From positions 1 through 64,000 of the forward strand of contig JAJDXV010000021.1 of NCBI GenBank assembly GCA_022823085.1: a stretch of DNA of 64,000 nt, written 5' to 3'. Of this stretch, positions 1 through 64,000 are shown in pieces. This DNA is from Candidatus Poribacteria bacterium. GTDB taxonomy: Bacteria > Poribacteria > WGA-4E > WGA-3G. A program made the translations under genes and the position numbers. The notes beneath the pieces are model-generated. The model saw only the letters and a list, made by a program, of their open reading frames with translations. It had not been told where the DNA came from and did not search any database. Numbering within the stretch: position 1 is the stretch's first letter; each line of letters opens with the position of its first letter.

Positions 1-73
1 CCAAGCAGAACCGTGGCGAAAAAACGGACTGCACTATTTATTGACTATTTATTGAAAAAAAGGAGCGGTGTTT

Positions 74-110
74 CCTCTCCCCGCTAAAGCGTGGGAGTCT
101 CCACACCGAA
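74..110 (+). repeat. IS200/IS605-end-like hairpin repeat, copy 1
   Basis: A 37-base repeat forming a hairpin (CTCCCCGC, loop TAAA, GCGTGGGAG with one bulged T), followed by TCTCCACACCGAA. A second copy lies inverted at 49930-49966 with only about three differences. The stem-loop resembles the right-end hairpins of IS200/IS605-family elements (family knowledge). No TnpA or TnpB gene is present, so these are probably non-autonomous leftovers. Both copies sit just upstream of a start codon and point the same way relative to the downstream gene. Confidence 0.6.
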
Positions 111-117
111 TACATTG

Positions 118-1995
118 ATGAACACGTACAACAAACATTACGACGTTATTGTAGTCGGTGCCGGTCATGCAGGGTGTGAAGCCGCGCTCGCTGCTGCGCG
201 AATCGGATGTGATACGCTTGTCGTTACGATCAACCTCGACACCATCGCGAAGATGTCCTGTAACCCTGCTATCGGTGGACTCGCGAAGGGACACCTCGTT
301 AAAGAGATAGACGCACTCGGCGGCGAGATGGCGAAAAATATCGACAAAACTGGAATCCAATTTCGGCGTTTGAATACGAAAAAGGGACCAGCAGTCCGAT
401 CCAGCCGCGCACAAGCCGATAAAAAGGCGTACCAAGATGAGATGAAGCGCGTTCTCGAAGCGCAACCGAAACTCGATATTAAACAGGTACTCGTCGAAGA
501 ACTTCTCGTCGAAGATGGACGGTGTATCGGTATCCTGAGCCAGACGAAGACGGCTTATTTCGCGGAGACTGTCATCCTAACGACGGGCACTTTCCTGAAA
601 GGGACTATCCACATCGGTGATGTCTCGTATAGTGCCGGTAGGGCAGGCGAATCCGCCGCTGAGAAACTTTCCGACAGCTTCTTGAACCTCGGATTCGAGA
701 TCGGTAGACTCAAAACGGGGACACCGCCGCGCGTCAATGCACAAACGGTTGACTTCACCGACATGGAGATCCAACCCGGAGATGACGACCCGCTCCCGTT
801 TTCATTCGCTACCGAACAAATCACGCAGCCACAACTCCCGTGCTACTTGACTTATACCAATGAAGGTACCCACGAGATCATTCGAGCCAACCTCCATCGC
901 TCCGCGATGTACAGCGGTCGTATCGTCGGCATCGGCCCCCGATACTGTCCCTCAATTGAAGACAAAGTCGTCCGATTCTCAGAGAAAAAAGAGCATCAGG
1001 TCTTCGTAGAACCGGAGGGACGAGACACCGACGAGATCTATCTCAACGGCATCTCTGCAAGTCTCCCAGAAGATGTGCAAGTAGAGATGGTGCATAGCAT
1101 CAAAGGTTTAGAGAACGCTGAGATTATGCGGTTCGGATACGCCGTGGAATACGATTTCGCACCGGCGACACAACTACAACCGACACTTGAGACCAAAAAG
1201 GTGCCGGGGCTCTACTTCGCCGGACAACTCAACGGGACGACAGGGTACGAAGAAGCCGCTGCGCAAGGACTCATGGCGGGTATCAATGCCGCATTGAAGG
1301 TCAAAGGCGGAGAACCGCTTGTCCTCGACAGGGCACAGGCTTATATAGGCGTGCTTATCGATGATCTCGTCACGTTGGACATCCGTGAACCTTATCGGAT
1401 GTTCACATCACGCGCCGAATACAGATTGGCACTCCGGGAAGACAATGCCGATCTACGACTCACTGAAATCGGTAGACGCATCGGACTCGTTGATGATGAC
1501 AGATACCACCAGTTTGAAAGGAAAGCAGCGGACATCCAAACGGAATTGACACGACTACAGGAGACACGCCTTAAACCGACAGCAGAGACGGTGGATAATT
1601 TGGGGACTATCCTTAAAACAGGAGCACTAAAGCAACCGACATCGCTTGCAGACCTCTTGAAACGCCCGGAACTGCGCTACGAACATATAACAGAAATCGC
1701 ACCGCCTACTCAGATGCTACCGCCAGCAGTGAAAGAGCAGGTAGAAATTCAGATTAAATACGACGGATATATCCAACGGCAGCAACGACAGATTCACCAG
1801 TTTAAGAAGTTAGAAAATTTCCGAATCCCTGATACTTTTGATTATACGAGCGTTCGAGGGTTAAAAACGGAAGCGCGGGAAAAGTTAGCGAAAATCCGTC
1901 CAGCCTCTATCGGTCAAGCGTCGCGTCTGCCGGGTGTCTCACCAGCGGATATTTCGATCCTGACGGTCGTCCTGCATCAACGGAGAGCGAGATAG
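118..1995 (+). CDS. mnmG: tRNA uridine 5-carboxymethylaminomethyl modification enzyme MnmG (GidA)
   Basis: FAD-binding subunit of the MnmEG complex, which modifies the wobble uridine of several tRNAs in the cytoplasm. The N-terminus has the dinucleotide-binding motif VVGAGHAGCEAA, followed by the family block SCNPAIGGLAKGHLVKEID. Later come the second FAD block FAGQLNGTTGYEEAAAQG and the C-terminal helical domain ending near RPASIGQASRLPGVSPADIS. About 625 residues is the normal family length. I chose ATG 118 rather than the in-frame GTG at 91, because the GTG lies inside the IS605-end-like repeat and MnmG proteins start close to the FAD motif. rsmG follows, which is the classic gidA-gidB order. 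Confidence 0.95.
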   Translation: MNTYNKHYDVIVVGAGHAGCEAALAAARIGCDTLVVTINLDTIAKMSCNPAIGGLAKGHLVKEIDALGGEMAKNIDKTGIQFRRLNTKKGPAVRSSRAQADKKAYQDEMKRVLEAQPKLDIKQVLVEELLVEDGRCIGILSQTKTAYFAETVILTTGTFLKGTIHIGDVSYSAGRAGESAAEKLSDSFLNLGFEIGRLKTGTPPRVNAQTVDFTDMEIQPGDDDPLPFSFATEQITQPQLPCYLTYTNEGTHEIIRANLHRSAMYSGRIVGIGPRYCPSIEDKVVRFSEKKEHQVFVEPEGRDTDEIYLNGISASLPEDVQVEMVHSIKGLENAEIMRFGYAVEYDFAPATQLQPTLETKKVPGLYFAGQLNGTTGYEEAAAQGLMAGINAALKVKGGEPLVLDRAQAYIGVLIDDLVTLDIREPYRMFTSRAEYRLALREDNADLRLTEIGRRIGLVDDDRYHQFERKAADIQTELTRLQETRLKPTAETVDNLGTILKTGALKQPTSLADLLKRPELRYEHITEIAPPTQMLPPAVKEQVEIQIKYDGYIQRQQRQIHQFKKLENFRIPDTFDYTSVRGLKTEAREKLAKIRPASIGQASRLPGVSPADISILTVVLHQRRAR

Positions 1996-2040
1996 TTTTT
2001 TAAATTTTCCTTGCGATATTTTAAATTTTCCTTGCGGTAA
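1996..2040 (-). repeat. Two inverted copies of the RBS/start cassette end
   Basis: Read on the minus strand, this contains two adjacent copies of CGCAAGGAAAATTTAAAA, the sequence that elsewhere in the window (3126, 6473, 9440) carries the ribosome-binding site just before a start codon. Here it points away from rsmG and drives nothing visible, so it is repeat sequence rather than a working initiation site. Confidence 0.65.
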
Positions 2041-2305
2041 ATCAGGGTTTTTGAAGTTAACAGTACGGCGAGTACGCCTTTCAGTACTCAGTTATCAGTT
2101 AAAAGAGGGATACAATAATTCTAACACCTCTTAACTTTAACCATCAACTCGACTCCGTTATAAATGTTAAGGCACGAGTTGATGGTTAAAACTGAAAGGT
2201 TGCGTAGCAACCGTACTGAAAACTGTTAACTTCTCCGCACAGAAACTCAATAGTTAAAAAACGCAGAACGTAGTGGAGCGATGCACAAAAACTTAATAGT
2301 TAAAA
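2041..2305. repeat. Long dispersed repeat R1, copy 1 (inverted partner at 6181-6397)
   Basis: About 212 bases match the reverse complement of 6181-6397 nearly base for base, including the runs AGTACGGCGAGTACGCC and GGTTGCGTAGCAACC. Copy 1 is interrupted by a 53-base palindromic element at 2137-2189 that copy 2 lacks. The repeat runs across the start codon of rsmG and encodes its first eight or so codons. Inverted orientation of the two copies would allow inversion of the 2.3-6.2 kb segment. Confidence 0.8.
2137..2189. repeat. Nested palindromic element P1 (53 bp), copy 1
   Basis: Perfect 15-base inverted arms TTAACCATCAACTCG / CGAGTTGATGGTTAA around a 23-base centre. It splits repeat R1: the intact R1 copy at 6181-6397 has an uninterrupted junction here. 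A second copy is at 3030-3083, where one base pair of the arms has changed on both sides. Size and architecture suggest a mobile palindromic (MITE or REPIN-like) element. Confidence 0.75.
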
Positions 2306-2946
2306 CATTCAAGCAGCACGGATTTCCGCTAACGGCGCATCAGACAGCGCAGTTCGAGTTGTATCGCGACGAGTTACTCCGATGGAACGAACGGATCAAC
2401 CTCACTGCTATCACTGATAAGGTAGAGATTACGCATAAACACTTTCTCGATTCGTTAGGGGTTTTGGAACATATCGCACTCGAAAGCGGCGACACCGTGA
2501 TTGACATCGGAACCGGTGCTGGGTTCCCCGGGCTCGTTTTGAAAATTTATGTCCCCGACATCCGACTAACGCTCGTTGAAGCATCGAAGAAGAAAGGGAG
2601 TTTTCTAAGATTTCTCATCGCGAAACTTAACCTTCATCAGAAGGTAGACGTTGAAGTACTGACGGAACGAGCAGAGGTTTGCGCCCAAGTTCCGAAGCAC
2701 ACAGGTGCCTACGATTGGGCATTCACCCGCTACGTCGCAACGCTCCGAGATTCAGCGGCGTATTGCATACCGTTCCTAAAACCGACAGGAAAATGGGTGG
2801 CTTACAAATCACGGAAAGAGATAATAGACACAGAAATCAGCGAAAGCGCGATGTCGCTTAATGCACTCGGCGGAGACGTTGAAACCGTTTTCACAACCCG
2901 AATACTCAATCGGAGTTATGTTGTGATACGTCGTGGCCGGACATAG
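2281..2946 (+). CDS. rsmG: 16S rRNA (guanine-527-N7)-methyltransferase RsmG (GidB)
   Basis: Methylates N7 of G527 in 16S rRNA using S-adenosylmethionine. The protein has 221 residues, normal for the family, with LLRWNERINLTAI near the N-terminus, the SAM-binding motif DIGTGAGFPGLVL at about residue 80, and FTRYVATL later. It follows mnmG, as in many genomes. The start is unusual: the ATG and roughly the first eight codons (MHKNLIVK) are encoded by the end of dispersed repeat R1, the same sequence found inverted after the histidine kinase gene. No strong ribosome-binding site precedes the ATG, only GGAGCG. A slightly later start cannot be excluded. Confidence 0.93.
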   Translation: MHKNLIVKTFKQHGFPLTAHQTAQFELYRDELLRWNERINLTAITDKVEITHKHFLDSLGVLEHIALESGDTVIDIGTGAGFPGLVLKIYVPDIRLTLVEASKKKGSFLRFLIAKLNLHQKVDVEVLTERAEVCAQVPKHTGAYDWAFTRYVATLRDSAAYCIPFLKPTGKWVAYKSRKEIIDTEISESAMSLNALGGDVETVFTTRILNRSYVVIRRGRT

Positions 2947-3029
2947 AAACCTAATAGAAATACTAATCACAGATTTGGCAAGGACGAGCAGCCGCAACGA
3001 AGGCGCGGCGGGACAACGAAGAACGCTCT

Positions 3030-3083
3030 TTAACCAACAACTCGACTCCGTTATAAATGTTAAAGGCACGAGGTGTTGGTTAA
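3030..3083. repeat. Nested palindromic element P1, copy 2
   Basis: Arms TTAACCAACAACTCG / CGAGGTGTTGGTTAA (one mismatch) around a centre almost identical to copy 1 at 2137-2189. A T-A pair of copy 1 is A-T here, so both arms changed together. The element lies inside the dispersed spacer repeat that leads into the start of the STAS gene at 3126. Confidence 0.75.
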
Positions 3084-3128
3084 GGCAAAGGCAACCCTGA
3101 ACGAACCGCAAGGAAAATTAAAAATATG
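3084..3128 (+). promoter_or_regulatory. Dispersed RBS/start cassette for the STAS gene
   Basis: The segment GGCAACCCTGAACGAACCG plus CAAGGAAAATTAAAAATATG recurs with small changes before several genes in the first 13 kb. It places AAGGAAAA 12 bases before ATG 3126. The same sequence at 3745-3785 is instead translated as the N-terminus of the histidine kinase. Confidence 0.7.
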
Positions 3129-3464
3129 AATTTTGAGACAACAATTGAAGAGGAAAATATATCTATCCTCCATATAGCAGGAAAAATCCTTGGGAATGCA
3201 TCGGATGCATTTCGGAAGGCTATGGAATTGCAACTCCAAACCGGACACGATAAATTAGTCGTTGACCTAACCGAAGTTCCGCTAATTGACAGTAGCGCGT
3301 TAGGCGCGATCGTGACGACTTTAAAGGGGTACCAGCGATCCGGCGGGAAACTCGTTTTGCTGAAACCCCAGAAGGCAGTCCAAGAGGTATTAGAGGTAAC
3401 GCAGCTTGCAACCGTTATCGAAATTTACGACACGGAGGAGGCTGCACGCGACGCTTTCATGTAA
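3126..3464 (+). CDS. STAS-domain anti-sigma factor antagonist (RsbV/SpoIIAA-like)
   Basis: A 112-residue single STAS domain. In Rsb-type partner switching such a protein binds the anti-sigma kinase when unphosphorylated and so releases a sigma factor. The phosphoacceptor loop LIDSSALG is intact, with Ser56/Ser57 after Asp55 (compare DSSGLG in SpoIIAA). The start is well supported by AAGGAAAA 12 bases upstream. It lies at the head of a module with a histidine kinase (3742), a PP2C-type response regulator (6473), an RsbW-like kinase (7837) and a second STAS protein (8627). The sigma factor controlled is not identifiable here. Confidence 0.88.
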   Translation: MNFETTIEEENISILHIAGKILGNASDAFRKAMELQLQTGHDKLVVDLTEVPLIDSSALGAIVTTLKGYQRSGGKLVLLKPQKAVQEVLEVTQLATVIEIYDTEEAARDAFM

Positions 3465-3489
3465 GCGAATACGTAGTTATACCATTTCT

Positions 3490-3661
3490 AAAAGTTTGTA
3501 TTGCATTAACCCTACACCGTCCACCCGGACCCGGTAGGTTCGGTTTCCTAACCGAACCGGGCATAACTGAAAGATGAGGGCACTTTTAAGAGGAATCATC
3601 AATTAGATTTGGTATTATAAGTTAAGAGGTTTATTGTTAGGAAGTGCTCTTAACTTATAAC
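3490..3661. repeat. Intergenic repeats: hairpin core and AAGTTAAGAG inverted repeat
   Basis: Two structures are visible. At 3536-3558, AGGTTCGGTT-TCCT-AACCGAACC forms a hairpin whose core recurs at 63055-63078. At 3616-3661, TTATAAGTTAAGAGG pairs with a CTCTTAACTTATAA arm, and a related unit occurs inverted at 7738-7793. No gene is visible here. Confidence 0.55.
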
Positions 3662-3741
3662 CTAAAGCGAAGCGTACTAAAAACCAGCAACCAATTGAAT
3701 AGGCGCGACAACGGAATGCCGGACAAACGGAGAGAGATCTG

Positions 3742-6186
3742 ATGGCAAAGGCAACCCTGAACGAACCACAAGGAAAGTTAAATAAACGTTTTCGGTTCAA
3801 AGTCGGGCTACGTGGTCAACAGGTCGTCCTGTTCCTGTTAGTCGCACTCATGCCCTTGTTCGCTGTTTCAATAGCGATCAAGGTGTTGGGCGAAAACGCA
3901 CTAAAAGGGACTGTCGGTGAGAACCACGTGCTTTTGGCACAAGAGAAACTCGCACGCATGGATAACGCTATCTCGGAAAAGATCGCAAAAATTCGAGGTG
4001 AACTGCCGAACATCACAGAAGCCGTCATGAGTTCAAACACGGTTGATGGCGATGTCGTTGTCTATTTCAATGTCTGGGCGGCTCTTGAAGATAGTATCCG
4101 GCTACTCGAAACTTATGCCGGGAACAGAAGACGGAGGAATACTATTCCGAAAGAGGTAACCATTACAAACGCCTCCGGATACGTCCTTCGCTCGAACAAT
4201 AAGATGTTGGACTACTATACGAAAACAGGGATACCGAAACGGGTACATGATAGCAAGTGGTGGAAAAATGCATATAACAACGGGGTCGGGTACCCGTTTG
4301 CTGAAGATATTCGCTATGATACCGTACGAGAAGTACATCTCTTGCCCATCGCGCTGCCGATACGTGTAGGACTTAGAAACAGAGGACCAGCAGGTGAAAA
4401 TAATACGATAGGGGTCTTGAGAATTGAACTGTTGCTACCTGAACTTAAAAGTATCGTTGAATCCAGCTTGGAGTTGGAGCAGACGCACACCATTCTAACG
4501 GATGCATCCGGTAGGGTTATCGCCGCCTCAACCGGAAGTGGATACCAAATCGATGACGATATAGAGATGAACAATGCATCCGTAGAGGCAGTTATTGAGG
4601 CAAAAAGGGGGGTAAAAGGAAAATATTACGACTACGAATCCGTGGGGGAAAACGACAGTTTCGATGAATCGCGTGTATACGGTTGGGCACGGACCCAACT
4701 CTCACGGAGACAACCGTGGAAGGTTCAACAGAACTTTAGCAACTGGATCGTCTTTGTTTCACGTCCGGCAGCCTCCGCCTACACCGGCGTTAGAAAATTA
4801 AATAATTATATCTTTTATGTTACCATCGCTTCAACTTGTATCGTTATATTTGTTGCATGGTGGGCCGCACAACGGATCGCAACACCCATATTGAGAGTCG
4901 CAGAAGCGGCACGGAGCATCGGACAAGGCGAATTTGATAGTGAAATCGTCGTTGATAGTGATGACGAAGTCGGCACACTCGCTGAAGAATTCAATGTGAT
5001 GCGCAGAAACCTGAAAACCGCAGTCGAGCAACTCACCCAAGAAGAGCGAAAACTTACCACTATCGTTGATAACCTCGGCGAAGGGTTGATTGTTGTTGAA
5101 CCGACTGGACATGTACTCTACCTGAACCCCGTCGCTGAACAGCTCTTGAACCTCGGAGATTCCGGCTTTGGAAATCACATTGAACTTGACCCAGAAGCTG
5201 GCGAGATCCGATGGACGAAAACATCAGAAGCAACGGAAACCGGAGTTACGGAAACCAAAACGGCGTCCTTGAAAGTCCTGTCTGCTTCACAACGTGAGAC
5301 GGCAGAGCATCAAACCATGATTGCGGAAGTCGATGTTAATGGGGATCAGCCAGGTATCAGTCACCCTCGCGTTCTCCGCATTATCGCGAGCCACTTTCCT
5401 GATGAGAGCGGCAACGTTGCCGGCATGGTTTATGTTTTCGATGACATCACAAATGAACACGAAATAGAGCAGATGAAGTCGGAATTCGTCTCGCTCGTGT
5501 CACACGAATTACGGACACCATTAACATCTATCAAAGGGTTTATTTCGCTGATACTTGACGGAAAAACCGGCGAAATCAATCCAAAACAGCGAGAGAGCCT
5601 CAGCCGAGCACTCCGACAATCCGAGCGACTCGCCGAACTTATCAACGACCTGCTCGATATTTCACGGATTGAAGCCGGACGAATCGAAATGAAGCAGGAA
5701 CAGGTACAGATAGACGCAATCGCAGAACGACGGATCGAAGAACTCCGACCACAAGCAGATGAGAAAACCATATCCCTACTTTTGGAAAAACCGACCGGGA
5801 TTCCGGAGATGATCGGCGACGCAGATCGGATCGGACAGGTCTTTATTAACCTTATCGGGAACGCTATTAAATATACGCCAGATAACGGGACAGTGACTGT
5901 CAGGATTTCAACGGATTCAAGAAACGGTAGTCAACAAAACGGCTTTCATGTTGAGGTTATTGATACGGGACCAGGGATCCCCGTTGAGGAACGAGAAAAG
6001 GTTTTTGATAAATTCAGACAACTCGGAAGTGTACAGACCCGACAACAGGGCGGCAGCGGTTTAGGGCTCTCAATCGCCTCTGGAATCGTTGAAGCACACG
6101 GTGGTAAATTATGGGTCGATACCGGAGATAACGGACAAGGAAGCAATTTTCAGTTTTTTATTCCTATTGATGGTAAGACTTTTTAA
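3742..6186 (+). CDS. Membrane sensor histidine kinase (periplasmic sensor, HAMP, PAS-like, HisKA, HATPase)
   Basis: An 814-residue inner-membrane kinase. A first membrane helix at about residues 27-48 is followed by a large periplasmic region of about 300 residues (Cache-like by position; not proven). A second helix lies at about 354-376, then a HAMP linker and a PAS-like segment (IVDNLGEGLIVV). The H-box is VSHELRTPL with His588 as phosphoacceptor; the N-box NLIGNAIKYT and G-boxes DTGPGIP and GGSGLGLSIA are intact. The first 14 residues (MAKATLNEPQGKLN) are encoded by the dispersed spacer cassette that is untranslated leader before the STAS gene at 3126. GGAGAG seven bases before ATG 3742 supports this start. 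The stop codon lies in repeat R1. Its likely partner is the response regulator at 6473. Confidence 0.92.
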   Translation: MAKATLNEPQGKLNKRFRFKVGLRGQQVVLFLLVALMPLFAVSIAIKVLGENALKGTVGENHVLLAQEKLARMDNAISEKIAKIRGELPNITEAVMSSNTVDGDVVVYFNVWAALEDSIRLLETYAGNRRRRNTIPKEVTITNASGYVLRSNNKMLDYYTKTGIPKRVHDSKWWKNAYNNGVGYPFAEDIRYDTVREVHLLPIALPIRVGLRNRGPAGENNTIGVLRIELLLPELKSIVESSLELEQTHTILTDASGRVIAASTGSGYQIDDDIEMNNASVEAVIEAKRGVKGKYYDYESVGENDSFDESRVYGWARTQLSRRQPWKVQQNFSNWIVFVSRPAASAYTGVRKLNNYIFYVTIASTCIVIFVAWWAAQRIATPILRVAEAARSIGQGEFDSEIVVDSDDEVGTLAEEFNVMRRNLKTAVEQLTQEERKLTTIVDNLGEGLIVVEPTGHVLYLNPVAEQLLNLGDSGFGNHIELDPEAGEIRWTKTSEATETGVTETKTASLKVLSASQRETAEHQTMIAEVDVNGDQPGISHPRVLRIIASHFPDESGNVAGMVYVFDDITNEHEIEQMKSEFVSLVSHELRTPLTSIKGFISLILDGKTGEINPKQRESLSRALRQSERLAELINDLLDISRIEAGRIEMKQEQVQIDAIAERRIEELRPQADEKTISLLLEKPTGIPEMIGDADRIGQVFINLIGNAIKYTPDNGTVTVRISTDSRNGSQQNGFHVEVIDTGPGIPVEEREKVFDKFRQLGSVQTRQQGGSGLGLSIASGIVEAHGGKLWVDTGDNGQGSNFQFFIPIDGKTF

Positions 6187-6397
6187 CTATTAAGTTTCTG
6201 TGCATCGCTCCATTACGTTCCGCGTTTTTTAACTATTAAGTTTTTGTGCGGAGAAGTTAACAGTTTTCAGTACGGTTGCTACGCAACCTTTCAGTTTTCA
6301 GTTAAGAGGTGTTAGAATTATCGTATCCCTCTTTTAACTGATAACTGAGTACTGAAAGGCGTACTCGCCGTACTGTTAACTTCAAAAACACTGATTG
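6181..6397. repeat. Long dispersed repeat R1, copy 2 (uninterrupted)
   Basis: Inverted, nearly identical copy of 2041-2305 without the 53-base palindrome. It supplies the stop codon of the kinase gene (TTTTTAA) and ends in CACTGATT, the sequence that normally runs into the RBS cassette. The left end (TTTTTTAACTATTAAG) recurs at 10148-10163, where it supplies the stop of the AccD-like gene. Confidence 0.8.
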
Positions 6398-6401
6398 AAC
6401 C

Positions 6402-6457
6402 GAGACCGAAAATATCGTGCCTTTGTCAATAACATTATTGTCGATATTTTCGGTCTC
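6402..6457. repeat. Nested palindromic element P2 (56 bp)
   Basis: Perfect 16-base inverted arms GAGACCGAAAATATCG / CGATATTTTCGGTCTC around a 24-base centre that begins TGCCTTT, as does the reverse complement of the P1 centre. It is inserted between the GATTGAACC and AGGAAAGTTTAAA halves of the standard RBS cassette before the response regulator gene. The arms are unrelated to P1 but the architecture is the same. Confidence 0.75.
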
Positions 6458-6472
6458 AGGAAAGTTTAAAAT

Positions 6473-7684
6473 ATGCCTGAAACCATATTAGTCGTCGATG
6501 ACGATCTCGATATACTTGAACTCCTGAAGATGAACCTGGAACCTGAAGGCTATACCGTCCGAACCGCAAGCGATGGCGACGGCGCAGTGCAAAGTGCCTG
6601 TACAGAGCCACCCGACCTCATTCTACTCGATGTTATGATGCCACATAAAAACGGCTTGCAAGTCATCGAAGAACTCAAAAATATAGACGAAACGAAAAGC
6701 ATCCCTATCATTCTCGTTACCGCGCGCGGGCAGGCGGATGATAAAGTCCTCGGACTCGAAACCGGTGCCGACGATTACATCACCAAACCGTTTGATTTAC
6801 GCGAGGTCACAGCACGCGTTGAAGCCGTCCTCGGCAGGACAAGACCGATCAAATATATCAATCCCCTCAAACGCGCTATGGGAGAAGGGTTCAGCGAAGA
6901 GGGATTACAACAACTCGCCGGACACCTCGAAGCCGCCGCCGCTATTCAGAAAAAGTTGTTACCCGATCAGGCACCGAGTTTGGACAGATTCGACATCGCA
7001 AATCTGCTACAAAGCTCTACTTCCGTCTCCGGTGATTTCTACGATTTCATCCACTTGCATGAAACACAGATCGGGATTGTCCTCGGGGATGTGAAGGGCA
7101 ACGGGATACCGGCAGCACTCCTGATGGTCATGATTCGCACTGCACTCCGATTGCTCTGCCACGATGAAGGCACACCGGCTGCAATTCTTAAACGGATCAA
7201 TGACTTGGTCGCACGTGATACTGAGGCAGACCTGTTCGCAACCATGATTTACGGTATTTTGGATACTGAGGCGAATACCTTCATGTACGCAAATGGCGGA
7301 CACTGCTACCCGTTTCATTATAACAGCCGCACCGGTATAGATGTTCTAAAGACCGGAGGCATGTTGATAGGCGCATTTGAAGAAGCTACATTCACTTATG
7401 GAACGTGCCACCTGGACCCAGGAGACATCATCGTTTTCTATACGGACGGCATCACGGAAACAGAAGCCGCAGAAGATACCACTTCTGATGCCTCTACGCA
7501 CTGGGAGCAGGATACGAGTGCACTGTTTTACGGCGGTGAACGACTTGCCAACTGCCTTTCCGAAAATACCGACCTCACACCCGCGGCGTTGTGCGAAGTG
7601 ATACTTAACGATTTAGCACAATTCAGCGGAAGCACACAGACAAACGACGATAGGGCTTTAATTGTTATAAAACGCAACATTTAA
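6473..7684 (+). CDS. Response regulator with PP2C-type (RsbU/SpoIIE) serine phosphatase domain
   Basis: 403 residues. Residues 1-125 form a receiver domain with phosphoacceptor Asp53 (LILLDVMMP), acidic pair VVDDD and Lys in ITKPFD. The rest is a PP2C/SpoIIE phosphatase with metal-binding motifs VSGDFYDF, GDVKGNGIPAAL and YTDGITE. Members of this class dephosphorylate STAS proteins, so phosphorylation by the upstream kinase would be expected to switch on the STAS proteins at 3126 and 8627 (inference). AGGAAA lies 12 bases before the ATG, inside the RBS cassette, which is split upstream by palindrome P2. Confidence 0.93.
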   Translation: MPETILVVDDDLDILELLKMNLEPEGYTVRTASDGDGAVQSACTEPPDLILLDVMMPHKNGLQVIEELKNIDETKSIPIILVTARGQADDKVLGLETGADDYITKPFDLREVTARVEAVLGRTRPIKYINPLKRAMGEGFSEEGLQQLAGHLEAAAAIQKKLLPDQAPSLDRFDIANLLQSSTSVSGDFYDFIHLHETQIGIVLGDVKGNGIPAALLMVMIRTALRLLCHDEGTPAAILKRINDLVARDTEADLFATMIYGILDTEANTFMYANGGHCYPFHYNSRTGIDVLKTGGMLIGAFEEATFTYGTCHLDPGDIIVFYTDGITETEAAEDTTSDASTHWEQDTSALFYGGERLANCLSENTDLTPAALCEVILNDLAQFSGSTQTNDDRALIVIKRNI

Positions 7685-7689
7685 TCAAC

Positions 7690-7820
7690 AACAAAGAGTA
7701 CGCAGTTATAAGTACTCAGTACGCTTCGCTTTCGAGTATAAGTTAAGAGCACTTCGGAACAATAAACCTCTTAACTTATAACTTATAACTTATAACTGTT
7801 AACTGCGTACTCGCTAGCAG
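7690..7820. repeat. Intergenic repeats before the RsbW-like gene
   Basis: Contains an AAGTTAAGAGCACTT / CTCTTAACTTATAA structure related to 3616-3661 in inverted orientation, then TTATAAC repeated three times and GTTAACTGCGTACTCGC, words shared with R1. No gene. The ribosome-binding site GAAGGAG for the next gene follows at about 7822-7828. Confidence 0.55.
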
Positions 7821-7836
7821 AGAAGGAGCTTCAAAC

Positions 7837-8541
7837 GTGGGCGAGAGAACTGAACAGGTTATTACGCTTTCTCTCCCAAGTTCAATGCAACATACTGACC
7901 TACTCAACGCTGTCGTCGCTGAAATCTTGAAAGAGACAGATTTCGCTGAAGACATCCAAGAGCGGGTTAAGCATGCTGCCATTGAAGCGGGTACAAACGC
8001 GATAAAAAACGGCAATAGAGCAGGTCCGAGCGCATACACAACTTTCAAGTTGGCGCTCACCGACGATGAACTGAATATTAACACCCTGGCGGATAGCGAA
8101 GTATTGAAGGACAAACCCTCCGAAATTGAACGGGCCGTCGAACTTTCGCTGCCAAGCTCAATGCAACATGTCTATCTACTCGATGTTGTCGTTACCGAGA
8201 TTTTGAGAGACGCGGATTTCCCCGAGGAGATCCGAGAACAAATTAACCTTGCCGCTATTGAAGCAGGCACAAACGCAATCAAACACGGAAATAAAGAGGA
8301 TCCACTCAAAAGAGCGGTTATCTTGTTCTGTCTCGATGAAGATAAATTAACGATCATCATTGAAGACGAAGGCGAGGGATTCACACGCAAAGAGGTCGCT
8401 GACCCACTTGACCCAGAGAATTTACTCAAAAGCAGTGGTAGAGGCTTATTTCTAATGGAAGCCTGCATGGATTCTGTGACTTACGAAGCCAACGGCACGA
8501 TTATCAAAATGGTCAAATATAAAGAAACATCGGAGGAGTAA
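7837..8541 (+). CDS. RsbW/SpoIIAB-like anti-sigma serine kinase with a duplicated ATPase domain
   Basis: 234 residues containing two copies of the same segment. Copy A (about 6-60) and copy B (about 105-160) share LSLPSSMQH, VVxEIL and the N-box IEAGTNAIK(N/H)GN. Only copy B continues into the G1 box EDEGEGF and G2 box GRGLFLM needed for ATP binding, so copy A is probably a non-catalytic repeat (inference). Family members phosphorylate STAS antagonists and sequester a sigma factor. GTG 7837 is chosen because GAAGGAG sits 8 bases upstream. It lies between the PP2C regulator and the second STAS gene, completing a partner-switching set. Confidence 0.88.
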   Translation: MGERTEQVITLSLPSSMQHTDLLNAVVAEILKETDFAEDIQERVKHAAIEAGTNAIKNGNRAGPSAYTTFKLALTDDELNINTLADSEVLKDKPSEIERAVELSLPSSMQHVYLLDVVVTEILRDADFPEEIREQINLAAIEAGTNAIKHGNKEDPLKRAVILFCLDEDKLTIIIEDEGEGFTRKEVADPLDPENLLKSSGRGLFLMEACMDSVTYEANGTIIKMVKYKETSEE

Positions 8542-8626
8542 CCAGTAACCAGTAACCAGCTAAAAAAAACTGTGGAATATATTCTTTCTTTAACTGGAAA
8601 CTGTTAACTGGCAACTGGAAACTGTT

Positions 8627-8986
8627 ATGCAGGTTAATGTTCGACACAAAGGTAGCATTACAATCTTAGATATTGAGGGGAAAGTTATTGGACCGGATAC
8701 GTTAGCTCTTAAAGAGGTCATCGATCAACAGATTAAGATGGCAAATAACGAAGCGGAAAATAGCGAAGGACTCAATTTAATTTTAAACTTAGAACGCGTT
8801 CAGATGATGGATAGCTCCGGGTTAGGCGTGCTGATCGCTTCTTATACCACCATCCAGCGGAATGACGGACGCGTGGCACTTCTTAAACTCGGCGGTAATG
8901 TTAGAAGTCTCATCGTTATGGCAAAACTTATGACGATTTTCGATTGCTACGATACCGAAGCAGAAGCGATAGGGCACTTTCTATAG
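8627..8986 (+). CDS. STAS-domain anti-sigma factor antagonist, second copy
   Basis: 119 residues, a single STAS domain with the intact phosphoacceptor loop MMDSSGLGVL (Ser63/Ser64). It is probably the direct partner of the RsbW-like protein 85 bases upstream. Compared with the STAS protein at 3126 it has a longer loop before the phosphosite. The last codons (TEAEAIGHFL) lie in the first unit of the 122-base tandem repeat, so copies of this gene end recur downstream. The leader is made of TTAACTGG/AACTG words and has no strong ribosome-binding site. Confidence 0.88.
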   Translation: MQVNVRHKGSITILDIEGKVIGPDTLALKEVIDQQIKMANNEAENSEGLNLILNLERVQMMDSSGLGVLIASYTTIQRNDGRVALLKLGGNVRSLIVMAKLMTIFDCYDTEAEAIGHFL

Positions 8987-9419
8987 TTTGAACCGCCACA
9001 AGACCTAAGCGAGAGTCGCAACAACGGCGCGACGGACAAGACCTAACGACATATTGAACGCAAGAACACTGATTAACCGAAGCAGAAGTTATGGGTCACT
9101 TCCTATAGTTTGAACCGCCACAAGATATAAGCGAGAGTCGCAACAACGGCGCGACGGACAAGACCTAACGACATATTGAACGCAAGAACACTGATTAACC
9201 GAAGCAGAAGTTATGGGTCACTTCCTATAGTTTGAACCGCCACAAGACCTAAGCGAGAGTCGCAACAACGGCGCGACGGACAAGACCTAACGACATATTG
9301 AACGCAAGAACACTGATTAACCGCATAGTCTTAACCGCCACAAGACCTAAGCGAGAGTCGCAACAACGGCGCGACGGACAAGACCTAACGACGTATTGAA
9401 CGCGAGAACCCTGATTAAC
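8954..9419 (+). repeat. Tandem repeat, 122-bp unit, about four copies
   Basis: Unit starts are at 8954, 9076, 9198 and 9320, exactly 122 bases apart; the last unit lacks about 22 bases. Each of the first three begins with the 3' end and stop codon of the STAS gene (ACCGAAGCAGAAG...CTATAG) and then carries the spacer sequence GCGAGAGTCGCAACAACGG...CTAACGAC. The final unit leads into the RBS cassette and ATG 9440. There are no spacers of differing sequence, so it is not a CRISPR array. The copies are nearly identical, so the amplification looks recent. Confidence 0.85.
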
Positions 9420-9439
9420 CGCAAGGAAAATTTAAAAAA

Positions 9440-10162
9440 ATGGAAACACGTTCCCCTGTTGATGCAGCACAAAGCATTAATTTATGGTATAAATGCACCG
9501 AGTGCCAAGAAGTCGTTTTCAGAGGCGAACTCGAACGGAATCTCTATATCTGCTCCTACTGCAACGCACTGTTTCCTTTACTCGCCGAAAAACGGCTCGA
9601 ATACCTATTCGATGAAGCATCGGCAACGAACATCAGATTGACCGACGCTGCCGGTATGACTGCCGAAGGAACAATTTCGGGATACCCGACTTGCCTTTTT
9701 ATCGCGGATATAGATGTAATCCCTATCGAGATTGACACCACTCTTCTTCTATCATCTATTGAGGCTGCCATAGAAAAACGTATACCACTGATTACGATTG
9801 CCGCTTGTCAACCGGACGGATATAAAGAGACGCTGGCGGAAACGACCTACTTGACAATGCAAATGGAGCGATTGCTGGAGGCTTCTCTACCACATATCAC
9901 TGTTCTGACCGAGAGTGAAATACACCCACTTGCAACGCATCTACCGCTCGGCGAATTGGTCATCGTAGAAGGCACAGCAACGCCCCCAAAACCGGTACAG
10001 CCGAACCTACAACCCGCACCACACGCACCAGAAGAACAACTTCTCACGCAAACACCCACAAATGAGATAGAAGCAGAACCTGACATCAGCGTTGACTGCT
10101 ATATCCCGCGCGAGACCTTACCTGAGATGTTAGGACGGTTTTTGAAGTTTTTTAACTATTAA
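9440..10162 (+). CDS. AccD-like zinc-ribbon protein, probable pseudoenzyme
   Basis: 240 residues. The N-terminus matches the acetyl-CoA carboxylase beta-subunit zinc ribbon: LWYKCTECQEVVFRGELE with Cys19, Cys22, Cys38 and Cys41, then LFPLLAEKRLEYLFDE. The following part still follows the AccD fold (GTISGYP, AIEKRIPLITIAA, LTMQMERLLEASLPHITVL). The glycine-rich active-site segments of true AccD (GGSMGSVVGEK and SGGARMQEG) are missing, so carboxyltransferase activity is unlikely (inference). A proline-rich tail of about 80 residues follows, ending in FFNY encoded by the end-repeat also seen at 6185. AAGGAAAA lies 13 bases before the ATG in the RBS cassette. It may be a structural or regulatory relic. 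Confidence 0.7.
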   Translation: METRSPVDAAQSINLWYKCTECQEVVFRGELERNLYICSYCNALFPLLAEKRLEYLFDEASATNIRLTDAAGMTAEGTISGYPTCLFIADIDVIPIEIDTTLLLSSIEAAIEKRIPLITIAACQPDGYKETLAETTYLTMQMERLLEASLPHITVLTESEIHPLATHLPLGELVIVEGTATPPKPVQPNLQPAPHAPEEQLLTQTPTNEIEAEPDISVDCYIPRETLPEMLGRFLKFFNY

Positions 10163-10403
10163 GTTTTTGTGCGGAGAAGTTAACAGTTGCCAGTTAACAG
10201 TTCCCAGAAAAGAGATATTGTGTTATCCGCACACCTCTTAACTGGTTACTGGTTACTGATACGCCAATAGCAAGCAGTCGCAACGAAGGCGCGACGGACA
10301 AGACAGAACGATGTGTTAGCCTCAGGAACCCTGATTTACCGCAAGGAAAATTTAAAAAGTCGAAACGAAGGCGCGACAGACAACAGAGAACGGATTATTA
10401 GCA
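10163..10403. repeat. Spacer of dispersed repeats between the AccD-like gene and galK
   Basis: Contains the R1 end (GTGCGGAGAAGTTAACAG), TTAACTGG/TTACTGG words and GCGACGGACAAGAC spacer sequence. The RBS cassette CCGCAAGGAAAATTTAAAAA follows (about 10339-10358) but has no ATG after it. Part of a second cassette copy follows and becomes the start of the galK reading frame. Confidence 0.6.
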
Positions 10404-11657
10404 ATGGTAACACTGACGAACCGCAAAGAAAATTTAAAAAACAGCAAAAATCCTGATCGGCTCTCTCCTATCACGGAGAGGTTTGAAGCCGTCTTCGGCA
10501 CCGCGCCGACATTTATCGCATCCGCACCAGGGAGAGTGAATCTCATCGGGGAACACACAGATTACAACGACGGGTACGTGTTTCCTGTCGCAATCAATAA
10601 ATATCTTAACATCGCTGTACGTAAGCGGTCCGACCGGCGCGTCGTCCTACACGCTTTAGATGTAAGCGAATCTTGCGATTTCTCGCTTGACGCGCGCACA
10701 CCTATTCCGCACCAGACACCAGCGTGGAGTCGTTACCTCATAGGCGTTGCGTCCTTACTACAAGCCTCTGGAAAACAGGTCGCCGGCATTGATGCCGTCA
10801 TTACAGGCGATGTCCCGATCGGCGCAGGACTCAGCTCTTCAGCGGCACTCTCAGTCGCTGCGACACTCGCTTTCTTAACCGCTGCCTCCGAAACCGCTAT
10901 ATCAGAAAACGATAAGCCGGAACTTGCAGCGTTGTGCCAACGCGTGGAACACGAATTCGCAGGCGTTAAGTGTGGAATCATGGATCAGACGATTTCACTG
11001 TTAGGACAAGAAAACTGTGGACTGTTCCTTGACTGTCGTTCGCTTGAATATGAGCACGTCCCGCTCAACCTCGCAGACCACGCTATCGCAATTTGTAATA
11101 CAAAAGTTAAACGGGAACTCGCAACCTCCGAATACAACAAACGGCGAGCCGAATGCGAAAGGGGGGTCGAAATCCTCAGACGGTGGCTACCGGGCGCTAC
11201 TTCACTTCGCGACATTACGGTAACGGATTTCAAAAAACATGAAGAAGAACTGCCGGCACTAACACAAAAGAGATGTCGGTATGTGATAGAAGAGAATGCA
11301 CGCGTGGTCGCGGCAGTCTCTGCACTCAAGTGTCGGAGCGAGGGCACCTCGTCCCGAACAGATGAATCACTGATCGCATTTGGTAATCTCATGAATGCAT
11401 CACACCACGGACTACGCGACGATTACCAAGTCAGCTGCACGGAGTTAGACCTACTTACCGACATCGCCCGCGACATCACAGGGGTCGTTGGAAGCCGTAT
11501 GACCGGTGCAGGGTTTGGCGGTTGCACTGTCAGTATTGTTCGCAACGACGCTTTGGAGACCTTTCAGACGCGCGTGACAACGGAATACCATCAAAAGACC
11601 GGTATTGAACCCGAAATTTACCTCTGTCATGTCAGCAATGGTGCACAAGTTTTTTAG
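10404..11657 (+). CDS. galK: Galactokinase
   Basis: GHMP-family kinase that phosphorylates galactose to galactose-1-phosphate, the entry to the Leloir pathway. Seen: the sugar-binding signature GRVNLIGEHTDYNDGYVFPV, the GHMP ATP-binding motif PIGAGLSSSAALSVA, the block CGIMDQTISLLG, and the C-terminal RMTGAGFGGC. It is about 30 residues longer than E. coli GalK. The first 16 or so residues (MVTLTNRKENLKN...) come from the dispersed RBS cassette read as protein, so the functional start may be later. No other Leloir genes are in the window. A ROK kinase follows after 14 bases, suggesting co-transcription. Confidence 0.93.
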   Translation: MVTLTNRKENLKNSKNPDRLSPITERFEAVFGTAPTFIASAPGRVNLIGEHTDYNDGYVFPVAINKYLNIAVRKRSDRRVVLHALDVSESCDFSLDARTPIPHQTPAWSRYLIGVASLLQASGKQVAGIDAVITGDVPIGAGLSSSAALSVAATLAFLTAASETAISENDKPELAALCQRVEHEFAGVKCGIMDQTISLLGQENCGLFLDCRSLEYEHVPLNLADHAIAICNTKVKRELATSEYNKRRAECERGVEILRRWLPGATSLRDITVTDFKKHEEELPALTQKRCRYVIEENARVVAAVSALKCRSEGTSSRTDESLIAFGNLMNASHHGLRDDYQVSCTELDLLTDIARDITGVVGSRMTGAGFGGCTVSIVRNDALETFQTRVTTEYHQKTGIEPEIYLCHVSNGAQVF

Positions 11658-11671
11658 AGACGGGAATCACT

Positions 11672-12754
11672 TTGACACATCGTACAACTCAGACAACATA
11701 TAGTATCGGCGTTGACCTCGGCGGAACGGATATCAAGGCTGGATTGGTTTCATCAGCAGGCGATATTTTTTGTCGTGTCGTGCTGCCGACAGATGTTGAA
11801 ACAGGCGGTCCAAAAGTCGTGGCGGCGCGGATTGCAGAAGCCGTCCGTCAAGTACTCGTGAACGTAGAAACCGCCGGTATCAACATAACTTCAGAGCAAT
11901 CCGAAAGTACGGATGCCGAAGTCTACGAAATCGGGGTCGGTCTCGGTGCTCCCGGACTGATTATCGCTGAAACAGGGGTCGTACACTTTTCACCGAACTT
12001 TCCGGGATGGAGTGACATCCCGCTCGTCGATTACGTTAACGCAGAACTCGCAAAACTACAGCCCACAAAACTCGCTGGACAGACCGACACGCATAAGAAA
12101 TACAAGCCGATATTACGCGGTATGGATAACGATGTGAACGCGATGACTTTAGGTGAACTGCATCACGGTGCGGGGGTCGGATACAAAAGCCTCGTCGCGC
12201 TCACGCTCGGCACAGGTGTTGGTGGTGGTGTCGTGATTGACGGCAAAGTCTATCACGGGAGCCGCAACACCGCTGGCGAATTAGGGCACACCATTGTCGA
12301 ACCGAATGGACGGGTCTGTGGTTGCGGGAATCTGGGGTGTCTTGAGGCGTACGCGGGGGCTAAGAATATCGTCGAACGTATCGAACAAAAGATAGCAGAT
12401 GGACGGCGTTCGAGTTTAGTCGATGTGATCAAGGATGGCGTGGAATTAACGCCGCGAATGATAGCCGAGGCAGCTGAAGCAGGCGACGCACTCGCCATCG
12501 AGATTTTCGCTGAGACCGGACAGTATATCGGTATCGCCTTGACATCAATCGCGCATATCCTCAACCCGCAAATTGCGATCATCGGCGGCGGTATCGCGGA
12601 AGCCGGTGAACAATTGCTTTTTCAACCGATCCGAAAAGAACTCGCTAAACGCGCGATGGACATCCCCGCACAGATGAAAATTGTAAAGGCGCACCTCGGA
12701 AACGACGCAGGAATCGTCGGCGCTGCGATGCTTGCAATGGATGCTGTAACATAG
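11672..12754 (+). CDS. ROK-family sugar kinase (glucokinase-like)
   Basis: 360 residues. ATP-binding block GVDLGGTDIKAGL at the N-terminus, catalytic-region motif NDVNAMTLGE, GTGVGGGVVIDGK, and the ROK zinc-binding signature VCGCGNLGCLEAYAG. This fits glucokinase or a related hexose or N-acetylhexosamine kinase; the substrate cannot be told from sequence alone. The start is TTG 11672, with AGACGGGA upstream and only 14 bases after galK, so the two are likely one operon for sugar phosphorylation. The stop lies in a repeat (GTAACATAGGGGACCG) that also ends the ABC transporter gene at 56168. Confidence 0.88.
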   Translation: MTHRTTQTTYSIGVDLGGTDIKAGLVSSAGDIFCRVVLPTDVETGGPKVVAARIAEAVRQVLVNVETAGINITSEQSESTDAEVYEIGVGLGAPGLIIAETGVVHFSPNFPGWSDIPLVDYVNAELAKLQPTKLAGQTDTHKKYKPILRGMDNDVNAMTLGELHHGAGVGYKSLVALTLGTGVGGGVVIDGKVYHGSRNTAGELGHTIVEPNGRVCGCGNLGCLEAYAGAKNIVERIEQKIADGRRSSLVDVIKDGVELTPRMIAEAAEAGDALAIEIFAETGQYIGIALTSIAHILNPQIAIIGGGIAEAGEQLLFQPIRKELAKRAMDIPAQMKIVKAHLGNDAGIVGAAMLAMDAVT

Positions 12755-12870
12755 GGGACCGTTTGTTTCCTGCGTCTTGTGTAGCATAGGCTGTTAGCCT
12801 GTGTCCTGTGTAGCATAAGGAGACCGTTGGTTTCCTGCGTCCTGTGTTGATAACTGATAACCACTGCCCT
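12755..12870. repeat. GTT-loop hairpin repeat and flanking repeat words
   Basis: At 12785-12803, CATAGGCT-GTT-AGCCTGTG forms a hairpin with one T-G wobble. Related hairpins with other stem sequences but the same GTT loop occur at 34053, 56328, 58808 and 62842. The words GTAGCATA, GACCGTT and TTTCCTGCGTC are repeated here. No gene. Confidence 0.6.
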
Positions 12871-12883
12871 GGAGAACACTCCG

Positions 12884-13603
12884 ATGAACAAGGAAAACAA
12901 TTTGCAGAACACAATAAACACATCAGAAAGCCTTGATAAAGAAAACCAAACGGATCAAAGAATAAGTGCCCCGCCTCGAGTGTCCCTCTTACAGATTTTG
13001 GCGGTCCTCTGTCTGTCTCTAATTCCGCTCAGTTGTTCAAAGGTCCCGGATTTCCTAAAGGACACTTTCCGACCAGAGTTGATCGTCCCGGTGTTCGATC
13101 CTGATGCCTACATTATGCCGCAGACGGGTGCCGTCGGTTACCTGAGAAACGGCATTAAGGCGATGGCAGTCCCGCTCAATGACGTGAAGGCGGTCGATGC
13201 GTTCGCTGTTTTTATTTACAACGGAACGGATCACTGGGTATCTTTCAAAATGAAGGATTGTCAGATGCTTGACGGGACAGGGAACGTCACGAAAACAATC
13301 GACAAGTCACAAGAATCCTTCTATCTAAAAAAGAATTTCAAACCGACGCTGCCCCCTGAATTCGCAGCGGAAGTCTTCCGATGGGATAAATCCATTCGGA
13401 TACAAGGTGCCCCGGCGGTACTACCGAGAGAGGACCTTGAAAGAACGACGGTGATGCCGAGGCAACACGCACGATTCTTCCTCTATTTCCGTAAACGGAG
13501 CATCAACTACAGCAGTTTGCGGATCATTGTACCGAGAGTCACAAGTGAATTTAATGACCAACAAACGACGTTCGTCTTCAAATTCAGGGTCCAACGCGGC
13601 TAA
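12884..13603 (+). CDS. Putative lipoprotein, function unknown
   Basis: 239 residues. A hydrophobic segment SLLQILAVLCLSLIPLSC ends in a lipobox (SLIPLSC), so the mature protein probably starts at that Cys and is anchored in a membrane. The region before it is unusually long (about 34 hydrophilic residues) if ATG 12884 is used. GTG 12980 would give a normal lipoprotein signal but has no clear ribosome-binding site, while GGAG precedes the ATG. The mature part is rich in beta-type sequence (YNGTDHWVSFKMKD). The next gene overlaps or abuts it and is also a lipoprotein, followed by a giant outer-membrane protein, so the three may form an envelope unit. Confidence 0.7.
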   Translation: MNKENNLQNTINTSESLDKENQTDQRISAPPRVSLLQILAVLCLSLIPLSCSKVPDFLKDTFRPELIVPVFDPDAYIMPQTGAVGYLRNGIKAMAVPLNDVKAVDAFAVFIYNGTDHWVSFKMKDCQMLDGTGNVTKTIDKSQESFYLKKNFKPTLPPEFAAEVFRWDKSIRIQGAPAVLPREDLERTTVMPRQHARFFLYFRKRSINYSSLRIIVPRVTSEFNDQQTTFVFKFRVQRG

Positions 13604-14615
13604 TCTTGGAAGGAAATATAAAAAAATCTATTTTCTTTTATTTCTCCTCTGTTTGAGCTGCACCCTTCCGAAAAGTGAAATTACACAACCGGAGACCCCA
13701 CCCGTTACTGAGAAGGGAGCCATTGGAATTCTGTTGTCTAATCGTGAACGGGAACCCTCTCCTATCGTTGGTATCATCTATGTTAAAACGCTGGGGCGGA
13801 CCGGACAAGGGCTTGCGGAATTTCAGAGACCGTTCGGACTCGCAATAGATGAACAGAACAGAATCTACGTCGCCGATGCCGGGAACAATCGCGTACAAGT
13901 TATCGACGATACGGGAGGCTTCATCACTGAATTCGGGGGACGTGGATGGCAGAGAGGCGAGTTCGACCACCCTACAGATATAGCCTTAAGCTTCCAACGG
14001 AGTTACCGACACCTCTATGTCGCCGATACAGGGAACAATCGCGTACAATACTGCAATTTTATTGATCAGATTTTCTATGTACTTACCGAAACTGTCGACG
14101 ACACGCCGTTGGATCAACCCGAAGGCATCGGGATCGGACGCAACGGCGAAGTTTATGTCGTAGATACCCGAAATCATCGCTGGATCGAATTCAATGTCGC
14201 CGGTGTTCCAGTTGCCACACGCGGGAGTTTTGGGCGCGGGACAGAACAGTTCTGGGACCCTACAGACCTCGCCGTTGATACCCAAGGGAACATCTATATC
14301 GTTGATGCAGGCAACCATCTCATCAAAAAATACGACTTTAGTGGCAATCCTATCGGCACTTGGGGCAGTGAAGGAGACAAACTCGGCCAACTCCGAGAAC
14401 CGAAGTGTATCGCTTTAGACGATTGGAATTACCTATATGTAACCGACAGCGGCAACCGACGCATCCAAGTTTTTGCACCCGACGGCAAGAGCATTACCGA
14501 ATTCAGTGCGCCCACACTCTTAGAACCGGCAGGGATCGCAGTCTCGAAAACTGGACACGTCTTTGTGAGCGACGCGGAAGCCAACGATATAAAAGTGTTC
14601 CAAGTTTTTCGTTAA
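13554..14615 (+). CDS. NHL-repeat beta-propeller lipoprotein
   Basis: About 353 residues from ATG 13554. A lipoprotein signal (YFLLFLLCLSC) is followed by five or six NHL units of the type IYVADAGNNRVQV, DTGNNRVQY, IYIVDAGNHLIKK and LYVTDSGNRRIQV. NHL propellers usually bind proteins, RNA or polysaccharide; the target here is unknown. ATG 13554 overlaps the previous gene by 50 bases. An alternative start is ATC 13626, which sits 12 bases after GGAAGG, just past the upstream stop, and aligns with the start position of the RBS cassette. With that start the signal peptide would have a normal length. Confidence 0.8.
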   Translation: MTNKRRSSSNSGSNAANLGRKYKKIYFLLFLLCLSCTLPKSEITQPETPPVTEKGAIGILLSNREREPSPIVGIIYVKTLGRTGQGLAEFQRPFGLAIDEQNRIYVADAGNNRVQVIDDTGGFITEFGGRGWQRGEFDHPTDIALSFQRSYRHLYVADTGNNRVQYCNFIDQIFYVLTETVDDTPLDQPEGIGIGRNGEVYVVDTRNHRWIEFNVAGVPVATRGSFGRGTEQFWDPTDLAVDTQGNIYIVDAGNHLIKKYDFSGNPIGTWGSEGDKLGQLREPKCIALDDWNYLYVTDSGNRRIQVFAPDGKSITEFSAPTLLEPAGIAVSKTGHVFVSDAEANDIKVFQVFR

Positions 14616-14623
14616 CTTCCTTT

Positions 14624-17600
14624 ATGCCTATCCGACTCTTTTTCCTTGTCTCCCTCTATTTATGTCTGCTCCCACGTCTCGGAAGTCTGGCACAAGAACC
14701 CGCGGATGACGACACGAACGTCCTCGAACTTCCTACCTTTTCCGTTCTCCGAAAGATAGAGACCGTCGAACTGAAAGCCGGTGAACAGGAATTCACGGTC
14801 AAGTACGCACCGATTCTCCGAAATACCGAGCAACTAACGGAAGCGGACGGAAACAAGCTTGTCCGAAATATAGACTACCAAGTCGATTTTTATTCCGGCA
14901 AAATCACGATAGAACCACGAGGGACGACAACCTACCCGTATAAGTTGAAGATTACCTATCGGACGCTGCCCTTCGCGATTAAAGAGGTCTACAAACGCGA
15001 TCTGTACGGCGAACAAAATCTGGATAGCCAGCAGCCAGCAGCCAGCAGCCGTAGGGGCGAGGTCCCCTCGTCCGCACAGGTTGAGCAACCCAACCCCTAC
15101 GAAGGTTTCCAACAGACCCCAATAGATGATAGCCAATCACAGTTAGAAGTCTCTGGAAGCCAAACGTTCGGTATTTCGCTTGGGAGCGGACGCGGCGTGA
15201 CACCGAACCAAGAACTCCGTGTTAACGTCGAGGGGAAAGCCTCCAAAGACATCACCGTTCTGGCGTTGCTATCCGACCAAGATTTACCGATCCAACCGGA
15301 AGGGACGACAGAGAACATCCAAGACATTGACCAGAAGTTGATTCGCATCACGCATCCAAATATGAGAGGCACGTTGGGCGATTTTGAGGGCTCACTCGGT
15401 GCTTCGGAGTTTATCTTTTTTCCGCGTGCATTGGAAGGTGTTCAGGTCGAAGGCGATTACGAGTGGGGACGGTTCCATCTCATTCCGAGCGCGATTCCGA
15501 AGGGACAGTCTACCAGTTTAGTCCTCCGTGGTGAGGAGGGACGCAGCGAATATCGGCTCACGGTCGATGGACAATACGTCATCGTGAAGGCGGGAAGCGA
15601 AATCGTCTGGCTAAACGGCGAAAGGATGCGACGCGGCGAAAACAACGACTATATTATCCGTGAATACGGTGACCCGATCGTCGAATTTAACAGCAAGCAC
15701 CTGATAACGAGCAACGACACGATCCGGATCGATTTTGAATACATCTCTGAGGAACGCGCATATCAGCAGAACCTTTACGGACTCAGCAGCGTTTTCACGC
15801 TACCCGGTGAGCGCATAAGCATCGGCGCCTCTTATGCCGTTGAGACAGACCTGAAAGAACCCGATCAGGCACTCATCGCAATTACAGAGACCGACTTGGC
15901 GGCACTGCGCCAAAACATTATGGACCCGGAGGAAGACGGATCGCGCCTCATCGCACCGCAACAACATACCGTATGGGGTTTAGAGAGCAGACTCAATATC
16001 ACCGAAAGCGCGTGGATTGAAGGCGAACTCGCCTATAGCAACCTCGATAGGAATACCTATTCCACGGTAGACCGTAAAGAGGTGAGTCAGGCGTGGAAAC
16101 TGATCGGTTCCGCGGATTGGGATTTCGCAACAGGGACAGCGCGTAAGGACGAGGACACCTTGAAGAGACACCTAAGCAAAAACCCCCTACTAACAACGAA
16201 TCTCGATATACGCGCGATGGATGCCGATTTCGTGCCTGTCGGTGCCTCAAGTAGCAACCGGAGCCGTTCCCGATATGAGACGCAATACGCTAAGGAGGGG
16301 TTTGATGACGCGTTTCTGTTCGACACTGCCGGTTTCTCACGCAGCGCACAAGATGAACGAACCGTGAACTTCGACATCCGATTGACACCGATGGATTGGT
16401 TGGCGTTTGATGCCGGTGTCGGCAGGAGCGAAGAACGAGAACCGCAACGTCCCAAAACCGTTACGACAGAAACAGAGACGTTGTCAACGAGGAATGCGAC
16501 GATCCGCAATAACTTCAATTGGGGTGTAAACTTCAATCAACTTGTGGGTAGGCGTAGGAGCGAGGTCACCTCACCCCTACCACGGACAAATGATCAGGGA
16601 AGCAGTACATCGACACCAGAGGAGCGTCCAACTCCAAAAACATCGCTCCTGAACAAGTTGCCGAATCTCCGATGGGATGACTATCGGAGCAGTTCGCGTG
16701 TTGAGGGTGAAGATTCAACGCGGACGCAATCGCAACAGAAGACAAGACAGGAAGGCAACTTGTCCTATCCGCTCGGTCCGTTCAGGTTCATCGGCACATT
16801 AGGCAGATTAGAATCCACAGAGGCGCGCAATGCAACGCTTAACCGAAAACGGGACCGCGCGATGGGACGTATAGATCTCGTTGATTTCAGTTGGTTGTCC
16901 GTCAACACCAGTTATGAACTTGAGGAGGCTTTCGCGAAGGAACCGTTGCTCACTTTAGACGACGCACCGATCGGTCTATCCGATTGGCAGCGAAGTACCA
17001 CAGCGCGAACGTGGAAGGTCGGCGTGTTTTCACAGCAGAAATCTTTTCTCGGCGGCGGCGTGAATCTGCGTGCCAACCTTGCACGCCGGATGTTACAAGC
17101 ACACACCGAATTCGGGGCAAACACGACGACGCAACTCGCCGATATTAACCTGCAGTTGACACCCTTAAGCCGCGCCATTGATATAGAAGTCCGTTATGAG
17201 TTAGATAAGAAATTAACAAGCCAACGCCACGAAATCTATACCAACATCCACCCGCATACCGGTGTGCTGCTCCAACCGGGTGAAGGCTATTACGTGAAAT
17301 TGGACGATCTGCACTATGTCGAGGACCCCGAAGAAGGCACTTACATCAAAATCTACCAAAACGTCGGGGATAAACCGACAACGGCAGTAGATGCAGATTT
17401 CCGTGTCCGTTTCCAACCGCGTCAATATTTCGCACGGCGTGCCAGAGCGCGGCAACAGCAGCAACGTCCGGGCGAGGGCCCCTCATCCCTACAACCTGAT
17501 AGCCTTCGTCCAACACCAAATGCTCGTTCGGGCGAGGGCCCCTCGTCCGAACGGGTTGGGCAACCTGGCCCCCCACCCATGAGAAAGACACCCAAGCAAA

Positions 17601-18454
17601 AACACCCCTACGATAACCATCTAACACGGTTTCTGAACGCGTTGCGAGGTCAAATCCGGTTCTGGTTGACAGAAGAACAAGAGGTAGAGGATGCGGTGTC
17701 TCTGTATCTGCTCCAGAGCTTACAAGGTTCAGATACGCTTTTTGGACGGTTGAACCAGCATCATCGGCTCGAATTTTCACCCTCACCGGCGTTCAGTCTT
17801 GAGTTCAATCTCCGTACCGGTGAGACACTCAACAAGCGAATCAATAACCAAGAACGGCACAGACAGCATCACACTTGGGATGCGTCTTTCTCCGTAAATC
17901 CGACACAACGCCTCTCTGTCGGTGCCAACTATGAGCAACGTCAGGAGACAGAAAGCTACAACCAATTCGATTTTGAAAACCTTGGGCAGGAGACCGGCAC
18001 TGAAGAAAAGATGATAGACCGTTCCACAACACCTATCTCAGACCTTCACCAACTCGAGCAGACGACTGAACTGAGTCTCCGCTATCAACTGAGCAATACA
18101 TTACGATGGAGCGGTATCGGTGGCTATAAACAGACAACCGACGAGGAACAACTTGACGAGGAACCGGAAGCCAATACCCGGACCTTCTCTTATGAAAATC
18201 GGATTACATACAGCCTTATCGGCAAGGGACGGATTGATTTCAACTACAAACTCGGCTACGGTCAGAATACGGGTGGTATCCCCTTTGCACAATACACCTT
18301 TTATCAGGGTATCAGCCACGAAATCCGGACGACAGCAGACTACAGGTTGCGGAGATTCACCGACCTATTATTTCGACTCAATTACCGTCTGCTCTCCACG
18401 AAGCATCGCAAACCGGAACACCGCTTAGAGATGACAATCAGCGCGGAACTCTAA
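14624..18454 (+). CDS. Giant outer-membrane beta-barrel-like protein (SprA-related by pattern)
   Basis: 1276 residues with a signal peptide (MPIRLFFLVSLYLCLLP..., cleavage near LGSLA). The first part has IDYQVDFYSGKITI, SGSQTFGISLGSGRG, LLSDQDLPIQPEG and RGENNDYIIREY. These recall the conserved blocks of SprA-type outer-membrane translocon proteins (low to moderate certainty). The rest is long amphipathic beta-strand sequence up to the C-terminus (RLEMTISAEL). The reading frame contains low-complexity Pro/Gly/Ser stretches at about residues 133-160, 640-660 and 945-985, which coincide with palindromic repeats at DNA level. ATG 14624 is chosen because it directly precedes the signal peptide, eight bases after the NHL gene stop. 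Confidence 0.72.
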   Translation: MPIRLFFLVSLYLCLLPRLGSLAQEPADDDTNVLELPTFSVLRKIETVELKAGEQEFTVKYAPILRNTEQLTEADGNKLVRNIDYQVDFYSGKITIEPRGTTTYPYKLKITYRTLPFAIKEVYKRDLYGEQNLDSQQPAASSRRGEVPSSAQVEQPNPYEGFQQTPIDDSQSQLEVSGSQTFGISLGSGRGVTPNQELRVNVEGKASKDITVLALLSDQDLPIQPEGTTENIQDIDQKLIRITHPNMRGTLGDFEGSLGASEFIFFPRALEGVQVEGDYEWGRFHLIPSAIPKGQSTSLVLRGEEGRSEYRLTVDGQYVIVKAGSEIVWLNGERMRRGENNDYIIREYGDPIVEFNSKHLITSNDTIRIDFEYISEERAYQQNLYGLSSVFTLPGERISIGASYAVETDLKEPDQALIAITETDLAALRQNIMDPEEDGSRLIAPQQHTVWGLESRLNITESAWIEGELAYSNLDRNTYSTVDRKEVSQAWKLIGSADWDFATGTARKDEDTLKRHLSKNPLLTTNLDIRAMDADFVPVGASSSNRSRSRYETQYAKEGFDDAFLFDTAGFSRSAQDERTVNFDIRLTPMDWLAFDAGVGRSEEREPQRPKTVTTETETLSTRNATIRNNFNWGVNFNQLVGRRRSEVTSPLPRTNDQGSSTSTPEERPTPKTSLLNKLPNLRWDDYRSSSRVEGEDSTRTQSQQKTRQEGNLSYPLGPFRFIGTLGRLESTEARNATLNRKRDRAMGRIDLVDFSWLSVNTSYELEEAFAKEPLLTLDDAPIGLSDWQRSTTARTWKVGVFSQQKSFLGGGVNLRANLARRMLQAHTEFGANTTTQLADINLQLTPLSRAIDIEVRYELDKKLTSQRHEIYTNIHPHTGVLLQPGEGYYVKLDDLHYVEDPEEGTYIKIYQNVGDKPTTAVDADFRVRFQPRQYFARRARARQQQQRPGEGPSSLQPDSLRPTPNARSGEGPSSERVGQPGPPPMRKTPKQKHPYDNHLTRFLNALRGQIRFWLTEEQEVEDAVSLYLLQSLQGSDTLFGRLNQHHRLEFSPSPAFSLEFNLRTGETLNKRINNQERHRQHHTWDASFSVNPTQRLSVGANYEQRQETESYNQFDFENLGQETGTEEKMIDRSTTPISDLHQLEQTTELSLRYQLSNTLRWSGIGGYKQTTDEEQLDEEPEANTRTFSYENRITYSLIGKGRIDFNYKLGYGQNTGGIPFAQYTFYQGISHEIRTTADYRLRRFTDLLFRLNYRLLSTKHRKPEHRLEMTISAEL
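15050..15101. repeat. In-frame palindromic element (GGGG/CGAGG family), copy a
   Basis: Outer arms CGTAGGGG / CCCCTACG enclose a small hairpin CGAGG-TCC-CCTCG and another, GGTT-GAGC-AACC, giving a three-way-junction shape. It is translated as RRGEVPSSAQVEQPNPYE. A stand-alone copy of the CGAGGTCCCCTCG core is intergenic at 30626-30650. Confidence 0.7.
16548..16591. repeat. In-frame palindromic element, degenerate copy b
   Basis: GTAGGAGCGAGGTCACCTC followed by ACCCCTACCAC is a diverged member of the same family (GAGG-TCA-CCTC inner hairpin, GTAGG/CCTAC outer arms). It is translated as RRRSEVTSPLPR in the giant outer-membrane protein. Confidence 0.5.
17463..17572. repeat. In-frame palindromic elements, copies c and d
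   Basis: Two units about 59 bases apart. Copy c contains GGGCGAGGGCCCCTC. Copy d has arms CGTTCGG / CCGAACG around CGAGG-GCC-CCTCG, followed by GGTT-GGGC-AACC. They encode the near-repeat peptides RPGEGPSS and RSGEGPSS in a Pro/Gly/Ser-rich stretch. Confidence 0.65.
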
Positions 18455-18494
18455 CGTGAAATTGATGCGCTCGTTTCCGATAATGACACTTGCT

Positions 18495-21467
18495 CTAATT
18501 GGGCTGTTCGTCGGTATTAGTTGAACCGGTGATCGCTTCATTCCAATCCCACAAAAAGATTGTGCCGTCCTGTCCGGTACTAACCAGCGTTTCACCATCA
18601 GGCGAAAATTTTAACGTCTCCACTTGCTGCGTGTGCCCGTCAAGCGCAGCGATTCTCTCGCCAGTCTTGACATCCCATAATAGGATTGCACCGTTGGTAT
18701 GTCCACTGAGACAAATTGCGCTATCTGGTGAAAATACCAACAGTTTTGGTGAATCATGCAATATCCGCCAACCGCGTTGATGCACAGTGCTGACCGAAAA
18801 AAGTTTATGACCCGTACGCACATCCCATAAATGGAGTCGCGTGTGTGTCCCCGCAGCGAGCACGGCGCGGTCGGGTGAAAACGCCAATGCCGAAATCCGT
18901 CCCAGATTCTTTGTTCGTTCTGCAAAGACAACTAAGGGTTCACCGGTCGCAACGTCCCACATTCGGATGTGTCCATCTGCAGTACCACTCACAAGCCATC
19001 TACCATCTGACGAAAACGCCATTGCCAAAACCACTGGTAGATTGCCGCGAAAGCCGGGTTTCAAGTCATCATTATCATCATTAACAGGAATTATCAATTC
19101 AGTGCCTGTTTCCGTATGCCACAAACGAATGTCAAGCATGCTATTAATCGCTACAGTTTTAGTTCTATCGTCAGGAGAAAAAAGGAGTTTGCGGCTCCCA
19201 CGCTGCAACGTCGCAAGTTCGTCTCCAGTCGATACATCGGTCAACCGAATTAGATCATCTGGCTTCGTAGCAGAGAACCCAGCAGGGTACCCACTGAAAA
19301 CGACAGTACCATCTGCCGCTACACTGACGAGTTTCGTGCCATCCGGCGAAAACGCCACTGCTGAATACCAATCCCGATGTCCGCTATTTTGGACAGCGGA
19401 CTTTTGCGCTGTGTCCGTATCCCAAAAGGTAATTTCACCGTTAAACGCCGTACTAACAAGTGTGGAACTGTTTTGCCCACTGTCCTGAAAAAAGGTCGCC
19501 GCTTTTATGGATTGTGTGTGTCCAGTGATAAGATTATCAAGCGGTGTCCCGGTCTCTATATCCCAGAACCGGATTGTGCCATCCGTACTTCCGCTGACGA
19601 GTGTACGACCATCGGGTGAAAATGCTAACGCAGCAATACCGTTGATATGTCCGGTGAGTGTCGCGATCGGTTCACCATGCGTCGTGTCCCACAATTGAAC
19701 TGTTTTATCCGTGCTGCCGCTGGCAAGCGTTTTTCCATCGGGTGAAAACGCCAGGACATTTGTCGCGCCAGTATGTTGCTGCAGTAGCATCGAATCCCTG
19801 TCACCAGTCGTATTCCACAATCGGACTGTCGTATCTGGACTGCCACTTGCCAGACGCGTGCCATCCGGCGAAAACGCCACTGCTAAAACCCGATTTTTTT
19901 TGAACATGCGCTGCACAGGTTTATCCAACGGCTGAAGCGGCAAATCTATGTGTCCTCTGAGCGTCGATAGCTTTTTACGGGTTGCTACATCCCACAACTG
20001 GATCATCCCGTCCTGTTTTCCAATCGCGATTCTATCGTTCGTCATCGCGTAAACACCCTGAAAATCCTCCGAACTAAAGAGACCGATCCCGAATAACCCA
20101 GTTTTAAGGTGCTTGGTTTTCCCTTTCCCGTTCTCAATATTCAATCGGGTAATTGCAGCATGCCCGGAACCATACAAACCGATAAGCGTTTTTCCATCTG
20201 AAGAGAATCGCAGGACGGAAGCATCCGCGTACAAGTCAATAAGTGGCACTTCGCGCTCGGTCGCGATCTCCCACAATTGGATGAGCGTATCATCAGAAGA
20301 AGCGGTAAGGAAACGACCATCCGGTGAAAAACTGAGGGCTTCACACACACCGCTACCAAACAAAGATTTCTCCTCACCTGTTTCCACATCATACAGCCAG
20401 ACCCCGATAGTGCTACCGACTGCAAGTAGGGTACCATCCGGTGAAAACTGAATTGCGGTAATCCCACCTTTCCCGAAGCGCGCTTCCGCCGCTTTGGGCA
20501 ACTTCCAATGTGCGTGGTTCTTAGATGTCTCATCTGATTCTGCTTCTGCAACCGATGCCGAAACATCGTTAGGCGGCTGGCTTGCCGTATCCCCCTCGCT
20601 CGGTGTACTAACATTTCCGAGTTGCGTCCGAATATCTGGTTTGGATTCAAGATTTAGCACAACAGCTGCCTCAACGAGCTCAACTGTCATCTCTGATGGC
20701 GCGTCGAAACTATACGGCTTTTGGAAACGCGACAGGTATTGGTGGTTGCCGATACCTAACATCAAAAGCACGACTGCCAGTGTGGAAACACCGACTGCCC
20801 ACGGCACTAACGGCTTGCTGCTTGATGGTGCAACCGGCTTCAGACGTGAGACCTCTTGCATGATGTTCTCTGTGAGATTCGGTGAGATTTGGAAATGGTC
20901 GAGTGCTTCTCTAATCATCGGTTCCTCCTCTTTTAAACGGTTCCGCGCACGCCTCAGACGACTTTTAATGGTGCTCGCCGATACGCCTAAAAATCGGCTA
21001 ATATCTTCAACTTTCATCTCACCAAGATAGTAGAGTGTCATTACTGTGCGTTCACTCTCTTTCAACTTCGCGAGCAATTTCTTGACCACCTCGCGTTGTG
21101 ATTCCGCGACAGTCTTTGTCCGTTCCGCTACAACGTGTCGGGAATAAGCATCTTCTTGTATCATCGTTGCGTCTGTGCCCTCCAACGGTTGTGTTTGTAT
21201 CCGTTTTTTGCGAAGCCACGTGGCGCATAAGTTTGCCGTAATCACATACAGCCACCCAGAAAACTGGTTCGGGTCCTTCAGTGTTGAGAGTCTCTGGTAC
21301 ACTTTCAGAAAAGCGTCTTGCGTGATGTCCTCAGCGATATGGAAATCCCCAACTTTTCGCCAAGCGAGCGCATGAACCGGCTTTTGATATTTATTCACAA
21401 GTTCGGCAAAAGCCCTTTCATCACCAGCGAGAACACGTCGAACAATCGCAACATCGTCATTTTTCAT
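18495..21467 (-). CDS. ECF-type sigma factor fused through a membrane segment to a WD40 propeller domain
   Basis: 990 residues. Sigma-70 region 2 at about 10-90 (AEDITQDAFLKVYQRL, FSGWLYVITANL) and region 4 at about 135-180 (LGVSASTIKSRLRRARNRL) are intact. One hydrophobic helix (VPWAVGVSTLAVVLLMLGI, about 221-240) follows. Residues about 325-985 hold many WD40 units of the type AFSPDGTRLASGS...VRLW. The layout suggests a membrane-tethered sigma factor whose cytoplasmic or periplasmic propeller senses a signal, perhaps released by cleavage (inference). The ribosome-binding site GGAGG lies 8-9 bases before the ATG. A candidate ECF promoter (GCAACC, 16 bases, CGTC) lies upstream, suggesting autoregulation. 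Confidence 0.9.
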   Translation of the reverse strand: MKNDDVAIVRRVLAGDERAFAELVNKYQKPVHALAWRKVGDFHIAEDITQDAFLKVYQRLSTLKDPNQFSGWLYVITANLCATWLRKKRIQTQPLEGTDATMIQEDAYSRHVVAERTKTVAESQREVVKKLLAKLKESERTVMTLYYLGEMKVEDISRFLGVSASTIKSRLRRARNRLKEEEPMIREALDHFQISPNLTENIMQEVSRLKPVAPSSSKPLVPWAVGVSTLAVVLLMLGIGNHQYLSRFQKPYSFDAPSEMTVELVEAAVVLNLESKPDIRTQLGNVSTPSEGDTASQPPNDVSASVAEAESDETSKNHAHWKLPKAAEARFGKGGITAIQFSPDGTLLAVGSTIGVWLYDVETGEEKSLFGSGVCEALSFSPDGRFLTASSDDTLIQLWEIATEREVPLIDLYADASVLRFSSDGKTLIGLYGSGHAAITRLNIENGKGKTKHLKTGLFGIGLFSSEDFQGVYAMTNDRIAIGKQDGMIQLWDVATRKKLSTLRGHIDLPLQPLDKPVQRMFKKNRVLAVAFSPDGTRLASGSPDTTVRLWNTTGDRDSMLLQQHTGATNVLAFSPDGKTLASGSTDKTVQLWDTTHGEPIATLTGHINGIAALAFSPDGRTLVSGSTDGTIRFWDIETGTPLDNLITGHTQSIKAATFFQDSGQNSSTLVSTAFNGEITFWDTDTAQKSAVQNSGHRDWYSAVAFSPDGTKLVSVAADGTVVFSGYPAGFSATKPDDLIRLTDVSTGDELATLQRGSRKLLFSPDDRTKTVAINSMLDIRLWHTETGTELIIPVNDDNDDLKPGFRGNLPVVLAMAFSSDGRWLVSGTADGHIRMWDVATGEPLVVFAERTKNLGRISALAFSPDRAVLAAGTHTRLHLWDVRTGHKLFSVSTVHQRGWRILHDSPKLLVFSPDSAICLSGHTNGAILLWDVKTGERIAALDGHTQQVETLKFSPDGETLVSTGQDGTIFLWDWNEAITGSTNTDEQPN

Positions 21468-21516
21468 CAGGTACCTCCAGAAAACGAAAGTTGATTAATG
21501 ACATATTAACTATAGT

Positions 21517-21542
21517 GACGCAAGATAGCGCGAAATGGTTGC
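21517..21542 (-). promoter_or_regulatory. Candidate ECF-type promoter of the sigma-WD40 gene
   Basis: On the minus strand, GCAACC (21542-21537) and CGTC (21520-21517) are separated by 16 bases, with CACTATAG after the second box. An AAC-type -35 and CGTC-type -10 are typical of ECF sigma factors, so self-activation is plausible. The assignment is by pattern only. Confidence 0.45.
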
Positions 21543-21582
21543 TTAATGGAAAAAAAATGTCCCGCGCGACTTTATATAACCG

Positions 21583-21611
21583 TTGACTTTTTTCATAATA
21601 TAGGTTATAAT
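21583..21611 (+). promoter_or_regulatory. Sigma70-type promoter for the SBD-HNH gene
   Basis: TTGACT (21583-21588), 17 bases, TATAAT (21606-21611). Predicted transcription start is near 21618, giving a leader of about 145 bases before ATG 21763. Confidence 0.65.
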
Positions 21612-21762
21612 AAATCTGTCTCTGTCAGAATTAGATTTCCAACAAACGATCTGATATATCGGCGTTAGGTTAATTTTAATGGAATTTGTTCGAATAAAAA
21701 AACAACGCGATACCACTTACAAATACCTACTGAAGTATTCCCTGAAAACATGGTAATGTGAA

Positions 21763-22644
21763 ATGACAAGAGAAGAGATTATCCGCAGATTTAAGAGCCT
21801 ACGTATATGGAAAAGCAGTGGTGAGAGAGCCCCTCACAAACCTTTACTGACCCTCTACGCTATCGGTAGATTGCTACATGGCGAAAATCGGCTTATTTCA
21901 TATAGCAATGACATAGAAGACAACCTTACCAATCTGTTGAGAACTTTTGGCCAAGAACGTTCAAACGACCAACCGCACTTACCGTTTTGGAGGTTGCAAA
22001 ATGACAAGGTTTGGGAGGTAACTGATGCCGACAGAATTAACGAAACTACAAGCGGAGATCCGTATATAACGGACTTGAGAAACTACAACGTCTCTGGTGG
22101 TTTCCTTGAGGAAATAGTACATGAGTTTCAAATAGATGCTAATTTCGCTTTTAAAATAAGTCAATATATGCTAGACCATTTTCCAGCTTCGATGCATCAA
22201 GAAATTTTACAAGCTGTTGAAATTCCAACCTTCGTAATTGAGCCTCAACCTCCTAATCCAAACTTTCAATCAGATGTTATGAACGCTTATAAGGAAAAAT
22301 GTGCTGTCTGCGGTTTTCGCATCAGACTTGAAAACCAACCAATCGCTTTGGAAACTACGCACATCAAACCACCTGAAGCAGGAGGGCCCGATGCAGAAGA
22401 AAACGGTTTAGCTCTCTGTTCTCTACATCATGAACTGTTCAACAAAGGGGCTTTTACGCTATCTGAGAATCTGCATGTATTAGTGTCCAAGCATACCAAG
22501 GGAAAAGGAACAGGGGATTGGTTGAAAAAATTTCACGGAGAAAAGATGAAATTTCCACCACACCAAATCTATTATCCTCGCATTCATTTCACAGACTGGC
22601 ACTTCAAAAATAGATTTAGAGGACCAGCCCGCGAAAAAATTTGA
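21763..22644 (+). CDS. Phosphorothioated-DNA-binding (SBD) HNH restriction endonuclease
   Basis: 293 residues. The N-terminal half has the pattern of the sulfur-binding domain family: WKSSGERAPHKPLLTLYAIG at about residues 16-35 and PFWRLQNDKVWEV at about 75. The C-terminal half is an HNH nuclease: CAVC (Cys180, Cys183), THIKP with His200, then ENGLALCSLHHELFNKG. Such proteins cleave DNA carrying phosphorothioate links (family knowledge), so it may attack foreign PT-DNA or act as the effector of the adjacent modification genes. The latter would need a way to spare self DNA. It has its own promoter and lies 434 bases upstream of the DUF4007 gene on the same strand. Base composition is more AT-rich than the first 21 kb. 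Confidence 0.82.
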   Translation: MTREEIIRRFKSLRIWKSSGERAPHKPLLTLYAIGRLLHGENRLISYSNDIEDNLTNLLRTFGQERSNDQPHLPFWRLQNDKVWEVTDADRINETTSGDPYITDLRNYNVSGGFLEEIVHEFQIDANFAFKISQYMLDHFPASMHQEILQAVEIPTFVIEPQPPNPNFQSDVMNAYKEKCAVCGFRIRLENQPIALETTHIKPPEAGGPDAEENGLALCSLHHELFNKGAFTLSENLHVLVSKHTKGKGTGDWLKKFHGEKMKFPPHQIYYPRIHFTDWHFKNRFRGPAREKI

Positions 22645-22670
22645 CATCTAAAACACAATTGTGCTAAAAT
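22641..22670 (+). promoter_or_regulatory. Promoter with operator-like palindrome
   Basis: TTGACA (22641-22646, overlapping the stop of the HNH gene), 18 bases, TAAAAT (22665-22670). The spacer contains the perfect palindrome CACAATTGTG, a plausible repressor site. It probably serves the sspB-like operon starting at 23079. Confidence 0.5.
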
Positions 22671-23078
22671 CTAAGTTAATATTGAATAAATTGGACTTTC
22701 GCATTTCAATTTAAGATACAATTAAATCTGACATTTTAATACCTAACCAGTAAACGCAATGAAAAATCGAAATATAAAAACTGCTACTAATACACTCCAT
22801 GGACCTGATGACAATTGCCACGTCCGGAAATTCTTCGCGTCCTTTTCGTCCTTACGTTCATTAGGCTTGAACATTAACAAGCCAGTCCTTGCCCCCCCCC
22901 CCCACTTTACAAACAATAAGTATTTTAGATTAAAAAAACATTCACGGCATTTAGCAATGCTCCGCGTCCGCGCGCCATCTCGGACAATGGCATCCGATGC
23001 GGGGTTTTTTGTTGTCATATCTGCTGTTGTTACGTCAATTTTTCCCCCCATACCTCTATTCGCGCCAGGGGGTGAAGT
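22671..23078 (+). other. Long leader before the sspB-like gene, with C12 tract and terminator-like hairpin
   Basis: No convincing gene. Visible are a run of twelve C (22892-22903) and a terminator-like structure: CCGCGTC (22962-22968) can pair with GATGCGG (22996-23002), and T6 follows at 23005-23010. If the promoter at 22641 is real, this could attenuate the operon. The ribosome-binding site AGGGGGTG lies just before TTG 23079. Confidence 0.4.
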
Positions 23079-24050
23079 TTGAGCAACACACGTACCATCC
23101 TCCCCCAGATAATTACACCATCTTTCTCAGGACATCAGACCTTCCCGTTTCGATATACGTGGCTGAAGAAGGGGATCGATGCTGTCGCAGCAGATCCGAA
23201 CATCTTCTCCTCTGAAAACGCCTCGGTTACTTTAGGTGTCGGAAAAAACATGGTGAGCTCCATCCGACATTGGTGCCGTGTATCACGACTCATTGAAGAG
23301 GGAACAGGTCAACCTACGCAAGTCACTATGCAGCTCAGTGAAAAGGGAACAGTCTATCGCCGCGGGCAATTCGCACCTACGCAGCTCGGCAGTGCCATTT
23401 TTGGCGAAAACGGATTCGACCCATACCTTGATGACCCAGCGACTTTGTGGTTGATTCATTGGCAAATCGCGACCAATACCACTCAGGCGACAGCATGGTA
23501 CTGGGCTTTTAACGTTCTAAGAGGGAATCAATTCACACCCCCTATATTCACACGAGAAGTGTATAAATGGGCACAACAGCAGAAACAGTCTATGCGACCT
23601 GTCTCCGACAACACACTACGGCGGGATGTCAATTGCTTTATCCGAACCTACTGCCAGTCGCGTTATAGTGATACCGTTGCTGAGGAAACTTTTGACTGTC
23701 CACTCGTTGAACTCAACCTAATTGCCGAATTACCAGACAGCGATGGCTATGAATTCCAGCGCGGCGACAAAGAGACATTACCGATTGAAGTCGTCGCATG
23801 GGCATTAGACACGTTTTGGAAAAATCGCTTCTTCTGGAGAGAATCGCTTACGTTCTCAGATTTGATGTACGCACGCGCGAGTCCCGGACGGGTTTTCAGG
23901 TTAGATGAAGATACAATGACGACCTATCTCGAAGACCTCGAGCAACTCACGGACGGCGCACTGCAATACGATGAGACAACAGGTCTAAAGCAGCTATATC
24001 GACATAGAAATTTAGATCAGAGGAGACTTTTAAAGAGGTACTATGAATAA
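23079..24050 (+). CDS. DUF4007-family protein, SspB-like (DNA phosphorothioation nickase candidate)
   Basis: 323 residues, recognised as DUF4007 by FSGHQTFPFRYTWLKKG and ENASVTLGVGKNMVSSIRHW, with the conserved middle WLIHWQIATN. DUF4007 proteins accompany PAPS-reductase-like genes; SspB of the single-strand phosphorothioation system is, to my knowledge, of this family and nicks DNA. The start is TTG 23079 after AGGGGGTG. The gene overlaps the following ATPase gene by 8 bases, so the two are surely co-translated. An alternative setting for DUF4007 is a type 4 BREX-like system, but no PglZ or BrxL gene is present here. Confidence 0.72.
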   Translation: MSNTRTILPQIITPSFSGHQTFPFRYTWLKKGIDAVAADPNIFSSENASVTLGVGKNMVSSIRHWCRVSRLIEEGTGQPTQVTMQLSEKGTVYRRGQFAPTQLGSAIFGENGFDPYLDDPATLWLIHWQIATNTTQATAWYWAFNVLRGNQFTPPIFTREVYKWAQQQKQSMRPVSDNTLRRDVNCFIRTYCQSRYSDTVAEETFDCPLVELNLIAELPDSDGYEFQRGDKETLPIEVVAWALDTFWKNRFFWRESLTFSDLMYARASPGRVFRLDEDTMTTYLEDLEQLTDGALQYDETTGLKQLYRHRNLDQRRLLKRYYE

Positions 24051-27000
24051 CGTTCCGTTATCAGACATTTTTCATATTACAAAACGCTTTCAACGCTCTG
24101 TGCATTTGGTACGGGATTTTTATACTGAAAACGCCTTAGACGGGTACGTTGTGACTGTCAAGGCGCGGGAAACCCTTACCCGTCTAATTTCAGCACAGGA
24201 GAACAGTGCAACATCAAAAGCATGGTCTCTTACCGGTCCTTATGGGTCAGGAAAATCAGCGTTCGCGCTTTTCACTGCGAAAGTCCTCGGGGATCCAGCT
24301 GCTCCGACAACACAACAAGCTTTAGAATTACTACAGCGTGGAGACCCCTCACTCTATGAACGATTTATCAGCATAAGCGGGAACGGCAGGAGAATATCAT
24401 CAGGTTTTTGTCCGGTCCTAATCTCTGGTGAACGCGCACCAATTACGCGGGCACTCCTGCAAGGATTAGAACACGGGCTTAAAACCTTCGGTATATCCTC
24501 ACGGCACTCGCTTCAAAAAGACATCCAAGAACTCTTGAAAACGGGAGCAAACGGCAATCCCCCACAGGCAACTGAAATCACAAAACTTTTTGAAGACGCA
24601 ACACGTGCTATTAAGAAAAAAGCTGGACACGGTTTGTTACTTGTCATTGATGAACTTGGAAAATTCCTCGAGTACGCTGCACAACACCCCGTACAAGACG
24701 ACGTATTTGTTCTACAAACCCTCGCCGAATTTGCCACACGAAGCAAGCAAACACCATTCTTTTTAATCACGATTCTTCATCAGGCTTTTGAACAATACGC
24801 AAACAAAATCGCCAAATCACAACGCGAGGAATGGGCAAAAATCCAAGGCCGGTTTGAAGACATTGCTTTTGTAGAACCTGCTGAGCAGGTACTCCGATTG
24901 ATCGGATCCGCTATCCAACATAAGATGGAAATCCCGTCTACACCCATCGAATCAAACCTCAAACCTAACCAACTGTCCGACGAGAAAGAATTTAGTGAAC
25001 TCATCAGAACCTGTTTGCCACTCCACCCAATAGTTGCACTTATTGTAGGCCCTATCTTCAGACGCTTCGCACAGAATGAACGTTCCCTCTTCGCCTTTCT
25101 TAATTCAAGTGAACCTTATGGGCTACAAGACTTTCTCAAAAACAAACATTACAATGGAGGCGCACCGCCGATGTTTTCGGTCGCCGATCTCTATGATTAT
25201 CTCAACACTACTATAGGAAATCGGCTCTCCGCTGCACGCGACGGTGATAAGTGGATCGAGATTGAGATGGCTATTAACCGACTGACAGACCCAGCACCGA
25301 TACTCGTTAAACTCATTAAGACGATAGGACTGTTCAGTATCATCGGAGAGGTGAGTACGAACTTGAAAGCCTCAGAACGTATACTTCATTATGCCTTAAA
25401 TGACCACACATCGGAATTCAATCAGGAATTTGATACCGCACTAAAGACACTGGAAAAACGTTCAATTGTTACCTACCGCCGCTACAATGATGTCTATGCA
25501 CTCTGGGAGGGAAGCGACATTGATATCGAGAGGTTGTCTTACGAAGCGGAAGGACACCTCGATCCGAACGAGACACTTACGAATTATTTGTCAAAATTGA
25601 CATCGCCGCGGCCCCTGATCGCCCGCCGACACCTATTTGAGAAAGGCACGCTCCGCTATTTTGAGGTTCGGTACACCGATCTCGAAAACTTTGATGCGAA
25701 TCTGAGTGAACCGCTCGGTGATGCCGACGGGCTGGTGCTTTATGCCCTACCCGCAGGTGAAGATGAAGTAAATCAGTTCGCCGAAAAAGCGAATGAAAAA
25801 GACACCACAGAACGTCAAAACGTGCTGATCGGTATCCCACACGCCACCCGTTTTCTCCGCGATGCCGTCACTGAACTCGCCTGCCTACACTGGATTTCGG
25901 ACAATACGCCCGAACTCGAAGGGGACGCGGTGGCGAGACGTGAACTTTCAATCCGATGGGTCGCAGCAGAACGGGATGTCGCTGATCAATTAGCAAAGAT
26001 TTTCGGTGGCGACAGCGATGAACCTTGTAGATGGTTTCATAAGGGACAAGAGATAGATATCAATTCGCAACGCGCAAGAAACGAGTATCTATCGGAAATC
26101 TGTGATACGGTTTATCACAAGACTCCACTTATTCGGAACGAACTCATTAATCGACGGAAAATCTCTGGCGCAGTAACGACTGCACGAAAGAAACTTATTC
26201 AAGCGATGCTTGAAAATAGCGATCAAGAGAACCTCGGTATCACCGGTTATCCTGCCGAAATGAGTGTCTATCGCTCACTTCTTTCAGAGACAGGCATACA
26301 TCGCGAAAATGTAGGGGTGTGGGGTTTCTATCCTCCGAAAATAGATGATAAAAACCAGATAATACATACATGGAAAGCGATTGAGGCTTTTCTCGATGCA
26401 TCTGAAAGTGAACGACAACCTGTCGTGAAACTCTATGAAACTTTGATGAATCCGCCACTCGGTGTTCGGGAAGGTCCACTTCCGATCCTCCTATGTGCTG
26501 TGATGCAGCACTACAAAACAGAAATCGCACTCTATGAAAACGGGTCCTTTATAGCAGATTGGTCCATGCCAGTTTTTGAAAGGTTTCTTAAAGCACCGCA
26601 ACTATTTGAATTGAAACGGTTTCGGATAACTGGAGTCCGTTCGGATCTGTTCTCTCAATTTTTGGGCGCATTTAAGCAACCCTCAGAAATTCAAACGCCT
26701 GATCTGCTAACAGTCGTTACACCGTTAATACAAACGATTGCGCAACTGCCGAAATATACTTTGACAACCCAGGAATTGAGTGATAACGCAAAGAATCTCC
26801 GTAAAGTTGTCTTGAATGCACGTGAACCTGACGAACTCCTCTTTAAACAGTTACCGGAAGCGTTCGGGTTCTCAGATTTTGGTACAGAGGCAGCAACAAG
26901 TACCGAAGCAGTATCGGAATTCTTTGGTATACTACGGGATGCACTGTCCGAATTGGAAAAGGCTTATGAGGTTTTGCTGAATTTCATCGAGCAAATGCTG

Positions 27001-27522
27001 GTAGAAGCCTTCACCTTAAAGCCATTAAGGAAAAATCCCCGTGCGGATTTAGTCGAAAGAGCGGAACCGCTGATAATGCTAACAATTGAGATGGACCTTA
27101 AAGGGTTTTTAGTCCAAGTCTGTAGCGGTGGACACGATTTCAGCAGCTGGCTTGAGGCAATCGCGACCTACCTCGCGAAAAAACCGCCGTCAACGTGGTT
27201 AGACACTGATAAAGTGCAATTTGAAAGCAATCTCGCGCAACTTGCAAGGAAATTCAGGCATTTTGAAGCGGTGTCTTATGAAAAGGTAGCACATACTACA
27301 TCATCAACAAGCGAACCCATCCGAGTCGGTATCACAACACCGAATCGAACCGAACAGGAACGAGTGGTTACATTGACACCGACAGCTGATGCACAAACGA
27401 CTGAAATGGAAAACGAGATCAGAAAAGTATTCGACAAGTTTGACATAGACGATAACCCAGAACTCCATATCGCAATCTTGGCGCGAATTTCACAAATGTG
27501 GATGCAGCAACTCGATGAATAG
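24043..27522 (+). CDS. Large P-loop ATPase, SspC-like
   Basis: 1159 residues. Walker A GPYGSGKSA with Lys71 and Walker B GLLLVIDELGKFLEY with Asp203/Glu204 mark an AAA-like ATPase in the first 300 residues. The remainder, about 850 residues, has no motif I can name. By position between the DUF4007 and PAPS-reductase-like genes it corresponds to SspC (inference). It starts within the end of the upstream gene (ATG 24043, AAAGAGG upstream) and ends 12 bases before the next gene. Confidence 0.72.
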   Translation: MNNVPLSDIFHITKRFQRSVHLVRDFYTENALDGYVVTVKARETLTRLISAQENSATSKAWSLTGPYGSGKSAFALFTAKVLGDPAAPTTQQALELLQRGDPSLYERFISISGNGRRISSGFCPVLISGERAPITRALLQGLEHGLKTFGISSRHSLQKDIQELLKTGANGNPPQATEITKLFEDATRAIKKKAGHGLLLVIDELGKFLEYAAQHPVQDDVFVLQTLAEFATRSKQTPFFLITILHQAFEQYANKIAKSQREEWAKIQGRFEDIAFVEPAEQVLRLIGSAIQHKMEIPSTPIESNLKPNQLSDEKEFSELIRTCLPLHPIVALIVGPIFRRFAQNERSLFAFLNSSEPYGLQDFLKNKHYNGGAPPMFSVADLYDYLNTTIGNRLSAARDGDKWIEIEMAINRLTDPAPILVKLIKTIGLFSIIGEVSTNLKASERILHYALNDHTSEFNQEFDTALKTLEKRSIVTYRRYNDVYALWEGSDIDIERLSYEAEGHLDPNETLTNYLSKLTSPRPLIARRHLFEKGTLRYFEVRYTDLENFDANLSEPLGDADGLVLYALPAGEDEVNQFAEKANEKDTTERQNVLIGIPHATRFLRDAVTELACLHWISDNTPELEGDAVARRELSIRWVAAERDVADQLAKIFGGDSDEPCRWFHKGQEIDINSQRARNEYLSEICDTVYHKTPLIRNELINRRKISGAVTTARKKLIQAMLENSDQENLGITGYPAEMSVYRSLLSETGIHRENVGVWGFYPPKIDDKNQIIHTWKAIEAFLDASESERQPVVKLYETLMNPPLGVREGPLPILLCAVMQHYKTEIALYENGSFIADWSMPVFERFLKAPQLFELKRFRITGVRSDLFSQFLGAFKQPSEIQTPDLLTVVTPLIQTIAQLPKYTLTTQELSDNAKNLRKVVLNAREPDELLFKQLPEAFGFSDFGTEAATSTEAVSEFFGILRDALSELEKAYEVLLNFIEQMLVEAFTLKPLRKNPRADLVERAEPLIMLTIEMDLKGFLVQVCSGGHDFSSWLEAIATYLAKKPPSTWLDTDKVQFESNLAQLARKFRHFEAVSYEKVAHTTSSTSEPIRVGITTPNRTEQERVVTLTPTADAQTTEMENEIRKVFDKFDIDDNPELHIAILARISQMWMQQLDE

Positions 27523-27534
27523 AGAGGTGAAAAG

Positions 27535-28377
27535 ATGGCAGAAAAAATCCGCCACGTCCTTGGACTCTCCGGTGGTAAAGACAGCTCAGCACTCGCCGTT
27601 TATATGCGGGATAAGGTACCGGAGATGGAATACTTCTTCTCTGACACCGGCAAGGAATTGCAGGAGACTTACGATTTTTTGGATCGGTTAGAGGCATTTC
27701 TCGGCAAACCGATTGTACGTCTCAATATGAACGCCGATGCCAACAGTAACCGCGATTTCGATCATTGGTTGACGGTCTACGGTGGGTTATTGCCGTCGTC
27801 TCAAATCCGCTGGTGTACCGTCAACTTGAAAATACGACCTTTTGAGGAATACATCGGCGAAGATCATGCGTATCACTACATCGCCATCCGTGCCGACGAA
27901 GATCGCATCGGTTACAAGCCGCCGAGCATCTCCTCTCTCAATAATATCGAACCCAAATATCCGTTCAAAGAGGACGGCATTACAAAAGAAGATGTCTACC
28001 GAATACTCGAGGAGAGCGGACTCGGTCTGCCCGACTATTACAAGTGGCGGACACGTTCCGGTTGTTACTTCTGTTTCTTCCAACGTAAATCCGAGTGGGT
28101 CGGACTGTTAGAACAGCATCCAGACCTTTTTGAACTCGCCAAGCAATACGAGAAACCGAACCCTAACGCCAAGACAGGAGAAGTATTCACATGGTGTCAG
28201 GATGAAAGTTTAGAGGAATTATCGCAACCGGAACGGGTTGCAGAAATCAAGGCAAACACTGAAAAGGCGATGGCATCCAAGAAAGCCGCAAAACCGAACC
28301 GTCGTTTAATAGAAATCCTCACCGATGTCCTCGACGACGAGGATGACGAGGAACCCTGCTTGCCTTGTCATAAGTGA
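27535..28377 (+). CDS. PAPS reductase-like ATP pyrophosphatase, SspD/DndC-like
   Basis: 280 residues. The PP-loop SGGKDS (residues 12-17) binds and activates ATP. Cys94 (IRWCTVNLKIRPFE), Cys177 and Cys180 (RSGCYFCFFQRKSEW) are candidates for the iron-sulfur or sulfur-transfer site. In DNA phosphorothioation this protein activates the DNA backbone for sulfur insertion (family knowledge for DndC/SspD). The C-terminus is unusual: a highly acidic stretch followed by CLPC (Cys275, Cys278). GAGAGGTG precedes ATG 27535. No cysteine desulfurase gene is nearby, so the sulfur donor must come from elsewhere. Confidence 0.82.
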   Translation: MAEKIRHVLGLSGGKDSSALAVYMRDKVPEMEYFFSDTGKELQETYDFLDRLEAFLGKPIVRLNMNADANSNRDFDHWLTVYGGLLPSSQIRWCTVNLKIRPFEEYIGEDHAYHYIAIRADEDRIGYKPPSISSLNNIEPKYPFKEDGITKEDVYRILEESGLGLPDYYKWRTRSGCYFCFFQRKSEWVGLLEQHPDLFELAKQYEKPNPNAKTGEVFTWCQDESLEELSQPERVAEIKANTEKAMASKKAAKPNRRLIEILTDVLDDEDDEEPCLPCHK

Positions 28378-28423
28378 GATCAAATAACTTATCAGTTATT
28401 GGAAAAGATAACGAATAATTGAA

Positions 28424-28873
28424 ATGGGATATATTATGCGTCACGGTTGGACACTTGAAAAACAAGAGTGGGATATTTTACCACAAGTCATAGAGGGCAC
28501 AAGTTGGTCAAAAACAAAGTTAGCCCAACTTTATCGGGACCAGGTGCCTAAACGTTCAGGGGTCTATATTATTTGTGTTAAGATACCTCATTTCAATCAA
28601 TCGCCTTTTAAATCACTATACAATGTCATTTATGTTGGAAAAGCCGATAGAGGCACACTATATGACCGTTTTCTCTATCACTGCAACAATCCAAAACCAG
28701 AACTCGTGTTGGCGAGACAATGTTTTGGTGATAATCTCGAATATTGGTACACTGAGGTAAATCCTGATCAGGTACAGGAGCTCGAAGCACGCCTGATAGG
28801 ATGCTTTGGCCCACCGGCAAATCTCAAACAGGAAAGTATTCCTGCCAAGACTGCAGAAGGTCGTCCTGCTTGA
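28424..28873 (+). CDS. GIY-YIG nuclease-domain protein
   Basis: 149 residues, almost all a GIY-YIG domain: SGVYII (GIY strand), VIYVGKA (YIG strand), LYDRFLYHC with the catalytic Arg, and ELEARLIGCFGPPANLK with the metal-binding Glu and conserved Asn. It is therefore likely an active single-domain nuclease. It lies 46 bases after the sspD-like gene and 38 bases before the DGQHR gene, in the same operon. Such a nuclease is not a standard part of Dnd or Ssp loci that I know of. The ATG at 28436 (GGGA upstream) is an equally good start. Confidence 0.78.
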   Translation: MGYIMRHGWTLEKQEWDILPQVIEGTSWSKTKLAQLYRDQVPKRSGVYIICVKIPHFNQSPFKSLYNVIYVGKADRGTLYDRFLYHCNNPKPELVLARQCFGDNLEYWYTEVNPDQVQELEARLIGCFGPPANLKQESIPAKTAEGRPA

Positions 28874-28911
28874 TGTTTACTAACTTTGAAATATAGTGGA
28901 GGATTATGCTA

Positions 28912-30348
28912 ATGAATTTATATCCAGCTTTACGATCAAAAATGGGTGAATGGAACTACTACGTCGTGAAAATGAGTGCCCGCGAATTGGCTGATAATGT
29001 CCAACTTGCATCCGCTGTGTATGACGAAAACATTCTTGATGAATCAATTCAACGGACTTTAGACGAAGAAATTCAACGCACATTACGAGAAACCAGAGTT
29101 TACAAAGAGATTGTAGAATATTTAAAACGTCAACCGTATCGATTCTTTTCTTCACTTGTTGTAGCTGCACTTGAAGGAAACCCTATGTTCTATCCAGTTG
29201 AGATCACAGAAGATCCACAATTTGTCATTTTTCGTGATGACCAACGACTTAATGAGGCGTTTGGCCTTTTGAAGTTTGATGGAACGCAGAAATATTACGC
29301 TTTAGATGGTCAACACCGATTATCAGCGATCAAGACGCTATTAGACCGAACTAATTCATTGTCTGACGGGGCACCTGAAGATTTTGAAAATGATGAGTTT
29401 TCTGTCATAGTTGTTGTACCAAGTCAAGCGGATTCCAATCAAACGTTCATGCAAAAGTATCGGCGATTATTCACAAACCTCAACCGCTATGCCAAGAAGA
29501 CAGACAAAGCAACAGATATTATGATGGATGAGGACGATACATTTGCTATTCTCACAAGGCAGCTAATAAATAAAAACGACTTCTTTAAATCGCCCGAGGG
29601 AAGACAAAAGGAGTCAACGCGGATTAAAACAAAAAGCAAAAACCTCTCGGTTAACGATCCGCATTTTACTAGTCTTGAGACCTTGTATGAAATGAATATT
29701 GCTTTGCTAAAATCGGAACAGAGAGAGACTATAGGATGGGGACCCATCAGTACTGAAGGCGAGAATGAAAACACCTTCAAAAGGTTCCGTCCACCCGAGG
29801 AATACGTTGAAAGTCTCTACAGCGAATTGGAAATGTATTGGAACGCCCTGTTAGCAGAGCTCCCTGTGCTTCATAATGAACCTACTACCAAAATGCGGAT
29901 CCATGAACTCCCTGATGCGGAAACCGAGGATGGAACTGATCATCTATTGTTTTGGCCTATTGGACAGCAAATGCTAGCAGAAATCGTGAGAACGTTACTT
30001 GACAAACGCCTTCCTGATCCCGAAAATCCTACTCCTGACGCAGTCCGCGAGACTTTAAGCGGACTTAACCAACTAGAATGGCGGCTTCACCACGCACCGT
30101 GGCGTTATTTTTTATTGATTCGTTCAGCGGCAAATCGCTGGAATATGCGGAGCGAAGAGAGAGCAAAGGCAGTCCGGTGTGGACGGATCATTCAACAGTG
30201 GATCTTGGGATTGGAAGAACTTGACGAAAGTAGAGTTGAACGGTTAAAAAAAGATTGGGCAGGTTTCCTAATTCCGGCGCAACCTGAAGAGGAAATCAAC
30301 ATGATGTGGCAACAGATTGAACAGATGAAAGTCTCTATATCTGGGTAA
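28912..30348 (+). CDS. DndB-like DGQHR-domain protein, paralog 1
   Basis: 478 residues. The N-terminal pattern NLYPALRSKMGEWNYYVVKM and the signature ALDGQHRLSAIKTLL identify the DGQHR/DndB family. DndB represses dnd genes in known systems, so a regulatory or surveillance role in the phosphorothioation operon is likely (inference). The start at ATG 28912 lies 9 bases after GGAGG and aligns exactly with the paralog at 30733; the ATG at 28906 is too close to the ribosome-binding site. The paralog has the same length and is alike along the whole protein. Confidence 0.82.
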   Translation: MNLYPALRSKMGEWNYYVVKMSARELADNVQLASAVYDENILDESIQRTLDEEIQRTLRETRVYKEIVEYLKRQPYRFFSSLVVAALEGNPMFYPVEITEDPQFVIFRDDQRLNEAFGLLKFDGTQKYYALDGQHRLSAIKTLLDRTNSLSDGAPEDFENDEFSVIVVVPSQADSNQTFMQKYRRLFTNLNRYAKKTDKATDIMMDEDDTFAILTRQLINKNDFFKSPEGRQKESTRIKTKSKNLSVNDPHFTSLETLYEMNIALLKSEQRETIGWGPISTEGENENTFKRFRPPEEYVESLYSELEMYWNALLAELPVLHNEPTTKMRIHELPDAETEDGTDHLLFWPIGQQMLAEIVRTLLDKRLPDPENPTPDAVRETLSGLNQLEWRLHHAPWRYFLLIRSAANRWNMRSEERAKAVRCGRIIQQWILGLEELDESRVERLKKDWAGFLIPAQPEEEINMMWQQIEQMKVSISG

Positions 30349-30411
30349 TTCGTTTGTAATAGAGCATTTTAAGAGGTTTAGGGATATTTCCCACAACTTT
30401 CAGCCATATAC

Positions 30412-30576
30412 TATAGTAACCCAAGTTGCTACTAATGGGTCTTGGGCGTTTCAACACGGTTTTCAGGCCTTTCCCCACCCCAGAGGGGTGATATATCTAT
30501 AGAAAACAGCGTATTTAACCGCTTGCACTCCAGCGGAGTGCTATGTGTATAAACAGGTGGCAACTTGCGTTATAGT
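30412..30576. mobile_element. MITE-like element with TATAGTAACCCAAGTTGC ends
   Basis: The left end TATAGTAACCCAAGTTGC matches the reverse complement of the right end (TATAACGCAAGTTGC, with a 2-base gap). Inside are two hairpins 49 bases apart with AGA/AGC loops (30476-30490 and 30525-30541), of the kind also found twice at 32323-32386. There is no reading frame, so it is non-autonomous. Confidence 0.55.
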
Positions 30577-30685
30577 AAAGTCAAGAATTAAAAAGACATT
30601 TTAGTGATTTCCGAGACCAACCCTCGTAGGGGCGAGGTCCCCTCGCCCGCTGTGAAGTGTCTCATTAATTATGAGATCCACTATA
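30571..30685. mobile_element. MITE family M1, copy A (core GGGCGAGGTCCCCTCGCCC)
   Basis: The ends are TATAGTAAAGTCAAGAATTAA and, reversed, TATAGTGGATCTCATAATTAA, with inner GAGACA/AAGACA words. The core is the palindrome GGGCGAGG-TCC-CCTCGCCC. Copies B (39034-39151) and C (63012-63114) have the same ends but unrelated palindromic cores. Confidence 0.6.
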
Positions 30686-30732
30686 AATGCTGATAACGAA
30701 AAAATCATCAACCCTAATGGAGTGTGACGCTT

Positions 30733-32169
30733 ATGAATGTTTATCCAGCTTTACGTTCACAAATGGGTACGTGGGACTATTATGTCGTCAAAATGAGTAC
30801 CAGTGAACTAAGTCAAAATGTGAAGTACGCTTCCGAAGTTCATGATGACCGTACTCTTGACAGAGCGATTCAACGACGATTAGATGAAAGTAGGGTCAAA
30901 AAAGATATTGTAGAATATTTGAAACGCCAACCAAATCGCTTTTTTTCGGCAATTGTTGTTGCTGCACTTAATGGAAATCCACGATTCTATCCAGTTAAGA
31001 TGACAGATGACCCGCGATTTGTCATTTTTCGGAATGATCCGAGGTTTAGTGAATCATTTGGCGTTTTGGAGTTTGATGGAACACAGAAGTACTATGCCTT
31101 GGACGGTCAACACCGTTTATCGGCAATCAAAACACTTTTGGATCAAAGTAACTATTCATCTTCTGATAGCATACCCGAAAACTTCGAAAACGACGAAATT
31201 TCTGTCATCGTCGTCGTGCCGAGCAATGAAGATTCTACTGAAACTTTCATGCAAAAGTACCGTAGACTCTTTTCTAATCTCAATCGCTATGCTAAACCGA
31301 TGGATCAGGCAACGAACATCATTATGGACGAGGACGATACATTTGCTATTCTCACGCGACGATTGATTACGGATCATACTTTCTTCCACTCAGATGTTGA
31401 AAGACAATTGGAATCAGAGAAGGTTAAAACTTCAAAGGGCAAAAACCTTAGGACTGGAGATTCATATTTTACCAGCATTGAAACACTATATGAAATGAAT
31501 ATTAAATTGCTGAGTTCCTCAAAAAGAGTATCTATAGGGTGGGGGCCAGGCAGTAAGGAAGGGCCGGATCTGCAAACCTTTAAAAAGTTCCGTCCACCTG
31601 AGGAATATATTGATAGTTTGTATAACGAATTATTGATGTACTGGGATGGATTACTTGCAGAACTTCCGATTCTTCGCAGCGATCCGATGAAAATGCGCTT
31701 CCACGAAATTACAGATAAAACAGACAAAGAGGGAACAGATCATTTGCTGTTTTGGCCCATTGGTCAACAAATGCTAGCAGAAATAGCACGGAAGTTGCTC
31801 AACGACCGACTTTCGGCCCCAGAGCATCCTATCGCTGACACTGTGCAGTATGCGTTACAAGGGCTCGGTCTACTGGAATGGAAACTTCACCAAGCTCCAT
31901 GGCAATATTTCCTATTAATCCGGACCATGACGCGTACAGGCAAGTCCAAATGGGTAATGCAAAGCGGGGCAAACCGGACTAACGCAGTTAATTGTGGTAG
32001 TCGAATTCAACAATGGATTCTCGGTTTGAAAGACAACAACGACAAAGACTTTAAGCCTGAGATTCTTAAACGCGAATGGAAAGGATTTCTGACCCCCGCC
32101 CAATCTGATGAAACAGTTGATGAACTATGGCAACAAGTTGAGGATAGGAAATCTGCTATGGCCTGGTAA
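30733..32169 (+). CDS. DndB-like DGQHR-domain protein, paralog 2
   Basis: 478 residues, identical in length to the paralog at 28912 and clearly similar throughout: NVYPALRSQMGTWDYYVVKM, YALDGQHRLSAIKTLL, LTRRLI, GTDHLLFWPIGQQMLAEIAR. Differences are spread evenly, so this is an old tandem duplication in which both copies stay intact. ATG 30733 is chosen over the upstream GTG 30724 by alignment with the paralog and by GGAG spacing. Keeping two copies suggests different partners, for example modified and unmodified DNA or two effectors (inference). Confidence 0.82.
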   Translation: MNVYPALRSQMGTWDYYVVKMSTSELSQNVKYASEVHDDRTLDRAIQRRLDESRVKKDIVEYLKRQPNRFFSAIVVAALNGNPRFYPVKMTDDPRFVIFRNDPRFSESFGVLEFDGTQKYYALDGQHRLSAIKTLLDQSNYSSSDSIPENFENDEISVIVVVPSNEDSTETFMQKYRRLFSNLNRYAKPMDQATNIIMDEDDTFAILTRRLITDHTFFHSDVERQLESEKVKTSKGKNLRTGDSYFTSIETLYEMNIKLLSSSKRVSIGWGPGSKEGPDLQTFKKFRPPEEYIDSLYNELLMYWDGLLAELPILRSDPMKMRFHEITDKTDKEGTDHLLFWPIGQQMLAEIARKLLNDRLSAPEHPIADTVQYALQGLGLLEWKLHQAPWQYFLLIRTMTRTGKSKWVMQSGANRTNAVNCGSRIQQWILGLKDNNDKDFKPEILKREWKGFLTPAQSDETVDELWQQVEDRKSAMAW

Positions 32170-32322
32170 GTTACCAGTAATGATGTTTTTCAATAGATAT
32201 AATTATAGTTTGGACAATTTCTATGAGACGAATGCCCAATTTTCAAAGCATTTCCGATTTTTCTCTAAGTCTTTCACACAAATACAACTCGTAGAAAATA
32301 GATCCGGATGTGCGAAAGAACA

Positions 32323-32402
32323 GCCCCAGCGGGGCGAAATGTCTATAGAAACGCCATGTGCCCCAAGGTCTAAGCCCCAGCGCGGCGAAATGTCTATCCC
32401 GT
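32323..32402. repeat. Two AGC-loop hairpin repeats in the spacer after the second DGQHR gene
   Basis: GCCCC-AGC-GGGGC (32323-32335) followed by GAAATGTCTATAGAAA, and GCCCC-AGC-GCGGC (32374-32386) followed by GAAATGTCTAT, 51 bases apart. They match the pair at 30476 and 30525, where the stems differ but stay paired. The spacing near 50 bases is kept. Confidence 0.65.
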
Positions 32403-32439
32403 AAAAAACTGTCCAGACTATTGTATCAATTACAATTTT

Positions 32440-33585
32440 TTATTTTTTTTCGGTTAGTCGTCTCGATATCTTTGGAATTTCCTTCAAATCGGGGAGAACG
32501 AAAGTCTCACAGCCGCATTCAAGTTTATGGTATTGCCAGTATGAATTAAGTGGTATAGAATCGTAACGCATCTTTTGAAAAGTGTTATGGGTGCCATCGA
32601 TATCAACCATACGTATCCAGCCAGGTTTGTCGGGTTCCAAAATTCTATATCTCTGAATACTTGGATCAAGCGCGAATTCGTTATGAATATGACCATAGAC
32701 ATAACGATTAGCAAACCTATGGGAAATACCAACCAGCATCCATTCTGGGTCGCAATTCGGACAATGTATTGGATTGCCAATAGTATGCGCGGTTTCGCCC
32801 CTCCTTTTATCAAATAATCGATACATCTTCTGCACCACTTCAAGGATATCTGGAGCATCTATGAGATAGAGACTTTCTGCCTGCTCTCTAATAGCAGTAG
32901 GAATACCGTGTAGTGCTTCAGCAATGGGACCAGCAATAGCAGCAAGGGTGTCTGAATCACCACCTAAAGATATCGCATTACGCACAGCATCTTCAAAATT
33001 CTTCGACTCCAAAGCACACGTTATCGCTTGAGGGACTGTTCCCTTGCTGGTCATATCAAAAGCATAGTCAGGGCGAATCTCGTCCACAGCCTGAGTTAAA
33101 TCATAGTCGTATTCAGTGGCAATAACTTGACGAATGTCCATAGGATCCTGGCCCTGAAACGCGAGCCAAATAGCGTGTGTTGTCGCGCGCGCGCCTTTCA
33201 TACCTTCCGGATGATTGTGTGTTAGCTCAGTCACCACATCGGTGGCAGTTAAAGCAGCACTCAAACTACCTCGATTCAGGAATGCCGCTGGAGAAACACG
33301 CATTGCCGCACCATTTCCGGAACTTTGGTATGGCTTAGGAATATCAGAATTGATCCACTCTTTAAATTTTCCACTGTTGAGTTTGGGATAACGGCGGCAC
33401 CACGCCTGCATCGTTGTCGCTGGTTGACGGTCGTTCAATAGAATATCAGCAACAGCAGCAGTGCACACTGTGTCAATTCTAAAATGACAAGCATCACTAA
33501 AGAAGATAAATTCTTTGGTTTTAATTCGCTCCCGTTCACGATAATAAATAGAACCCACAATGTTCCCTATAATCGCCCCTAACAT
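32440..33585 (-). CDS. ADP-ribosylglycohydrolase-family protein with an altered metal site
   Basis: 381 residues. The N-terminus MLGAIIGNIVGSIYYRE and the block SLGGDSDTLAAIAGPIAEALHG place it in the DraG family, which removes ADP-ribose from proteins or nucleic acids. The first metal-binding block, usually TDDT, reads RIDT here (CHFRIDTVCTAAVADIL), so one of the paired aspartates is gone; activity is uncertain. The C-terminal 130 residues add a domain with CPNC and CGCE that I cannot name. AAAGGAGA, 4 bases before the ATG at 33585, fixes the start. It lies in the defence island between the phosphorothioation and TIR genes and may counter ADP-ribosylating toxins or use NAD-derived signals (inference). 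Confidence 0.8.
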   Translation of the reverse strand: MLGAIIGNIVGSIYYRERERIKTKEFIFFSDACHFRIDTVCTAAVADILLNDRQPATTMQAWCRRYPKLNSGKFKEWINSDIPKPYQSSGNGAAMRVSPAAFLNRGSLSAALTATDVVTELTHNHPEGMKGARATTHAIWLAFQGQDPMDIRQVIATEYDYDLTQAVDEIRPDYAFDMTSKGTVPQAITCALESKNFEDAVRNAISLGGDSDTLAAIAGPIAEALHGIPTAIREQAESLYLIDAPDILEVVQKMYRLFDKRRGETAHTIGNPIHCPNCDPEWMLVGISHRFANRYVYGHIHNEFALDPSIQRYRILEPDKPGWIRMVDIDGTHNTFQKMRYDSIPLNSYWQYHKLECGCETFVLPDLKEIPKISRRLTEKK

Positions 33586-34432
33586 ATTTTCTCCTTTTAT
33601 TTTTATGCCTTCAAGTTTATGAAGTGCCAACCTTTATTTGCACCAAAAAATCAGTAAAGTTAAGACAAGTTTTGTTTCTCAAATTCGACAGATGTGTCAA
33701 ATACTTTAACGCTGAGTGAGGACGTTTCTATTTACACACCTGTTCGATAAAATGACCGAGGCGTGTTTTAACTTCGTTATACCCTCATATCACTGAGATT
33801 TTTATTATATCACAATTTTAATTTGGACAGTGGTCCAAGTTTCCAATGGCAGTACACCTCTTAACTTACCACTTATAACTCAAAAAACACCTATGACAAA
33901 ATGGCACACACTGCCCACCTATTTCTTTAATGCGACAATATGTCATATTCAAAAATCTGCCAAAATGTCACGCTTTCCAGCCCAACCTTGATAATATAAG
34001 GGTTCTAAAAATTGGCATGAAATTTGCTTACATAATCACAGAGGCGTTGTAGCACAAACTGTTAGTTTGTACGGGATATAGCCCAAATTAACAAGTAGAC
34101 GCTACATAAGTCCAACTTTTATCAAACTCACGTTAATTTATTAATAGGCACAGCCATGAAATCCGCAGAGATTTACTTGATAGGTGCGTCGCTGGTGAGA
34201 ATGTTACCCTTACCGACGTACCAAGCACAGTATATTAGGTAGTGTTTACGTTTCACCATCAAAATCGCAGGGAAATCAATGAACATCCAATGAACATCAA
34301 GTTATCCTCTGAAGATTCAGATAGATCCCTGCAGAACCATCGAAGTCTTACTCGGACTGGATCCGAAGTCAAAATGTAAACACAACCTAGTAACCAAACG
34401 CTTAACCACAATACAATTTAGGAGGTAATATT
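33586..34432. other. Gene-free region with a GTT-loop hairpin and one MITE-like element
   Basis: About 850 AT-rich bases without a supportable gene. Visible structures are the hairpin CACAAACT-GTT-AGTTTGT (34053-34070) and the element 34236-34389. The ribosome-binding site AGGAGGTAAT precedes ATG 34433. It separates the divergent ADP-ribosylglycohydrolase and Ymh-TIR genes, so their promoters should lie here, but I see no clear pair of boxes. Confidence 0.55.
34236..34389. mobile_element. MITE-like element with TAGGTAGTGTTTACG / AAATGTAAACACAACCTA ends
   Basis: The inverted ends TAGGTAGTGTTTACGTTT and, reversed, TAGGTTGTGTTTACATTT differ at few positions. The flanks TTAG and CTAG would fit a YTAR target duplication as used by IS5-type elements (tentative). 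It is 154 bases long with no reading frame. Confidence 0.5.
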
Positions 34433-35179
34433 ATGAGTATAGAGTCTATCTATCCGTTGATTCCAGATCATGAAGCCTTACTGGCATTTGAACCAGAAGA
34501 ATTAGCTGGTATTATTTTGGAATATTTTAATTCTAGGGGCACCAAAGGAAAAAGAGTAGTGGTAAGTTGTTACGGTAATTTCATTTCACCAGAAGCACTA
34601 AGAAATTACCCTAGTGGATATGAAGATGATATCCGCGATGCTCTTGTAGAGGCATTGGTGTGGCTGGAAAATGAGGGACTTATAGCACAAGACCCCCAAC
34701 AAAACAGCAGGCACTGGTATTTCATCACGAGACGCGGACGCACATTAGAAGATAGTACTGCCGTAGAAGCCTATCGAAAAGCAAACCTATTACCCAAAGG
34801 ACTCCTTCACCCAATAATGGTTGACAAAGTCTATCCTCTATTTTTGCGGGGTGCTTATGATACTGCTGTATTCCAAGCCTTCAAAGAGGTAGAGATAACA
34901 GTTCGCGAAGCAGGAAAGTACGCTGAAGAAGATTGTGATGTCGAATTGATGAAAAAAGCATTTGACTCTCAGACAGGAAAACTGACCGACACAACTCAAA
35001 CAGAGGATGAAAAACAAGCTACATCCGCTTTATTTATTGGGGCTATGGGTTTATACAAAACTCCCCCCTGTCATCGAAATATAAACTTTACTGCTGAGAG
35101 AGCAGCAGAAGCGATTATTTTCGCGCACCACTTGTTCAAGATTGTTGACTCTAGCACATCAGCATCAACCGCACCATAG
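34433..35179 (+). CDS. Ymh-family (TIGR02391-like) protein
   Basis: 248 residues. The C-terminal part matches the hypothetical Ymh pattern: FLRGAYDTAVFQAFKEVEI, VREAGKYAEED, LMKKAFDSQTGKLTD and LFIGAMGLYKTPPCHRN. The N-terminal 110 residues may be a winged-helix-like domain (ALVWLENEGLIAQDP), which is inference. Strong ribosome-binding site AGGAGG 8 bases upstream. The gene lies 44 bases before a TIR gene; Ymh-type proteins are often coded beside defence genes, so a two-gene defence unit is likely. Confidence 0.75.
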   Translation: MSIESIYPLIPDHEALLAFEPEELAGIILEYFNSRGTKGKRVVVSCYGNFISPEALRNYPSGYEDDIRDALVEALVWLENEGLIAQDPQQNSRHWYFITRRGRTLEDSTAVEAYRKANLLPKGLLHPIMVDKVYPLFLRGAYDTAVFQAFKEVEITVREAGKYAEEDCDVELMKKAFDSQTGKLTDTTQTEDEKQATSALFIGAMGLYKTPPCHRNINFTAERAAEAIIFAHHLFKIVDSSTSASTAP

Positions 35180-35223
35180 CGGAACTAATCAAAACCAAAA
35201 ATATTATTGGAGGTATTTAAGAA

Positions 35224-36429
35224 ATGAGAGAATACGAGTATGATGTTGCTTTATCTTTTGCTGGAGAAGATCGCCAGCACGTTGAAGCATTAGCAGAACT
35301 TTTGGAAAATAACGGTTACAAAGTATTTTATGACAAATATGAACGAGCCCAACTTTGGGGAAAAAACCTCTATACCCATTTGTCATCAATTTATAAAGAT
35401 AAAGCACGCTACTGTGTCCCATTTTTGTCTGAGCATTATGCCCGGAAGTTATGGGCAAATCACGAACTTGAGAGTGCTCAGGCGAGGGCGTTTGAGGAAA
35501 ATGAGGAGTATATTCTTCCGGTTAGGCTTGATGATACAGAAATCCCTGGAATTTTGGGAACAGTGGGCTATCTTGATCTGCACTCAATGTCCATTGAAGG
35601 GATATATCAGGCCCTGATAGAAAAGTTGTCAGATTCACCATCACAACAAACAACTGCCCCATCAACTTCTCCTATAGTTGAAGACACCTCTATAGAATTT
35701 TCCCTATTAGGTTCAGAGGACGGGAAATTATATTTCTTCCCTCTTCAAGAGGTTCGTCGAGATTCAAGCGAAATGTCCCTTGAACTTCTCCCAGAATCCC
35801 CCGAAAATGTTGCTTTTTTGAGGACCTTGCAGGACAAACTTAGTAACCGATTTTCAAATTCTAACACCCTTGCTTGTGCGTACCGAGAATACGCCTCTTG
35901 GGTAACACCACAGGACATTGTTGAAACCTCATCTCATTGGGAAATCCGTCTCAGCTCAGATACCAGAAGACATAATTACGATTTTTTCGACGAGACGACA
36001 GTCAACGGTATTCCACCAGACCAGATTGCCAAAATGCGTGCACGAAGAATTTTACTTGATGAAAAACTGGAAGATGTCAATCCAGCGTTGATTCCAAACG
36101 ATGTATTTAGTCAATCAATGCTAGAGACATATATCCGTGGTATGTCCTCATCCTCACATGAGCCTAGATTGCAAGTGACTGAATCCGCAATCCCGAAACT
36201 CTATCAACAACTTAGACAAACCCCAGAACGATTCAAGAAATACGCCCGTCTGGTTTCAATCCTCCATCTGAAACTGTCAAACACAGTTGAAAACGTCCTT
36301 CAATTAGATTTAGAATTATTAGGACCTACACAATTACAGGTCAGATTTAAGGGGATCCGTCCTAAATTCTATTCAAACATACCCGCTTCAACTATTGAAT
36401 TTGAGGGAATCTGTCCCTTGCTTGTCTGA
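35224..36429 (+). CDS. TIR-domain protein (probable NAD-consuming defence effector)
   Basis: 401 residues. Residues 1-135 form a bacterial TIR domain: YDVALSFAGEDRQHVEALA, GYKVFYDKYERAQLWG, and ANHELESAQARAFEENEEYI with Glu81 as the likely catalytic residue, then DDTEIPGILGTVGYLDL. Residues 136-401 have no motif I recognise and probably sense the trigger or bind the Ymh partner. GGAGG lies 10 bases before the ATG. A strong terminator follows at 36488. TIR effectors kill or arrest infected cells by degrading NAD or making cyclic ADP-ribose (family knowledge). Confidence 0.87.
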   Translation: MREYEYDVALSFAGEDRQHVEALAELLENNGYKVFYDKYERAQLWGKNLYTHLSSIYKDKARYCVPFLSEHYARKLWANHELESAQARAFEENEEYILPVRLDDTEIPGILGTVGYLDLHSMSIEGIYQALIEKLSDSPSQQTTAPSTSPIVEDTSIEFSLLGSEDGKLYFFPLQEVRRDSSEMSLELLPESPENVAFLRTLQDKLSNRFSNSNTLACAYREYASWVTPQDIVETSSHWEIRLSSDTRRHNYDFFDETTVNGIPPDQIAKMRARRILLDEKLEDVNPALIPNDVFSQSMLETYIRGMSSSSHEPRLQVTESAIPKLYQQLRQTPERFKKYARLVSILHLKLSNTVENVLQLDLELLGPTQLQVRFKGIRPKFYSNIPASTIEFEGICPLLV

Positions 36430-36487
36430 ATGATTGCGGACATTAGAGAAATAAGAAGATTCATAGAGATGTTATTCATCGCATGTT

Positions 36488-36523
36488 AAAAAATGGGAAG
36501 GCAACGCGCCATTCCCATTTTTT
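36488..36523 (+). terminator. Intrinsic terminator after the TIR gene
   Basis: AAAAAATGGGAA (36488-36499) and TTCCCATTTTTT (36512-36523) are perfectly complementary, with GGC/GCC pairing in the loop. It is symmetric and could end transcription on either strand. Confidence 0.8.
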
Positions 36524-36623
36524 GGCTAAGTTCGGAAACAGTGTCGGAGGTGTGTACACTGATAAACCTCCACACATTTCCAAATCCCATCACAAACACC
36601 CTCCAAAAAACCAAATATTTCCC

Positions 36624-36872
36624 TTGACTTTATACTTTATATATGATAAACTTAAAGTATATTATGTTGAAAGTCTGAGGAAATCAAAATTTAAACAACT
36701 TGCGGGAACAACTGACAACCAAAATCGCAAAAGTTACACTTTCCGTGGCAACTTTTTTTGCAGCGCGGCGAACCAGAAAAAAAACGCCTATAAACCCTTA
36801 CTGTGACTGCGTTTACAACCTAACTCCAAAAATTACAAAAAAACAAAAAAAGATACCATTTGGTATCTTTTT
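36624..36872 (+). ncRNA. Candidate small RNA or very short gene with promoter and terminator
   Basis: A -35 box TTGACT (36624-36629), 17 bases, TAAACT (36647-36652), and an intrinsic terminator GATACC-ATTT-GGTATC-TTTTT (36852-36872) delimit a transcript of about 210 bases. A leader peptide MLKV (36664-36678) and a TTG-started frame from 36700 exist but neither is convincing. No RNA family is recognised. Confidence 0.35.
36846..36872 (+). terminator. Intrinsic terminator hairpin with T-run
   Basis: AAAAAGATACC-ATTT-GGTATCTTTTT is perfectly complementary and ends in T5. It works on either strand. Confidence 0.75.
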
Positions 36873-37274
36873 AGGTCAAATTGCATCGGCACATTACCAG
36901 TCGAAAATGTGGAATGAAAAGGCTATAATCCTAAATCAGTCAAAAACACGAAAATAACCCTTCCTCGAACAGAAGGAGGAGAGAACGGAGGCACAGTTAA
37001 AACGAAACCATTAACCGACACACCCTAACCCAGCAGAGAAAAAAATACAACGCAGATTTTTGCGTACAAAAAAAATTAAAGCGCTTTTACGGCCAACTCA
37101 TAGCGAGTAAGCACTAAAAATTCAAAGTCCATGCGGATCTGAAAATGTAACTCACATAATCTCAGCCAGAAAAGCAAATAAATTAGAAGAGAGAAATTAC
37201 TATGAACATTTGGAACTGAAAAACCTCGTCCTCGCATGAAAATTCTAATTAGCACAAGGCGTGATAACTAATAA

Positions 37275-37304
37275 TTGACATCCATCCTTTGGATATGTTA
37301 TCAT
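37275..37304 (+). promoter_or_regulatory. Sigma70-type promoter before the HAD gene
   Basis: TTGACA (37275-37280), 18 bases, TATCAT (37299-37304). The spacer contains the small palindrome ATCC-TTT-GGAT, possibly an operator. Confidence 0.5.
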
Positions 37305-37451
37305 TTTCATACACTCGGAAATCAGTAGCCTCCTAAAGGAAGAAATCTCCTGACGATGAGAGAACAACGCACACTTTTTGATCTGACACAAAACGGTTTG
37401 GTTCTCGGCAAAAAGCTCCAACGCATCTATCATCAGGAAATAGGACACAAA

Positions 37452-38192
37452 ATGAGCATTAACGGAATTTTCTTTGACTTATATGGTACACTTTTAGTGT
37501 ACGGAAATATGGATGCCGCATGGTCTGATTGGTTAAACGAGTTTCATGAACAACTTAAATCACACGGATTAACGCGTTCCATCGAATCATTTGCGAAAAC
37601 CTGCGATCAGTTCTTCGGCAAAAACGAACCCACACCGCGACAACACAATATGACAGTGTTTGAACAACGTATCCAAAACCTCTGCTCCGATTTACACCTG
37701 AATTTAACTTCTGAAGATATAACAGAGATCGCAAACAAAATTGCCAGTGCTTGGCAAAAACATATACCCCTCGATCCTGAGGCACGACACGTACTGCAAA
37801 CACTACATCGTTCCAAAAAACTCGCGCTTATTTCTAATTTCGACCATCCGCCGCACGTTCACGCTGTTCTCAGCAAACTCGGTCTGACGGATCTTTTCGA
37901 CTCAATTGTTATTTCCGCTGAGGTGGGCATCAAAAAACCGGACCCACGAATATTTGACGCAGCACTTGCACAGACTGGAATGAAGCCTAAAGAGGTCGTT
38001 TATGTCGGAGACACAGAAGATGATACGAAAGCCGCTCGCGCCGCTGGTATTGTTCCGATACTGATACAGAGGGAAAATGAGGGCAATGCATTTGATTTTA
38101 GCGTGAATAAAAACAGTTCAGAGAAAAAAGAATTCAGGCTTGATGTCAAAACGATAACCAAACTATCCGACCTTACAACACAGTTTGTTTGA
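37452..38192 (+). CDS. HAD-superfamily hydrolase (phosphatase)
   Basis: 246 residues. Motif I FFDLYGTLL (nucleophile Asp, with Leu-Tyr instead of the second Asp, as in some HAD-IA enzymes), motif II LISNFDH, motif III GIKKPDPRIF, motif IV VYVGDTEDDTKAA. The alpha-helical cap lies between motifs I and II. It is probably a small-molecule phosphatase; the substrate is unknown. The start ATG 37452 begins right at the HAD fold, with TAGGAC upstream; an extension to 37356 is possible but has no family support. PhyH genes follow on the same strand. Confidence 0.87.
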   Translation: MSINGIFFDLYGTLLVYGNMDAAWSDWLNEFHEQLKSHGLTRSIESFAKTCDQFFGKNEPTPRQHNMTVFEQRIQNLCSDLHLNLTSEDITEIANKIASAWQKHIPLDPEARHVLQTLHRSKKLALISNFDHPPHVHAVLSKLGLTDLFDSIVISAEVGIKKPDPRIFDAALAQTGMKPKEVVYVGDTEDDTKAARAAGIVPILIQRENEGNAFDFSVNKNSSEKKEFRLDVKTITKLSDLTTQFV

Positions 38193-38246
38193 TCTCGCAT
38201 CCGCTGATAGCCGACGGCTGACAGCCAACAACAGGAGCATCTACAC

Positions 38247-38981
38247 ATGACAGGTGAAGAAAAATTTCAGGTAGACCTTGAAGGGTATCTCGTTATAAAG
38301 AACGTCTTGACCGACGACGAAGTCGCTGAGATGAACGAGATTATCGATAGCGGCGACCGTAAAGGACCGCCGAGCCTCTGGGGTGAACCGTTCAAACGGC
38401 TTATCGACCATCCGACGATCCTCCCGTATCTCATCGAACTGTTGGGACCGCATGTCCGACTCGATCACGACTATTCGCTCTTTATGGAGAAAGGTCAAGG
38501 ACGCGGCGGGTTGCACGGCGGTGAAGACGGTGGACGCGCCGGTGGACACGTCGGCGATCACTGGTATAAATATCGCGACGGTGTCATGCGCAACGGTCTG
38601 TCCGTGATGACCTACAATCTGGCGGATGCACCGGCGGGTGCTGGCGGGTTCGCTTGTATTCCGGGAAGTCATAAGAGCAACTTCGCACCGGAGATTCCAT
38701 CAGAAGTCCGTCGGTTCGAGCGTCCAGCACACTATGTCGTCCAACCGCCTGCCGAAGCCGGAGATGTGATCTTTTTCACAGAAGCATTGATCCATGGAAC
38801 GATGCCGTGGACTGCCGATCATGAACGCCGATCGCTGCTCTATAAGTACAGTCCGGGACACTCGGCATGGTCGAGTAATTATTACGACATCAGCAAATAC
38901 GAGGGGTTGACAGCGCAGCAAAAACGGATGCTAATGCCACCCTCCATCGGTAGAAGACCACCGGTTATTGAGAAAAATTGA
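38247..38981 (+). CDS. Phytanoyl-CoA dioxygenase (PhyH) family protein, copy 1
   Basis: 244 residues, a predicted iron(II)/2-oxoglutarate-dependent dioxygenase. It opens with FQVDLEGYLVIKNVLTDDEV, typical of the family. Candidate iron ligands are the His and acidic residue in GGLHGGEDGG and the His in ALIHGTMPW; ERRSLLYKYSPGHSAW would hold the 2-oxoglutarate-binding Arg. The substrate is unknown. The next gene is a close copy (mostly identical residues), separated by a MITE at 39034. CAGGAGCATC upstream gives the ribosome-binding site. Confidence 0.88.
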   Translation: MTGEEKFQVDLEGYLVIKNVLTDDEVAEMNEIIDSGDRKGPPSLWGEPFKRLIDHPTILPYLIELLGPHVRLDHDYSLFMEKGQGRGGLHGGEDGGRAGGHVGDHWYKYRDGVMRNGLSVMTYNLADAPAGAGGFACIPGSHKSNFAPEIPSEVRRFERPAHYVVQPPAEAGDVIFFTEALIHGTMPWTADHERRSLLYKYSPGHSAWSSNYYDISKYEGLTAQQKRMLMPPSIGRRPPVIEKN

Positions 38982-39033
38982 GAGTAATAAGAGGCGGGGT
39001 TACAAATATCGGAAACCATCGGCTATCGGCTAT

Positions 39034-39151
39034 TATGGTAAATCATAAAAATATATTGACATCTACAAATGACCCAATTCCCCCCTGATAAGGGGGGTTA
39101 GGGGGGTTTGTACGGAAAGAAAATGTCTAATTAATTCTAAGGTTTACCATA
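39034..39151. mobile_element. MITE family M1, copy B (core CCCCCCTGATAAGGGGGG)
   Basis: Ends TATGGTAAATCATAA and, reversed, TATGGTAAACCTTAGAATTAA, with inner TTGACAT/AGACATTT words shared with copies A (30571) and C (63012). The core here is CCCCCCTGATAAGGGGGG followed by TTAGGGGGGTTT. It lies between the two PhyH genes and therefore probably arrived after the duplication. Confidence 0.6.
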
Positions 39152-39209
39152 GTTATTGGCTGATGGCAATCGGCTTTCGGCTGAAAGCCCGAAAAAAGGA
39201 ACTTTAACC

Positions 39210-39956
39210 ATGACAGGTGAAGAAAAATTTCAGGTCGATCTTGAAGGGTATCTCGTTATAAAGAACGTCTTGACCGACGACGAAGTCGCTGAGATGAACG
39301 ACATCATCGATAACACCGAACGCCAGGGACCGCCGAGTCTCTGGGGTGAACCGTTTAAACGATTGATTGATCATCCGAAAATCCTGCCCTATCTCATAGA
39401 CCTTCTGGGTCCGAACGTCCGTTTAGATCACGATTATGCTATCTTCATGGAAGAGGGTCAAGGGCGTGGCGGGTTGCACGGCGGTGAAGACGGCGGTAGA
39501 CCCGGCGGCCCCGAAGGCGATCACTGGTATAAGTATCGCGACGGTATCATGCGCAACGGGTTATGCGTGATGACTTACAACTTGGCGGACGCACCGGCAG
39601 GCGCAGGCGGGTTCGCCTGTATCCCAGGTAGTCATAAGAGCAACTTCTTGCGAGAAATTCCGTCAGAGGTACGGCAGTTCGAGCGTCCAACGCATTATGT
39701 CGTCCAACCAGCACTCGGTGCAGGCGATGTCCTCTTCTTCACGGAAGCACTCGTTCACGGGACGATGCCGTGGACAGCGACGCATCAACGCCGCTCGTTA
39801 CTGTATAAGTACAGTCCGGGACATTCGGCGTGGTCCGGGAATTACTACGACATCAATAAATACGGCGAGTTGAGCGAACAGCAAAAACGGATGTTGTTGC
39901 CGCCGTCTATTGGGAGTCGCCCGCGCGTCGTAGAAGCAAAAAAGTTGGCAGGATAA
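39210..39956 (+). CDS. Phytanoyl-CoA dioxygenase (PhyH) family protein, copy 2
   Basis: 248 residues, nearly the same as the protein at 38247: MTGEEKFQVDLEGYLVIKN is identical, and GGLHGGEDGG, ALVHGTMPW and RRSLLYKYSPGHSAW are kept. Differences cluster in the middle (NDIIDNTERQGPPS) and at the C-terminus (VVEAKKLAG). ATG 39210 is fixed by alignment with copy 1 and AAAGGA upstream. The even spread of silent and replacement changes suggests both copies are under selection (inference). Confidence 0.88.
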   Translation: MTGEEKFQVDLEGYLVIKNVLTDDEVAEMNDIIDNTERQGPPSLWGEPFKRLIDHPKILPYLIDLLGPNVRLDHDYAIFMEEGQGRGGLHGGEDGGRPGGPEGDHWYKYRDGIMRNGLCVMTYNLADAPAGAGGFACIPGSHKSNFLREIPSEVRQFERPTHYVVQPALGAGDVLFFTEALVHGTMPWTATHQRRSLLYKYSPGHSAWSGNYYDINKYGELSEQQKRMLLPPSIGSRPRVVEAKKLAG

Positions 39957-40008
39957 TAAACGCTCTACGCAACTGACATCCTTCCGCTTACTTAGACATC
40001 CGAAGTGC

Positions 40009-40037
40009 TTGCTTTTTCAAAACTTTTCGTGTATACT
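40009..40037 (+). promoter_or_regulatory. Sigma70-type promoter before the DUF433 gene
   Basis: TTGCTT (40009-40014), 17 bases, TATACT (40032-40037), 42 bases before ATG 40080. Confidence 0.55.
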
Positions 40038-40079
40038 CTCATATAAGCAAATCCGAAAGTTACCAACGAGGGTGCAGCA

Positions 40080-40373
40080 ATGAACGACTACACAGATATT
40101 ATCACCGTTGAACCGGGTAAACGCAGCGGGCAACCGTGCATTCGGGGCATGCGGATCACTGTTTACGACATCTTTGAATATCTTGCCTCAGGTATGACAG
40201 TGGCGGAAATTCTTGATGATTTCCCTTATTTGACTGAAACGGACATTCGTGCCTGTTTTGCATACGCCGCCGACTGGAAAAAATTGCAGACGATTGTTTA
40301 CACGAATGAAACTCCTATTCGATCAAAACCTATCGCCGAATCTTGTGAATCTGCTGACGGATCTGTTTCCTAA
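40080..40373 (+). CDS. DUF433 antitoxin-family protein
   Basis: 97 residues. GKRSGQPCIRGMRITVYDIFEYLASGMTVAEILDDFPYLTETDIRACFAYAAD is the full DUF433 pattern, a small DNA-binding antitoxin usually coded before a DUF5615 PIN-like toxin. The last 20 or so residues after the normal family end overlap the beginning of the toxin frame at 40306. An intact second pair is at 58986-59587. Here the toxin is truncated, so this antitoxin may have no partner, or may control others in trans. Confidence 0.85.
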   Translation: MNDYTDIITVEPGKRSGQPCIRGMRITVYDIFEYLASGMTVAEILDDFPYLTETDIRACFAYAADWKKLQTIVYTNETPIRSKPIAESCESADGSVS

Positions 40374-40476
40374 TTCCATCCATGTCCAAGATGCTGGATT
40401 AGATGCGGCAGAGGATACCGAAATCTCTGATTTTGAAACTTCATACAGATTGTGGTACAAAGGGGGCATAAGGTAG
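40306..40476 (+). pseudogene. Truncated DUF5615 PIN-like toxin
   Basis: 56 residues starting MKLLFDQNLSPNLVNLLTD and LFPNSIHVQDAGLDAAEDTEI, the N-terminal half of a DUF5615 toxin with its first catalytic Asp. It then runs into unrelated residues (SDFETSYRLWYKGGIR) and stops directly before the ankyrin gene. The later half with the other acidic residues is missing; compare the 119-residue protein at 59228. It overlaps the antitoxin gene by 68 bases as in intact pairs. Confidence 0.75.
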
Positions 40477-41637
40477 ATGCCAAAGATTCAACTCACTGGG
40501 AATCAGAGCGATTTCCTGAAAATCGTTGTCGCAGCGGCAGGGCGCGGCGATCTCGAAACCACCCGCCAACTGTTGGATGATAACCCCGCATGGCTTCACA
40601 CCATCGGTTCACACGGTCGGACGATGCTCTGGGAAGCCGCATACCGCGGGAAACTGGAGATGGTGCAATTCCTCCACCAACGCGGTGCCGATATACATCT
40701 GCCGGGATGCCATCTGAGCCAGCACGGTATCGAAATCACACCGTACTGTGTCGCACGGTACGAAGGACGCAACGCGGTTGCAGACTATCTGCTCGCACAA
40801 GGTGCAGAAGTTGACCTCCATACCGCCGCCTACCTCGGAGATTACGATACCGTCCGCGACCATGTTGATCGCGACGCAAGCCTCGTCAACAGCGGATACC
40901 TCCAATCCGTCATGTTACCCTCAGGCGAACCGCATACCGTTGAACACAGAAACACGGAATGGGCAACCCCGCTCTGTTATGCCATCATCGGCGGAAACGT
41001 AGCGATTGTCGAATTGCTCATCTCACGCGGTGCGATCATCGAACCGTACAGCGAAATCTTGTTAGATTACGCGGTTGGCGAGGATCGGGTGGAGATGACC
41101 GAGATGTTGTTTGAGAACGGGGCGGATCCGAGCAAAGCACCGCGTCTCTTGGACGACGGTTCCGAAATGAGCAGCTTGCTCAAGGCACACGGTGTTCCAT
41201 CGGAAGATATCAATGCACAAAATCACATGGGGTGGCCCCGACTTGTCTACGTCTGCCGCGGCGATAAAGGCGAACATCCGGAAAATGTGCTACGGCTTTT
41301 AGAACTCGGTGCAGATATCGATGTTCGGAACCACAAAGGTCAGACAGCGTTACACTGCGCAGCAAAGGCGGGGTTTCTCAGCGTCATCAATTTGCTGATT
41401 AAGAAAGGTGCCACTGTTGATGCCGTTGATAATAAAGGTGAAACTGCACTCTTTGAGGCGATCCGATCAACAATAAAGAACGGCGAAAAACAGCGGGCAG
41501 CGTTGGAGGCACTGCTCGTTAAAGGTGCGGACCCGAATCTGAAGAATCGGAAAGGGCAGACTCCGTTACAAGTCGCGCAACAGATGCGACGGGCAGACGC
41601 AGGAAAAATCGTCGCGTTACTGCAAGCACATGGTTAA
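40477..41637 (+). CDS. Ankyrin-repeat protein
   Basis: 386 residues made of ankyrin repeats, for example GRTMLWEAAYRGKLEMVQFLHQRGADI, KGQTALHCAAKAGFLSVINLLIKKGATV and NRKGQTPLQVAQQMRRADAGKIVALLQAHG. No signal peptide or enzyme domain is seen; it is probably a cytoplasmic protein-binding scaffold. It starts one base after the stop of the truncated toxin (ATAAGGTAGATG, with AAGG as ribosome-binding site), so translation may be coupled. Its 3' end abuts the broken end of a membrane-protein gene on the other strand. Confidence 0.9.
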   Translation: MPKIQLTGNQSDFLKIVVAAAGRGDLETTRQLLDDNPAWLHTIGSHGRTMLWEAAYRGKLEMVQFLHQRGADIHLPGCHLSQHGIEITPYCVARYEGRNAVADYLLAQGAEVDLHTAAYLGDYDTVRDHVDRDASLVNSGYLQSVMLPSGEPHTVEHRNTEWATPLCYAIIGGNVAIVELLISRGAIIEPYSEILLDYAVGEDRVEMTEMLFENGADPSKAPRLLDDGSEMSSLLKAHGVPSEDINAQNHMGWPRLVYVCRGDKGEHPENVLRLLELGADIDVRNHKGQTALHCAAKAGFLSVINLLIKKGATVDAVDNKGETALFEAIRSTIKNGEKQRAALEALLVKGADPNLKNRKGQTPLQVAQQMRRADAGKIVALLQAHG

Positions 41638-41639
41638 GT

Positions 41640-41878
41640 ATCCAAAGAACCACCTTTGTGTCTCTTCCCATTGCGTTATCGAAAAAAGAGATTGAGACAC
41701 CGATCAGCATGGCGATGAAATAGCCGATCGCTATTCCGAGGAATGTCCTGAAATGCGTGCGATAGAGACTAAAAATGGTGCCCAGCAGTTCACCGAATCC
41801 CATTGCACGCAGTCTTGGGACTCTATTCCCTGTTTGCAACGAATTGTTAGATGCTGGTGTCCCTCTGCCATCAACCAC
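41640..41878 (-). pseudogene. 3'-truncated membrane protein of the local FxLYRxHF family
   Basis: The first 75 or so residues (MGFGELLGTIFSLYRTHFRTFLGIAIG) match the N-terminus of the membrane proteins at 49021 (MSFVDILDGMFSLYRSHFQLFF) and, less closely, 47887. Homology stops where the ankyrin gene ends; the continuing frame is only the antisense of that gene. The start overlaps the RDD gene stop by 8 bases, so it was once the second gene of that operon. The rest was lost when the toxin-ankyrin segment was joined here. Confidence 0.65.
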
Positions 41879-42647
41879 TTGCGTTTGTCCTCGATGTCTT
41901 GAGCGCGTAGATTTCTTCTAAAAACTTCTCATAACTTATGGAACCGCTACCGCCCATCTTCTCAACGATTGGACTGGCGATGGTGCGCGCCAGTTCAGAA
42001 CGCCGAAATTTTGGGAGCGTCCCGCGGCGACTCAGATATTCACGGATGACACCAAATTCCGTCTCTGTCACCAACTCCAGTCGGATCCATCCGGCATACT
42101 CAAACGCCTCTTGTGGTATGTTGACAGTTGGCACCTGTACGGTCTCGCTTGTCCCGGTAGGCTTCAAGTCCGTACGTGCCGTTTTGACGACGAGTGTTCC
42201 AGCGGCTAAATCCCCTAACCGTTGCCAGTTGCCGTTTATTAGCATCGTCAATAAACCAGCACCATAAAAAAAAGGCAGAAAATCGACGACGCGAACAAGA
42301 TTACGGATTGCGGAATCCGCGAAGCCGATCGGATAGCCACCGTCTTTGATGACCCGTAAACCGAGCACCCGTTTACCGAGGGTTTGCCCGTTTGAGGTGA
42401 CCTCAAACACCATATAATAGCCCCAGAAAAGCACGAAAACAAGGATACCACCGATCGCACCGAGCCAGTTACCGAGGGTGTCGCCAAGCTCCATGATGAA
42501 ATTTCGGTTAACGTAATACCCGACAAAGAGGATAAGCGCGAGCAGCCCCGTATCAATAAGTGCCGCATAGAAACGCGACCCGATACCTGCCTTCTGAAAA
42601 CTGATGTCAATCTGTTCCGGTGTTTCTATCGATAATTGTTCATTCAT
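41871..42647 (-). CDS. RDD-family membrane protein
   Basis: 258 residues. The RDD domain begins AGIGSRFYAALIDTGLLALILF (Arg, Asp, Asp pattern), with membrane helices at about 28-48, 62-84 and 130-145, then GKRVLGLRVIKDGG and GNWQRLGDLAAGTLVVK. A cytoplasmic tail of about 100 residues follows. RDD proteins often accompany SpoIIM, MoxR and DUF58 genes as here; function is unproven. Divergently transcribed from the SpoIIM gene at 42773. Confidence 0.87.
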   Translation of the reverse strand: MNEQLSIETPEQIDISFQKAGIGSRFYAALIDTGLLALILFVGYYVNRNFIMELGDTLGNWLGAIGGILVFVLFWGYYMVFEVTSNGQTLGKRVLGLRVIKDGGYPIGFADSAIRNLVRVVDFLPFFYGAGLLTMLINGNWQRLGDLAAGTLVVKTARTDLKPTGTSETVQVPTVNIPQEAFEYAGWIRLELVTETEFGVIREYLSRRGTLPKFRRSELARTIASPIVEKMGGSGSISYEKFLEEIYALKTSRTNASG

Positions 42648-42772
42648 CTGTAAGAGGTGATCTCCTTACTGCATTAAAAGACTTGATTGTGAACGTAAAA
42701 TGGTGTTTAATTGAGGATGTTTCATATTTTCTACCACAATTAAATCCACCTCATTACGGAACCGTAAAAATC

Positions 42773-43780
42773 ATGACAGCAACAGAATTCATCGAAAAAA
42801 AACAGCTCACATGGAAAGAACTTGAGACACTACTCAACCGACCACGGAACGCAAATGCAGCACAGCTGAACCGCCTCGGCTATCTCTATCGGCGAATCAC
42901 TTCAGATTTGGCGGTTGCGCGACGCGATTTCCCGCAAGACCGATGTGTACCGTACCTCAACGAACTCGCCTCCCGCGCACATGCGACAGTTTACCAGACC
43001 TCCCCGTTCAAACGCGGCACATTCCGGCAATTTTTCCATTTCCGGTTCCCGACAATCTTCCGAGAAAATCTCGGTTTCATCGCGGCAGCGTTCCTGATGT
43101 TTGCCATCGCATTCGCAGCATCGTACTGGATCGGACTGACAAACGCAGAATTGGCGGAAAAACTGATCCCTGAACGGTACGTATCGCATATCAAAAAATT
43201 AGAAGACGGCGCATGGAACGACACCTCAGCAGAAATGCGAAACCTATTCGCCTCCTTTGTAATGACGAACAACATCCGAGTCGCTTTCCTCGCCTTCGCG
43301 TGGGGCATCATGTTCATGGTCGGCACCGCCTACATTTTAGTGTTCAACGGTATCCATATCGGCGCGGTCGCCGGTCTGTGCCATGCCAACGGTGTTTCTC
43401 TCGCACTCTGGTCGTTCGTATCGCCACACGGCTATATCGAACTGACAACGATTTTTATCGCCGGTGGTGCCGGACTGAAATTAGGATACGCACTCATCGC
43501 GCCGTCACACTTTACCCGTAAACGCGCTTTGACAGACGCTGCCAAAGTTGCGATCCAGATGCTCGGCGGTTGCGTCGCCTTGCTCGTCGTCGCAGGGACG
43601 ATTGAAGGGTTCGTGTCGCCTTCCCAACTACCGAACACCGTCAAAATCGGGTTCGGTGCGCTGACAGGGATTCTCCTGTTCACCTACCTTTTCGTGATGA
43701 AGGCCCCGAACACCGAAACCGAGTCGCAGACACAACGCAGCTCGACGATACCGAGCCTCAAACCCGAGACTTCGCCTTAA
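42773..43780 (+). CDS. SpoIIM-family (stage II sporulation protein M-like) membrane protein
   Basis: 335 residues. Cytoplasmic N-terminus (KKQLTWKELETLL...RNANAAQLNRLGYLYRRITSDLA), then about six membrane helices with the family block FVMTNNIRVAFLAFAWGIMF and GHIGAVAG-like HIGAVAGLCHANG. In non-spore-formers this family sits beside RDD, MoxR and DUF58 genes and may act in envelope assembly. ATG 42773 is chosen as the normal N-terminus. The 3' end overlaps the end of the DUF58 gene on the other strand by 23 bases (convergent). Confidence 0.87.
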   Translation: MTATEFIEKKQLTWKELETLLNRPRNANAAQLNRLGYLYRRITSDLAVARRDFPQDRCVPYLNELASRAHATVYQTSPFKRGTFRQFFHFRFPTIFRENLGFIAAAFLMFAIAFAASYWIGLTNAELAEKLIPERYVSHIKKLEDGAWNDTSAEMRNLFASFVMTNNIRVAFLAFAWGIMFMVGTAYILVFNGIHIGAVAGLCHANGVSLALWSFVSPHGYIELTTIFIAGGAGLKLGYALIAPSHFTRKRALTDAAKVAIQMLGGCVALLVVAGTIEGFVSPSQLPNTVKIGFGALTGILLFTYLFVMKAPNTETESQTQRSSTIPSLKPETSP

Positions 43781-45113
43781 GCTCCAAGTACTTGTTCACG
43801 ACTGCCATTGTCAACCGATGCGCGGGGACATCAATCGTGATGACCCCTTGACGACGCAAAATCTCCAAGGTCGCATGCTTCTCCTGTAATAACCGCTCCG
43901 CAATCGCCTTCTGATAAACAGATTTGGAATCCGTAGACTTCTGCTCAGCCAGCTCGACAATGCCGGAGTCTGTCAAGGTCACGCAAACCACGAGGTGGTG
44001 CTTGGAGAGTTGCGAGATGTATGCGGCGATGCCTGCGGCGGAATCGCTGTCCAAGATGTCGGTAAAAAGGATGATGAGGGCACGTTTGCGCTGTTTGGAC
44101 GCAAGATATTTGAACGCCTCCGCAAAATCCGGTTCAACCGAGTGAACCGGCAGCGCATAGATGGTCTCTAACATTGTCAAAAACTGCTTCTTGCCCGGCT
44201 TCGGTGCAAGGTATTGGTGAACCGTATCCGCAAAAGCGATCAAACCGACTTTATCCCCCTTGAGCATCGAGACATAAGCGGTCATCAGTGTTGTATTAAT
44301 GGCGTAATCCAATTTATGCATCGCCTTCTGTGTTAGCGATGCTGTGGCGTGCAGCGTAGACGTTTCCAACAGGATCGGCGATGCCATAAGTCTACCGGTA
44401 TCCAACATAATCACAACGTCTTGGCTGCGTTCCGTCTCAAACTCCCGGACGATCGGTTTCCGCTGACGCGCAGTGGCGTTCCAATCAACACGCCGAAAAT
44501 CGTCGTCCGGTGAATACTCGCGTAACCGTTCCATCTCTGTACCTTCCCCGAACTGCCGCGAAGTCTTAAGCCCGATTTGGTGGAGCATCCCGCGTTTCAC
44601 CAAGAGTTCGTACTGTCGCACCGCCTGTAGGTTCGGATAGACCTTTATCTCCGCCGCCGCAGAAAACCGCCGCCGCCGAACAATCAACCCTAAAACACCC
44701 CAGCACTGTAGATGCGTGTCCGCAAACTGATAAATTCCGCGTCGTAGCGGCGTCAGACGATACGTTACCTCTGCATCCTGCATCGGTGAAACGCGACAGT
44801 CGTGGAGCACCGTTTCATACAAAAATTCGTCAGGGAAGTCGTCTTTGAGACGGAGCCTTAATGGATGCCGAGATCGGTTGACAATATGTAGCGTCACAAC
44901 GTTTTCCACACCCAACGAAAACTTTGAATTCATCTCACGACGCACCTCGACCCTTTTAAACAACGGATTCGTAACGTAATCTATCACACCGACAATAACC
45001 AGCAGCACCAGATACGCACCACCGATGAACAAGAGATTCGGCGAGACTTTGTAAAGCAGGATCGGAATGGCTATCGGGAATAAGAAGATGAGCAGACGGT
45101 TGCTGAGATGCAT
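43758..45113 (-). CDS. DUF58 / von Willebrand A-like protein
   Basis: 451 residues. Two N-terminal membrane helices (LLIFLFPIAIPILLY and LLFIGGAYLVLLVIVGVIDY), a beta-rich region with YRLTPLRRGIYQF, then the DUF58 signature EMERLREYSPDDDFRRVDWN and VREFETERSQDVVIMLDTGR, the start of a vWA-like fold. It usually works with a MoxR ATPase, coded here 8 bases upstream, in assembling or activating membrane complexes. Confidence 0.9.
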   Translation of the reverse strand: MHLSNRLLIFLFPIAIPILLYKVSPNLLFIGGAYLVLLVIVGVIDYVTNPLFKRVEVRREMNSKFSLGVENVVTLHIVNRSRHPLRLRLKDDFPDEFLYETVLHDCRVSPMQDAEVTYRLTPLRRGIYQFADTHLQCWGVLGLIVRRRRFSAAAEIKVYPNLQAVRQYELLVKRGMLHQIGLKTSRQFGEGTEMERLREYSPDDDFRRVDWNATARQRKPIVREFETERSQDVVIMLDTGRLMASPILLETSTLHATASLTQKAMHKLDYAINTTLMTAYVSMLKGDKVGLIAFADTVHQYLAPKPGKKQFLTMLETIYALPVHSVEPDFAEAFKYLASKQRKRALIILFTDILDSDSAAGIAAYISQLSKHHLVVCVTLTDSGIVELAEQKSTDSKSVYQKAIAERLLQEKHATLEILRRQGVITIDVPAHRLTMAVVNKYLELKAKSRV

Positions 45114-45121
45114 GTTTGAAC

Positions 45122-46075
45122 CTAACGCGGGATTTCCGCCTCTGCAAGCAGCCGATCGATAACATCGTCCGGCGTTAATCCTTCAATTTCCGCTTCAGGC
45201 TTCAGAAGGATACGGTGACGATAGACATGTGGTGCCAAGAACTTGACATCATCAGGCAGGATATAGTCGCGGCCCTGCAGCGCAGCGTAGGCCTTGCTCG
45301 CCAATAAGAGCGAGATTGAGGCGCGCGGACTACCGCCGAGAACCAACTCATCGGAATTACGGGATGCCGTGGCTAAACTGACAATATAATTGAAGATCGA
45401 ATCCTCTACGGTGACGGCTTGGATTTCCGATTGGCACGCTTGAAGGGAGGCACTATCAACGACGCTTTCAATACCGACCGCCTCTAAGCGAGTGGCGTTG
45501 AACCCGTGGTGATAGTTCATCAGAATCTGTGTCTCTACCGCTTGTTCAGGGTAATCGACGCGTAATTTGAACAGAAATCTGTCAAGTTGTGCTTCGGGGA
45601 GCGGATAGGTCCCTTCGTATTCAATCGGGTTCTGCGTTGCCAGCACCATAAACGGCGGTGATAACTCGTATCGGACACCGTCGATGCTGACCTGCCGCTC
45701 TTCCATACATTCCAAAAGGGCGGATTGCGTCTTCGCAGGCGCGCGGTTGATCTCGTCAGCGAGGAGGACATTGGTGAAAACGGGACCGCGCTTGAGATTG
45801 AATTGGTTTGTCGCTAAGTCGAAAACACTGGTACCAACAATATCCGACGGCATTAGATCGGGGGTGAACTGGACACGGCTGAATTGACCGGAGACGATCA
45901 TCGCTAAGGTTTTCGCAATGAGTGTTTTCGCGGTGCCGGGAACACCTTCCAACAGAACATGTCCACCTGAAAATAGACTGACAACGACGAGTTCAAAAAG
46001 TTCTGTCTGCCCGACGATGACTTTTTGTGCCTCTTGTTTCATCTGCTCAAAAGTTGTCTGAACGAGATTGCTCAT
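45122..46075 (-). CDS. MoxR-family AAA+ ATPase
   Basis: 317 residues. Walker A GVPGTAKT at about residue 42, Walker [21 protein letters not shown], sensor region [25 protein letters not shown], and the C-terminal lid domain ([19 protein letters not shown]). This is a chaperone-like ATPase of the MoxR/RavA group. It is the first gene of the MoxR-DUF58 pair and follows the DUF4350 gene on the same strand. Confidence 0.94.
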
Positions 46076-46110
46076 ATATTACGCCTTTTCGTGAGGGTGA
46101 GGTTATTTAG

Positions 46111-47271
46111 CTACTTACGTCGATTGATTTTTGCAAGGTCACGGTAGGCTTCAACGCGATGTGCAAGGTCGCGCAGCTGCGCCTCCGATATAGTGGCTGA
46201 TGCCGCCAAGTCGAGTATCAGGTCTCTGAGTCGATTGTCTTCATCAATAGCACCGCGCGATGTGAGCGCATCTAAAAAGGTATCTGTATCCAAATTCGGA
46301 TCGATACGCCATCGAGTCGCGAGGTCCGCTTTGAAGTTATCTCGAATATGCTTTAAGATATACAGGCGTGTGTTCCCTTTCTGATACAGAGCGGTCATGG
46401 CGTGGACGTATTCGGAACTCAAACGCCTGTTTTTCTCCGCCGCATCAAGGGGTTTCCCGAACCGGCGACCGCGTAGCACTAAGAAAACGAAGAGCGTCAA
46501 ACAGATATACACGGCAGCCAAGCCACCCGGCGTTCGGAACATAAGCGACATAAAAGGGTTCGGCGGTTGCGTTTCAAGCGTGTAGTACCTTCTCTCAGCC
46601 AGTCCGATCCGTGCGTTACGCGGGAGCGTTGACATCAAGTTGTAGAGAAACGCTGCGTTACCATCATAACGCAGTCCACGCCTACTGAACATAGCGTCGG
46701 AAGCGATGAAAAAGGCGCGTCCGTCCCCGTCCTGTAATGTTACGATTGACGCATCGTTCTCTCTCGCATAAAGCACTGCGACCTCACGGCCGAAAGGTTC
46801 AATCGCCATATCTGTAGCGGTGCGAATTTCGTCAACCGGATTGTCGGGAAAGAGCGGTCCCTCCGGTATCCGTTGCGAAAAGAGCATCCGTTTCGTCAGT
46901 TCCTGGAGTTCTAAATCATACACTAAGTACAGATCCGCTAAACCTTCATTGGCCCCTGCCACAATTAAGGTACCGCCGGTGTTGACGAAATTTTGGATGT
47001 CTCGAACCTCCGTCTCTGTTGGTGCTTTGCTGAGTGCGTGTAAGAACAACACATCGTATCTATCCAAGCGCGCCGGATAGTCCGCAGATATTTCTGCGAC
47101 TCGAAACTTTAACTTGAGCAGAACCTGTTCAAGGACAGGACCATATCGCGGCCCATCACACGAGACCAGAAAACAGGCAAGCACAATTAAAACAGGCGCG
47201 AAAATAGAGGTTCGCGTGATTCGGCGTGTGGGATTCGGTGGTGCAGTTCTGATGTTTTCAGTTCCTCGCAT
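46111..47271 (-). CDS. DUF4350-like membrane lipoprotein
   Basis: 386 residues from the ATG at 47271. A signal with lipobox (VLIVLACFLVSC) is followed by a glutamine-amidotransferase-like fold typical of DUF4350 (RLDRYDVLFLHAL, FVNTGGTLIVAGANEG, REVAVLYARENDAS). A membrane helix (LAAVYICLTLFVFLVL, about 275) and a cytoplasmic tail come last. The role in the MoxR locus is unknown; no catalytic Cys triad is evident. The start overlaps the end of the upstream DUF4129-like gene by 14 bases. Confidence 0.78.
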   Translation of the reverse strand: MRGTENIRTAPPNPTRRITRTSIFAPVLIVLACFLVSCDGPRYGPVLEQVLLKLKFRVAEISADYPARLDRYDVLFLHALSKAPTETEVRDIQNFVNTGGTLIVAGANEGLADLYLVYDLELQELTKRMLFSQRIPEGPLFPDNPVDEIRTATDMAIEPFGREVAVLYARENDASIVTLQDGDGRAFFIASDAMFSRRGLRYDGNAAFLYNLMSTLPRNARIGLAERRYYTLETQPPNPFMSLMFRTPGGLAAVYICLTLFVFLVLRGRRFGKPLDAAEKNRRLSSEYVHAMTALYQKGNTRLYILKHIRDNFKADLATRWRIDPNLDTDTFLDALTSRGAIDEDNRLRDLILDLAASATISEAQLRDLAHRVEAYRDLAKINRRK

Positions 47272-47884
47272 AGACTTTTTGTAGTAGACTCCGGTAACTG
47301 GCGACGGTCTCCGCATCACACGGTTTATAGCCGTACCACACCTCATCGAAAACTGTGATTGCCGGTCCGAGTGCAGCGTACAGGTCAACGTCATTTTGGG
47401 CTTCGTGGAGATATTCACGGTTGGTGAGACTCTTATCGTAAGGAAGTACACCGCGTTCTTGCAGATGCAAGATCGCTGAAAGATAGAGGTAGCGGAGCGC
47501 ACCGCGAAAGTCGCTCGCGGCTTCAGCGGTCTCCGCGTGTGCAAGTGCGGCTTTCTCGGTTTCCACACGTTCCAACGCGGTCTCTATCACTTCGTCGTCC
47601 GCTTCGCTAACGAGGTTCATCCGAATCTGCCGAACAAAAAAGACAACCATAGCACCCAACGCTGCAGCTGCGAGCGGAAACAGGACCCATCTCAGGTCGG
47701 CATCCCATACGCGTGGATTCAGGATTCTCTCTAAATCCTGACGGTATATCTTATAGGAGACCTCCGCACCGGCACGGCGTGTCTCCAATTCTTCGCGGAA
47801 TGCTTGCTCCTCTGCCGCTCCTGTGAACGGGATAGAGAAACTCAGTAGGTAGATTATGACCCAAAAATAGATGCGTTCTCTCAC
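47258..47884 (-). CDS. DUF4129-like membrane protein
   Basis: 208 residues from GTG 47884. A signal or first helix (IYFWVIIYLLSFSIPFTGA), a central helix (VLFPLAAAALGAMVVFFV), then the DUF4129-type C-terminus (DFRGALRYLYLSAILHLQERGVL, SLTNREYL, FDEVWYG). Such proteins belong to MoxR/DUF58 operons and end in a cytoplasmic helical domain. GTG 47884 is preferred to the earlier ATG at 47950, because it follows the upstream stop directly with AGAGG 10 bases before it. Confidence 0.75.
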   Translation of the reverse strand: MRERIYFWVIIYLLSFSIPFTGAAEEQAFREELETRRAGAEVSYKIYRQDLERILNPRVWDADLRWVLFPLAAAALGAMVVFFVRQIRMNLVSEADDEVIETALERVETEKAALAHAETAEAASDFRGALRYLYLSAILHLQERGVLPYDKSLTNREYLHEAQNDVDLYAALGPAITVFDEVWYGYKPCDAETVASYRSLLQKVYARN

Positions 47885-47886
47885 AG

Positions 47887-48975
47887 TTATGTCGCCTCTT
47901 TCATTGCGTCTACGCGCTGAAAATAGAGATGTGTTGTTAAAATTGCCCATATCGGCACTAAAAATGTGGCAATCAAACCCTTGACAATAAGCACTACTGT
48001 CGTAGTAGGAACGCTCAATAACGCTGGTAATACGACGATAATATCGCCACCGATGAAAAGTGTCAGAAAAGTGACCGGAGATAGTGCATCACGAAGTGGC
48101 GCGAGCTCAGGCAGAAAAATAGAAAACGCTAACAACGCAGTACCGAGCAGCACAGAGGTAACAACCGAAGCCAACCAACCCGTCAGTAGGTAAATCCCCA
48201 AAAACCGCCACCGAGCACCTTTGACCAACGCGTGGCTCCGGCGAAAAACACCGACAAGCGAGCTGTTCTCAAGGATGAGGCACGGATTGTAGAGACTCAA
48301 TGTCACAAGGAAATAACACTGAATAAGCAGAAATATACCAAACAGGCATAGCTCGAACACCACGTCTGGTATACGATGAAAAGGTTGATATGTATGCCCG
48401 AACCATAAAATTAATGAACTTACATCCCTAATTAGCACGTAAAGCAGCGGGGTAAGCAGAACCGCCAACGCTTTACGTCCAGTTTGCCGCCACATATTAC
48501 GGGCGTTTAGAGGCGCGAACGCCTCTGAATCCGAACTTCGCGATACCTGCGCAACAGCAAGAGATAATGGACAAAGCGTCACTAAAAGAAGAATGAGAAA
48601 ACTATAATCAAAAATTTGAAAATCGAGTTCCCATTTCCATGTACGCCCTTCACTATCTGTTGAACTAAAATAGGGGACCGGAAGTAGCCGCCAACTCCTG
48701 TCAGGTGCTGAAGTATCTGATGGAACCCTCTCCTTTAACAACGATAACTCCGGATATACACCGTCGATTGTGCTAACACCACTGACGGCTGTATAACCAT
48801 TTGCGCTGAATGTTCCACTATTGGACCTTTCAAGTCGCGTAATACTATAAAAAAATATCACAACATTTAACGCAATCGCAACAATAGCAACAGGCATCAT
48901 AATACGCCAGAACACGCCGAAGTTGTCCCGATACTGTGTGAAGATTGTCCGTGCAAGCTTAGCGTTGTTAGCCAT
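47887..48975 (-). CDS. Multi-pass membrane protein of the local paralog family
   Basis: 362 residues with six or so membrane helices (FWRIMMPVAIVAIALNVVIF near the N-terminus, YSFLILLLVTLCPLSLAVA, WRFLGIYLLTGWLASVVTSVLL). The segment ENSSLVGVFRRSHALVKGARWRFLGIYLL matches ETTLRNALRRSTELVKGTWWRVCGIMI in the neighbour at 49021, a pattern of glycerophosphodiester phosphodiesterase membrane-domain-like proteins. Function unknown. An extra domain of about 90 residues lies between helices one and two, predicted outside. Confidence 0.72.
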   Translation of the reverse strand: MANNAKLARTIFTQYRDNFGVFWRIMMPVAIVAIALNVVIFFYSITRLERSNSGTFSANGYTAVSGVSTIDGVYPELSLLKERVPSDTSAPDRSWRLLPVPYFSSTDSEGRTWKWELDFQIFDYSFLILLLVTLCPLSLAVAQVSRSSDSEAFAPLNARNMWRQTGRKALAVLLTPLLYVLIRDVSSLILWFGHTYQPFHRIPDVVFELCLFGIFLLIQCYFLVTLSLYNPCLILENSSLVGVFRRSHALVKGARWRFLGIYLLTGWLASVVTSVLLGTALLAFSIFLPELAPLRDALSPVTFLTLFIGGDIIVVLPALLSVPTTTVVLIVKGLIATFLVPIWAILTTHLYFQRVDAMKEAT

Positions 48976-49020
48976 GGCAATTTTCTCCGCGCGCGTCTGG
49001 AGGAGATAGACATCAATTTT

Positions 49021-49896
49021 TTACTGGGTCGCCTGCATCTCGATGTCAAAAGCCTCTTTCCGAATCCGCAAGTCAAAGTAGAGGAGCGCGGAGCCGATGG
49101 TAGCAATCGGCATCGTAAGCCCACTAATGATTAATGAACCCAACGCGTGAATTATGTACAACCCCCATCCAATTTCATTCGGTGTCGGGACGAACATTCG
49201 GCGAAGCGTGTCCAGGAAACCAACCTCCGCTGCACCCTCAGCACCCGTTAATGAATAGAAGATGATCGCATAAGAGGTCTGCAGTATAAATACTATCATA
49301 AAAGCGATCAGAGAAACCGCTATCATAATCCCACACACACGCCACCAAGTGCCTTTAACCAATTCCGTACTCCGTCGCAACGCGTTCCTTAGGGTCGTCT
49401 CCTCAAATAAAATAGGAAACGCAAAAAGCCCCCACCGAAAGGCAAAATAGATGGCGAACGGGATACCAATAACCGTAATTGACAAGCAGACCACAACTAA
49501 GTAGTAGAGGAACATACTGCCGAGAAGTCGTAAATAACACCTTGAGGATCGTTGTAACGCTGCTTGAGAGGTAACATCTCTGGTTAAGTATACCTGCGTG
49601 CTCGCGTAAGCCAATCCCCAACCGATCCAATAAGCAAATAAGACACTCACTATAGAAGCCAGGACCGATATTACAACAGCTGTGATCGATGTGTCACCCA
49701 TAACGACAGCCGTAGAAATAAGGTTTATCAAGAATCCAAAAACGAGATAAACCCCGACGATCCTAAAAAACAGTTGAAAGTGACTTCGATAGAGGCTGAA
49801 CATGCCGTCGAGAATATCGACAAAAGACATCGGTTGAAGTGAGGTAGAAACAGTTCCGTTGCTATCTGACTGCGCTAAATCATTGTGTTCGTTCAT
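49021..49896 (-). CDS. Multi-pass membrane protein of the local paralog family
   Basis: 291 residues with about six membrane helices; MSFVDILDGMFSLYRSHFQLFFRIVGVYLV at the N-terminus and LYFDLRIRKEAFDIEMQ at the C-terminus are the family landmarks. GGAGGAACC precedes the ATG. It is the first gene of the run down to the MoxR and DUF58 genes. Two decayed relatives are at 41640-41878 (N-terminal half only) and 49985-50178 (both ends, middle deleted). Confidence 0.75.
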   Translation of the reverse strand: MNEHNDLAQSDSNGTVSTSLQPMSFVDILDGMFSLYRSHFQLFFRIVGVYLVFGFLINLISTAVVMGDTSITAVVISVLASIVSVLFAYWIGWGLAYASTQVYLTRDVTSQAALQRSSRCYLRLLGSMFLYYLVVVCLSITVIGIPFAIYFAFRWGLFAFPILFEETTLRNALRRSTELVKGTWWRVCGIMIAVSLIAFMIVFILQTSYAIIFYSLTGAEGAAEVGFLDTLRRMFVPTPNEIGWGLYIIHALGSLIISGLTMPIATIGSALLYFDLRIRKEAFDIEMQATQ

Positions 49897-49929
49897 GGTT
49901 CCTCCAAATCAAGAAAAGTCATCAAAATC

Positions 49930-49966
49930 TTCGGTGTGGAGACTCCCACGCTTTACCGGGGAGGGG
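49930..49966 (-). repeat. IS200/IS605-end-like hairpin repeat, copy 2
   Basis: On the minus strand it reads CCCCTCCCCGGTAAAGCG then TGGGAGTCTCCACACCGAA, matching 74-110 at about 34 of 37 positions. It lies 33 bases upstream of the membrane-protein start at 49896. Confidence 0.6.
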
Positions 49967-49984
49967 TTATTGACCGTATACACA

Positions 49985-50178
49985 CTATTTTATCACATTT
50001 CGCGCTTGCATCTCAATATCGAAACCTTTCTTTCGGATGCGCAGATCGAAGTAGAGCAGCGTCACACCGATCCCAAGTAAAGACCCAACGTAGCATCTAA
50101 AATACCACCAAGCTCCATCGGTTGCGGTATCGCTTTATCGCTTTTATTTGATTGTGGTGCCTCGGTTGATCCTAACAT
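49985..50178 (-). pseudogene. Deletion relic of the membrane-protein family
   Basis: From an ATG at 50178 (GGAGACGG upstream) the frame gives MLGSTEAPQSNKSDKAIPQP and MELGGILDATLGLY, like the N-terminus of the neighbour at 49021. In another frame LYFDLRIRKKGFDIEMQAR follows and a stop at 49987, which is the family C-terminus. The 200 or so residues between are gone and the two parts are out of frame. Confidence 0.65.
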
Positions 50179-50347
50179 CCGTCTCCAACTTTGTGAGATA
50201 TGTAGTAACTATGGCACTATTTTATAGGTTCTAAGCCATTTTTGTCAAGCGTATAAGCATTCTCAAATACACGAATGCATTGCCATAGACGCACAGATAT
50301 GGTATACTCTATCTATTATCAGATACTAAAGACCAAGGAAATATGGA

Positions 50348-51259
50348 ATGTCGAGTGCACGCAGTGGATGCAAAGACAGGTGTATATATTGGATAGTCGC
50401 TGCTTTCGGTTGGTGGTGCCGCTGCCTGCCGAAAGGGTGGGCAATGCAGATCGGACGCGGCATCGGGCTGTTATATTACGCGCTCGTCAAGAAACGACGA
50501 GAGATCGCCTTAAACAATTTACACATCGCATTTCGGAACGATCTCACGGCAGCACAACGCACAGAAATTTGTAAAGCGAGCTTCGTCAATGTCGGCAAAA
50601 CCTGCGTCGAATTCCTTCGATTTCCTAAACTTAACGCTGAAAATATCTGGGATCACGTCACTGTAGAAGGTAGAGAAAACCTATACGCGGCTTTAGAGAC
50701 CGGGAAAGGTGCGATTGTGTTTCTCGCGCATTTCGGGAACTGGGAACTCCTATCCCTCGTATACGGCGCGCTGATACCGGATCGCGCGAAAGCGATCGCT
50801 TTTCCACTGAAAAACCATCCGCTCAACACTTATATTTCACAGCACCGTGAGCAGCTGAGCCTGAAACTGATTCCACGGAACCGGGCTGTTCGCGAAACAT
50901 TACGCGCCTTGAGAAACAATCAAGCAGTCGGATTTTTTGCCGATCAAAACGCTGGTCCAGAAGGGGTCTTCGTTAACTTTTTAGGGAAACCGGCTTCAGC
51001 AGTGCGCGGGCCTGCCGTTCTCGCACTCAAAACGGGGGCACCCCTCATCTTCTCACTGAGTATCCGCCAACCCAACGACCAACACTACGTCTATATTTCA
51101 CCCGCAGTCCAGCCGAAACCGACAGACGATTTTGAAAGCGATGTGGAACGCTACACGACACAGATGTTGAAACAGTTAGAAACGTACATCCATAAATACC
51201 CGGAACAGTGGCTGTGGCTTCACAATCGGTGGAAAACCCAACCGCCACCGGATCGGTAG
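50348..51259 (+). CDS. Lipid A biosynthesis acyltransferase family (LpxL/HtrB-like)
   Basis: 303 residues. Family landmarks: REIALNNLHIAF, the catalytic HX4E motif in FLAHFGNWELLSL, GFFADQNAGPEGVFVNFLGK, GPAVLALKTGAPL and PEQWLWLHNRWK. It transfers a secondary acyl chain to lipid A or a related lipid at the inner membrane, evidence for a Gram-negative outer membrane. An N-terminal hydrophobic stretch (IYWIVAAFGWWCRCL) anchors it. AAGGAAAT lies just before the start. Confidence 0.9.
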   Translation: MSSARSGCKDRCIYWIVAAFGWWCRCLPKGWAMQIGRGIGLLYYALVKKRREIALNNLHIAFRNDLTAAQRTEICKASFVNVGKTCVEFLRFPKLNAENIWDHVTVEGRENLYAALETGKGAIVFLAHFGNWELLSLVYGALIPDRAKAIAFPLKNHPLNTYISQHREQLSLKLIPRNRAVRETLRALRNNQAVGFFADQNAGPEGVFVNFLGKPASAVRGPAVLALKTGAPLIFSLSIRQPNDQHYVYISPAVQPKPTDDFESDVERYTTQMLKQLETYIHKYPEQWLWLHNRWKTQPPPDR

Positions 51260-51348
51260 GCGGAAACGCGGCGTTACAAACCGAAAGTCGAAGTTCCCAT
51301 CCCCCATTCCGCTGAACGGGTGCCTGCAAACGGAAAATAAAAAATATA

Positions 51349-51377
51349 TTGCGTTAATCCTGAATCCGTGTTAAAAT
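51349..51377 (+). promoter_or_regulatory. Sigma70-type promoter before the CtpA-like gene
   Basis: TTGCGT (51349-51354), 17 bases, TAAAAT (51372-51377), 41 bases before ATG 51418. Confidence 0.5.
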
Positions 51378-51417
51378 AACTGGAATAATCAAATCCAAAA
51401 ACACTGAGGAACCTGTC

Positions 51418-52965
51418 ATGAAAAGATACACATTGTCCTTCATTGTCCTGCTCGTTGCAATTGCCACCCCACTTCTACTTATCAATCCGAGGGAAAAAGA
51501 TGCAATGAGTCGGGACGGACGCATCACCCGTGATATCCTAAACGCGACGATTACAAGAGCGATCCAAATTGCCGAATCCCATTACTATAAACCTATAGAA
51601 GATAGTAATGAGATGTATCGAGGCTCGGTTAAGGGTGCGCTGGCAGCCCTGAATGACCCTTACACCTTCTACGTCTCCGAACGCGAGCATCAGCGCGCGA
51701 TTGAAAATCTCTACAACGCAGAATACGGTGGACTCGGGATTCAGATCTACGAAGACCATCGAGGTTTCATCAAAATTTCTAAACCCTTCCCAAATACACC
51801 TGCAGCACAGGCGAACCTCCAAGCAGGCGACTATATTACCAAAGTTGACGGCAAACGCATCCACCTCAGTGAAAAAACCGGTATGACACTTCAGGATGTT
51901 GTCGATAGACTCAGAGGTAAACTCAATACGGATGTGACAATCACCGTACAACGTAAGTTCCTTGACCCTTTCGATGTGACATTAACCCGTGGCAGGATCT
52001 CTATCAATAGTGTTAAGTCAACTACCCTTGAAGACGACATCGGTTATATCCGTATCACCAGTTTTATCGGTAGCAGACGGACAGAAGGGACAGAAGTAGA
52101 GTTTAACGAGGCACTCGAAGCACACAAAGCCGCTAATATGAAGGCACTTATTTTGGACCTACGGAACAACCAAGGCGGCCTGCTTAAAGCTGCCTATCAC
52201 ATCGCTAATGCCTTTATTAATGAAGGACTTATCGTCTCAACAAAAAGCGAAACAAACAGCCAATTTAATGAAGAATACGAGGCGACATCCAACCTGCTCT
52301 GCCCGCCTGACATCCCGCTGATTGTCCTTGTCAATGAATACAGTGCAAGCGCATCGGAAATTGTGGCGGGCGCAATCAAGGACACACGCCGCGGTATCCT
52401 CGTCGGACAGAAAACCTACGGTAAAGGCGTTGTACAAAAACGCTACGAACTTCCAGATGGCGGCGCCATGTCGCTAACCATCTCTACCTACTATACACCA
52501 AACGGCACATCAATTAACGAAGCCGGTATCACGCCGCAAGTCTCTATCGCTGACGATGAACCTGACGACATAGAAGCAAGCATGCTAAGAAAAGCAGAAA
52601 CAAGCGACACATTCACGGATTTTATCACAAAATGGATTGATGACCACCACATACGTCCAGGCGAACTCCCGAAAGATTTCTCTCTGCTCGAAGCCGAACT
52701 CCCGATCCTACAGCACCAACTTGAAGAAGAACGTATCTATGTCAGTCTAAAGTGGCTGAAACAGAGAGTTGAACGCGTATTTAATCTTCATGTCGGTATT
52801 GAACGGGTCGGTGATTTAACATACGACCGGCAGCTGCAGGAGGCAATCCGTATCATCCAAGCCGATGAAGTTGCAAAGTACCTCAACCCGTCAGAAACGA
52901 CAGAACAACCTTCAACAACACACGCGGATACAGTCGTGTCACCGGACGCGACAACCGCAGAATAA
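51418..52965 (+). CDS. C-terminal processing peptidase (S41 family, CtpA/Prc-like)
   Basis: 515 residues, exported (MKRYTLSFIVLLVAIATPLLL). N-terminal helical part, PDZ domain at about 95-175 (GGLGIQIYEDHRGFIKI, AGDYITKVDGK), then the S41 protease domain (GYIRITSF, LILDLRNNQGGLL). By comparison with the Prc spacing of 25 residues, the catalytic Ser/Lys are Ser311 in YSASASEIVAGA and Lys336 in KTYGKGVVQ. It degrades or trims periplasmic proteins from their C-termini. The last 50 residues are Thr/Glu-rich. The DUF6785 gene starts 27 bases downstream. Confidence 0.93.
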   Translation: MKRYTLSFIVLLVAIATPLLLINPREKDAMSRDGRITRDILNATITRAIQIAESHYYKPIEDSNEMYRGSVKGALAALNDPYTFYVSEREHQRAIENLYNAEYGGLGIQIYEDHRGFIKISKPFPNTPAAQANLQAGDYITKVDGKRIHLSEKTGMTLQDVVDRLRGKLNTDVTITVQRKFLDPFDVTLTRGRISINSVKSTTLEDDIGYIRITSFIGSRRTEGTEVEFNEALEAHKAANMKALILDLRNNQGGLLKAAYHIANAFINEGLIVSTKSETNSQFNEEYEATSNLLCPPDIPLIVLVNEYSASASEIVAGAIKDTRRGILVGQKTYGKGVVQKRYELPDGGAMSLTISTYYTPNGTSINEAGITPQVSIADDEPDDIEASMLRKAETSDTFTDFITKWIDDHHIRPGELPKDFSLLEAELPILQHQLEEERIYVSLKWLKQRVERVFNLHVGIERVGDLTYDRQLQEAIRIIQADEVAKYLNPSETTEQPSTTHADTVVSPDATTAE

Positions 52966-52992
52966 CAGGTGTTACGACTATAGATACGGATT

Positions 52993-54924
52993 ATGAATTC
53001 CAGAACTGCGAACCCGCCGGATGTCGTTACAAAAAAGGCACTCGTTGTCGGATTAATTTTAGTCATTGTCAACGCTTACTGGGTCGGAATCGCCAGTGAA
53101 CTCTGGTATGCAGTCTACACGCTGGTTTCACCGTTTTCCAACGCCGTTTTCACGCTCGTTGTACTCATCGCCTTTAACGTCCTGCTCCGAAAATTCTCGC
53201 CACGCATCGCGTTCACACCAGCAGAATTGCTGCTCATCTATATTATGGTGACGATGGTCTCCACGATTTCGGGGCACGCCATGATGGCGATCCTCATGGG
53301 AACGCTCGCACATCCCTTCTGGTTCGCGAGCCCAGAAAACGAATGGGCACAACTCTTTCTCCACCACATTCCGCCGTGGCTCACAGTACACGAATTCGAG
53401 TTTTTAACCGGTTATTACGAAGGCGAATCAAGTATCTATTGGATAGAACACCTCCGCATCTGGGTGAGACCCGCACTCCTCTGGTCTGGATTTATTTTTA
53501 TTCTCTACGGTTCACTCCTCTGCTTAGGACTGCTCCTTCGTAAGCAGTGGATGGAACGTGAAAAACTGAGTTTCCCGCTTACGCAGCTGCCGCTGCAAAT
53601 GACAACAAACCGAAATTTCTTCCGATCCCGCACACTCTGGTTCGGATTCGGGATCGCCGCGCTGCTACGGATAATGGCAGGATTACACGATATTTTTCCT
53701 GTCATTCCGGCACTCCCCTCGAACTATAGGCTCGACCGACATTTTACCGAGCGTCCATGGAACGCTATCGGTTATGCCTCTATGTCCTTTAATCTTGCGA
53801 TCGTCGGACTGACCTACTTTATGCCGCTTGACCTCGCATTCTCAACATGGTTTTTCTTTTGGCTGACGCGGGCGGAACGGGTCATCGCGAGTACTGTCGG
53901 TATCACCAATATCAGCGTTCTACATCTCAACGATCGAGCGTCCGGTGCCTGGGTGGGTATCGCTGTGTTGACGCTCTGGATGGCGCGCCGTCACTTCGTC
54001 AACTTCTTTCAACAGGTCATCGGACACAAGCAACGCGACGATAGTCGCGAACCGCTCTCTTACCGGACACTCGCAGTTTTGACGCTACTGAGTATCGGAC
54101 TCGTGTTCGGGTTCTGTTACGCAGCAGGGATGTCGTTATGGGCAATCGGGGGCTTTTACGCGCTGTTCATCGCCTTTGCGATAGCGATTGGACGCGTGCG
54201 TGCCGAACTCGGACCCCCGTACCATGAAGTTATCGGTATCAATCCACGCCAGATGATGGTCAGCATGTTCGGCACACGCCAGTTGGGGGCCGCCAATCTT
54301 ACGATCATGACCTTCCTCTACGCCTTTAACCGTTGCAACCGTTCACATCCGATGCCGAACCAGATTGAATCGCTACGGATCGGAGAACGTTCAGGGATGC
54401 CAGGCAAAACCTTAATCTTCGGAATGGCACTCGCTATCGGTGTCGGGGCGTTAGCGACGTTCTGGACGTATTTGCAGGTGGCATACAAATACGGCGTACT
54501 CGCGCAATGCCAAGGCGTTGTCGGACGATTCGGATGGGAGAGTTTCAACCCACTTCAGAGTTGGCTTCAGCATCCGAGAGAACCCGATGTCAGCGCGATC
54601 GCTTTTATGACCGGCGGATTCGGTTTCGTGTTCCTCCTCCATTTCTTACGGACCCGCTTGCTGTGGTGGACACTTCATCCGTCAGGGTACGTGCTTTCAG
54701 GCGCATCCTGGGGCGGGTTGATCTATTTCTGGTTCCCGGTGATGGTGAGTTGGTTCATCAAGTTTCTTATTCTGCGGTTTTGGGGATGGCAGACGTATCG
54801 AAAAGCGATCCCTTTTTTCCTCGGACTCGTTTTAGGCGATTATATACCCCGTAGCCTGCTAAGCCTCATCAGCTTCGCTTTGCATCTCTATATGCCATCG
54901 TCCGGCGCGGGACACTCGCTTTAG
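52993..54924 (+). CDS. DUF6785/DUF6784-type large membrane protein
   Basis: 643 residues with at least twelve membrane helices, for example ALVVGLILVIVNAYWVGIAS and ELLLIYIMVTMVSTISG near the N-terminus. The C-terminus has HPSGYVLSGASWGGLIYFWF and KFLILRFWGWQTYRKAIPFFLGLVLGD, shared with the partial protein at 63137 (HPLGYTMLSSWA, KYGGLKAYRSARPVFLGLVIGE). I know this family from uncultured marine bacteria and related phyla, without a known substrate; it looks like a transporter. It follows the protease gene with no room for a separate promoter of note. Confidence 0.78.
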   Translation: MNSRTANPPDVVTKKALVVGLILVIVNAYWVGIASELWYAVYTLVSPFSNAVFTLVVLIAFNVLLRKFSPRIAFTPAELLLIYIMVTMVSTISGHAMMAILMGTLAHPFWFASPENEWAQLFLHHIPPWLTVHEFEFLTGYYEGESSIYWIEHLRIWVRPALLWSGFIFILYGSLLCLGLLLRKQWMEREKLSFPLTQLPLQMTTNRNFFRSRTLWFGFGIAALLRIMAGLHDIFPVIPALPSNYRLDRHFTERPWNAIGYASMSFNLAIVGLTYFMPLDLAFSTWFFFWLTRAERVIASTVGITNISVLHLNDRASGAWVGIAVLTLWMARRHFVNFFQQVIGHKQRDDSREPLSYRTLAVLTLLSIGLVFGFCYAAGMSLWAIGGFYALFIAFAIAIGRVRAELGPPYHEVIGINPRQMMVSMFGTRQLGAANLTIMTFLYAFNRCNRSHPMPNQIESLRIGERSGMPGKTLIFGMALAIGVGALATFWTYLQVAYKYGVLAQCQGVVGRFGWESFNPLQSWLQHPREPDVSAIAFMTGGFGFVFLLHFLRTRLLWWTLHPSGYVLSGASWGGLIYFWFPVMVSWFIKFLILRFWGWQTYRKAIPFFLGLVLGDYIPRSLLSLISFALHLYMPSSGAGHSL

Positions 54925-54955
54925 GAACGAAAACTGAATCGCACAGCACTATAAC

Positions 54956-54984
54956 TTGACAAAACGGACACTTGGACGTACAAT
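54956..54984 (+). promoter_or_regulatory. Sigma70-type promoter before the ABC ATPase gene
   Basis: TTGACA (54956-54961), 17 bases, TACAAT (54979-54984), about 100 bases before ATG 55086. Confidence 0.55.
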
Positions 54985-55085
54985 TATAATACTAAGAGAG
55001 CGATCCAAAACAATAAGGATCGCCCGCACGGCTTGATCCTACAAAAAGAGAACATGTTTGCCAGTCAAAATAGAACTAAATCGTA

Positions 55086-56168
55086 ATGCCTACACCACTA
55101 CTTACAGTAAACGCACTTACAAAACGGTTTCGGGCTAATCAATCGCCAACCGTTAAAAATATCAACTTCAGTGTATATCCGGGTGAAATTTTCGCACTCT
55201 TGGGTCCGAGCGGCTGCGGAAAAACAACCACCTTGCGGATCATTGCCGGTTTTGAACAAGCAGACGCAGGAACGGTCGTCATGGATAAACGGATACTCAC
55301 TGGTGACGACATCTATGTGCCGCCGGAATCACGCGGTATCGGTTTCGTGTTTCAGGACTATGCCCTTTTCCCTCACAAAAACGTCTTTGAGAACGTCGCC
55401 TTCGGCCTGCGAAAAGCGACGAAAAAGGATCGGCAGGAAAGGACATTAGAAGTCCTAAGTATGGTCGGCATGACAGACCTTCAGGCCCGTTTGCCGCATC
55501 ATCTTTCTGGGGGCGAACAGCAGCGCGTGGCATTGGCACGTGCGATCATTGCACGCCCCAAACTGCTGCTCTTAGATGAACCGTTCTCAAGTCTCGACCC
55601 AGGGCTACGACAGACGACGCGCGAAGAAGTCCGCGCACTTCTAAAGGCAGAGGGTATTAGTGCTATACTCGTCACACATGCACAAGAAGAAGCGTTAAGT
55701 TTCGCGGAACGGTTGGGCGTTATGAAAGACGGAACGCTCGAACAGGTCGGCACTCCCGAAGCGGTATATCAGCAGCCGAAAACGGCTTATGTCGCGGATT
55801 TCCTCGGACAGACGAACTTCATCGAGGCACACGTGAAAAACGGGTTCGCACAAACACCGTTCGGACACGTAAAGGTGACAGGTGAAGCCGCTGGCGACGC
55901 ACTCTTGTCGATCCGTCCAGAATGCCTAAAAATGCTGGCATCCGATTCTTGGAGCAGTGGAGCGAAAACGGGACGAATCGTCGGACAGGCGTTCAAAGGA
56001 CACGATTATACACATCGAGTCGAAGTCGGCGGACGGCACTACTTCGTCCAGAACGATTACAACTGCCCCTTCCAAATCGGGGACACTGTTGTGTTAATAG
56101 CAGTATCAGCGGTAGCAGTTACACCCGAAACCCAACAAACCGACGGTGAAACAGATAATGTAGCATAG
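55086..56168 (+). CDS. ABC transporter ATP-binding protein (FbpC/PotA-like)
   Basis: 360 residues. Walker A LLGPSGCGKTTT, Q-loop GFVFQDYALFPH, signature HLSGGEQQRVALAR, Walker B LLLLDEPFSSLD and H-loop LVTHAQEEAL are all intact. The C-terminal 120 residues form a TOBE-type domain (LSIRPECLKML, RVEVGGRHYFVQND). This points to an importer of the iron(III)/polyamine/molybdate group, but no permease or binding protein is in the window. The stop lies in the repeat word GTAGCATAGGAGACCG. Confidence 0.9.
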   Translation: MPTPLLTVNALTKRFRANQSPTVKNINFSVYPGEIFALLGPSGCGKTTTLRIIAGFEQADAGTVVMDKRILTGDDIYVPPESRGIGFVFQDYALFPHKNVFENVAFGLRKATKKDRQERTLEVLSMVGMTDLQARLPHHLSGGEQQRVALARAIIARPKLLLLDEPFSSLDPGLRQTTREEVRALLKAEGISAILVTHAQEEALSFAERLGVMKDGTLEQVGTPEAVYQQPKTAYVADFLGQTNFIEAHVKNGFAQTPFGHVKVTGEAAGDALLSIRPECLKMLASDSWSSGAKTGRIVGQAFKGHDYTHRVEVGGRHYFVQNDYNCPFQIGDTVVLIAVSAVAVTPETQQTDGETDNVA

Positions 56169-56299
56169 GAGACCGTTAGCCTGGGCATGCCCATAACTTT
56201 CCACATTTTTCGAGGCGTTCCCTATAGGTGAAACTCACAGAAAATGGACTTACCTTTGAAAACATAACGCCGACGATAAAAGTGATGTCCAAACTTTAT

Positions 56300-56418
56300 A
56301 GGACTTACGCATATCGCTCTTTTGTACCACAATCTGTTAGATTGTGACGCAAAAACGCTGTGTTTTCAGAAGAATTTCATCTAACAGAGCCACCTATAGC
56401 CAAAAGTGCGTAAGTCCT
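56300..56418. mobile_element. MITE family M2, copy 1 (AGGACTTACGCA ends)
   Basis: The inverted ends AGGACTTACGCA and TGCGTAAGTCCT are perfect over 12 bases. Inside is the hairpin CACAATCT-GTT-AGATTGTG (56328-56346) and GACGCAAAAACGCTGTG. A second copy is at 62813-62933. There is no transposase. The surrounding gap (56169-56462) has no gene. Confidence 0.7.
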
Positions 56419-56462
56419 GCTTTAGTAACTTGCAATTTACAACATGTCCACGTCTCGTCCGA

Positions 56463-58583
56463 TCACAGCATTTCTCGGATTGCATTAATTCCTTGAATCA
56501 TTCGTTTGAACGCTGTCGTTAGCCTATCGATCTCTGCACGTACCTGCTCACTGTCGCCTTGCTCAAGAGCGTCCAAAACGCCGGGAAAAACGACCGCTGC
56601 ATAGCCTGTATTAAGCCCCGGAGCATAGACCAGATGCTTAAACCACGGGCGCGACGGCAATCCCTCCTCATCAATCAAACGCCGCTCTAATTGATAAAGC
56701 CTCCGATTTATCTCTGCTATGTCAGAAAAGTTCCCTGAATCAACGTAACGGGCGAGACCTCGGTTCAATAGACCCGCAGCCTGCTGCCACTCGGTCAGTA
56801 ACGCATCCAACGCTTTAACCTCTTTGGCAATTTTGATTTCGGAACCCGAATTCTGCAACAACTTCACAGGAACCATGAGGGATGTTGCGTAAGTTTCATA
56901 ATCAAACGGTAGAACGTCGGCATTGGCGAGTTGTAAGGCGATCGTTCCCCAAATTTTGGACATCGCCACTTGATACTGAAAAGTCGGATCACCGAAATGT
57001 TCCATCCAATAGAAGTTATCCTGCATCGCGTGGTAGACACCGTAAGCACCACCGAACCCCATACTAACAGCTGAAATCCCGGCATGTCCGACAAAAGGTG
57101 AATGGTCTGAACCGCTTCCGAGGTTCCCGATCTGTGGTATTTCCCGATCTTGTCTCGTCTTCCAATTCTCATAGACCGGTTTCAGTGTTTTCGGATCAAT
57201 GACGTTCTCGGTTACATCGCGTATCAGTTCGCGTAGTGACGGTGTCGCGCTGACATAGAATCGGCTGCCGGTTGCGGCAATATCTACGTTAAGATAAGCG
57301 ACGGTCTTCTGTTGGAGCTCCGTCTTTAGCTCCTCGACCCACTCTGTGGAACCGAGGATACCGAATTCTTCAGCGTCCCACGACGCAAAAACGATTGTCC
57401 GCTTCGGACGCACACCTTCCTCAGCGAGTTCACCTAAAGATTCGGCGACCTCTAACAGAGCAGTTGTACCGCTTCCTGGATCCGCTGCGCCGTAAACCCA
57501 AGCATCGTGATGGTTGCCTAAGATTACCCATTCATCAGGATATTCTGTCCCCTCTAACTTCGCGATGACGTTGTAAATCGGACGCGTGCTGTGTTCGCAA
57601 CGCACTTTAATGTGCACTTTCGCAGGTCCGGGACCGATGTGATAAGCAAAAGGTAAACCGCCTTGCCATTCCGATGGCACATTAGAACCCGCAAGCGCTT
57701 TCAGAAACGGTTCGGCATCCCGGTACGCGATCGGAACAACAGGAATTTGCGGTAAATCGGTGGCTTCAGCAATCGGTATCCTCTCAGCATCTTTGGTAGC
57801 CGCCCAGCCTGGGGTTAGCGGGTCACTGGCGTGTTGAAAAATATATTTCACCGTTCCGCGTTGGATCGCATCCGCTGAACGCCAGGGACCCCGTGGATAG
57901 ACATCGCCGCGCACATATCCATCATCTTTCGGATCCGAGTAAAGAATCAACCCGATTGCACCGTTATCGCCTGCGACTTTCGCCTTCACACCACGATAAC
58001 TGCCCCCATACCGAGCAATACAGATTTTCCCTTCCACTGAAACACCGAGCGCATTGAGGACTTCGTAATCTTCGGGCAACCCTCTGTTGACATAGACGAG
58101 TTCCGCCGTCACATCACCATCGGGGGAGTAGGCGTTGTATCCGGCGACAATCTCCATCTCATAAGAATCTTTGTCCCACTCCCAACCCAATTCTTTACTA
58201 ACAGCGAGATGTTGTGTCGGTGAGACGAGTTCTACATGAACCTCAAGCGGATACGGTAGGTAAACGTGATATTCATAGACCTGAACCTGTAACCCATAAC
58301 TCTCAAATTCGGCACGAATGTATTCCGCAACTTTACGGCTATTTTCGGTTCCAGCCAGATGCGGTTCTTCCGTCAGATAACGTAACTTACGGCGACTCCT
58401 TTCCACTGAGAGACGTTCTTTAAATTCAGTCTCATACCGTTTCTGCGTAATTGCATTCTCCGCTGCGAACCCACGCATAGCGAAAACGTCCTGAGAGCTC
58501 CAAGTAAGTCCTATAAGCAGAAAGATAAAACGCAAACTGAATGTCCAAGTCCACTTTGATAAAATAAACATATTTTTTAGCAA
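56463..58583 (-). CDS. M28-family metallopeptidase, glutamate carboxypeptidase II-like
   Basis: 706 residues with a signal peptide (FLLIGLTWSSQDVFA). Domain order: PA domain (about 150-330), M28 zinc peptidase, and a C-terminal helical transferrin-receptor-like dimerisation domain. Zinc ligands and base are visible: NHHDAWVYGAADPGSG (His, Asp), SWDAEEFGILGSTEW (Glu-Glu), LNVDIAATGS (Asp) and VYHAMQDNFYW (His). It is probably a periplasmic or surface peptidase acting on peptides with acidic C-terminal residues (family-based). Starts at a plain ATG with AGGTGACG upstream. Confidence 0.9.
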   Translation of the reverse strand: MLKNMFILSKWTWTFSLRFIFLLIGLTWSSQDVFAMRGFAAENAITQKRYETEFKERLSVERSRRKLRYLTEEPHLAGTENSRKVAEYIRAEFESYGLQVQVYEYHVYLPYPLEVHVELVSPTQHLAVSKELGWEWDKDSYEMEIVAGYNAYSPDGDVTAELVYVNRGLPEDYEVLNALGVSVEGKICIARYGGSYRGVKAKVAGDNGAIGLILYSDPKDDGYVRGDVYPRGPWRSADAIQRGTVKYIFQHASDPLTPGWAATKDAERIPIAEATDLPQIPVVPIAYRDAEPFLKALAGSNVPSEWQGGLPFAYHIGPGPAKVHIKVRCEHSTRPIYNVIAKLEGTEYPDEWVILGNHHDAWVYGAADPGSGTTALLEVAESLGELAEEGVRPKRTIVFASWDAEEFGILGSTEWVEELKTELQQKTVAYLNVDIAATGSRFYVSATPSLRELIRDVTENVIDPKTLKPVYENWKTRQDREIPQIGNLGSGSDHSPFVGHAGISAVSMGFGGAYGVYHAMQDNFYWMEHFGDPTFQYQVAMSKIWGTIALQLANADVLPFDYETYATSLMVPVKLLQNSGSEIKIAKEVKALDALLTEWQQAAGLLNRGLARYVDSGNFSDIAEINRRLYQLERRLIDEEGLPSRPWFKHLVYAPGLNTGYAAVVFPGVLDALEQGDSEQVRAEIDRLTTAFKRMIQGINAIREML

Positions 58584-58985
58584 TTTAATCGGTCGTCACC
58601 TCTTTTCGTTTTACAGCAATTAGGAAAATATCAGGTTTCATATTTTTTCTTCATCTGGTGTATTTGAAAACAGCACCAAATTAGATCCGGCGTAAAAGTC
58701 AACCTAAGCACAGAACATTATTATAAATAATAGCACATTCTCGGATTGTTTTCACTATTTTTTCGTTTCTCATTCAGGCGGACACGGCAAATAAGTTTAC
58801 ACACGTAGCATAGACTGTTAGTCTGTGCCAAACGACTTGTTCCAACGCAAACCTACACTGTAGCATAAACTTTATCGACAAAATGTTTACACACCCGCAA
58901 ACCCGCGAAACGATTTGATATAAACCGTAAACTATGGTAAAATATTGGTGCAAGATTAACAAATTTAATTATGGAGGATATTATT
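58584..58985. other. Intergenic region with GTT-loop hairpin and promoter
   Basis: No gene. Visible: the hairpin GCATAGACT-GTT-AGTCTGTGC (58808-58828), the word GTAGCATAAACT again at 58859, and the promoter at 58915. Confidence 0.6.
58915..58943 (+). promoter_or_regulatory. Sigma70-type promoter for the intact DUF433/DUF5615 pair
   Basis: TTGATA (58915-58920), 17 bases, TAAAAT (58938-58943), 42 bases before ATG 58986. Confidence 0.55.
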
Positions 58986-59225
58986 ATGGTCAAAATAGTT
59001 GCTAATCCAAGAATCCTTGGCGGAAAACCGATTGTTGAAGGCACGCGTTTGAGCGTTGAACATATATTGGGGTTATTGGCAAGCGGTATGTCATACGAAG
59101 AGATCATCGCGGACTATCCGATTTTAACGGAAGAAAGCATTCGGGCTGTCCTTGGCTATGCAGCAAAAGCCCTCCGCAATGAAATTTATATTGATGTTGT
59201 CTCAGATCGGGCTGGAGATTCTTAG
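58986..59225 (+). CDS. DUF433 antitoxin-family protein
   Basis: 79 residues: NPRILGGKPIVEGTRLSVEHI, LLASGMSYEEIIADYPILTEESIRAVLGYAAKAL is the complete DUF433 pattern. Small winged-helix-like antitoxin, expected to bind its own promoter and the toxin coded 2 bases downstream. ATG 58986 is preferred to 58971, since GGAGG (58973-58977) lies 8 bases before it. Confidence 0.88.
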   Translation: MVKIVANPRILGGKPIVEGTRLSVEHILGLLASGMSYEEIIADYPILTEESIRAVLGYAAKALRNEIYIDVVSDRAGDS

Positions 59226-59227
59226 CG

Positions 59228-59587
59228 ATGCTCCCACCACTTGTTGCTGATGTCAACATTGCTTCTCGGGTTGTTCAATTTCTGCGGTCGCAGGGTGTGG
59301 ATGTGGTATCTGCTTGTGAGGAGGGCTGGGGCCCCTACGAGGATGAAGATATTCTTGCAACAGCACACGCGATGAACAGGTTTGTTTTAACACATGATTC
59401 CGATTTCGGGACACTTGTTGTTCATCAGAAACACCCGAGCACTGGGATCATCCACCTGCGGCCAGGTGGGCGTACGGCATCAGAGATTATTGACGACTTG
59501 CAAGATCTACTCAAAAAGCCTGTGGATTGGACCCCGCCGTTACTTGCGGTTTACCAATCCGGCCACTTGCGGATCCGCAGACTTTAG
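59228..59587 (+). CDS. DUF5615 PIN-like toxin
   Basis: 119 residues. PPLVADVNIASRVVQFLRSQG carries the first catalytic Asp (usually in LLFDENLS), EDEDILATAHAMNRFVLTHDSDFGTL carries the others, and GIIHLRPGG closes the fold: the DUF5615 PIN-like RNase pattern. It follows the DUF433 gene after 2 bases and is the intact counterpart of the truncated toxin at 40306. Confidence 0.87.
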   Translation: MLPPLVADVNIASRVVQFLRSQGVDVVSACEEGWGPYEDEDILATAHAMNRFVLTHDSDFGTLVVHQKHPSTGIIHLRPGGRTASEIIDDLQDLLKKPVDWTPPLLAVYQSGHLRIRRL

Positions 59588-59658
59588 CGGAAATTCACAG
59601 AAACCTGTTGCTCGTTCGATCGCGAAAATTAACTTATCGAAAAATGTCAGAAAATGCC

Positions 59659-60621
59659 CTAATACCCATCCGTATACCAAAAGACATGATGCGACTGGAT
59701 GCCTTGTGATAAAGATTGCGGTTGATTGTGTAATAGATCCGGGATTGAATCATAAGAATAGGGAAGCGCATCCGGTTGATTGATGCGATACATTGTACTG
59801 CCGTGTTCCTCAATGACGGGCGCATTGAAGCCGTCTGCAATCGCGGCAGGATAGATAACTTCAAGCGACTCGGCATCTATTCGCGCTACGACATTAGAGA
59901 GCAGCTCTTCAAAAAGCCGCTGACCCCGATCCTCAGCAAAGATGGGCTCTGAAACGAAGAATTCCTCAACGTTTAATCGCGCCTCACGGTGGACGACGGA
60001 GACATAGCCTTCAATAGTGCCATCACGTTCAGCGACCCAAGCACTCGGAGACTCCATCCGCACCCATTCTGTCCAATAAGCCATAGCATCCCTGACAAAA
60101 GTGCCGTTGAATTTGCGTGCATAAGCATCATAAAGCGCAGCGATCCGCTCCACTTCGGCGTGATCATCGAAATTTGCCGGACGCACATCCCACGCCACCA
60201 GCTTTCGGGCGGTCATGGATTGTTTCGCATAGTAGCGAGGCACCTTCTCCCACCCTTCGACCGAATAGATACGTTGGCTTCCATGAAGTGAGGAGGTAAC
60301 AATATTACGGGACTCCATGAACCCGATCGCATCCTTGAGGAGCTGCGTCGCAAGTCCGCGCCGACGGTATTCCGAGCGCGTGCTGACTTCGCCGATACCA
60401 CCGACAGTTACCGGTTCACCGTGTAAATACATCTTGCGGATAAAGACGCGTACCGTGCTGACGATTTTCCCATTATCAACTGCGATACGGATACCCTCTG
60501 GGTCCCGCCACGGATCGTTGTGCCAATGATTAGAAAAATATCGACGGCCCCCAGTAAAAACACTCGTGACATGGTCTAACCACGTCTCTAATTCTTCAGC
60601 ATTAAGTGCTCGAAACTCCAT
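59659..60621 (-). CDS. GNAT-family N-acetyltransferase
   Basis: 320 residues. The N-terminal GNAT domain has GGIGEVSTRSEYRRRGLATQL, with the acetyl-CoA-binding RRRGLA, and the following VTSSLHGSQRIYSVEGWEKV. The second half is probably another GNAT-like fold, as in Eis-type proteins (inference). The substrate is unknown. It is convergent with the toxin gene; the 71-base gap holds no clear terminator. Confidence 0.85.
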   Translation of the reverse strand: MEFRALNAEELETWLDHVTSVFTGGRRYFSNHWHNDPWRDPEGIRIAVDNGKIVSTVRVFIRKMYLHGEPVTVGGIGEVSTRSEYRRRGLATQLLKDAIGFMESRNIVTSSLHGSQRIYSVEGWEKVPRYYAKQSMTARKLVAWDVRPANFDDHAEVERIAALYDAYARKFNGTFVRDAMAYWTEWVRMESPSAWVAERDGTIEGYVSVVHREARLNVEEFFVSEPIFAEDRGQRLFEELLSNVVARIDAESLEVIYPAAIADGFNAPVIEEHGSTMYRINQPDALPYSYDSIPDLLHNQPQSLSQGIQSHHVFWYTDGY

Positions 60622-60740
60622 AGTAACAAATCCCTCAAGCTAAAGTATGTCGCTTTTGACATCGTCAAAAGCGGATATACGGGGAATAGTGTTCATACGC
60701 AACGAATCTGAACGAACGCTTAGCGCATGGACAAAAAATC

Positions 60741-62756
60741 TCAAAACTTTATGGTCAATTCGCCAAGGAACTGGCGCGCCTGATTACGACTGCCAAAGAC
60801 CTCGTAGAGATCGCCGGAAACATCATAGAACCTGCGAATAAAATTGCGGCTCGTTTCTGCGGGATTCAGATCGGCATAACGAAGCCATAGGTTCGTCCGC
60901 GACCAGATATCCCAATTGAGTTCAATAACCGTAGAACTCGCGTCCCCGGTATCAACTCTACGCTGTTTGTTGAGATCGACGTAGAGTGCGTCCTGAGTCA
61001 AATCGGATGTACCGTCAACACGCCCAACCGATAGGTTCAACTCCTTATAGCGATACCGGTTCGGGTTGGTGATGAACTTCAGGTTCGCGGCGAAAGCGTT
61101 CTCTAATGCCTGTGTCCCAAAGTCGTAACTGTCTTCCTTCTTTGCCGGCGTGATATACCGTTCATCTTGCTCTGCGTAGGTCAACTCGTCAAGAAACGTC
61201 AAGTGCCACCGTTCAGAGAGGCTATACGTCAATCCCAATAGATTTTTAAACTCTAATTGGTTGAGTTTATCTTCGACATCCGTTAAAACATCGATGTCCT
61301 CATAATCCTCAGTGTAGTTGTTCTGCAGATTCGCAGCGCGTAGACTATAAAAGCCGTTTATATGGGACGGTTTGACGGTAAAGTTTGTGATAGAATATTG
61401 CGCAATGCTAAAATCGCTGTCGTCCCGTAAGTAAAGATGTCCCGAAGCATCAAGAGCCAAGAAGGTTTGGTCGTGTTTCTCTTCGCTGAGTTGATCCGTT
61501 TCGTAGATGATACGTCCGATATACTGACCGTTGCTGTCAAATTTTTGGACTCTTGAAATTACGTTGTGCAAAAGCGTCAGGCGTAAGTCTTTACGTTTCA
61601 GTTCTTCAGCGAGTTCTGCGTCGTCTTCCTCATCGGTTTCACCGGCGTAGTAGCGGCTGTATTCTGCCTCTTCCAGCAGACGGACGCGTCTATTCAGGGC
61701 AGCAGTATCGGCGGCGGCTACTGGATTTTGGACAAACGGTCCATACTGTGCACGCGTTGCGTTGTTAATTGTATCGGCAAGTTCGGCTTGCCCAGGCGCG
61801 CTTTCCGTCAACTGCGTTAGTGTCGGTGAAAGTACAACAATCTCCGGCAACCCGCCAATTTTTCTGCGGAACTGACTGGCATCTTTAACAAGGACTTCCC
61901 CAGTAGGCAGCGTCGCGAGTGCCATCGGTTTCGTAAATTCACCGTTCCCGCGTCCTTTCCGTCCGAAACTGCCGAGCGATTTACCGGCTGCATCAAACCT
62001 TACAATTCGATGATTACCGGTATCCGCGATGAGAACGTTCCCACGGGCATCAATTGCGATGTCCGCTGCATCCGTATCGAATTCGCCATCACCTGCACCG
62101 TACCTACCGAAAGTGGTCATCTTTTCCCCGTCGGTACCGAACTTATGGATACGTCCGCGTTCGGCATCTAAAACGTAGAGTTCATTTTCTGCATTGAGGG
62201 CAACACGAAGGGCTCTATCATACCCTCTCGGCTGAATCGCGAAAGCCGCCTTTCCGTCTTCATCAAGGATAAGACCCGCTGTCAAAACCACTTTCGGATA
62301 GACATCTACCACGTCAACAAAGTACGTATCCAAGAGCTTACCCACCGGGCTGAATTTGTGGACGCACGGCGCGAACATATAAATTTTCGGATCGGTCTTT
62401 TCGGAGATATGATGTGCAGTTACATCGGCAACATAGATGTTTCCAACACTATCAACAGCGAGGTGTCTCGGTTTCCGTAAAATATTATCTGGGGATTCGG
62501 GTGTTTCTGGGATTTGAAACAGAAATTCTCCAGTCGCCGACAACTTCTGAATAAGCCGGTTTTCGGTATCACTGACGTAGATGTTCTGGCGATCAAAGGC
62601 GAGGTAAATATCCTTACTGAACCGTCCGTCGGTTGAACCTTTGCCACCGAATTCACGCTCTAATTGGATAAAATCTACTGAAAATGCGGAGGGCAATCCG
62701 ATGCCTAACAAACAGAAAAGAAATAGAGATCGTAAGATACGGATATGTTTTTTCAT
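60741..62756 (-). CDS. NHL-repeat propeller protein with C-terminal outer-membrane barrel
   Basis: 671 residues with a signal peptide (RSLFLFCLLGIGLPSAFS). NHL-type units fill about 40-300 (NIYVSDTENRLIQKL, NIYVADVTAHH, NVLIADTGNHRIVRFD, GSFGRKGRGNGEFTKP). The last 200 or so residues are amphipathic strands (ALYVDLNKQRRV, NLWLRYADLN) ending in LGELTIKF; a terminal Phe is typical of proteins inserted in the outer membrane. The fusion would hold a propeller at the membrane face. It resembles in content the split pair at 13554 and 14624. Confidence 0.8.
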   Translation of the reverse strand: MKKHIRILRSLFLFCLLGIGLPSAFSVDFIQLEREFGGKGSTDGRFSKDIYLAFDRQNIYVSDTENRLIQKLSATGEFLFQIPETPESPDNILRKPRHLAVDSVGNIYVADVTAHHISEKTDPKIYMFAPCVHKFSPVGKLLDTYFVDVVDVYPKVVLTAGLILDEDGKAAFAIQPRGYDRALRVALNAENELYVLDAERGRIHKFGTDGEKMTTFGRYGAGDGEFDTDAADIAIDARGNVLIADTGNHRIVRFDAAGKSLGSFGRKGRGNGEFTKPMALATLPTGEVLVKDASQFRRKIGGLPEIVVLSPTLTQLTESAPGQAELADTINNATRAQYGPFVQNPVAAADTAALNRRVRLLEEAEYSRYYAGETDEEDDAELAEELKRKDLRLTLLHNVISRVQKFDSNGQYIGRIIYETDQLSEEKHDQTFLALDASGHLYLRDDSDFSIAQYSITNFTVKPSHINGFYSLRAANLQNNYTEDYEDIDVLTDVEDKLNQLEFKNLLGLTYSLSERWHLTFLDELTYAEQDERYITPAKKEDSYDFGTQALENAFAANLKFITNPNRYRYKELNLSVGRVDGTSDLTQDALYVDLNKQRRVDTGDASSTVIELNWDIWSRTNLWLRYADLNPAETSRNFIRRFYDVSGDLYEVFGSRNQARQFLGELTIKF

Positions 62757-62812
62757 AATTTCCTAATGTTGTTGTAATTTAAAATCTTCCTATTGCGAAT
62801 TGTCTTTTTTAT

Positions 62813-62933
62813 TAGGACTTACGTATGATGCTCTTTTGTACCACAAACTGTTAGTTTGTGACGCAAAAACGCTGTGTTTTCAGAAAACTTTCTTCTAACA
62901 GAACAGTCTACAGTCAAAATTGCGTAAGTCCTA
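62813..62933. mobile_element. MITE family M2, copy 2, with target duplication
   Basis: Ends TAGGACTTACG / CGTAAGTCCTA, inner hairpin CACAAACT-GTT-AGTTTGTG (62842-62860). It is flanked on both sides by TTTAT (62808-62812 and 62934-62938), a 5-base target duplication that is strong evidence for transposition. The internal sequence is close to copy 1 at 56300-56418. Confidence 0.75.
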
Positions 62934-63011
62934 TTTATAATACGCGGTATTCATCCGAATGTCAAGGTAAAACATTTGTAAGAGGGATTTTGAATCCGTA
63001 ACGCTTTGACT

Positions 63012-63114
63012 TATAGTGAAACCTAAAAATAAAGAGACACTTTCCTCCCCCGGTAGGTTCGGTTTCCTAACCGAACCTATGCAAAGTGTTCCATTAATTC
63101 TAAACTTTACTATA
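63012..63114. mobile_element. MITE family M1, copy C (core AGGTTCGGTTTCCTAACCGAACCT)
   Basis: Ends TATAGTGAAACCTAAAAATAA and, reversed, TATAGTAAAGTTTAGAATTAA, with inner GACACTTTC/GGAACACTTTG words. The core is a perfect 10-base-pair hairpin, AGGTTCGGTT-TCCT-AACCGAACCT, the same as at 3536-3558. Confidence 0.6.
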
Positions 63115-63136
63115 AATACAAGTATTAGGCGGATCC

Positions 63137-64000
63137 TCAATCTGGCAAAATCCGATATCCTGTGCTGACTCCAGTAATCATACCGATAATCGCCCAGAGT
63201 CCAGCACACGTCATCTCCCCGATCACGAGTCCAAGGAACACAGGTCTTGCACTCCGATAGGCTTTCAAACCGCCATATTTCACGATACTAAACTTCAGTC
63301 CCCATCCCAAGAATATGGAGAACCAGAGTTTAAACGTCGCCCAAGAACTCAGCATTGTATAGCCGAGTGGATGCAGGGGCCACCACACAAAGGTCTGACG
63401 CATCCATATTAAGAAAGCAGTGAAGGTGCCTCCGACAACCATAAATCCAGTATTGGTCCAATTCGTGCTTGTCTTTGGACTCGTTAGGAGTCCCTCAAGT
63501 TGTCGCATGAACCAACTGCCGCCGGTATAAGGCGCACCGTGCGCGTAGCTAATTTTGATCGCGGAATAGTAGGACACCGCAAGTCCGATAACCATTGCGG
63601 CCGCCATAGCGATCAGAAGCTGCCGCCGTTTGATACGGACCTCGTCCGCTGCTTTCAAACCGTTCATAATGTTCGGCATCATGAATTCACGGAGATCTAA
63701 CGTCAGGCATACCGGATGCATCATCATCGATGTCAACGTGGATGGATGGATTTTTGAGGTGCCGAGCGTTGTTAAGAAAAAACTCTGCGGTGAAAAAGAG
63801 GGGTTGATGAACGGGATACCGCCGTTGATTACCTGCCATGTCAGCACGATATACATCGCCAGCAGAAATAAGACGAAACCGAGCGCGAATAAGAGCGACA
63901 TCCCCATCAAATGATTGAAAAACACGAGAACACAGATACCACCGATGAGACCAAAGATCGTAACGCTATGCGGAAGGGCTTCATCAGAAGGACGGAACTG
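63137..64000 (-). CDS. DUF6785-type membrane protein, 5' part outside the window
   Basis: The frame stays open to the window edge, so the gene starts beyond 64000. The visible 287 residues hold about seven membrane helices (LIGGICVLVF, LLFALGFVLFLLAMYIVLTW, LIAMAAAMVIGLAVSYYSAI) and the family C-terminus HPLGYTMLSSWATFKLWFSIFLGWGLKF and GGLKAYRSARPVFLGLVIGE. It is related to the complete protein at 52993, with which it shares the Arg-Ser/Lys-Ala, Phe-Phe-Leu-Gly-Leu pattern near the end. Confidence 0.78.
   Translation of the reverse strand, partial: QFRPSDEALPHSVTIFGLIGGICVLVFFNHLMGMSLLFALGFVLFLLAMYIVLTWQVINGGIPFINPSFSPQSFFLTTLGTSKIHPSTLTSMMMHPVCLTLDLREFMMPNIMNGLKAADEVRIKRRQLLIAMAAAMVIGLAVSYYSAIKISYAHGAPYTGGSWFMRQLEGLLTSPKTSTNWTNTGFMVVGGTFTAFLIWMRQTFVWWPLHPLGYTMLSSWATFKLWFSIFLGWGLKFSIVKYGGLKAYRSARPVFLGLVIGEMTCAGLWAIIGMITGVSTGYRILPD

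What the first reader, a model, noticed from the sequence alone, without database searches (positions are those of the whole stretch)
15050..17572. Palindromic elements inserted in frame in an outer-membrane protein gene
Four units of the CGAGG(T/G)CCCCTCG family lie inside the reading frame and are translated as Pro/Gly/Ser-rich loops (RRGEVPSS, RPGEGPSS, RSGEGPSS). The same core is intergenic in a MITE at 30626. This parallels Rickettsia palindromic elements but with unrelated sequence. The units fold as three-way junctions with compensated outer arms (CGTAGGGG/CCCCTACG versus CGTTCGG/CCGAACG).
Basis: partly seen in the sequence, partly recalled or inferred. Interest (0 to 1): 0.68.

Follow-up and report, generated by a model that had tools for sequence, protein, structure and literature searches.

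The report
GTAG-tagged REP palindromes inside a gene
Short DNA hairpins that spread through bacterial genomes (REP elements, probably moved by a dedicated transposase) have landed in frame inside several genes of this Poribacterium-like genome and read as protein; the kind of element is known, but matched 'with' and 'without' sites suggest that each insertion swaps out 12-20 letters of the host gene, which is worth following up.

Summary
Four units lie in frame in the 1349-aa ORF, which also holds a fifth, decayed one (16141-16189). They belong to a genome-wide family (98 core matches against 1 for a reversed control pattern). Oriented by loop, the unit is GTAG-GGGCGAGG-TYN-CCTCGYCC with a one-sided GTAG tag: the anatomy of GTAG-tagged REP elements. 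The 15050 unit is a REPIN (two inverted REPs). A cognate transposase (RAYT/TnpA-REP) was found in relatives: of 24 full-length genes, 19 have GTAG REPs close by and 21 carry one in frame inside their own ORF; inside and flanking families match (p=0.0005). This fits published TnpA-REP subclass 2.4. The window's genome has lost that transposase or has it in the missing 8%. The family also sits in frame in galactokinase, an altronate dehydratase-like gene, branching enzyme and others. Orthologues supply empty sites, so the peptides are acquired. In eight filled/empty comparisons at seven coding sites, 27-35 nt replaced 12-20 nt of host sequence (net +12/15/18, no target duplication seen). The Rickettsia parallel holds as a phenomenon. 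The element is a known kind; the replacement-like footprint is the part worth pursuing.

The parts
14405..18454 (+). Host gene, 1349-aa ORF of unknown family (true start probably near 14615)
   Evidence: orthologues in 71 of 79 genomes searched
15051..15073 (+). GTAG REP (GTAGGGGCGAGGTCCCCTCGTCC), read as RRGEVPSS; first half of a REPIN
15078..15100 (-). Second, inverted GTAG REP of the same REPIN (GTAGGGGTTGGGTTGCTCAACCT)
   Evidence: the same REP type stands beside a RAYT in L331
16141..16189 (+). Decayed fifth element (CGTAAGGACGAGGACACC...AAGCAAAAACCCCCTAC)
   Evidence: orthologues L034, L035, L055 have intact units at this site
16554..16580 (+). Decayed 'double foot' REP, read as RRSEVTSPL
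17466..17492 (+). Decayed REP, read as RPGEGPSSL; empty site known in relatives
17525..17553 (+). REP with changed but complementary outer arms (CGTTCGGG/TCCGAACG), read as RSGEGPSS
17554..17612 (+). Remainder of the long form (GGTTGGGCAACC ... AAGCAAAAACACCCCTACG)
   Evidence: compare L009
11331..11356 (+). Decayed REP in frame in galactokinase (CRSEGTSSR)
30626..30648 (+). Intergenic REP of the same family beside a MITE terminal repeat

Best explanation
The units are GTAG-tagged REP elements: unit GTAG-GGGCGAGG-TYN-CCTCGYCC, a 27-nt 'double foot' form GTAGGGGCGAGGNNNCCTCGCCCCTAC, and an inverted-pair REPIN form at 15050. They belong with a RAYT/TnpA-REP resembling published subclass 2.4 (RAYT group 4), a single-strand HUH-tyrosine transposase that recognises GTAG plus hairpin and, acting in trans, spreads copies through the genome. 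Copies landing in coding sequence are kept only where the frame stays open and the stretch is tolerant; they are then read as R-R-G-E-x-x-S-P-L or V-G-A-R-x-P-R-P-Y. Shown: element anatomy, genome-wide family, cognate transposase loci in relatives, acquired in-frame inserts, empty sites. Inferred: that the RAYT does the moving, that the peptides are made and neutral, and that the window's genome (or its ancestor) once had the RAYT.
For: One-sided tag: oriented by loop, 5' GTAG in 30 of 35 own-genome copies and 3' CTAC in 3 of 35; loops TTN/TCN; a G.T pair in most 3' arms. Cognate RAYT: 24 full-length genes, 19 with a GTAG hairpin within 450 nt, 21 with one inside the ORF, 18 both; inside and flanking families match within loci (0.944 versus 0.774 shuffled, p=0.0005). 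L332, L338, L339 and L350 have exactly this family beside the gene. NCBIfam's REP-associated tyrosine transposase model hits the L135 protein, below its cut-off (68 versus 80 bits). Same-genus genomes with such a RAYT hold more copies (33 versus 18, p=0.0045, groups taken). In-frame copies in five further genes and at about nine positions of this gene across 30 genomes. Published subclass 2.4 has these same features (PMC6006769).
Against: No RAYT of this type in the window's genome (0 hits, 91.8% complete) although it has about 50 copies; some high-copy relatives (G039, G042, G025) also lack a strong hit. No movement was observed. Replacement of 12-20 nt of host DNA is not what IS200/IS605-type insertion predicts.
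Confidence: 0.86

Rival explanations
1. A palindromic parasite of unknown mechanism, analogous to Rickettsia palindromic elements or cyanobacterial small dispersed repeats, unconnected with any RAYT.
For: The window's genome has no RAYT of this type; no shared gene family stood out near 118 dispersed copies; the first 23 Y1 loci sampled had another REP or none nearby, with one distant exception.
Against: The same family stands beside and inside subclass 2.4-like RAYT genes in many relatives and in a Chloroflexi contig; tag, loop and stem fit GTAG REPs.
Confidence: 0.07
2. Hitch-hiking: the units spread mainly as passengers of a MITE with terminal inverted repeats.
For: Many intergenic copies in this genome and in G025 lie within a MITE with ends like GTGTCTNATTAATT...CCACTATA.
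Against: Coding copies are naked 27-31-nt units without MITE sequence; copies at RAYT loci are naked too.
Confidence: 0.04
3. The peptides are ancestral and functional, conserved for protein reasons, and the palindromes are a by-product.
For: The RGE frame predominates in this gene (about 8 of 9 positions).
Against: The peptides are absent in most orthologues, occur at different positions and in two frames, and the same DNA is intergenic elsewhere.
Confidence: 0.03

Closest known systems
REPs and REPtrons of TnpA-REP subclass 2.4 / RAYT group 4 (Quentin et al. 2018, PMC6006769)
   Different: The window's genome lacks the transposase; in-frame copies in several unrelated host genes with matched empty sites are documented here
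GTAG-tagged REPs, including intragenic ones (Di Nocera et al. 2013, PMC3733652)
   Same: Anatomy, TY loops, G.T pairs, inverted dimers, in-frame copies inside genes (for example O. terrae)
   Different: The sequence GTAGG... is not in the text searched; the figure with the 24 family consensuses could not be read here, so one of them may match
Rickettsia palindromic elements
   Same: Palindromes in frame in protein genes, tolerated by the proteins
   Different: 105-146 bp (PMC2229807), unrelated sequence, no RAYT link; RPE-4/-6 are classed as CGTC-type REPs in PMC3733652
Small dispersed repeats of Nostoc (Elhai et al. 2008; from memory, paper not held)
   Same: 21-27 nt hairpins, found inside minitransposons and heptamer repeats
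   Different: As I recall, not described as coding inserts with a cognate RAYT

Membership tests
GTAG-tagged REP | GTAG (or GTGG) tetranucleotide 0-2 nt 5' of a hairpin | tested here: met
   30 of 35 own-genome and 19 of 20 G025 copies
GTAG-tagged REP | Fully paired stem of 7-20 nt, loop of 2-5 nt, GC-rich stem base | tested here: met
   8-bp stem GGGCGAGG, 3-nt loop; rule from PMC6006769
GTAG-tagged REP | Many dispersed copies, mostly extragenic | tested here: met
   about 50 places in 5.2 Mb; most outside long ORFs
GTAG-tagged REP | Association with a RAYT gene | tested here: met
   in relatives; not in the window's own genome
TnpA-REP subclass 2.4 REPtron | REPs in frame inside the transposase gene between HUH and Y motifs | tested here: met
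   21 of 24 full-length genes, after MPNHxHGI; feature
TnpA-REP subclass 2.4 REPtron | Phylogenetic placement of the transposase in subclass 2.4 | not tested
   no tree with reference subclasses was built; assignment rests on features
TnpA-REP subclass 2.4 REPtron | Transposase binds and cleaves the REP | not testable with these tools
   needs biochemistry
Rickettsia palindromic element (RPE-1 type) | 105-146 bp unit | tested here: not met
   27-nt unit, long form about 50-75 nt; size of RPE
MITE | Terminal inverted repeats with target-site duplication | tested here: not met
   coding copies show no duplication but loss of 12-20 nt

The most novel reading that the evidence does not exclude
REP dissemination proceeds by replacement rather than insertion: a REP strand (or copied hairpin) is captured in place of 12-20 nt of target DNA, without target duplication, so filled and empty coding sites record the footprint of a process whose mechanism is still unknown.
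Probability: 0.35. Interest if true: 0.62.

Novelty: new member of a known kind. Interest (0 to 1): 0.42.

Why it matters
How REPs spread is an open question (PMC8266576 calls their dissemination mechanisms poorly understood). Conserved coding genes in dozens of closely related genomes give filled and empty sites that extragenic REPs seldom offer. One altronate dehydratase site holds two different GTAG-type palindromes in different relatives and the empty state in others. It also shows selfish DNA supplying new peptide segments to ordinary enzymes.

Tried and rejected
IS605-type TnpA of the own genome as mover: no such unit at its ends. First 23 Y1 loci sampled: those with REPs mostly have another family, GTAGGTTCGGTTTCCTAACCGAAC; only the L135 lead exposed the right group. 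Shared gene near dispersed copies: none. Lost target segments being pre-existing hairpins: ranks 0.04-1.0 among random windows, not convincing. Short-patch illegitimate recombination as the route: no usable literature found. Plasmid vehicle: 5 of 72,556 plasmids have a RAYT homologue. Structure of the host protein: failed. Frame bias: the RGE frame predominates in this gene, but outside it the split is about 15 to 7 by my count, not significant. Widening the RAYT search by phylum: only one genome was held there.

Full report
Observation. The ORF at 14405-18454 holds four copies of the core read in frame as RRGEVPSS, RRSEVTSPL, RPGEGPSS and RSGEGPSS. The core occurs 11 times in the window against 2.05 expected and 98 times in the genome against 1 for the reversed pattern (being nearly palindromic, many places count on both strands, so about 50 places). 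A fifth, decayed unit lies at 16141-16189, where orthologues have intact ones, and one lies in galactokinase at 11331. Folding as DNA supports a three-way junction for 15050 only; 17525 is a simple long hairpin, the other two have decayed.

What the unit is. Copies from the whole genome, oriented by their loop, carry GTAG at the 5' foot in 30 of 35 cases and CTAC at the 3' foot in 3 of 35; in relative G025, 19 of 20 have GTAG. The loop is TTN or TCN and the arms often close with a G.T pair. This is the anatomy published for GTAG-tagged REPs (PMC3733652). The palindromic 27-mer is the 'double foot' form described in PMC6006769, and the 15050 unit is two inverted GTAG REPs, 15051-15073(+) and 15078-15100(-), that is a REPIN. 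The three-way junction follows from both REPs beginning with GTAGGGG.

Distribution. The 27-mer occurs in 118 stretches of the genome collection before the scan stopped at its limit, including records named Poribacteria, Chloroflexi, Acetothermia, Planctomycetes, Nitrospirae, Cyanobacteria (Phormidium), Zixibacteria and others; chance expectation by my arithmetic is below 0.01. Among 79 genomes searched, copy number of the 20-mer (both strands) ranges from 0 to 139 and the reversed control is 0 in all.

Cognate transposase. The only Y1 transposase in the own genome is an IS605-type TnpA next to a TnpB. The first RAYT-like genes sampled in relatives have another REP family or none nearby. A Chloroflexi contig, L135, has a 203-aa RAYT with the 27-mer just upstream and a REP pair in frame inside its ORF. 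Homologues were then found in 44 of 79 genomes, but not in G000. Of 24 full-length genes, 21 have a GTAG hairpin inside the ORF after the HUH motif (MPNHxHGI), 19 have one within 450 nt outside, and inside and outside families match (p=0.0005). A genome of another phylum shows the same arrangement with different stems, for example VVGATRRVAPT in L361 from GTAGGGGCGACCCGCCGGGTCGCCC. This in-frame self-insertion is already published as unique to subclass 2.4, which is scattered over phyla. Same-genus genomes with the RAYT have more copies (33 versus 18; p=0.0045); relatedness was not corrected for.

Coding inserts. In the own genome, internal in-frame copies lie in this gene, galactokinase, an FG-GAP-like protein (L009), an altronate dehydratase-like protein (L196), a branching enzyme (L201) and an unknown 846-aa frame (L029) (names by my reading of the sequences). 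Other genomes have many more. Two frames are stop-free and both are used; the third reads TAG. In this gene about nine alignment positions carry GTAGGGG hairpins among 30 genomes, about eight of them in the RGE frame.

Filled and empty sites. In eight comparisons at seven coding sites (flank identity about 81-98% where measured), an acquired segment of 27-35 nt takes the place of 12-20 nt of host sequence: CAAC-GTGAATCAATGTTGA-AACG becomes CAAC-[27 nt]-AACG (lost 15, net +12), and GCGCA-AAAATCCACCAT-CCAAAA becomes GCGCA-[30 nt]-CCAAAA (lost 12, net +18). Lengths were read by me from the alignments. One intergenic site lost only about 2 nt, so part of the coding loss could be later length adjustment or selection; replacement is suggested, not proven. 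At the altronate dehydratase site relatives show an empty state, this family, or a second palindrome GTAGGAGGGGTTTGTAACCCC.

Judgement. The finding is correct and its interpretation essentially right, but the elements fall into a described kind: GTAG REPs of a subclass 2.4-type RAYT, for which intragenic in-frame copies are published. New here are the Poribacterial family with its coding inserts, the absence of the RAYT from the window's genome, and the replacement-like footprints. Interest is moderate for that reason.

Noticed in passing
window 3534-3557 and 63053-63076: A second GTAG REP family, GTAGGTTCGGTTTCCTAACCGAAC, which in relatives lies near a different RAYT group.
   Followed up: partly
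window 12781-12803 and 58805-58827: A third GTAG hairpin family, GTAGCATARRCTGTTAGYCTGTG, with five related copies in the window.
   Followed up: no
window 15023-15049: Heptamer tandem repeat (AGCAGCC) directly before the REPIN, in frame; orthologues have similar heptamers in the same loop, so tandem-repeat DNA also seems to be read as protein there. Not tested statistically.
   Followed up: partly
L036, orthologue of the host gene: A different, about 48-nt GC-rich palindrome in frame at the site of window 16141.
   Followed up: no
L349: A RAYT open frame with about eight GTAG REPs inside it.
   Followed up: no
window 18495-21467: Neighbouring sigma-factor/WD40 gene; relatives have the REP in frame at two of its sites, which are empty here.
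   Followed up: partly

What the first reader, a model, noticed from the sequence alone, without database searches (positions are those of the whole stretch)
28424..28873. GIY-YIG nuclease embedded in the phosphorothioation operon
The small protein keeps the GIY and YIG strands, the catalytic Arg and the Glu, and has no other domain. It is spaced like an operon member between the sspD-like and the first DGQHR genes. A stand-alone GIY-YIG nuclease is not a usual Dnd or Ssp component that I know of; it could be the nickase/effector or a repair enzyme.
Basis: partly seen in the sequence, partly recalled or inferred. Interest (0 to 1): 0.6.

Follow-up and report, generated by a model that had tools for sequence, protein, structure and literature searches.

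The report
Nuclease–DGQHR pair in DNA-sulfur defence
In a sponge-symbiont-type bacterium, a small DNA-cutting enzyme of the GIY-YIG family sits inside a gene cluster that puts sulfur into DNA, and it turns out to be one half of a recurring two-gene unit, found next to sulfur-modification genes in several bacterial phyla, that probably works as a cutting arm of this antiviral defence.

Summary
The 149-codon ORF at 28424-28873 is a GIY-YIG nuclease lying between sspD and two DGQHR (DndB-family) genes in an HNH-sspBCD cluster of a Ca. Poribacteria-type genome. A search by the nuclease alone over 84 related genomes gave 18 matches, all 18 followed by a DGQHR gene. The same order recurs on Rhizobium and Roseobacter plasmids and a Salmonella element, beside ssp or dnd genes. 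A second, different GIY-YIG family pairs with a longer DGQHR protein in Poribacteria, Cyanobacteria, Asticcacaulis and Nonomuraea. DndB-size proteins (359-372 aa) lack the partner (0 of 5). The gene is not a fixed Ssp component: 18 of 53 Ssp clusters carry any such nuclease, one as a remnant. It occupies a variable slot after sspD where HNH, SspE, PbeA or GIY-YIG genes alternate. Best reading: a two-subunit, phosphorothioation-linked restriction effector, with GIY-YIG as cutting subunit and DGQHR as NTP-driven sensor, analogous to SspE/DndI. That mechanism is inferred; the PT-sensing tyrosine of SspE/DndI is not at the matching place. I found no paper naming the pair.

The parts
28424..28873 (+). 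GIY-YIG nuclease gene (149 codons; likelier start ATG 28436)
28906..30348 (+). DGQHR/DndB-family protein 1, partner of the nuclease (PF14072 2.6e-35, TIGR03187 1.7e-28)
30724..32169 (+). DGQHR/DndB-family protein 2, tandem copy (65% identical to copy 1)
27535..28377 (+). SspD, PAPS-reductase-like sulfur transferase (PADLOC SspD 7.9e-115)
24043..27522 (+). SspC ATPase (PADLOC SspC 1106 bits)
23079..24050 (+). SspB, DUF4007 (PF13182 3.3e-87)
21763..22644 (+). HNH endonuclease of the PT-DNA-binding restriction type (NF045808, 269.5 bits, cut-off 180)

Best explanation
The gene encodes the DNA-cutting (probably nicking) subunit of a two-gene module, GIY-YIG + DGQHR, that serves as an exchangeable restriction effector of DNA-phosphorothioation (PT) systems. 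Shown by sequence: the GIY-YIG fold and core catalytic residues, purifying selection, near-obligate adjacency to a DGQHR gene (often with a 4-nt start/stop overlap), and placement beside ssp or dnd genes in several phyla. Inferred: the DGQHR protein (ParB/sulfiredoxin-type fold, DGQHR motif) binds and hydrolyses an NTP, senses a DNA feature (PT or its absence) and licenses the GIY-YIG partner to nick foreign DNA, as the DGQQR-NTPase and HNH halves of SspE and DndI do within one chain.
For: Search of 84 genomes by the nuclease alone: 18 of 18 matches followed by DGQHR. Plasmids: all 5 GIY-matching records also carry a DGQHR match directly beside it, since two DGQHR searches return the same five records; three contexts were opened, the other two records are near-identical to one of them. 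Roseobacter pROLI83 has sspABCD-GIY-DGQHR, the window's order; Rhizobium NXC14 and Salmonella SARB27 have it close to dndBCDE; Rhizobium K1/93 beside sspFGH. A different GIY-YIG family (hhalign probability 6%) pairs with longer, related DGQHR proteins (98%), in 6 of 7 plasmid records found by the DGQHR partner (Trichormus 0441 judged from its rows). The first gene after sspD is a nuclease-type gene (HNH, GIY-YIG, PbeA, SspE, DUF262-HNH) in 39 of 52 loci. DGQQR is essential for NTP hydrolysis and nicking in SspE (PMC13251355, Results part 1) and for ATP hydrolysis in DndI (PMC11662687, passages). A DndB-like protein binds ATP and GTP (PMC12704722, passages).
Against: No biochemistry. The tyrosine that I place as the PT sensor of SspE/DndI (YQR) is Ile/Val in 12 of 12 DGQHR-A rows and Leu in 8 of 8 DGQHR-B rows. 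Profile comparison of DGQHR-A with SspE aligns only the DGQ-R motif (probability 2.3%). Six DGQHR genes of about this type in the survey lack a GIY gene directly upstream, and HL-69 lacks it, so DGQHR can exist without it. N133 is lost in 13 of 27 relatives. Four genomes with the pair show no DndC, SspB or full SspD.
Confidence: 0.55

Rival explanations
1. Type-IV-like restriction of incoming PT- (or otherwise) modified DNA: the pair, often with an SBD-HNH gene, attacks modified foreign DNA and does not need self-modification.
For: In the Poribacteria survey the pair is followed by an HNH gene of the PT-DNA-restriction family in most loci outside ssp; five such HNH proteins from four loci give 135-150 bits against a cut-off of 180. 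In 4 of 11 genomes of these loci (G047, G052, G058, G078) no DndC, SspB or full-length SspD was detected.
Against: In most other loci the pair sits inside or beside a self-modification cluster, where cutting PT DNA would be suicidal. The four genomes are 92-97% complete drafts, so modification genes could be missed.
Confidence: 0.2
2. Suicide or backup effector (the proposal of Rakesh et al. for URI nucleases near Dnd): the nuclease cuts host DNA or another nucleic acid when the main restriction fails; DGQHR keeps it inactive.
For: It occurs together with other effectors (SspE, PbeA, HNH) in several clusters. URI genes at borders of Dnd systems were read this way (PMC10853773, passages).
Against: Here the gene is often the first gene after sspD, not at the border, and in the window's genome no SspE was found for it to back up.
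Confidence: 0.15
3. Regulator or modification accessory: as DndB is reported to repress dnd, the DGQHR protein regulates modification and the nuclease trims or nicks DNA for sulfur insertion.
For: DndB is described as an ATP-dependent repressor (stated in PMC12704722 and PMC10853773, passages).
Against: DndB-size proteins lack the nuclease partner (0 of 5); the pair occurs in genomes where no modification genes were found; most Ssp clusters do without it.
Confidence: 0.07
4. Passenger: a selfish or homing GIY-YIG gene lodged in the operon by chance.
For: Absent from most Ssp clusters. Remnants exist (L078 72 aa, L127 76 aa).
Against: Same neighbour in 18 of 18, two unrelated GIY families, start/stop overlap, dN/dS about 0.1.
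Confidence: 0.03

Closest known systems
SspE (Ssp restriction effector, DUF262 + DUF1524-HNH) and DndI
   Same: Same place after sspD; DGQ-R motif in a ParB-like protein; nuclease half; linked to PT genes
   Different: Two separate genes; GIY-YIG instead of HNH; the YQR tyrosine is not conserved; profile similarity limited to the motif
URI/GIY-YIG nucleases noted near Dnd systems (Rakesh et al. 2024, PMC10853773, passages)
   Same: GIY-YIG nuclease in PT gene neighbourhoods
   Different: In the passages I saw, no pairing with DndB/DGQHR is described and URI genes are placed at borders; here they are paired and inside ssp clusters
DndB (TIGR03233, about 360 aa)
   Same: DGQHR domain, PF14072
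   Different: Partner proteins are 413-506 aa (A type) or 622-799 aa (B type); DndB-size genes had no GIY neighbour (0 of 5; also L149)
R.Eco29kI and UvrC N-terminal domain
   Same: GIY-YIG fold, best PDB matches
   Different: No further UvrC domain; not shown to be sequence-specific
GmrSD type IV restriction (GmrS DUF262 / GmrD HNH, sometimes as two genes)
   Same: Two-subunit NTPase + nuclease layout; DUF262 reported similar to DGQHR (PMC4619093, passages)
   Different: Nuclease of another fold; DGQHR rather than DUF262

Membership tests
GIY-YIG nuclease superfamily | GIY and YIG strands, helix Arg, helix Glu | tested here: met
   27 of 27 relatives; Pfam over cut-off; fold
GIY-YIG nuclease superfamily | DNA cleavage activity | not testable with these tools
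   needs protein
Ssp modification system (cluster) | sspB, sspC, sspD in order | tested here: met
Ssp modification system (cluster) | sspA cysteine desulfurase (linked or elsewhere) | not tested
   not among the ten neighbouring genes scanned; genome not searched for it
SspE / DndI effector | DUF262 and DUF1524-HNH in one chain | tested here: not met
   DGQHR (PF14072) and GIY-YIG in two genes; GmrSD_N only below its cut-off (E 0.0036 and 0.00026)
SspE / DndI effector | DGQ-R NTPase motif | tested here: met
   D134 and R138 in 12 of 12 A-type rows; D and R in 8 of 8 B-type rows
SspE / DndI effector | PT-sensing Tyr (before QR) | tested here: not met
   Ile/Val (12 of 12) and Leu (8 of 8) at the place before Q; placing the sensor in YQR is my inference from Y25 of P0002
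DndB (canonical) | NCBIfam equivalog TIGR03233 above 328 bits | tested here: not met
   57.2 and 48.8 bits
DGQHR domain family TIGR03187 | above 58.85 bits | tested here: met
   100.2 and 104.7 bits

The most novel reading that the evidence does not exclude
GIY-YIG + DGQHR is an unrecognised, widespread two-subunit restriction effector of phosphorothioation systems. At least two unrelated GIY-YIG families were independently recruited by DGQHR NTPases, so many proteins annotated as DndB are in fact sensor-NTPase subunits of nucleases, and some copies act without any self-modification.
Probability: 0.5. Interest if true: 0.75.

Novelty: new variant of a known kind. Interest (0 to 1): 0.6.

Why it matters
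DndB/DGQHR proteins have been treated mainly as regulators. If many of them are one half of a nuclease pair, a set of genes annotated 'DNA sulfur modification protein DndB' next to 'hypothetical protein' changes meaning, and PT systems gain an effector type that the PADLOC models used here (2023) do not hold. It gives a direct test: does a PT modification module plus the pair stop phages, and does mutation of R82, E121 or the DGQHR arginine abolish that? It also makes testable whether the pair can act as a type IV system where no PT genes exist.

Tried and rejected
Passenger or homing gene: rejected on the 18 of 18 neighbour count, two GIY families and dN/dS. Fixed Ssp component: rejected; 35 of 53 clusters lack it (plus window). 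UvrC-like or repair function: only the fold is shared. A structure-based link of DGQHR to SspE: the DGQHR model failed (mean pLDDT 47) and was not searched. Sequence searches of the PDB with DGQHR gave nothing. hhalign of DGQHR against SspE gave the motif only. The viral-contig search with DGQHR found one contig (L144) with a broken GIY piece ending at the DGQHR start; two GIY searches there found nothing. E. coli genomes: no match to the Salmonella DNA. Mirror-tree correlation r = 0.944 for 27 pairs against at most 0.36 in 2000 shuffles: weak evidence, because it reflects a few deep clades and shared species history. The genome-contig scan with the GIY alignment used one pattern and returned six Poribacteria loci only, so breadth outside the phylum rests on the plasmid, phage-collection and viral hits. 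Broken genes seen and left as they are: the Salmonella DGQHR frame near its start, the Trichormus GIY-B in two ORFs, L054's long DGQHR in two ORFs.

Full report
1. What is there. The ORF 28424-28873 (+) has 149 codons. The ATG at 28436 is the likelier start, since relatives in L086 and L072 begin at the matching MR(H/Y)GW. Pfam gives GIY_YIG_2 at 1.2e-6, over its cut-off; PADLOC and NCBIfam have no model for it. Upstream lie an HNH gene (NCBIfam PT-DNA_restrict, 269.5 bits, cut-off 180), SspB, SspC and SspD; downstream lie two DGQHR/DndB-family genes. No SspE match was found in the assembly. Named near relatives are Candidatus Poribacteria MAGs.

2. Is it a real nuclease gene? The model built from 7 sequences (mean pLDDT 72) has the GIY-YIG order of strands and helices. 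The five best PDB hits are UvrC's GIY-YIG domain and R.Eco29kI (Foldseek probability 0.77-1.00); all others listed are at or below 0.14; no hit reaches E 0.001. A profile search of PDB sequences ranks six UvrC domains first, E 0.0017-0.014. In 27 relatives G46, Y48, Y70, G72, R82 and E121 never vary; H86 is His in 5 and Tyr in 22; N133 is Asn in 14, Ser in 10, Val in 3. The window protein has all of them. dN/dS is 0.084-0.141 in the 7 of 10 window-type pairs where dS was computable, and 0.095-0.193 in 10 pairs of the second subgroup.

3. The nuclease is paired with a DGQHR gene. Searching 84 genomes of the phylum with the nuclease alone gave 18 matches in 16 genomes. In all 18 the next gene on the same strand is a DGQHR gene; one of the 18 is a 72-codon remnant (G016). 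In the 20 A-type loci the gene end overlaps the DGQHR start by 4 nt in 12 and by 1 nt in one. From the other side, 53 PF14072 hits were found in 39 of 84 genomes; 52 could be placed in fetched stretches (one could not). 35 lie directly after a GIY-YIG gene (26 of the window's family A, counting two remnants and one divergent two-domain protein in G024; 9 of family B), 2 are second tandem copies, 15 have none. The 15 are five of DndB size (359-372 aa), one DUF262-HNH, six of the partnered kind or near it, and three others (511-577 aa). As a control, the other GIY-YIG genes printed for the 38 genomes of the genus (list cut by the tool) do not lie beside PF14072 hits; the nearest I saw is about 25 kb away (compared by eye).

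4. Beyond the phylum. In 72,556 plasmids an A-type nuclease from Poribacteria matches 5 records, and DGQHR searches return the same 5; three of the five are near-identical Rhizobium plasmids, so the independent contexts are three. Roseobacter litoralis pROLI83 has sspA-B-C-D, nuclease, DGQHR: the window's order. Rhizobium NXC14 has the pair one gene before dndBCDE. Rhizobium K1/93 has it just before genes that PADLOC calls SspF, SspG and SspH. A Salmonella Infantis integrating element has nuclease, DGQHR and a GmrSD (DndI-like) gene facing dndBCDE; its DGQHR frame is broken near the start in that deposit. The phage collection holds one other DGQHR match, a DndB-size gene followed by a dndC-like ORF, without the nuclease. 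One IMG/VR contig has a broken A-type nuclease piece ending at the DGQHR start.

5. A second, unrelated pairing. Family B nucleases (about 200-240 aa; invariant Y122, G124, R133, H137, E207 in 10 rows) do not align with family A (hhalign probability 6%), while their DGQHR partners (622-799 aa) do align with the A partners (98%). In Poribacteria B nucleases are the first gene after sspD in 8 of 52 loci. The B DGQHR partner matches 7 plasmid records. A B nuclease is directly upstream in Geminocystis, both Trichormus records (in ATCC 29413 split in two ORFs; 0441 judged from its rows), both Asticcacaulis records and Nonomuraea, but not in Cyanobacterium HL-69. These loci hold sspBCD, sspABCD or parts of them; for Nonomuraea I saw only a cysteine-desulfurase-like ORF by eye and did not test further. 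Phyla: Poribacteria, Pseudomonadota (alpha and gamma), Cyanobacteriota, Actinomycetota.

6. The slot after sspD. I fetched stretches around the 52 SspD matches outside the window with E below 1e-90; weaker and partial SspD matches (for example G015, G017, G039) were not fetched. In these 52 loci the first gene after sspD is HNH of the PT-restriction kind 13, GIY-B 8, GIY-A 3, PbeA 6, SspE 6, DUF262-HNH 3, a HATPase protein C41 4, Type-ISP-like C98 2, C10 1, other 3, opposite strand 1, contig end 2 (families). Thus 39 of 52 are nuclease-type genes. Counting any place downstream, 17 of 52 loci plus the window carry a GIY nuclease, one as a remnant. So it is an alternative, not a constant, part; several clusters carry it together with SspE or Pbe genes.

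7. Outside ssp clusters. Eleven A-type loci (L102-L112) are away from ssp genes, most followed by an HNH gene. Five such HNH proteins from four loci match NF045808 below its cut-off (135-150 against 180 bits). In two of these loci (L110, L111) a dndC gene lies nearby. In 4 of the 11 genomes (G047, G052, G058, G078; 92-97% complete) neither DndC nor SspB was found and SspD only as weak or fragmentary matches or not at all. This fits either loss of modification genes, draft gaps, or action on foreign modified DNA.

8. Mechanism. SspE and DndI join a ParB-like DGQQR NTPase and an HNH nickase in one chain; the motif arginine is needed for NTP hydrolysis (PMC13251355, abstract and Results part 1; PMC11662687, abstract and passages). 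A DndB-like protein binds ATP and GTP (PMC12704722, passages), and DUF262 was reported to resemble DGQHR, sharing QR, DGQ-R and FxxxN (PMC4619093, passages). In the window-type DGQHR rows Q57, D134-R138, F189 and N193 are invariant in 12 of 12; residue 58 is Arg in 9 of 12. I therefore read the pair as a split effector with another nuclease. Against this stands that the tyrosine before QR, which I take for the PT sensor (Y25 of DndI; P0002 has YQR at 25), is Ile/Val/Leu here, and that a profile comparison with SspE aligns only the motif. What the DGQHR protein senses is thus open.

9. Novelty. Rakesh et al. 2024 (abstract, outline and passages) mention URI (GIY-YIG) nucleases among nucleases near Dnd cores, mostly at borders, and propose backup or suicide roles; I saw no pairing with DndB there. 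Full-text searches of the held library gave no paper that I could see describing the pair; besides the papers named above I read passages only of PMC12707154, PMC10952713, PMC12602166, PMC10273834, PMC10855626, PMC8416521 and PMC12839542. PMC8416521 lists a GIY-YIG gene a few locus tags from dnd genes in Rhodococcus without comment. Most subscription papers and bioRxiv as such are not in that library, and supplements could not be read.

Noticed in passing
21763-22644 and cluster C3 in L050-L112: An HNH gene of the PT-DNA-restriction type is the commonest neighbour of sspBCD in Poribacteria (first gene after sspD in 13 of 52 loci, upstream of sspB in others), although such enzymes are thought to cut PT-DNA (recalled); how self-damage is avoided is unclear.
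   Followed up: partly
L050:1628-4084 (+) and ten relatives; L144:7578-10019 (+): An 815-840 aa protein with a weak HATPase match (C10) recurs next to GIY-DGQHR pairs and SspE; a similar-looking ORF is beside DGQHR on a viral contig. No PADLOC model matched the one tested.
   Followed up: no
32440-36429: ADP-ribosylglycohydrolase (opposite strand), Hypoth_Ymh and TIR genes follow the operon; ADPRH relatives (68-89%) sit near three other Ssp clusters, and a 57% TIR relative lies next to a B-type pair and HNH in L141.
   Followed up: no
L131:879-3294 (+): A 263-codon protein with two GIY-YIG-like segments overlaps a 545-codon DGQHR gene in G024: a possible third lineage of the pairing.
   Followed up: no
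L097:2283-3527 (-), L083, L087: A 415 aa DUF262 + HNH_5 protein (NsnA-like by PADLOC) occupies the slot after sspD and precedes DGQHR, in L087 with the GIY gene between them.
   Followed up: no
L080:6013-9102 (-), L099: A Type ISP restriction-modification-like enzyme (1030 aa) directly follows sspD in two clusters.
   Followed up: no
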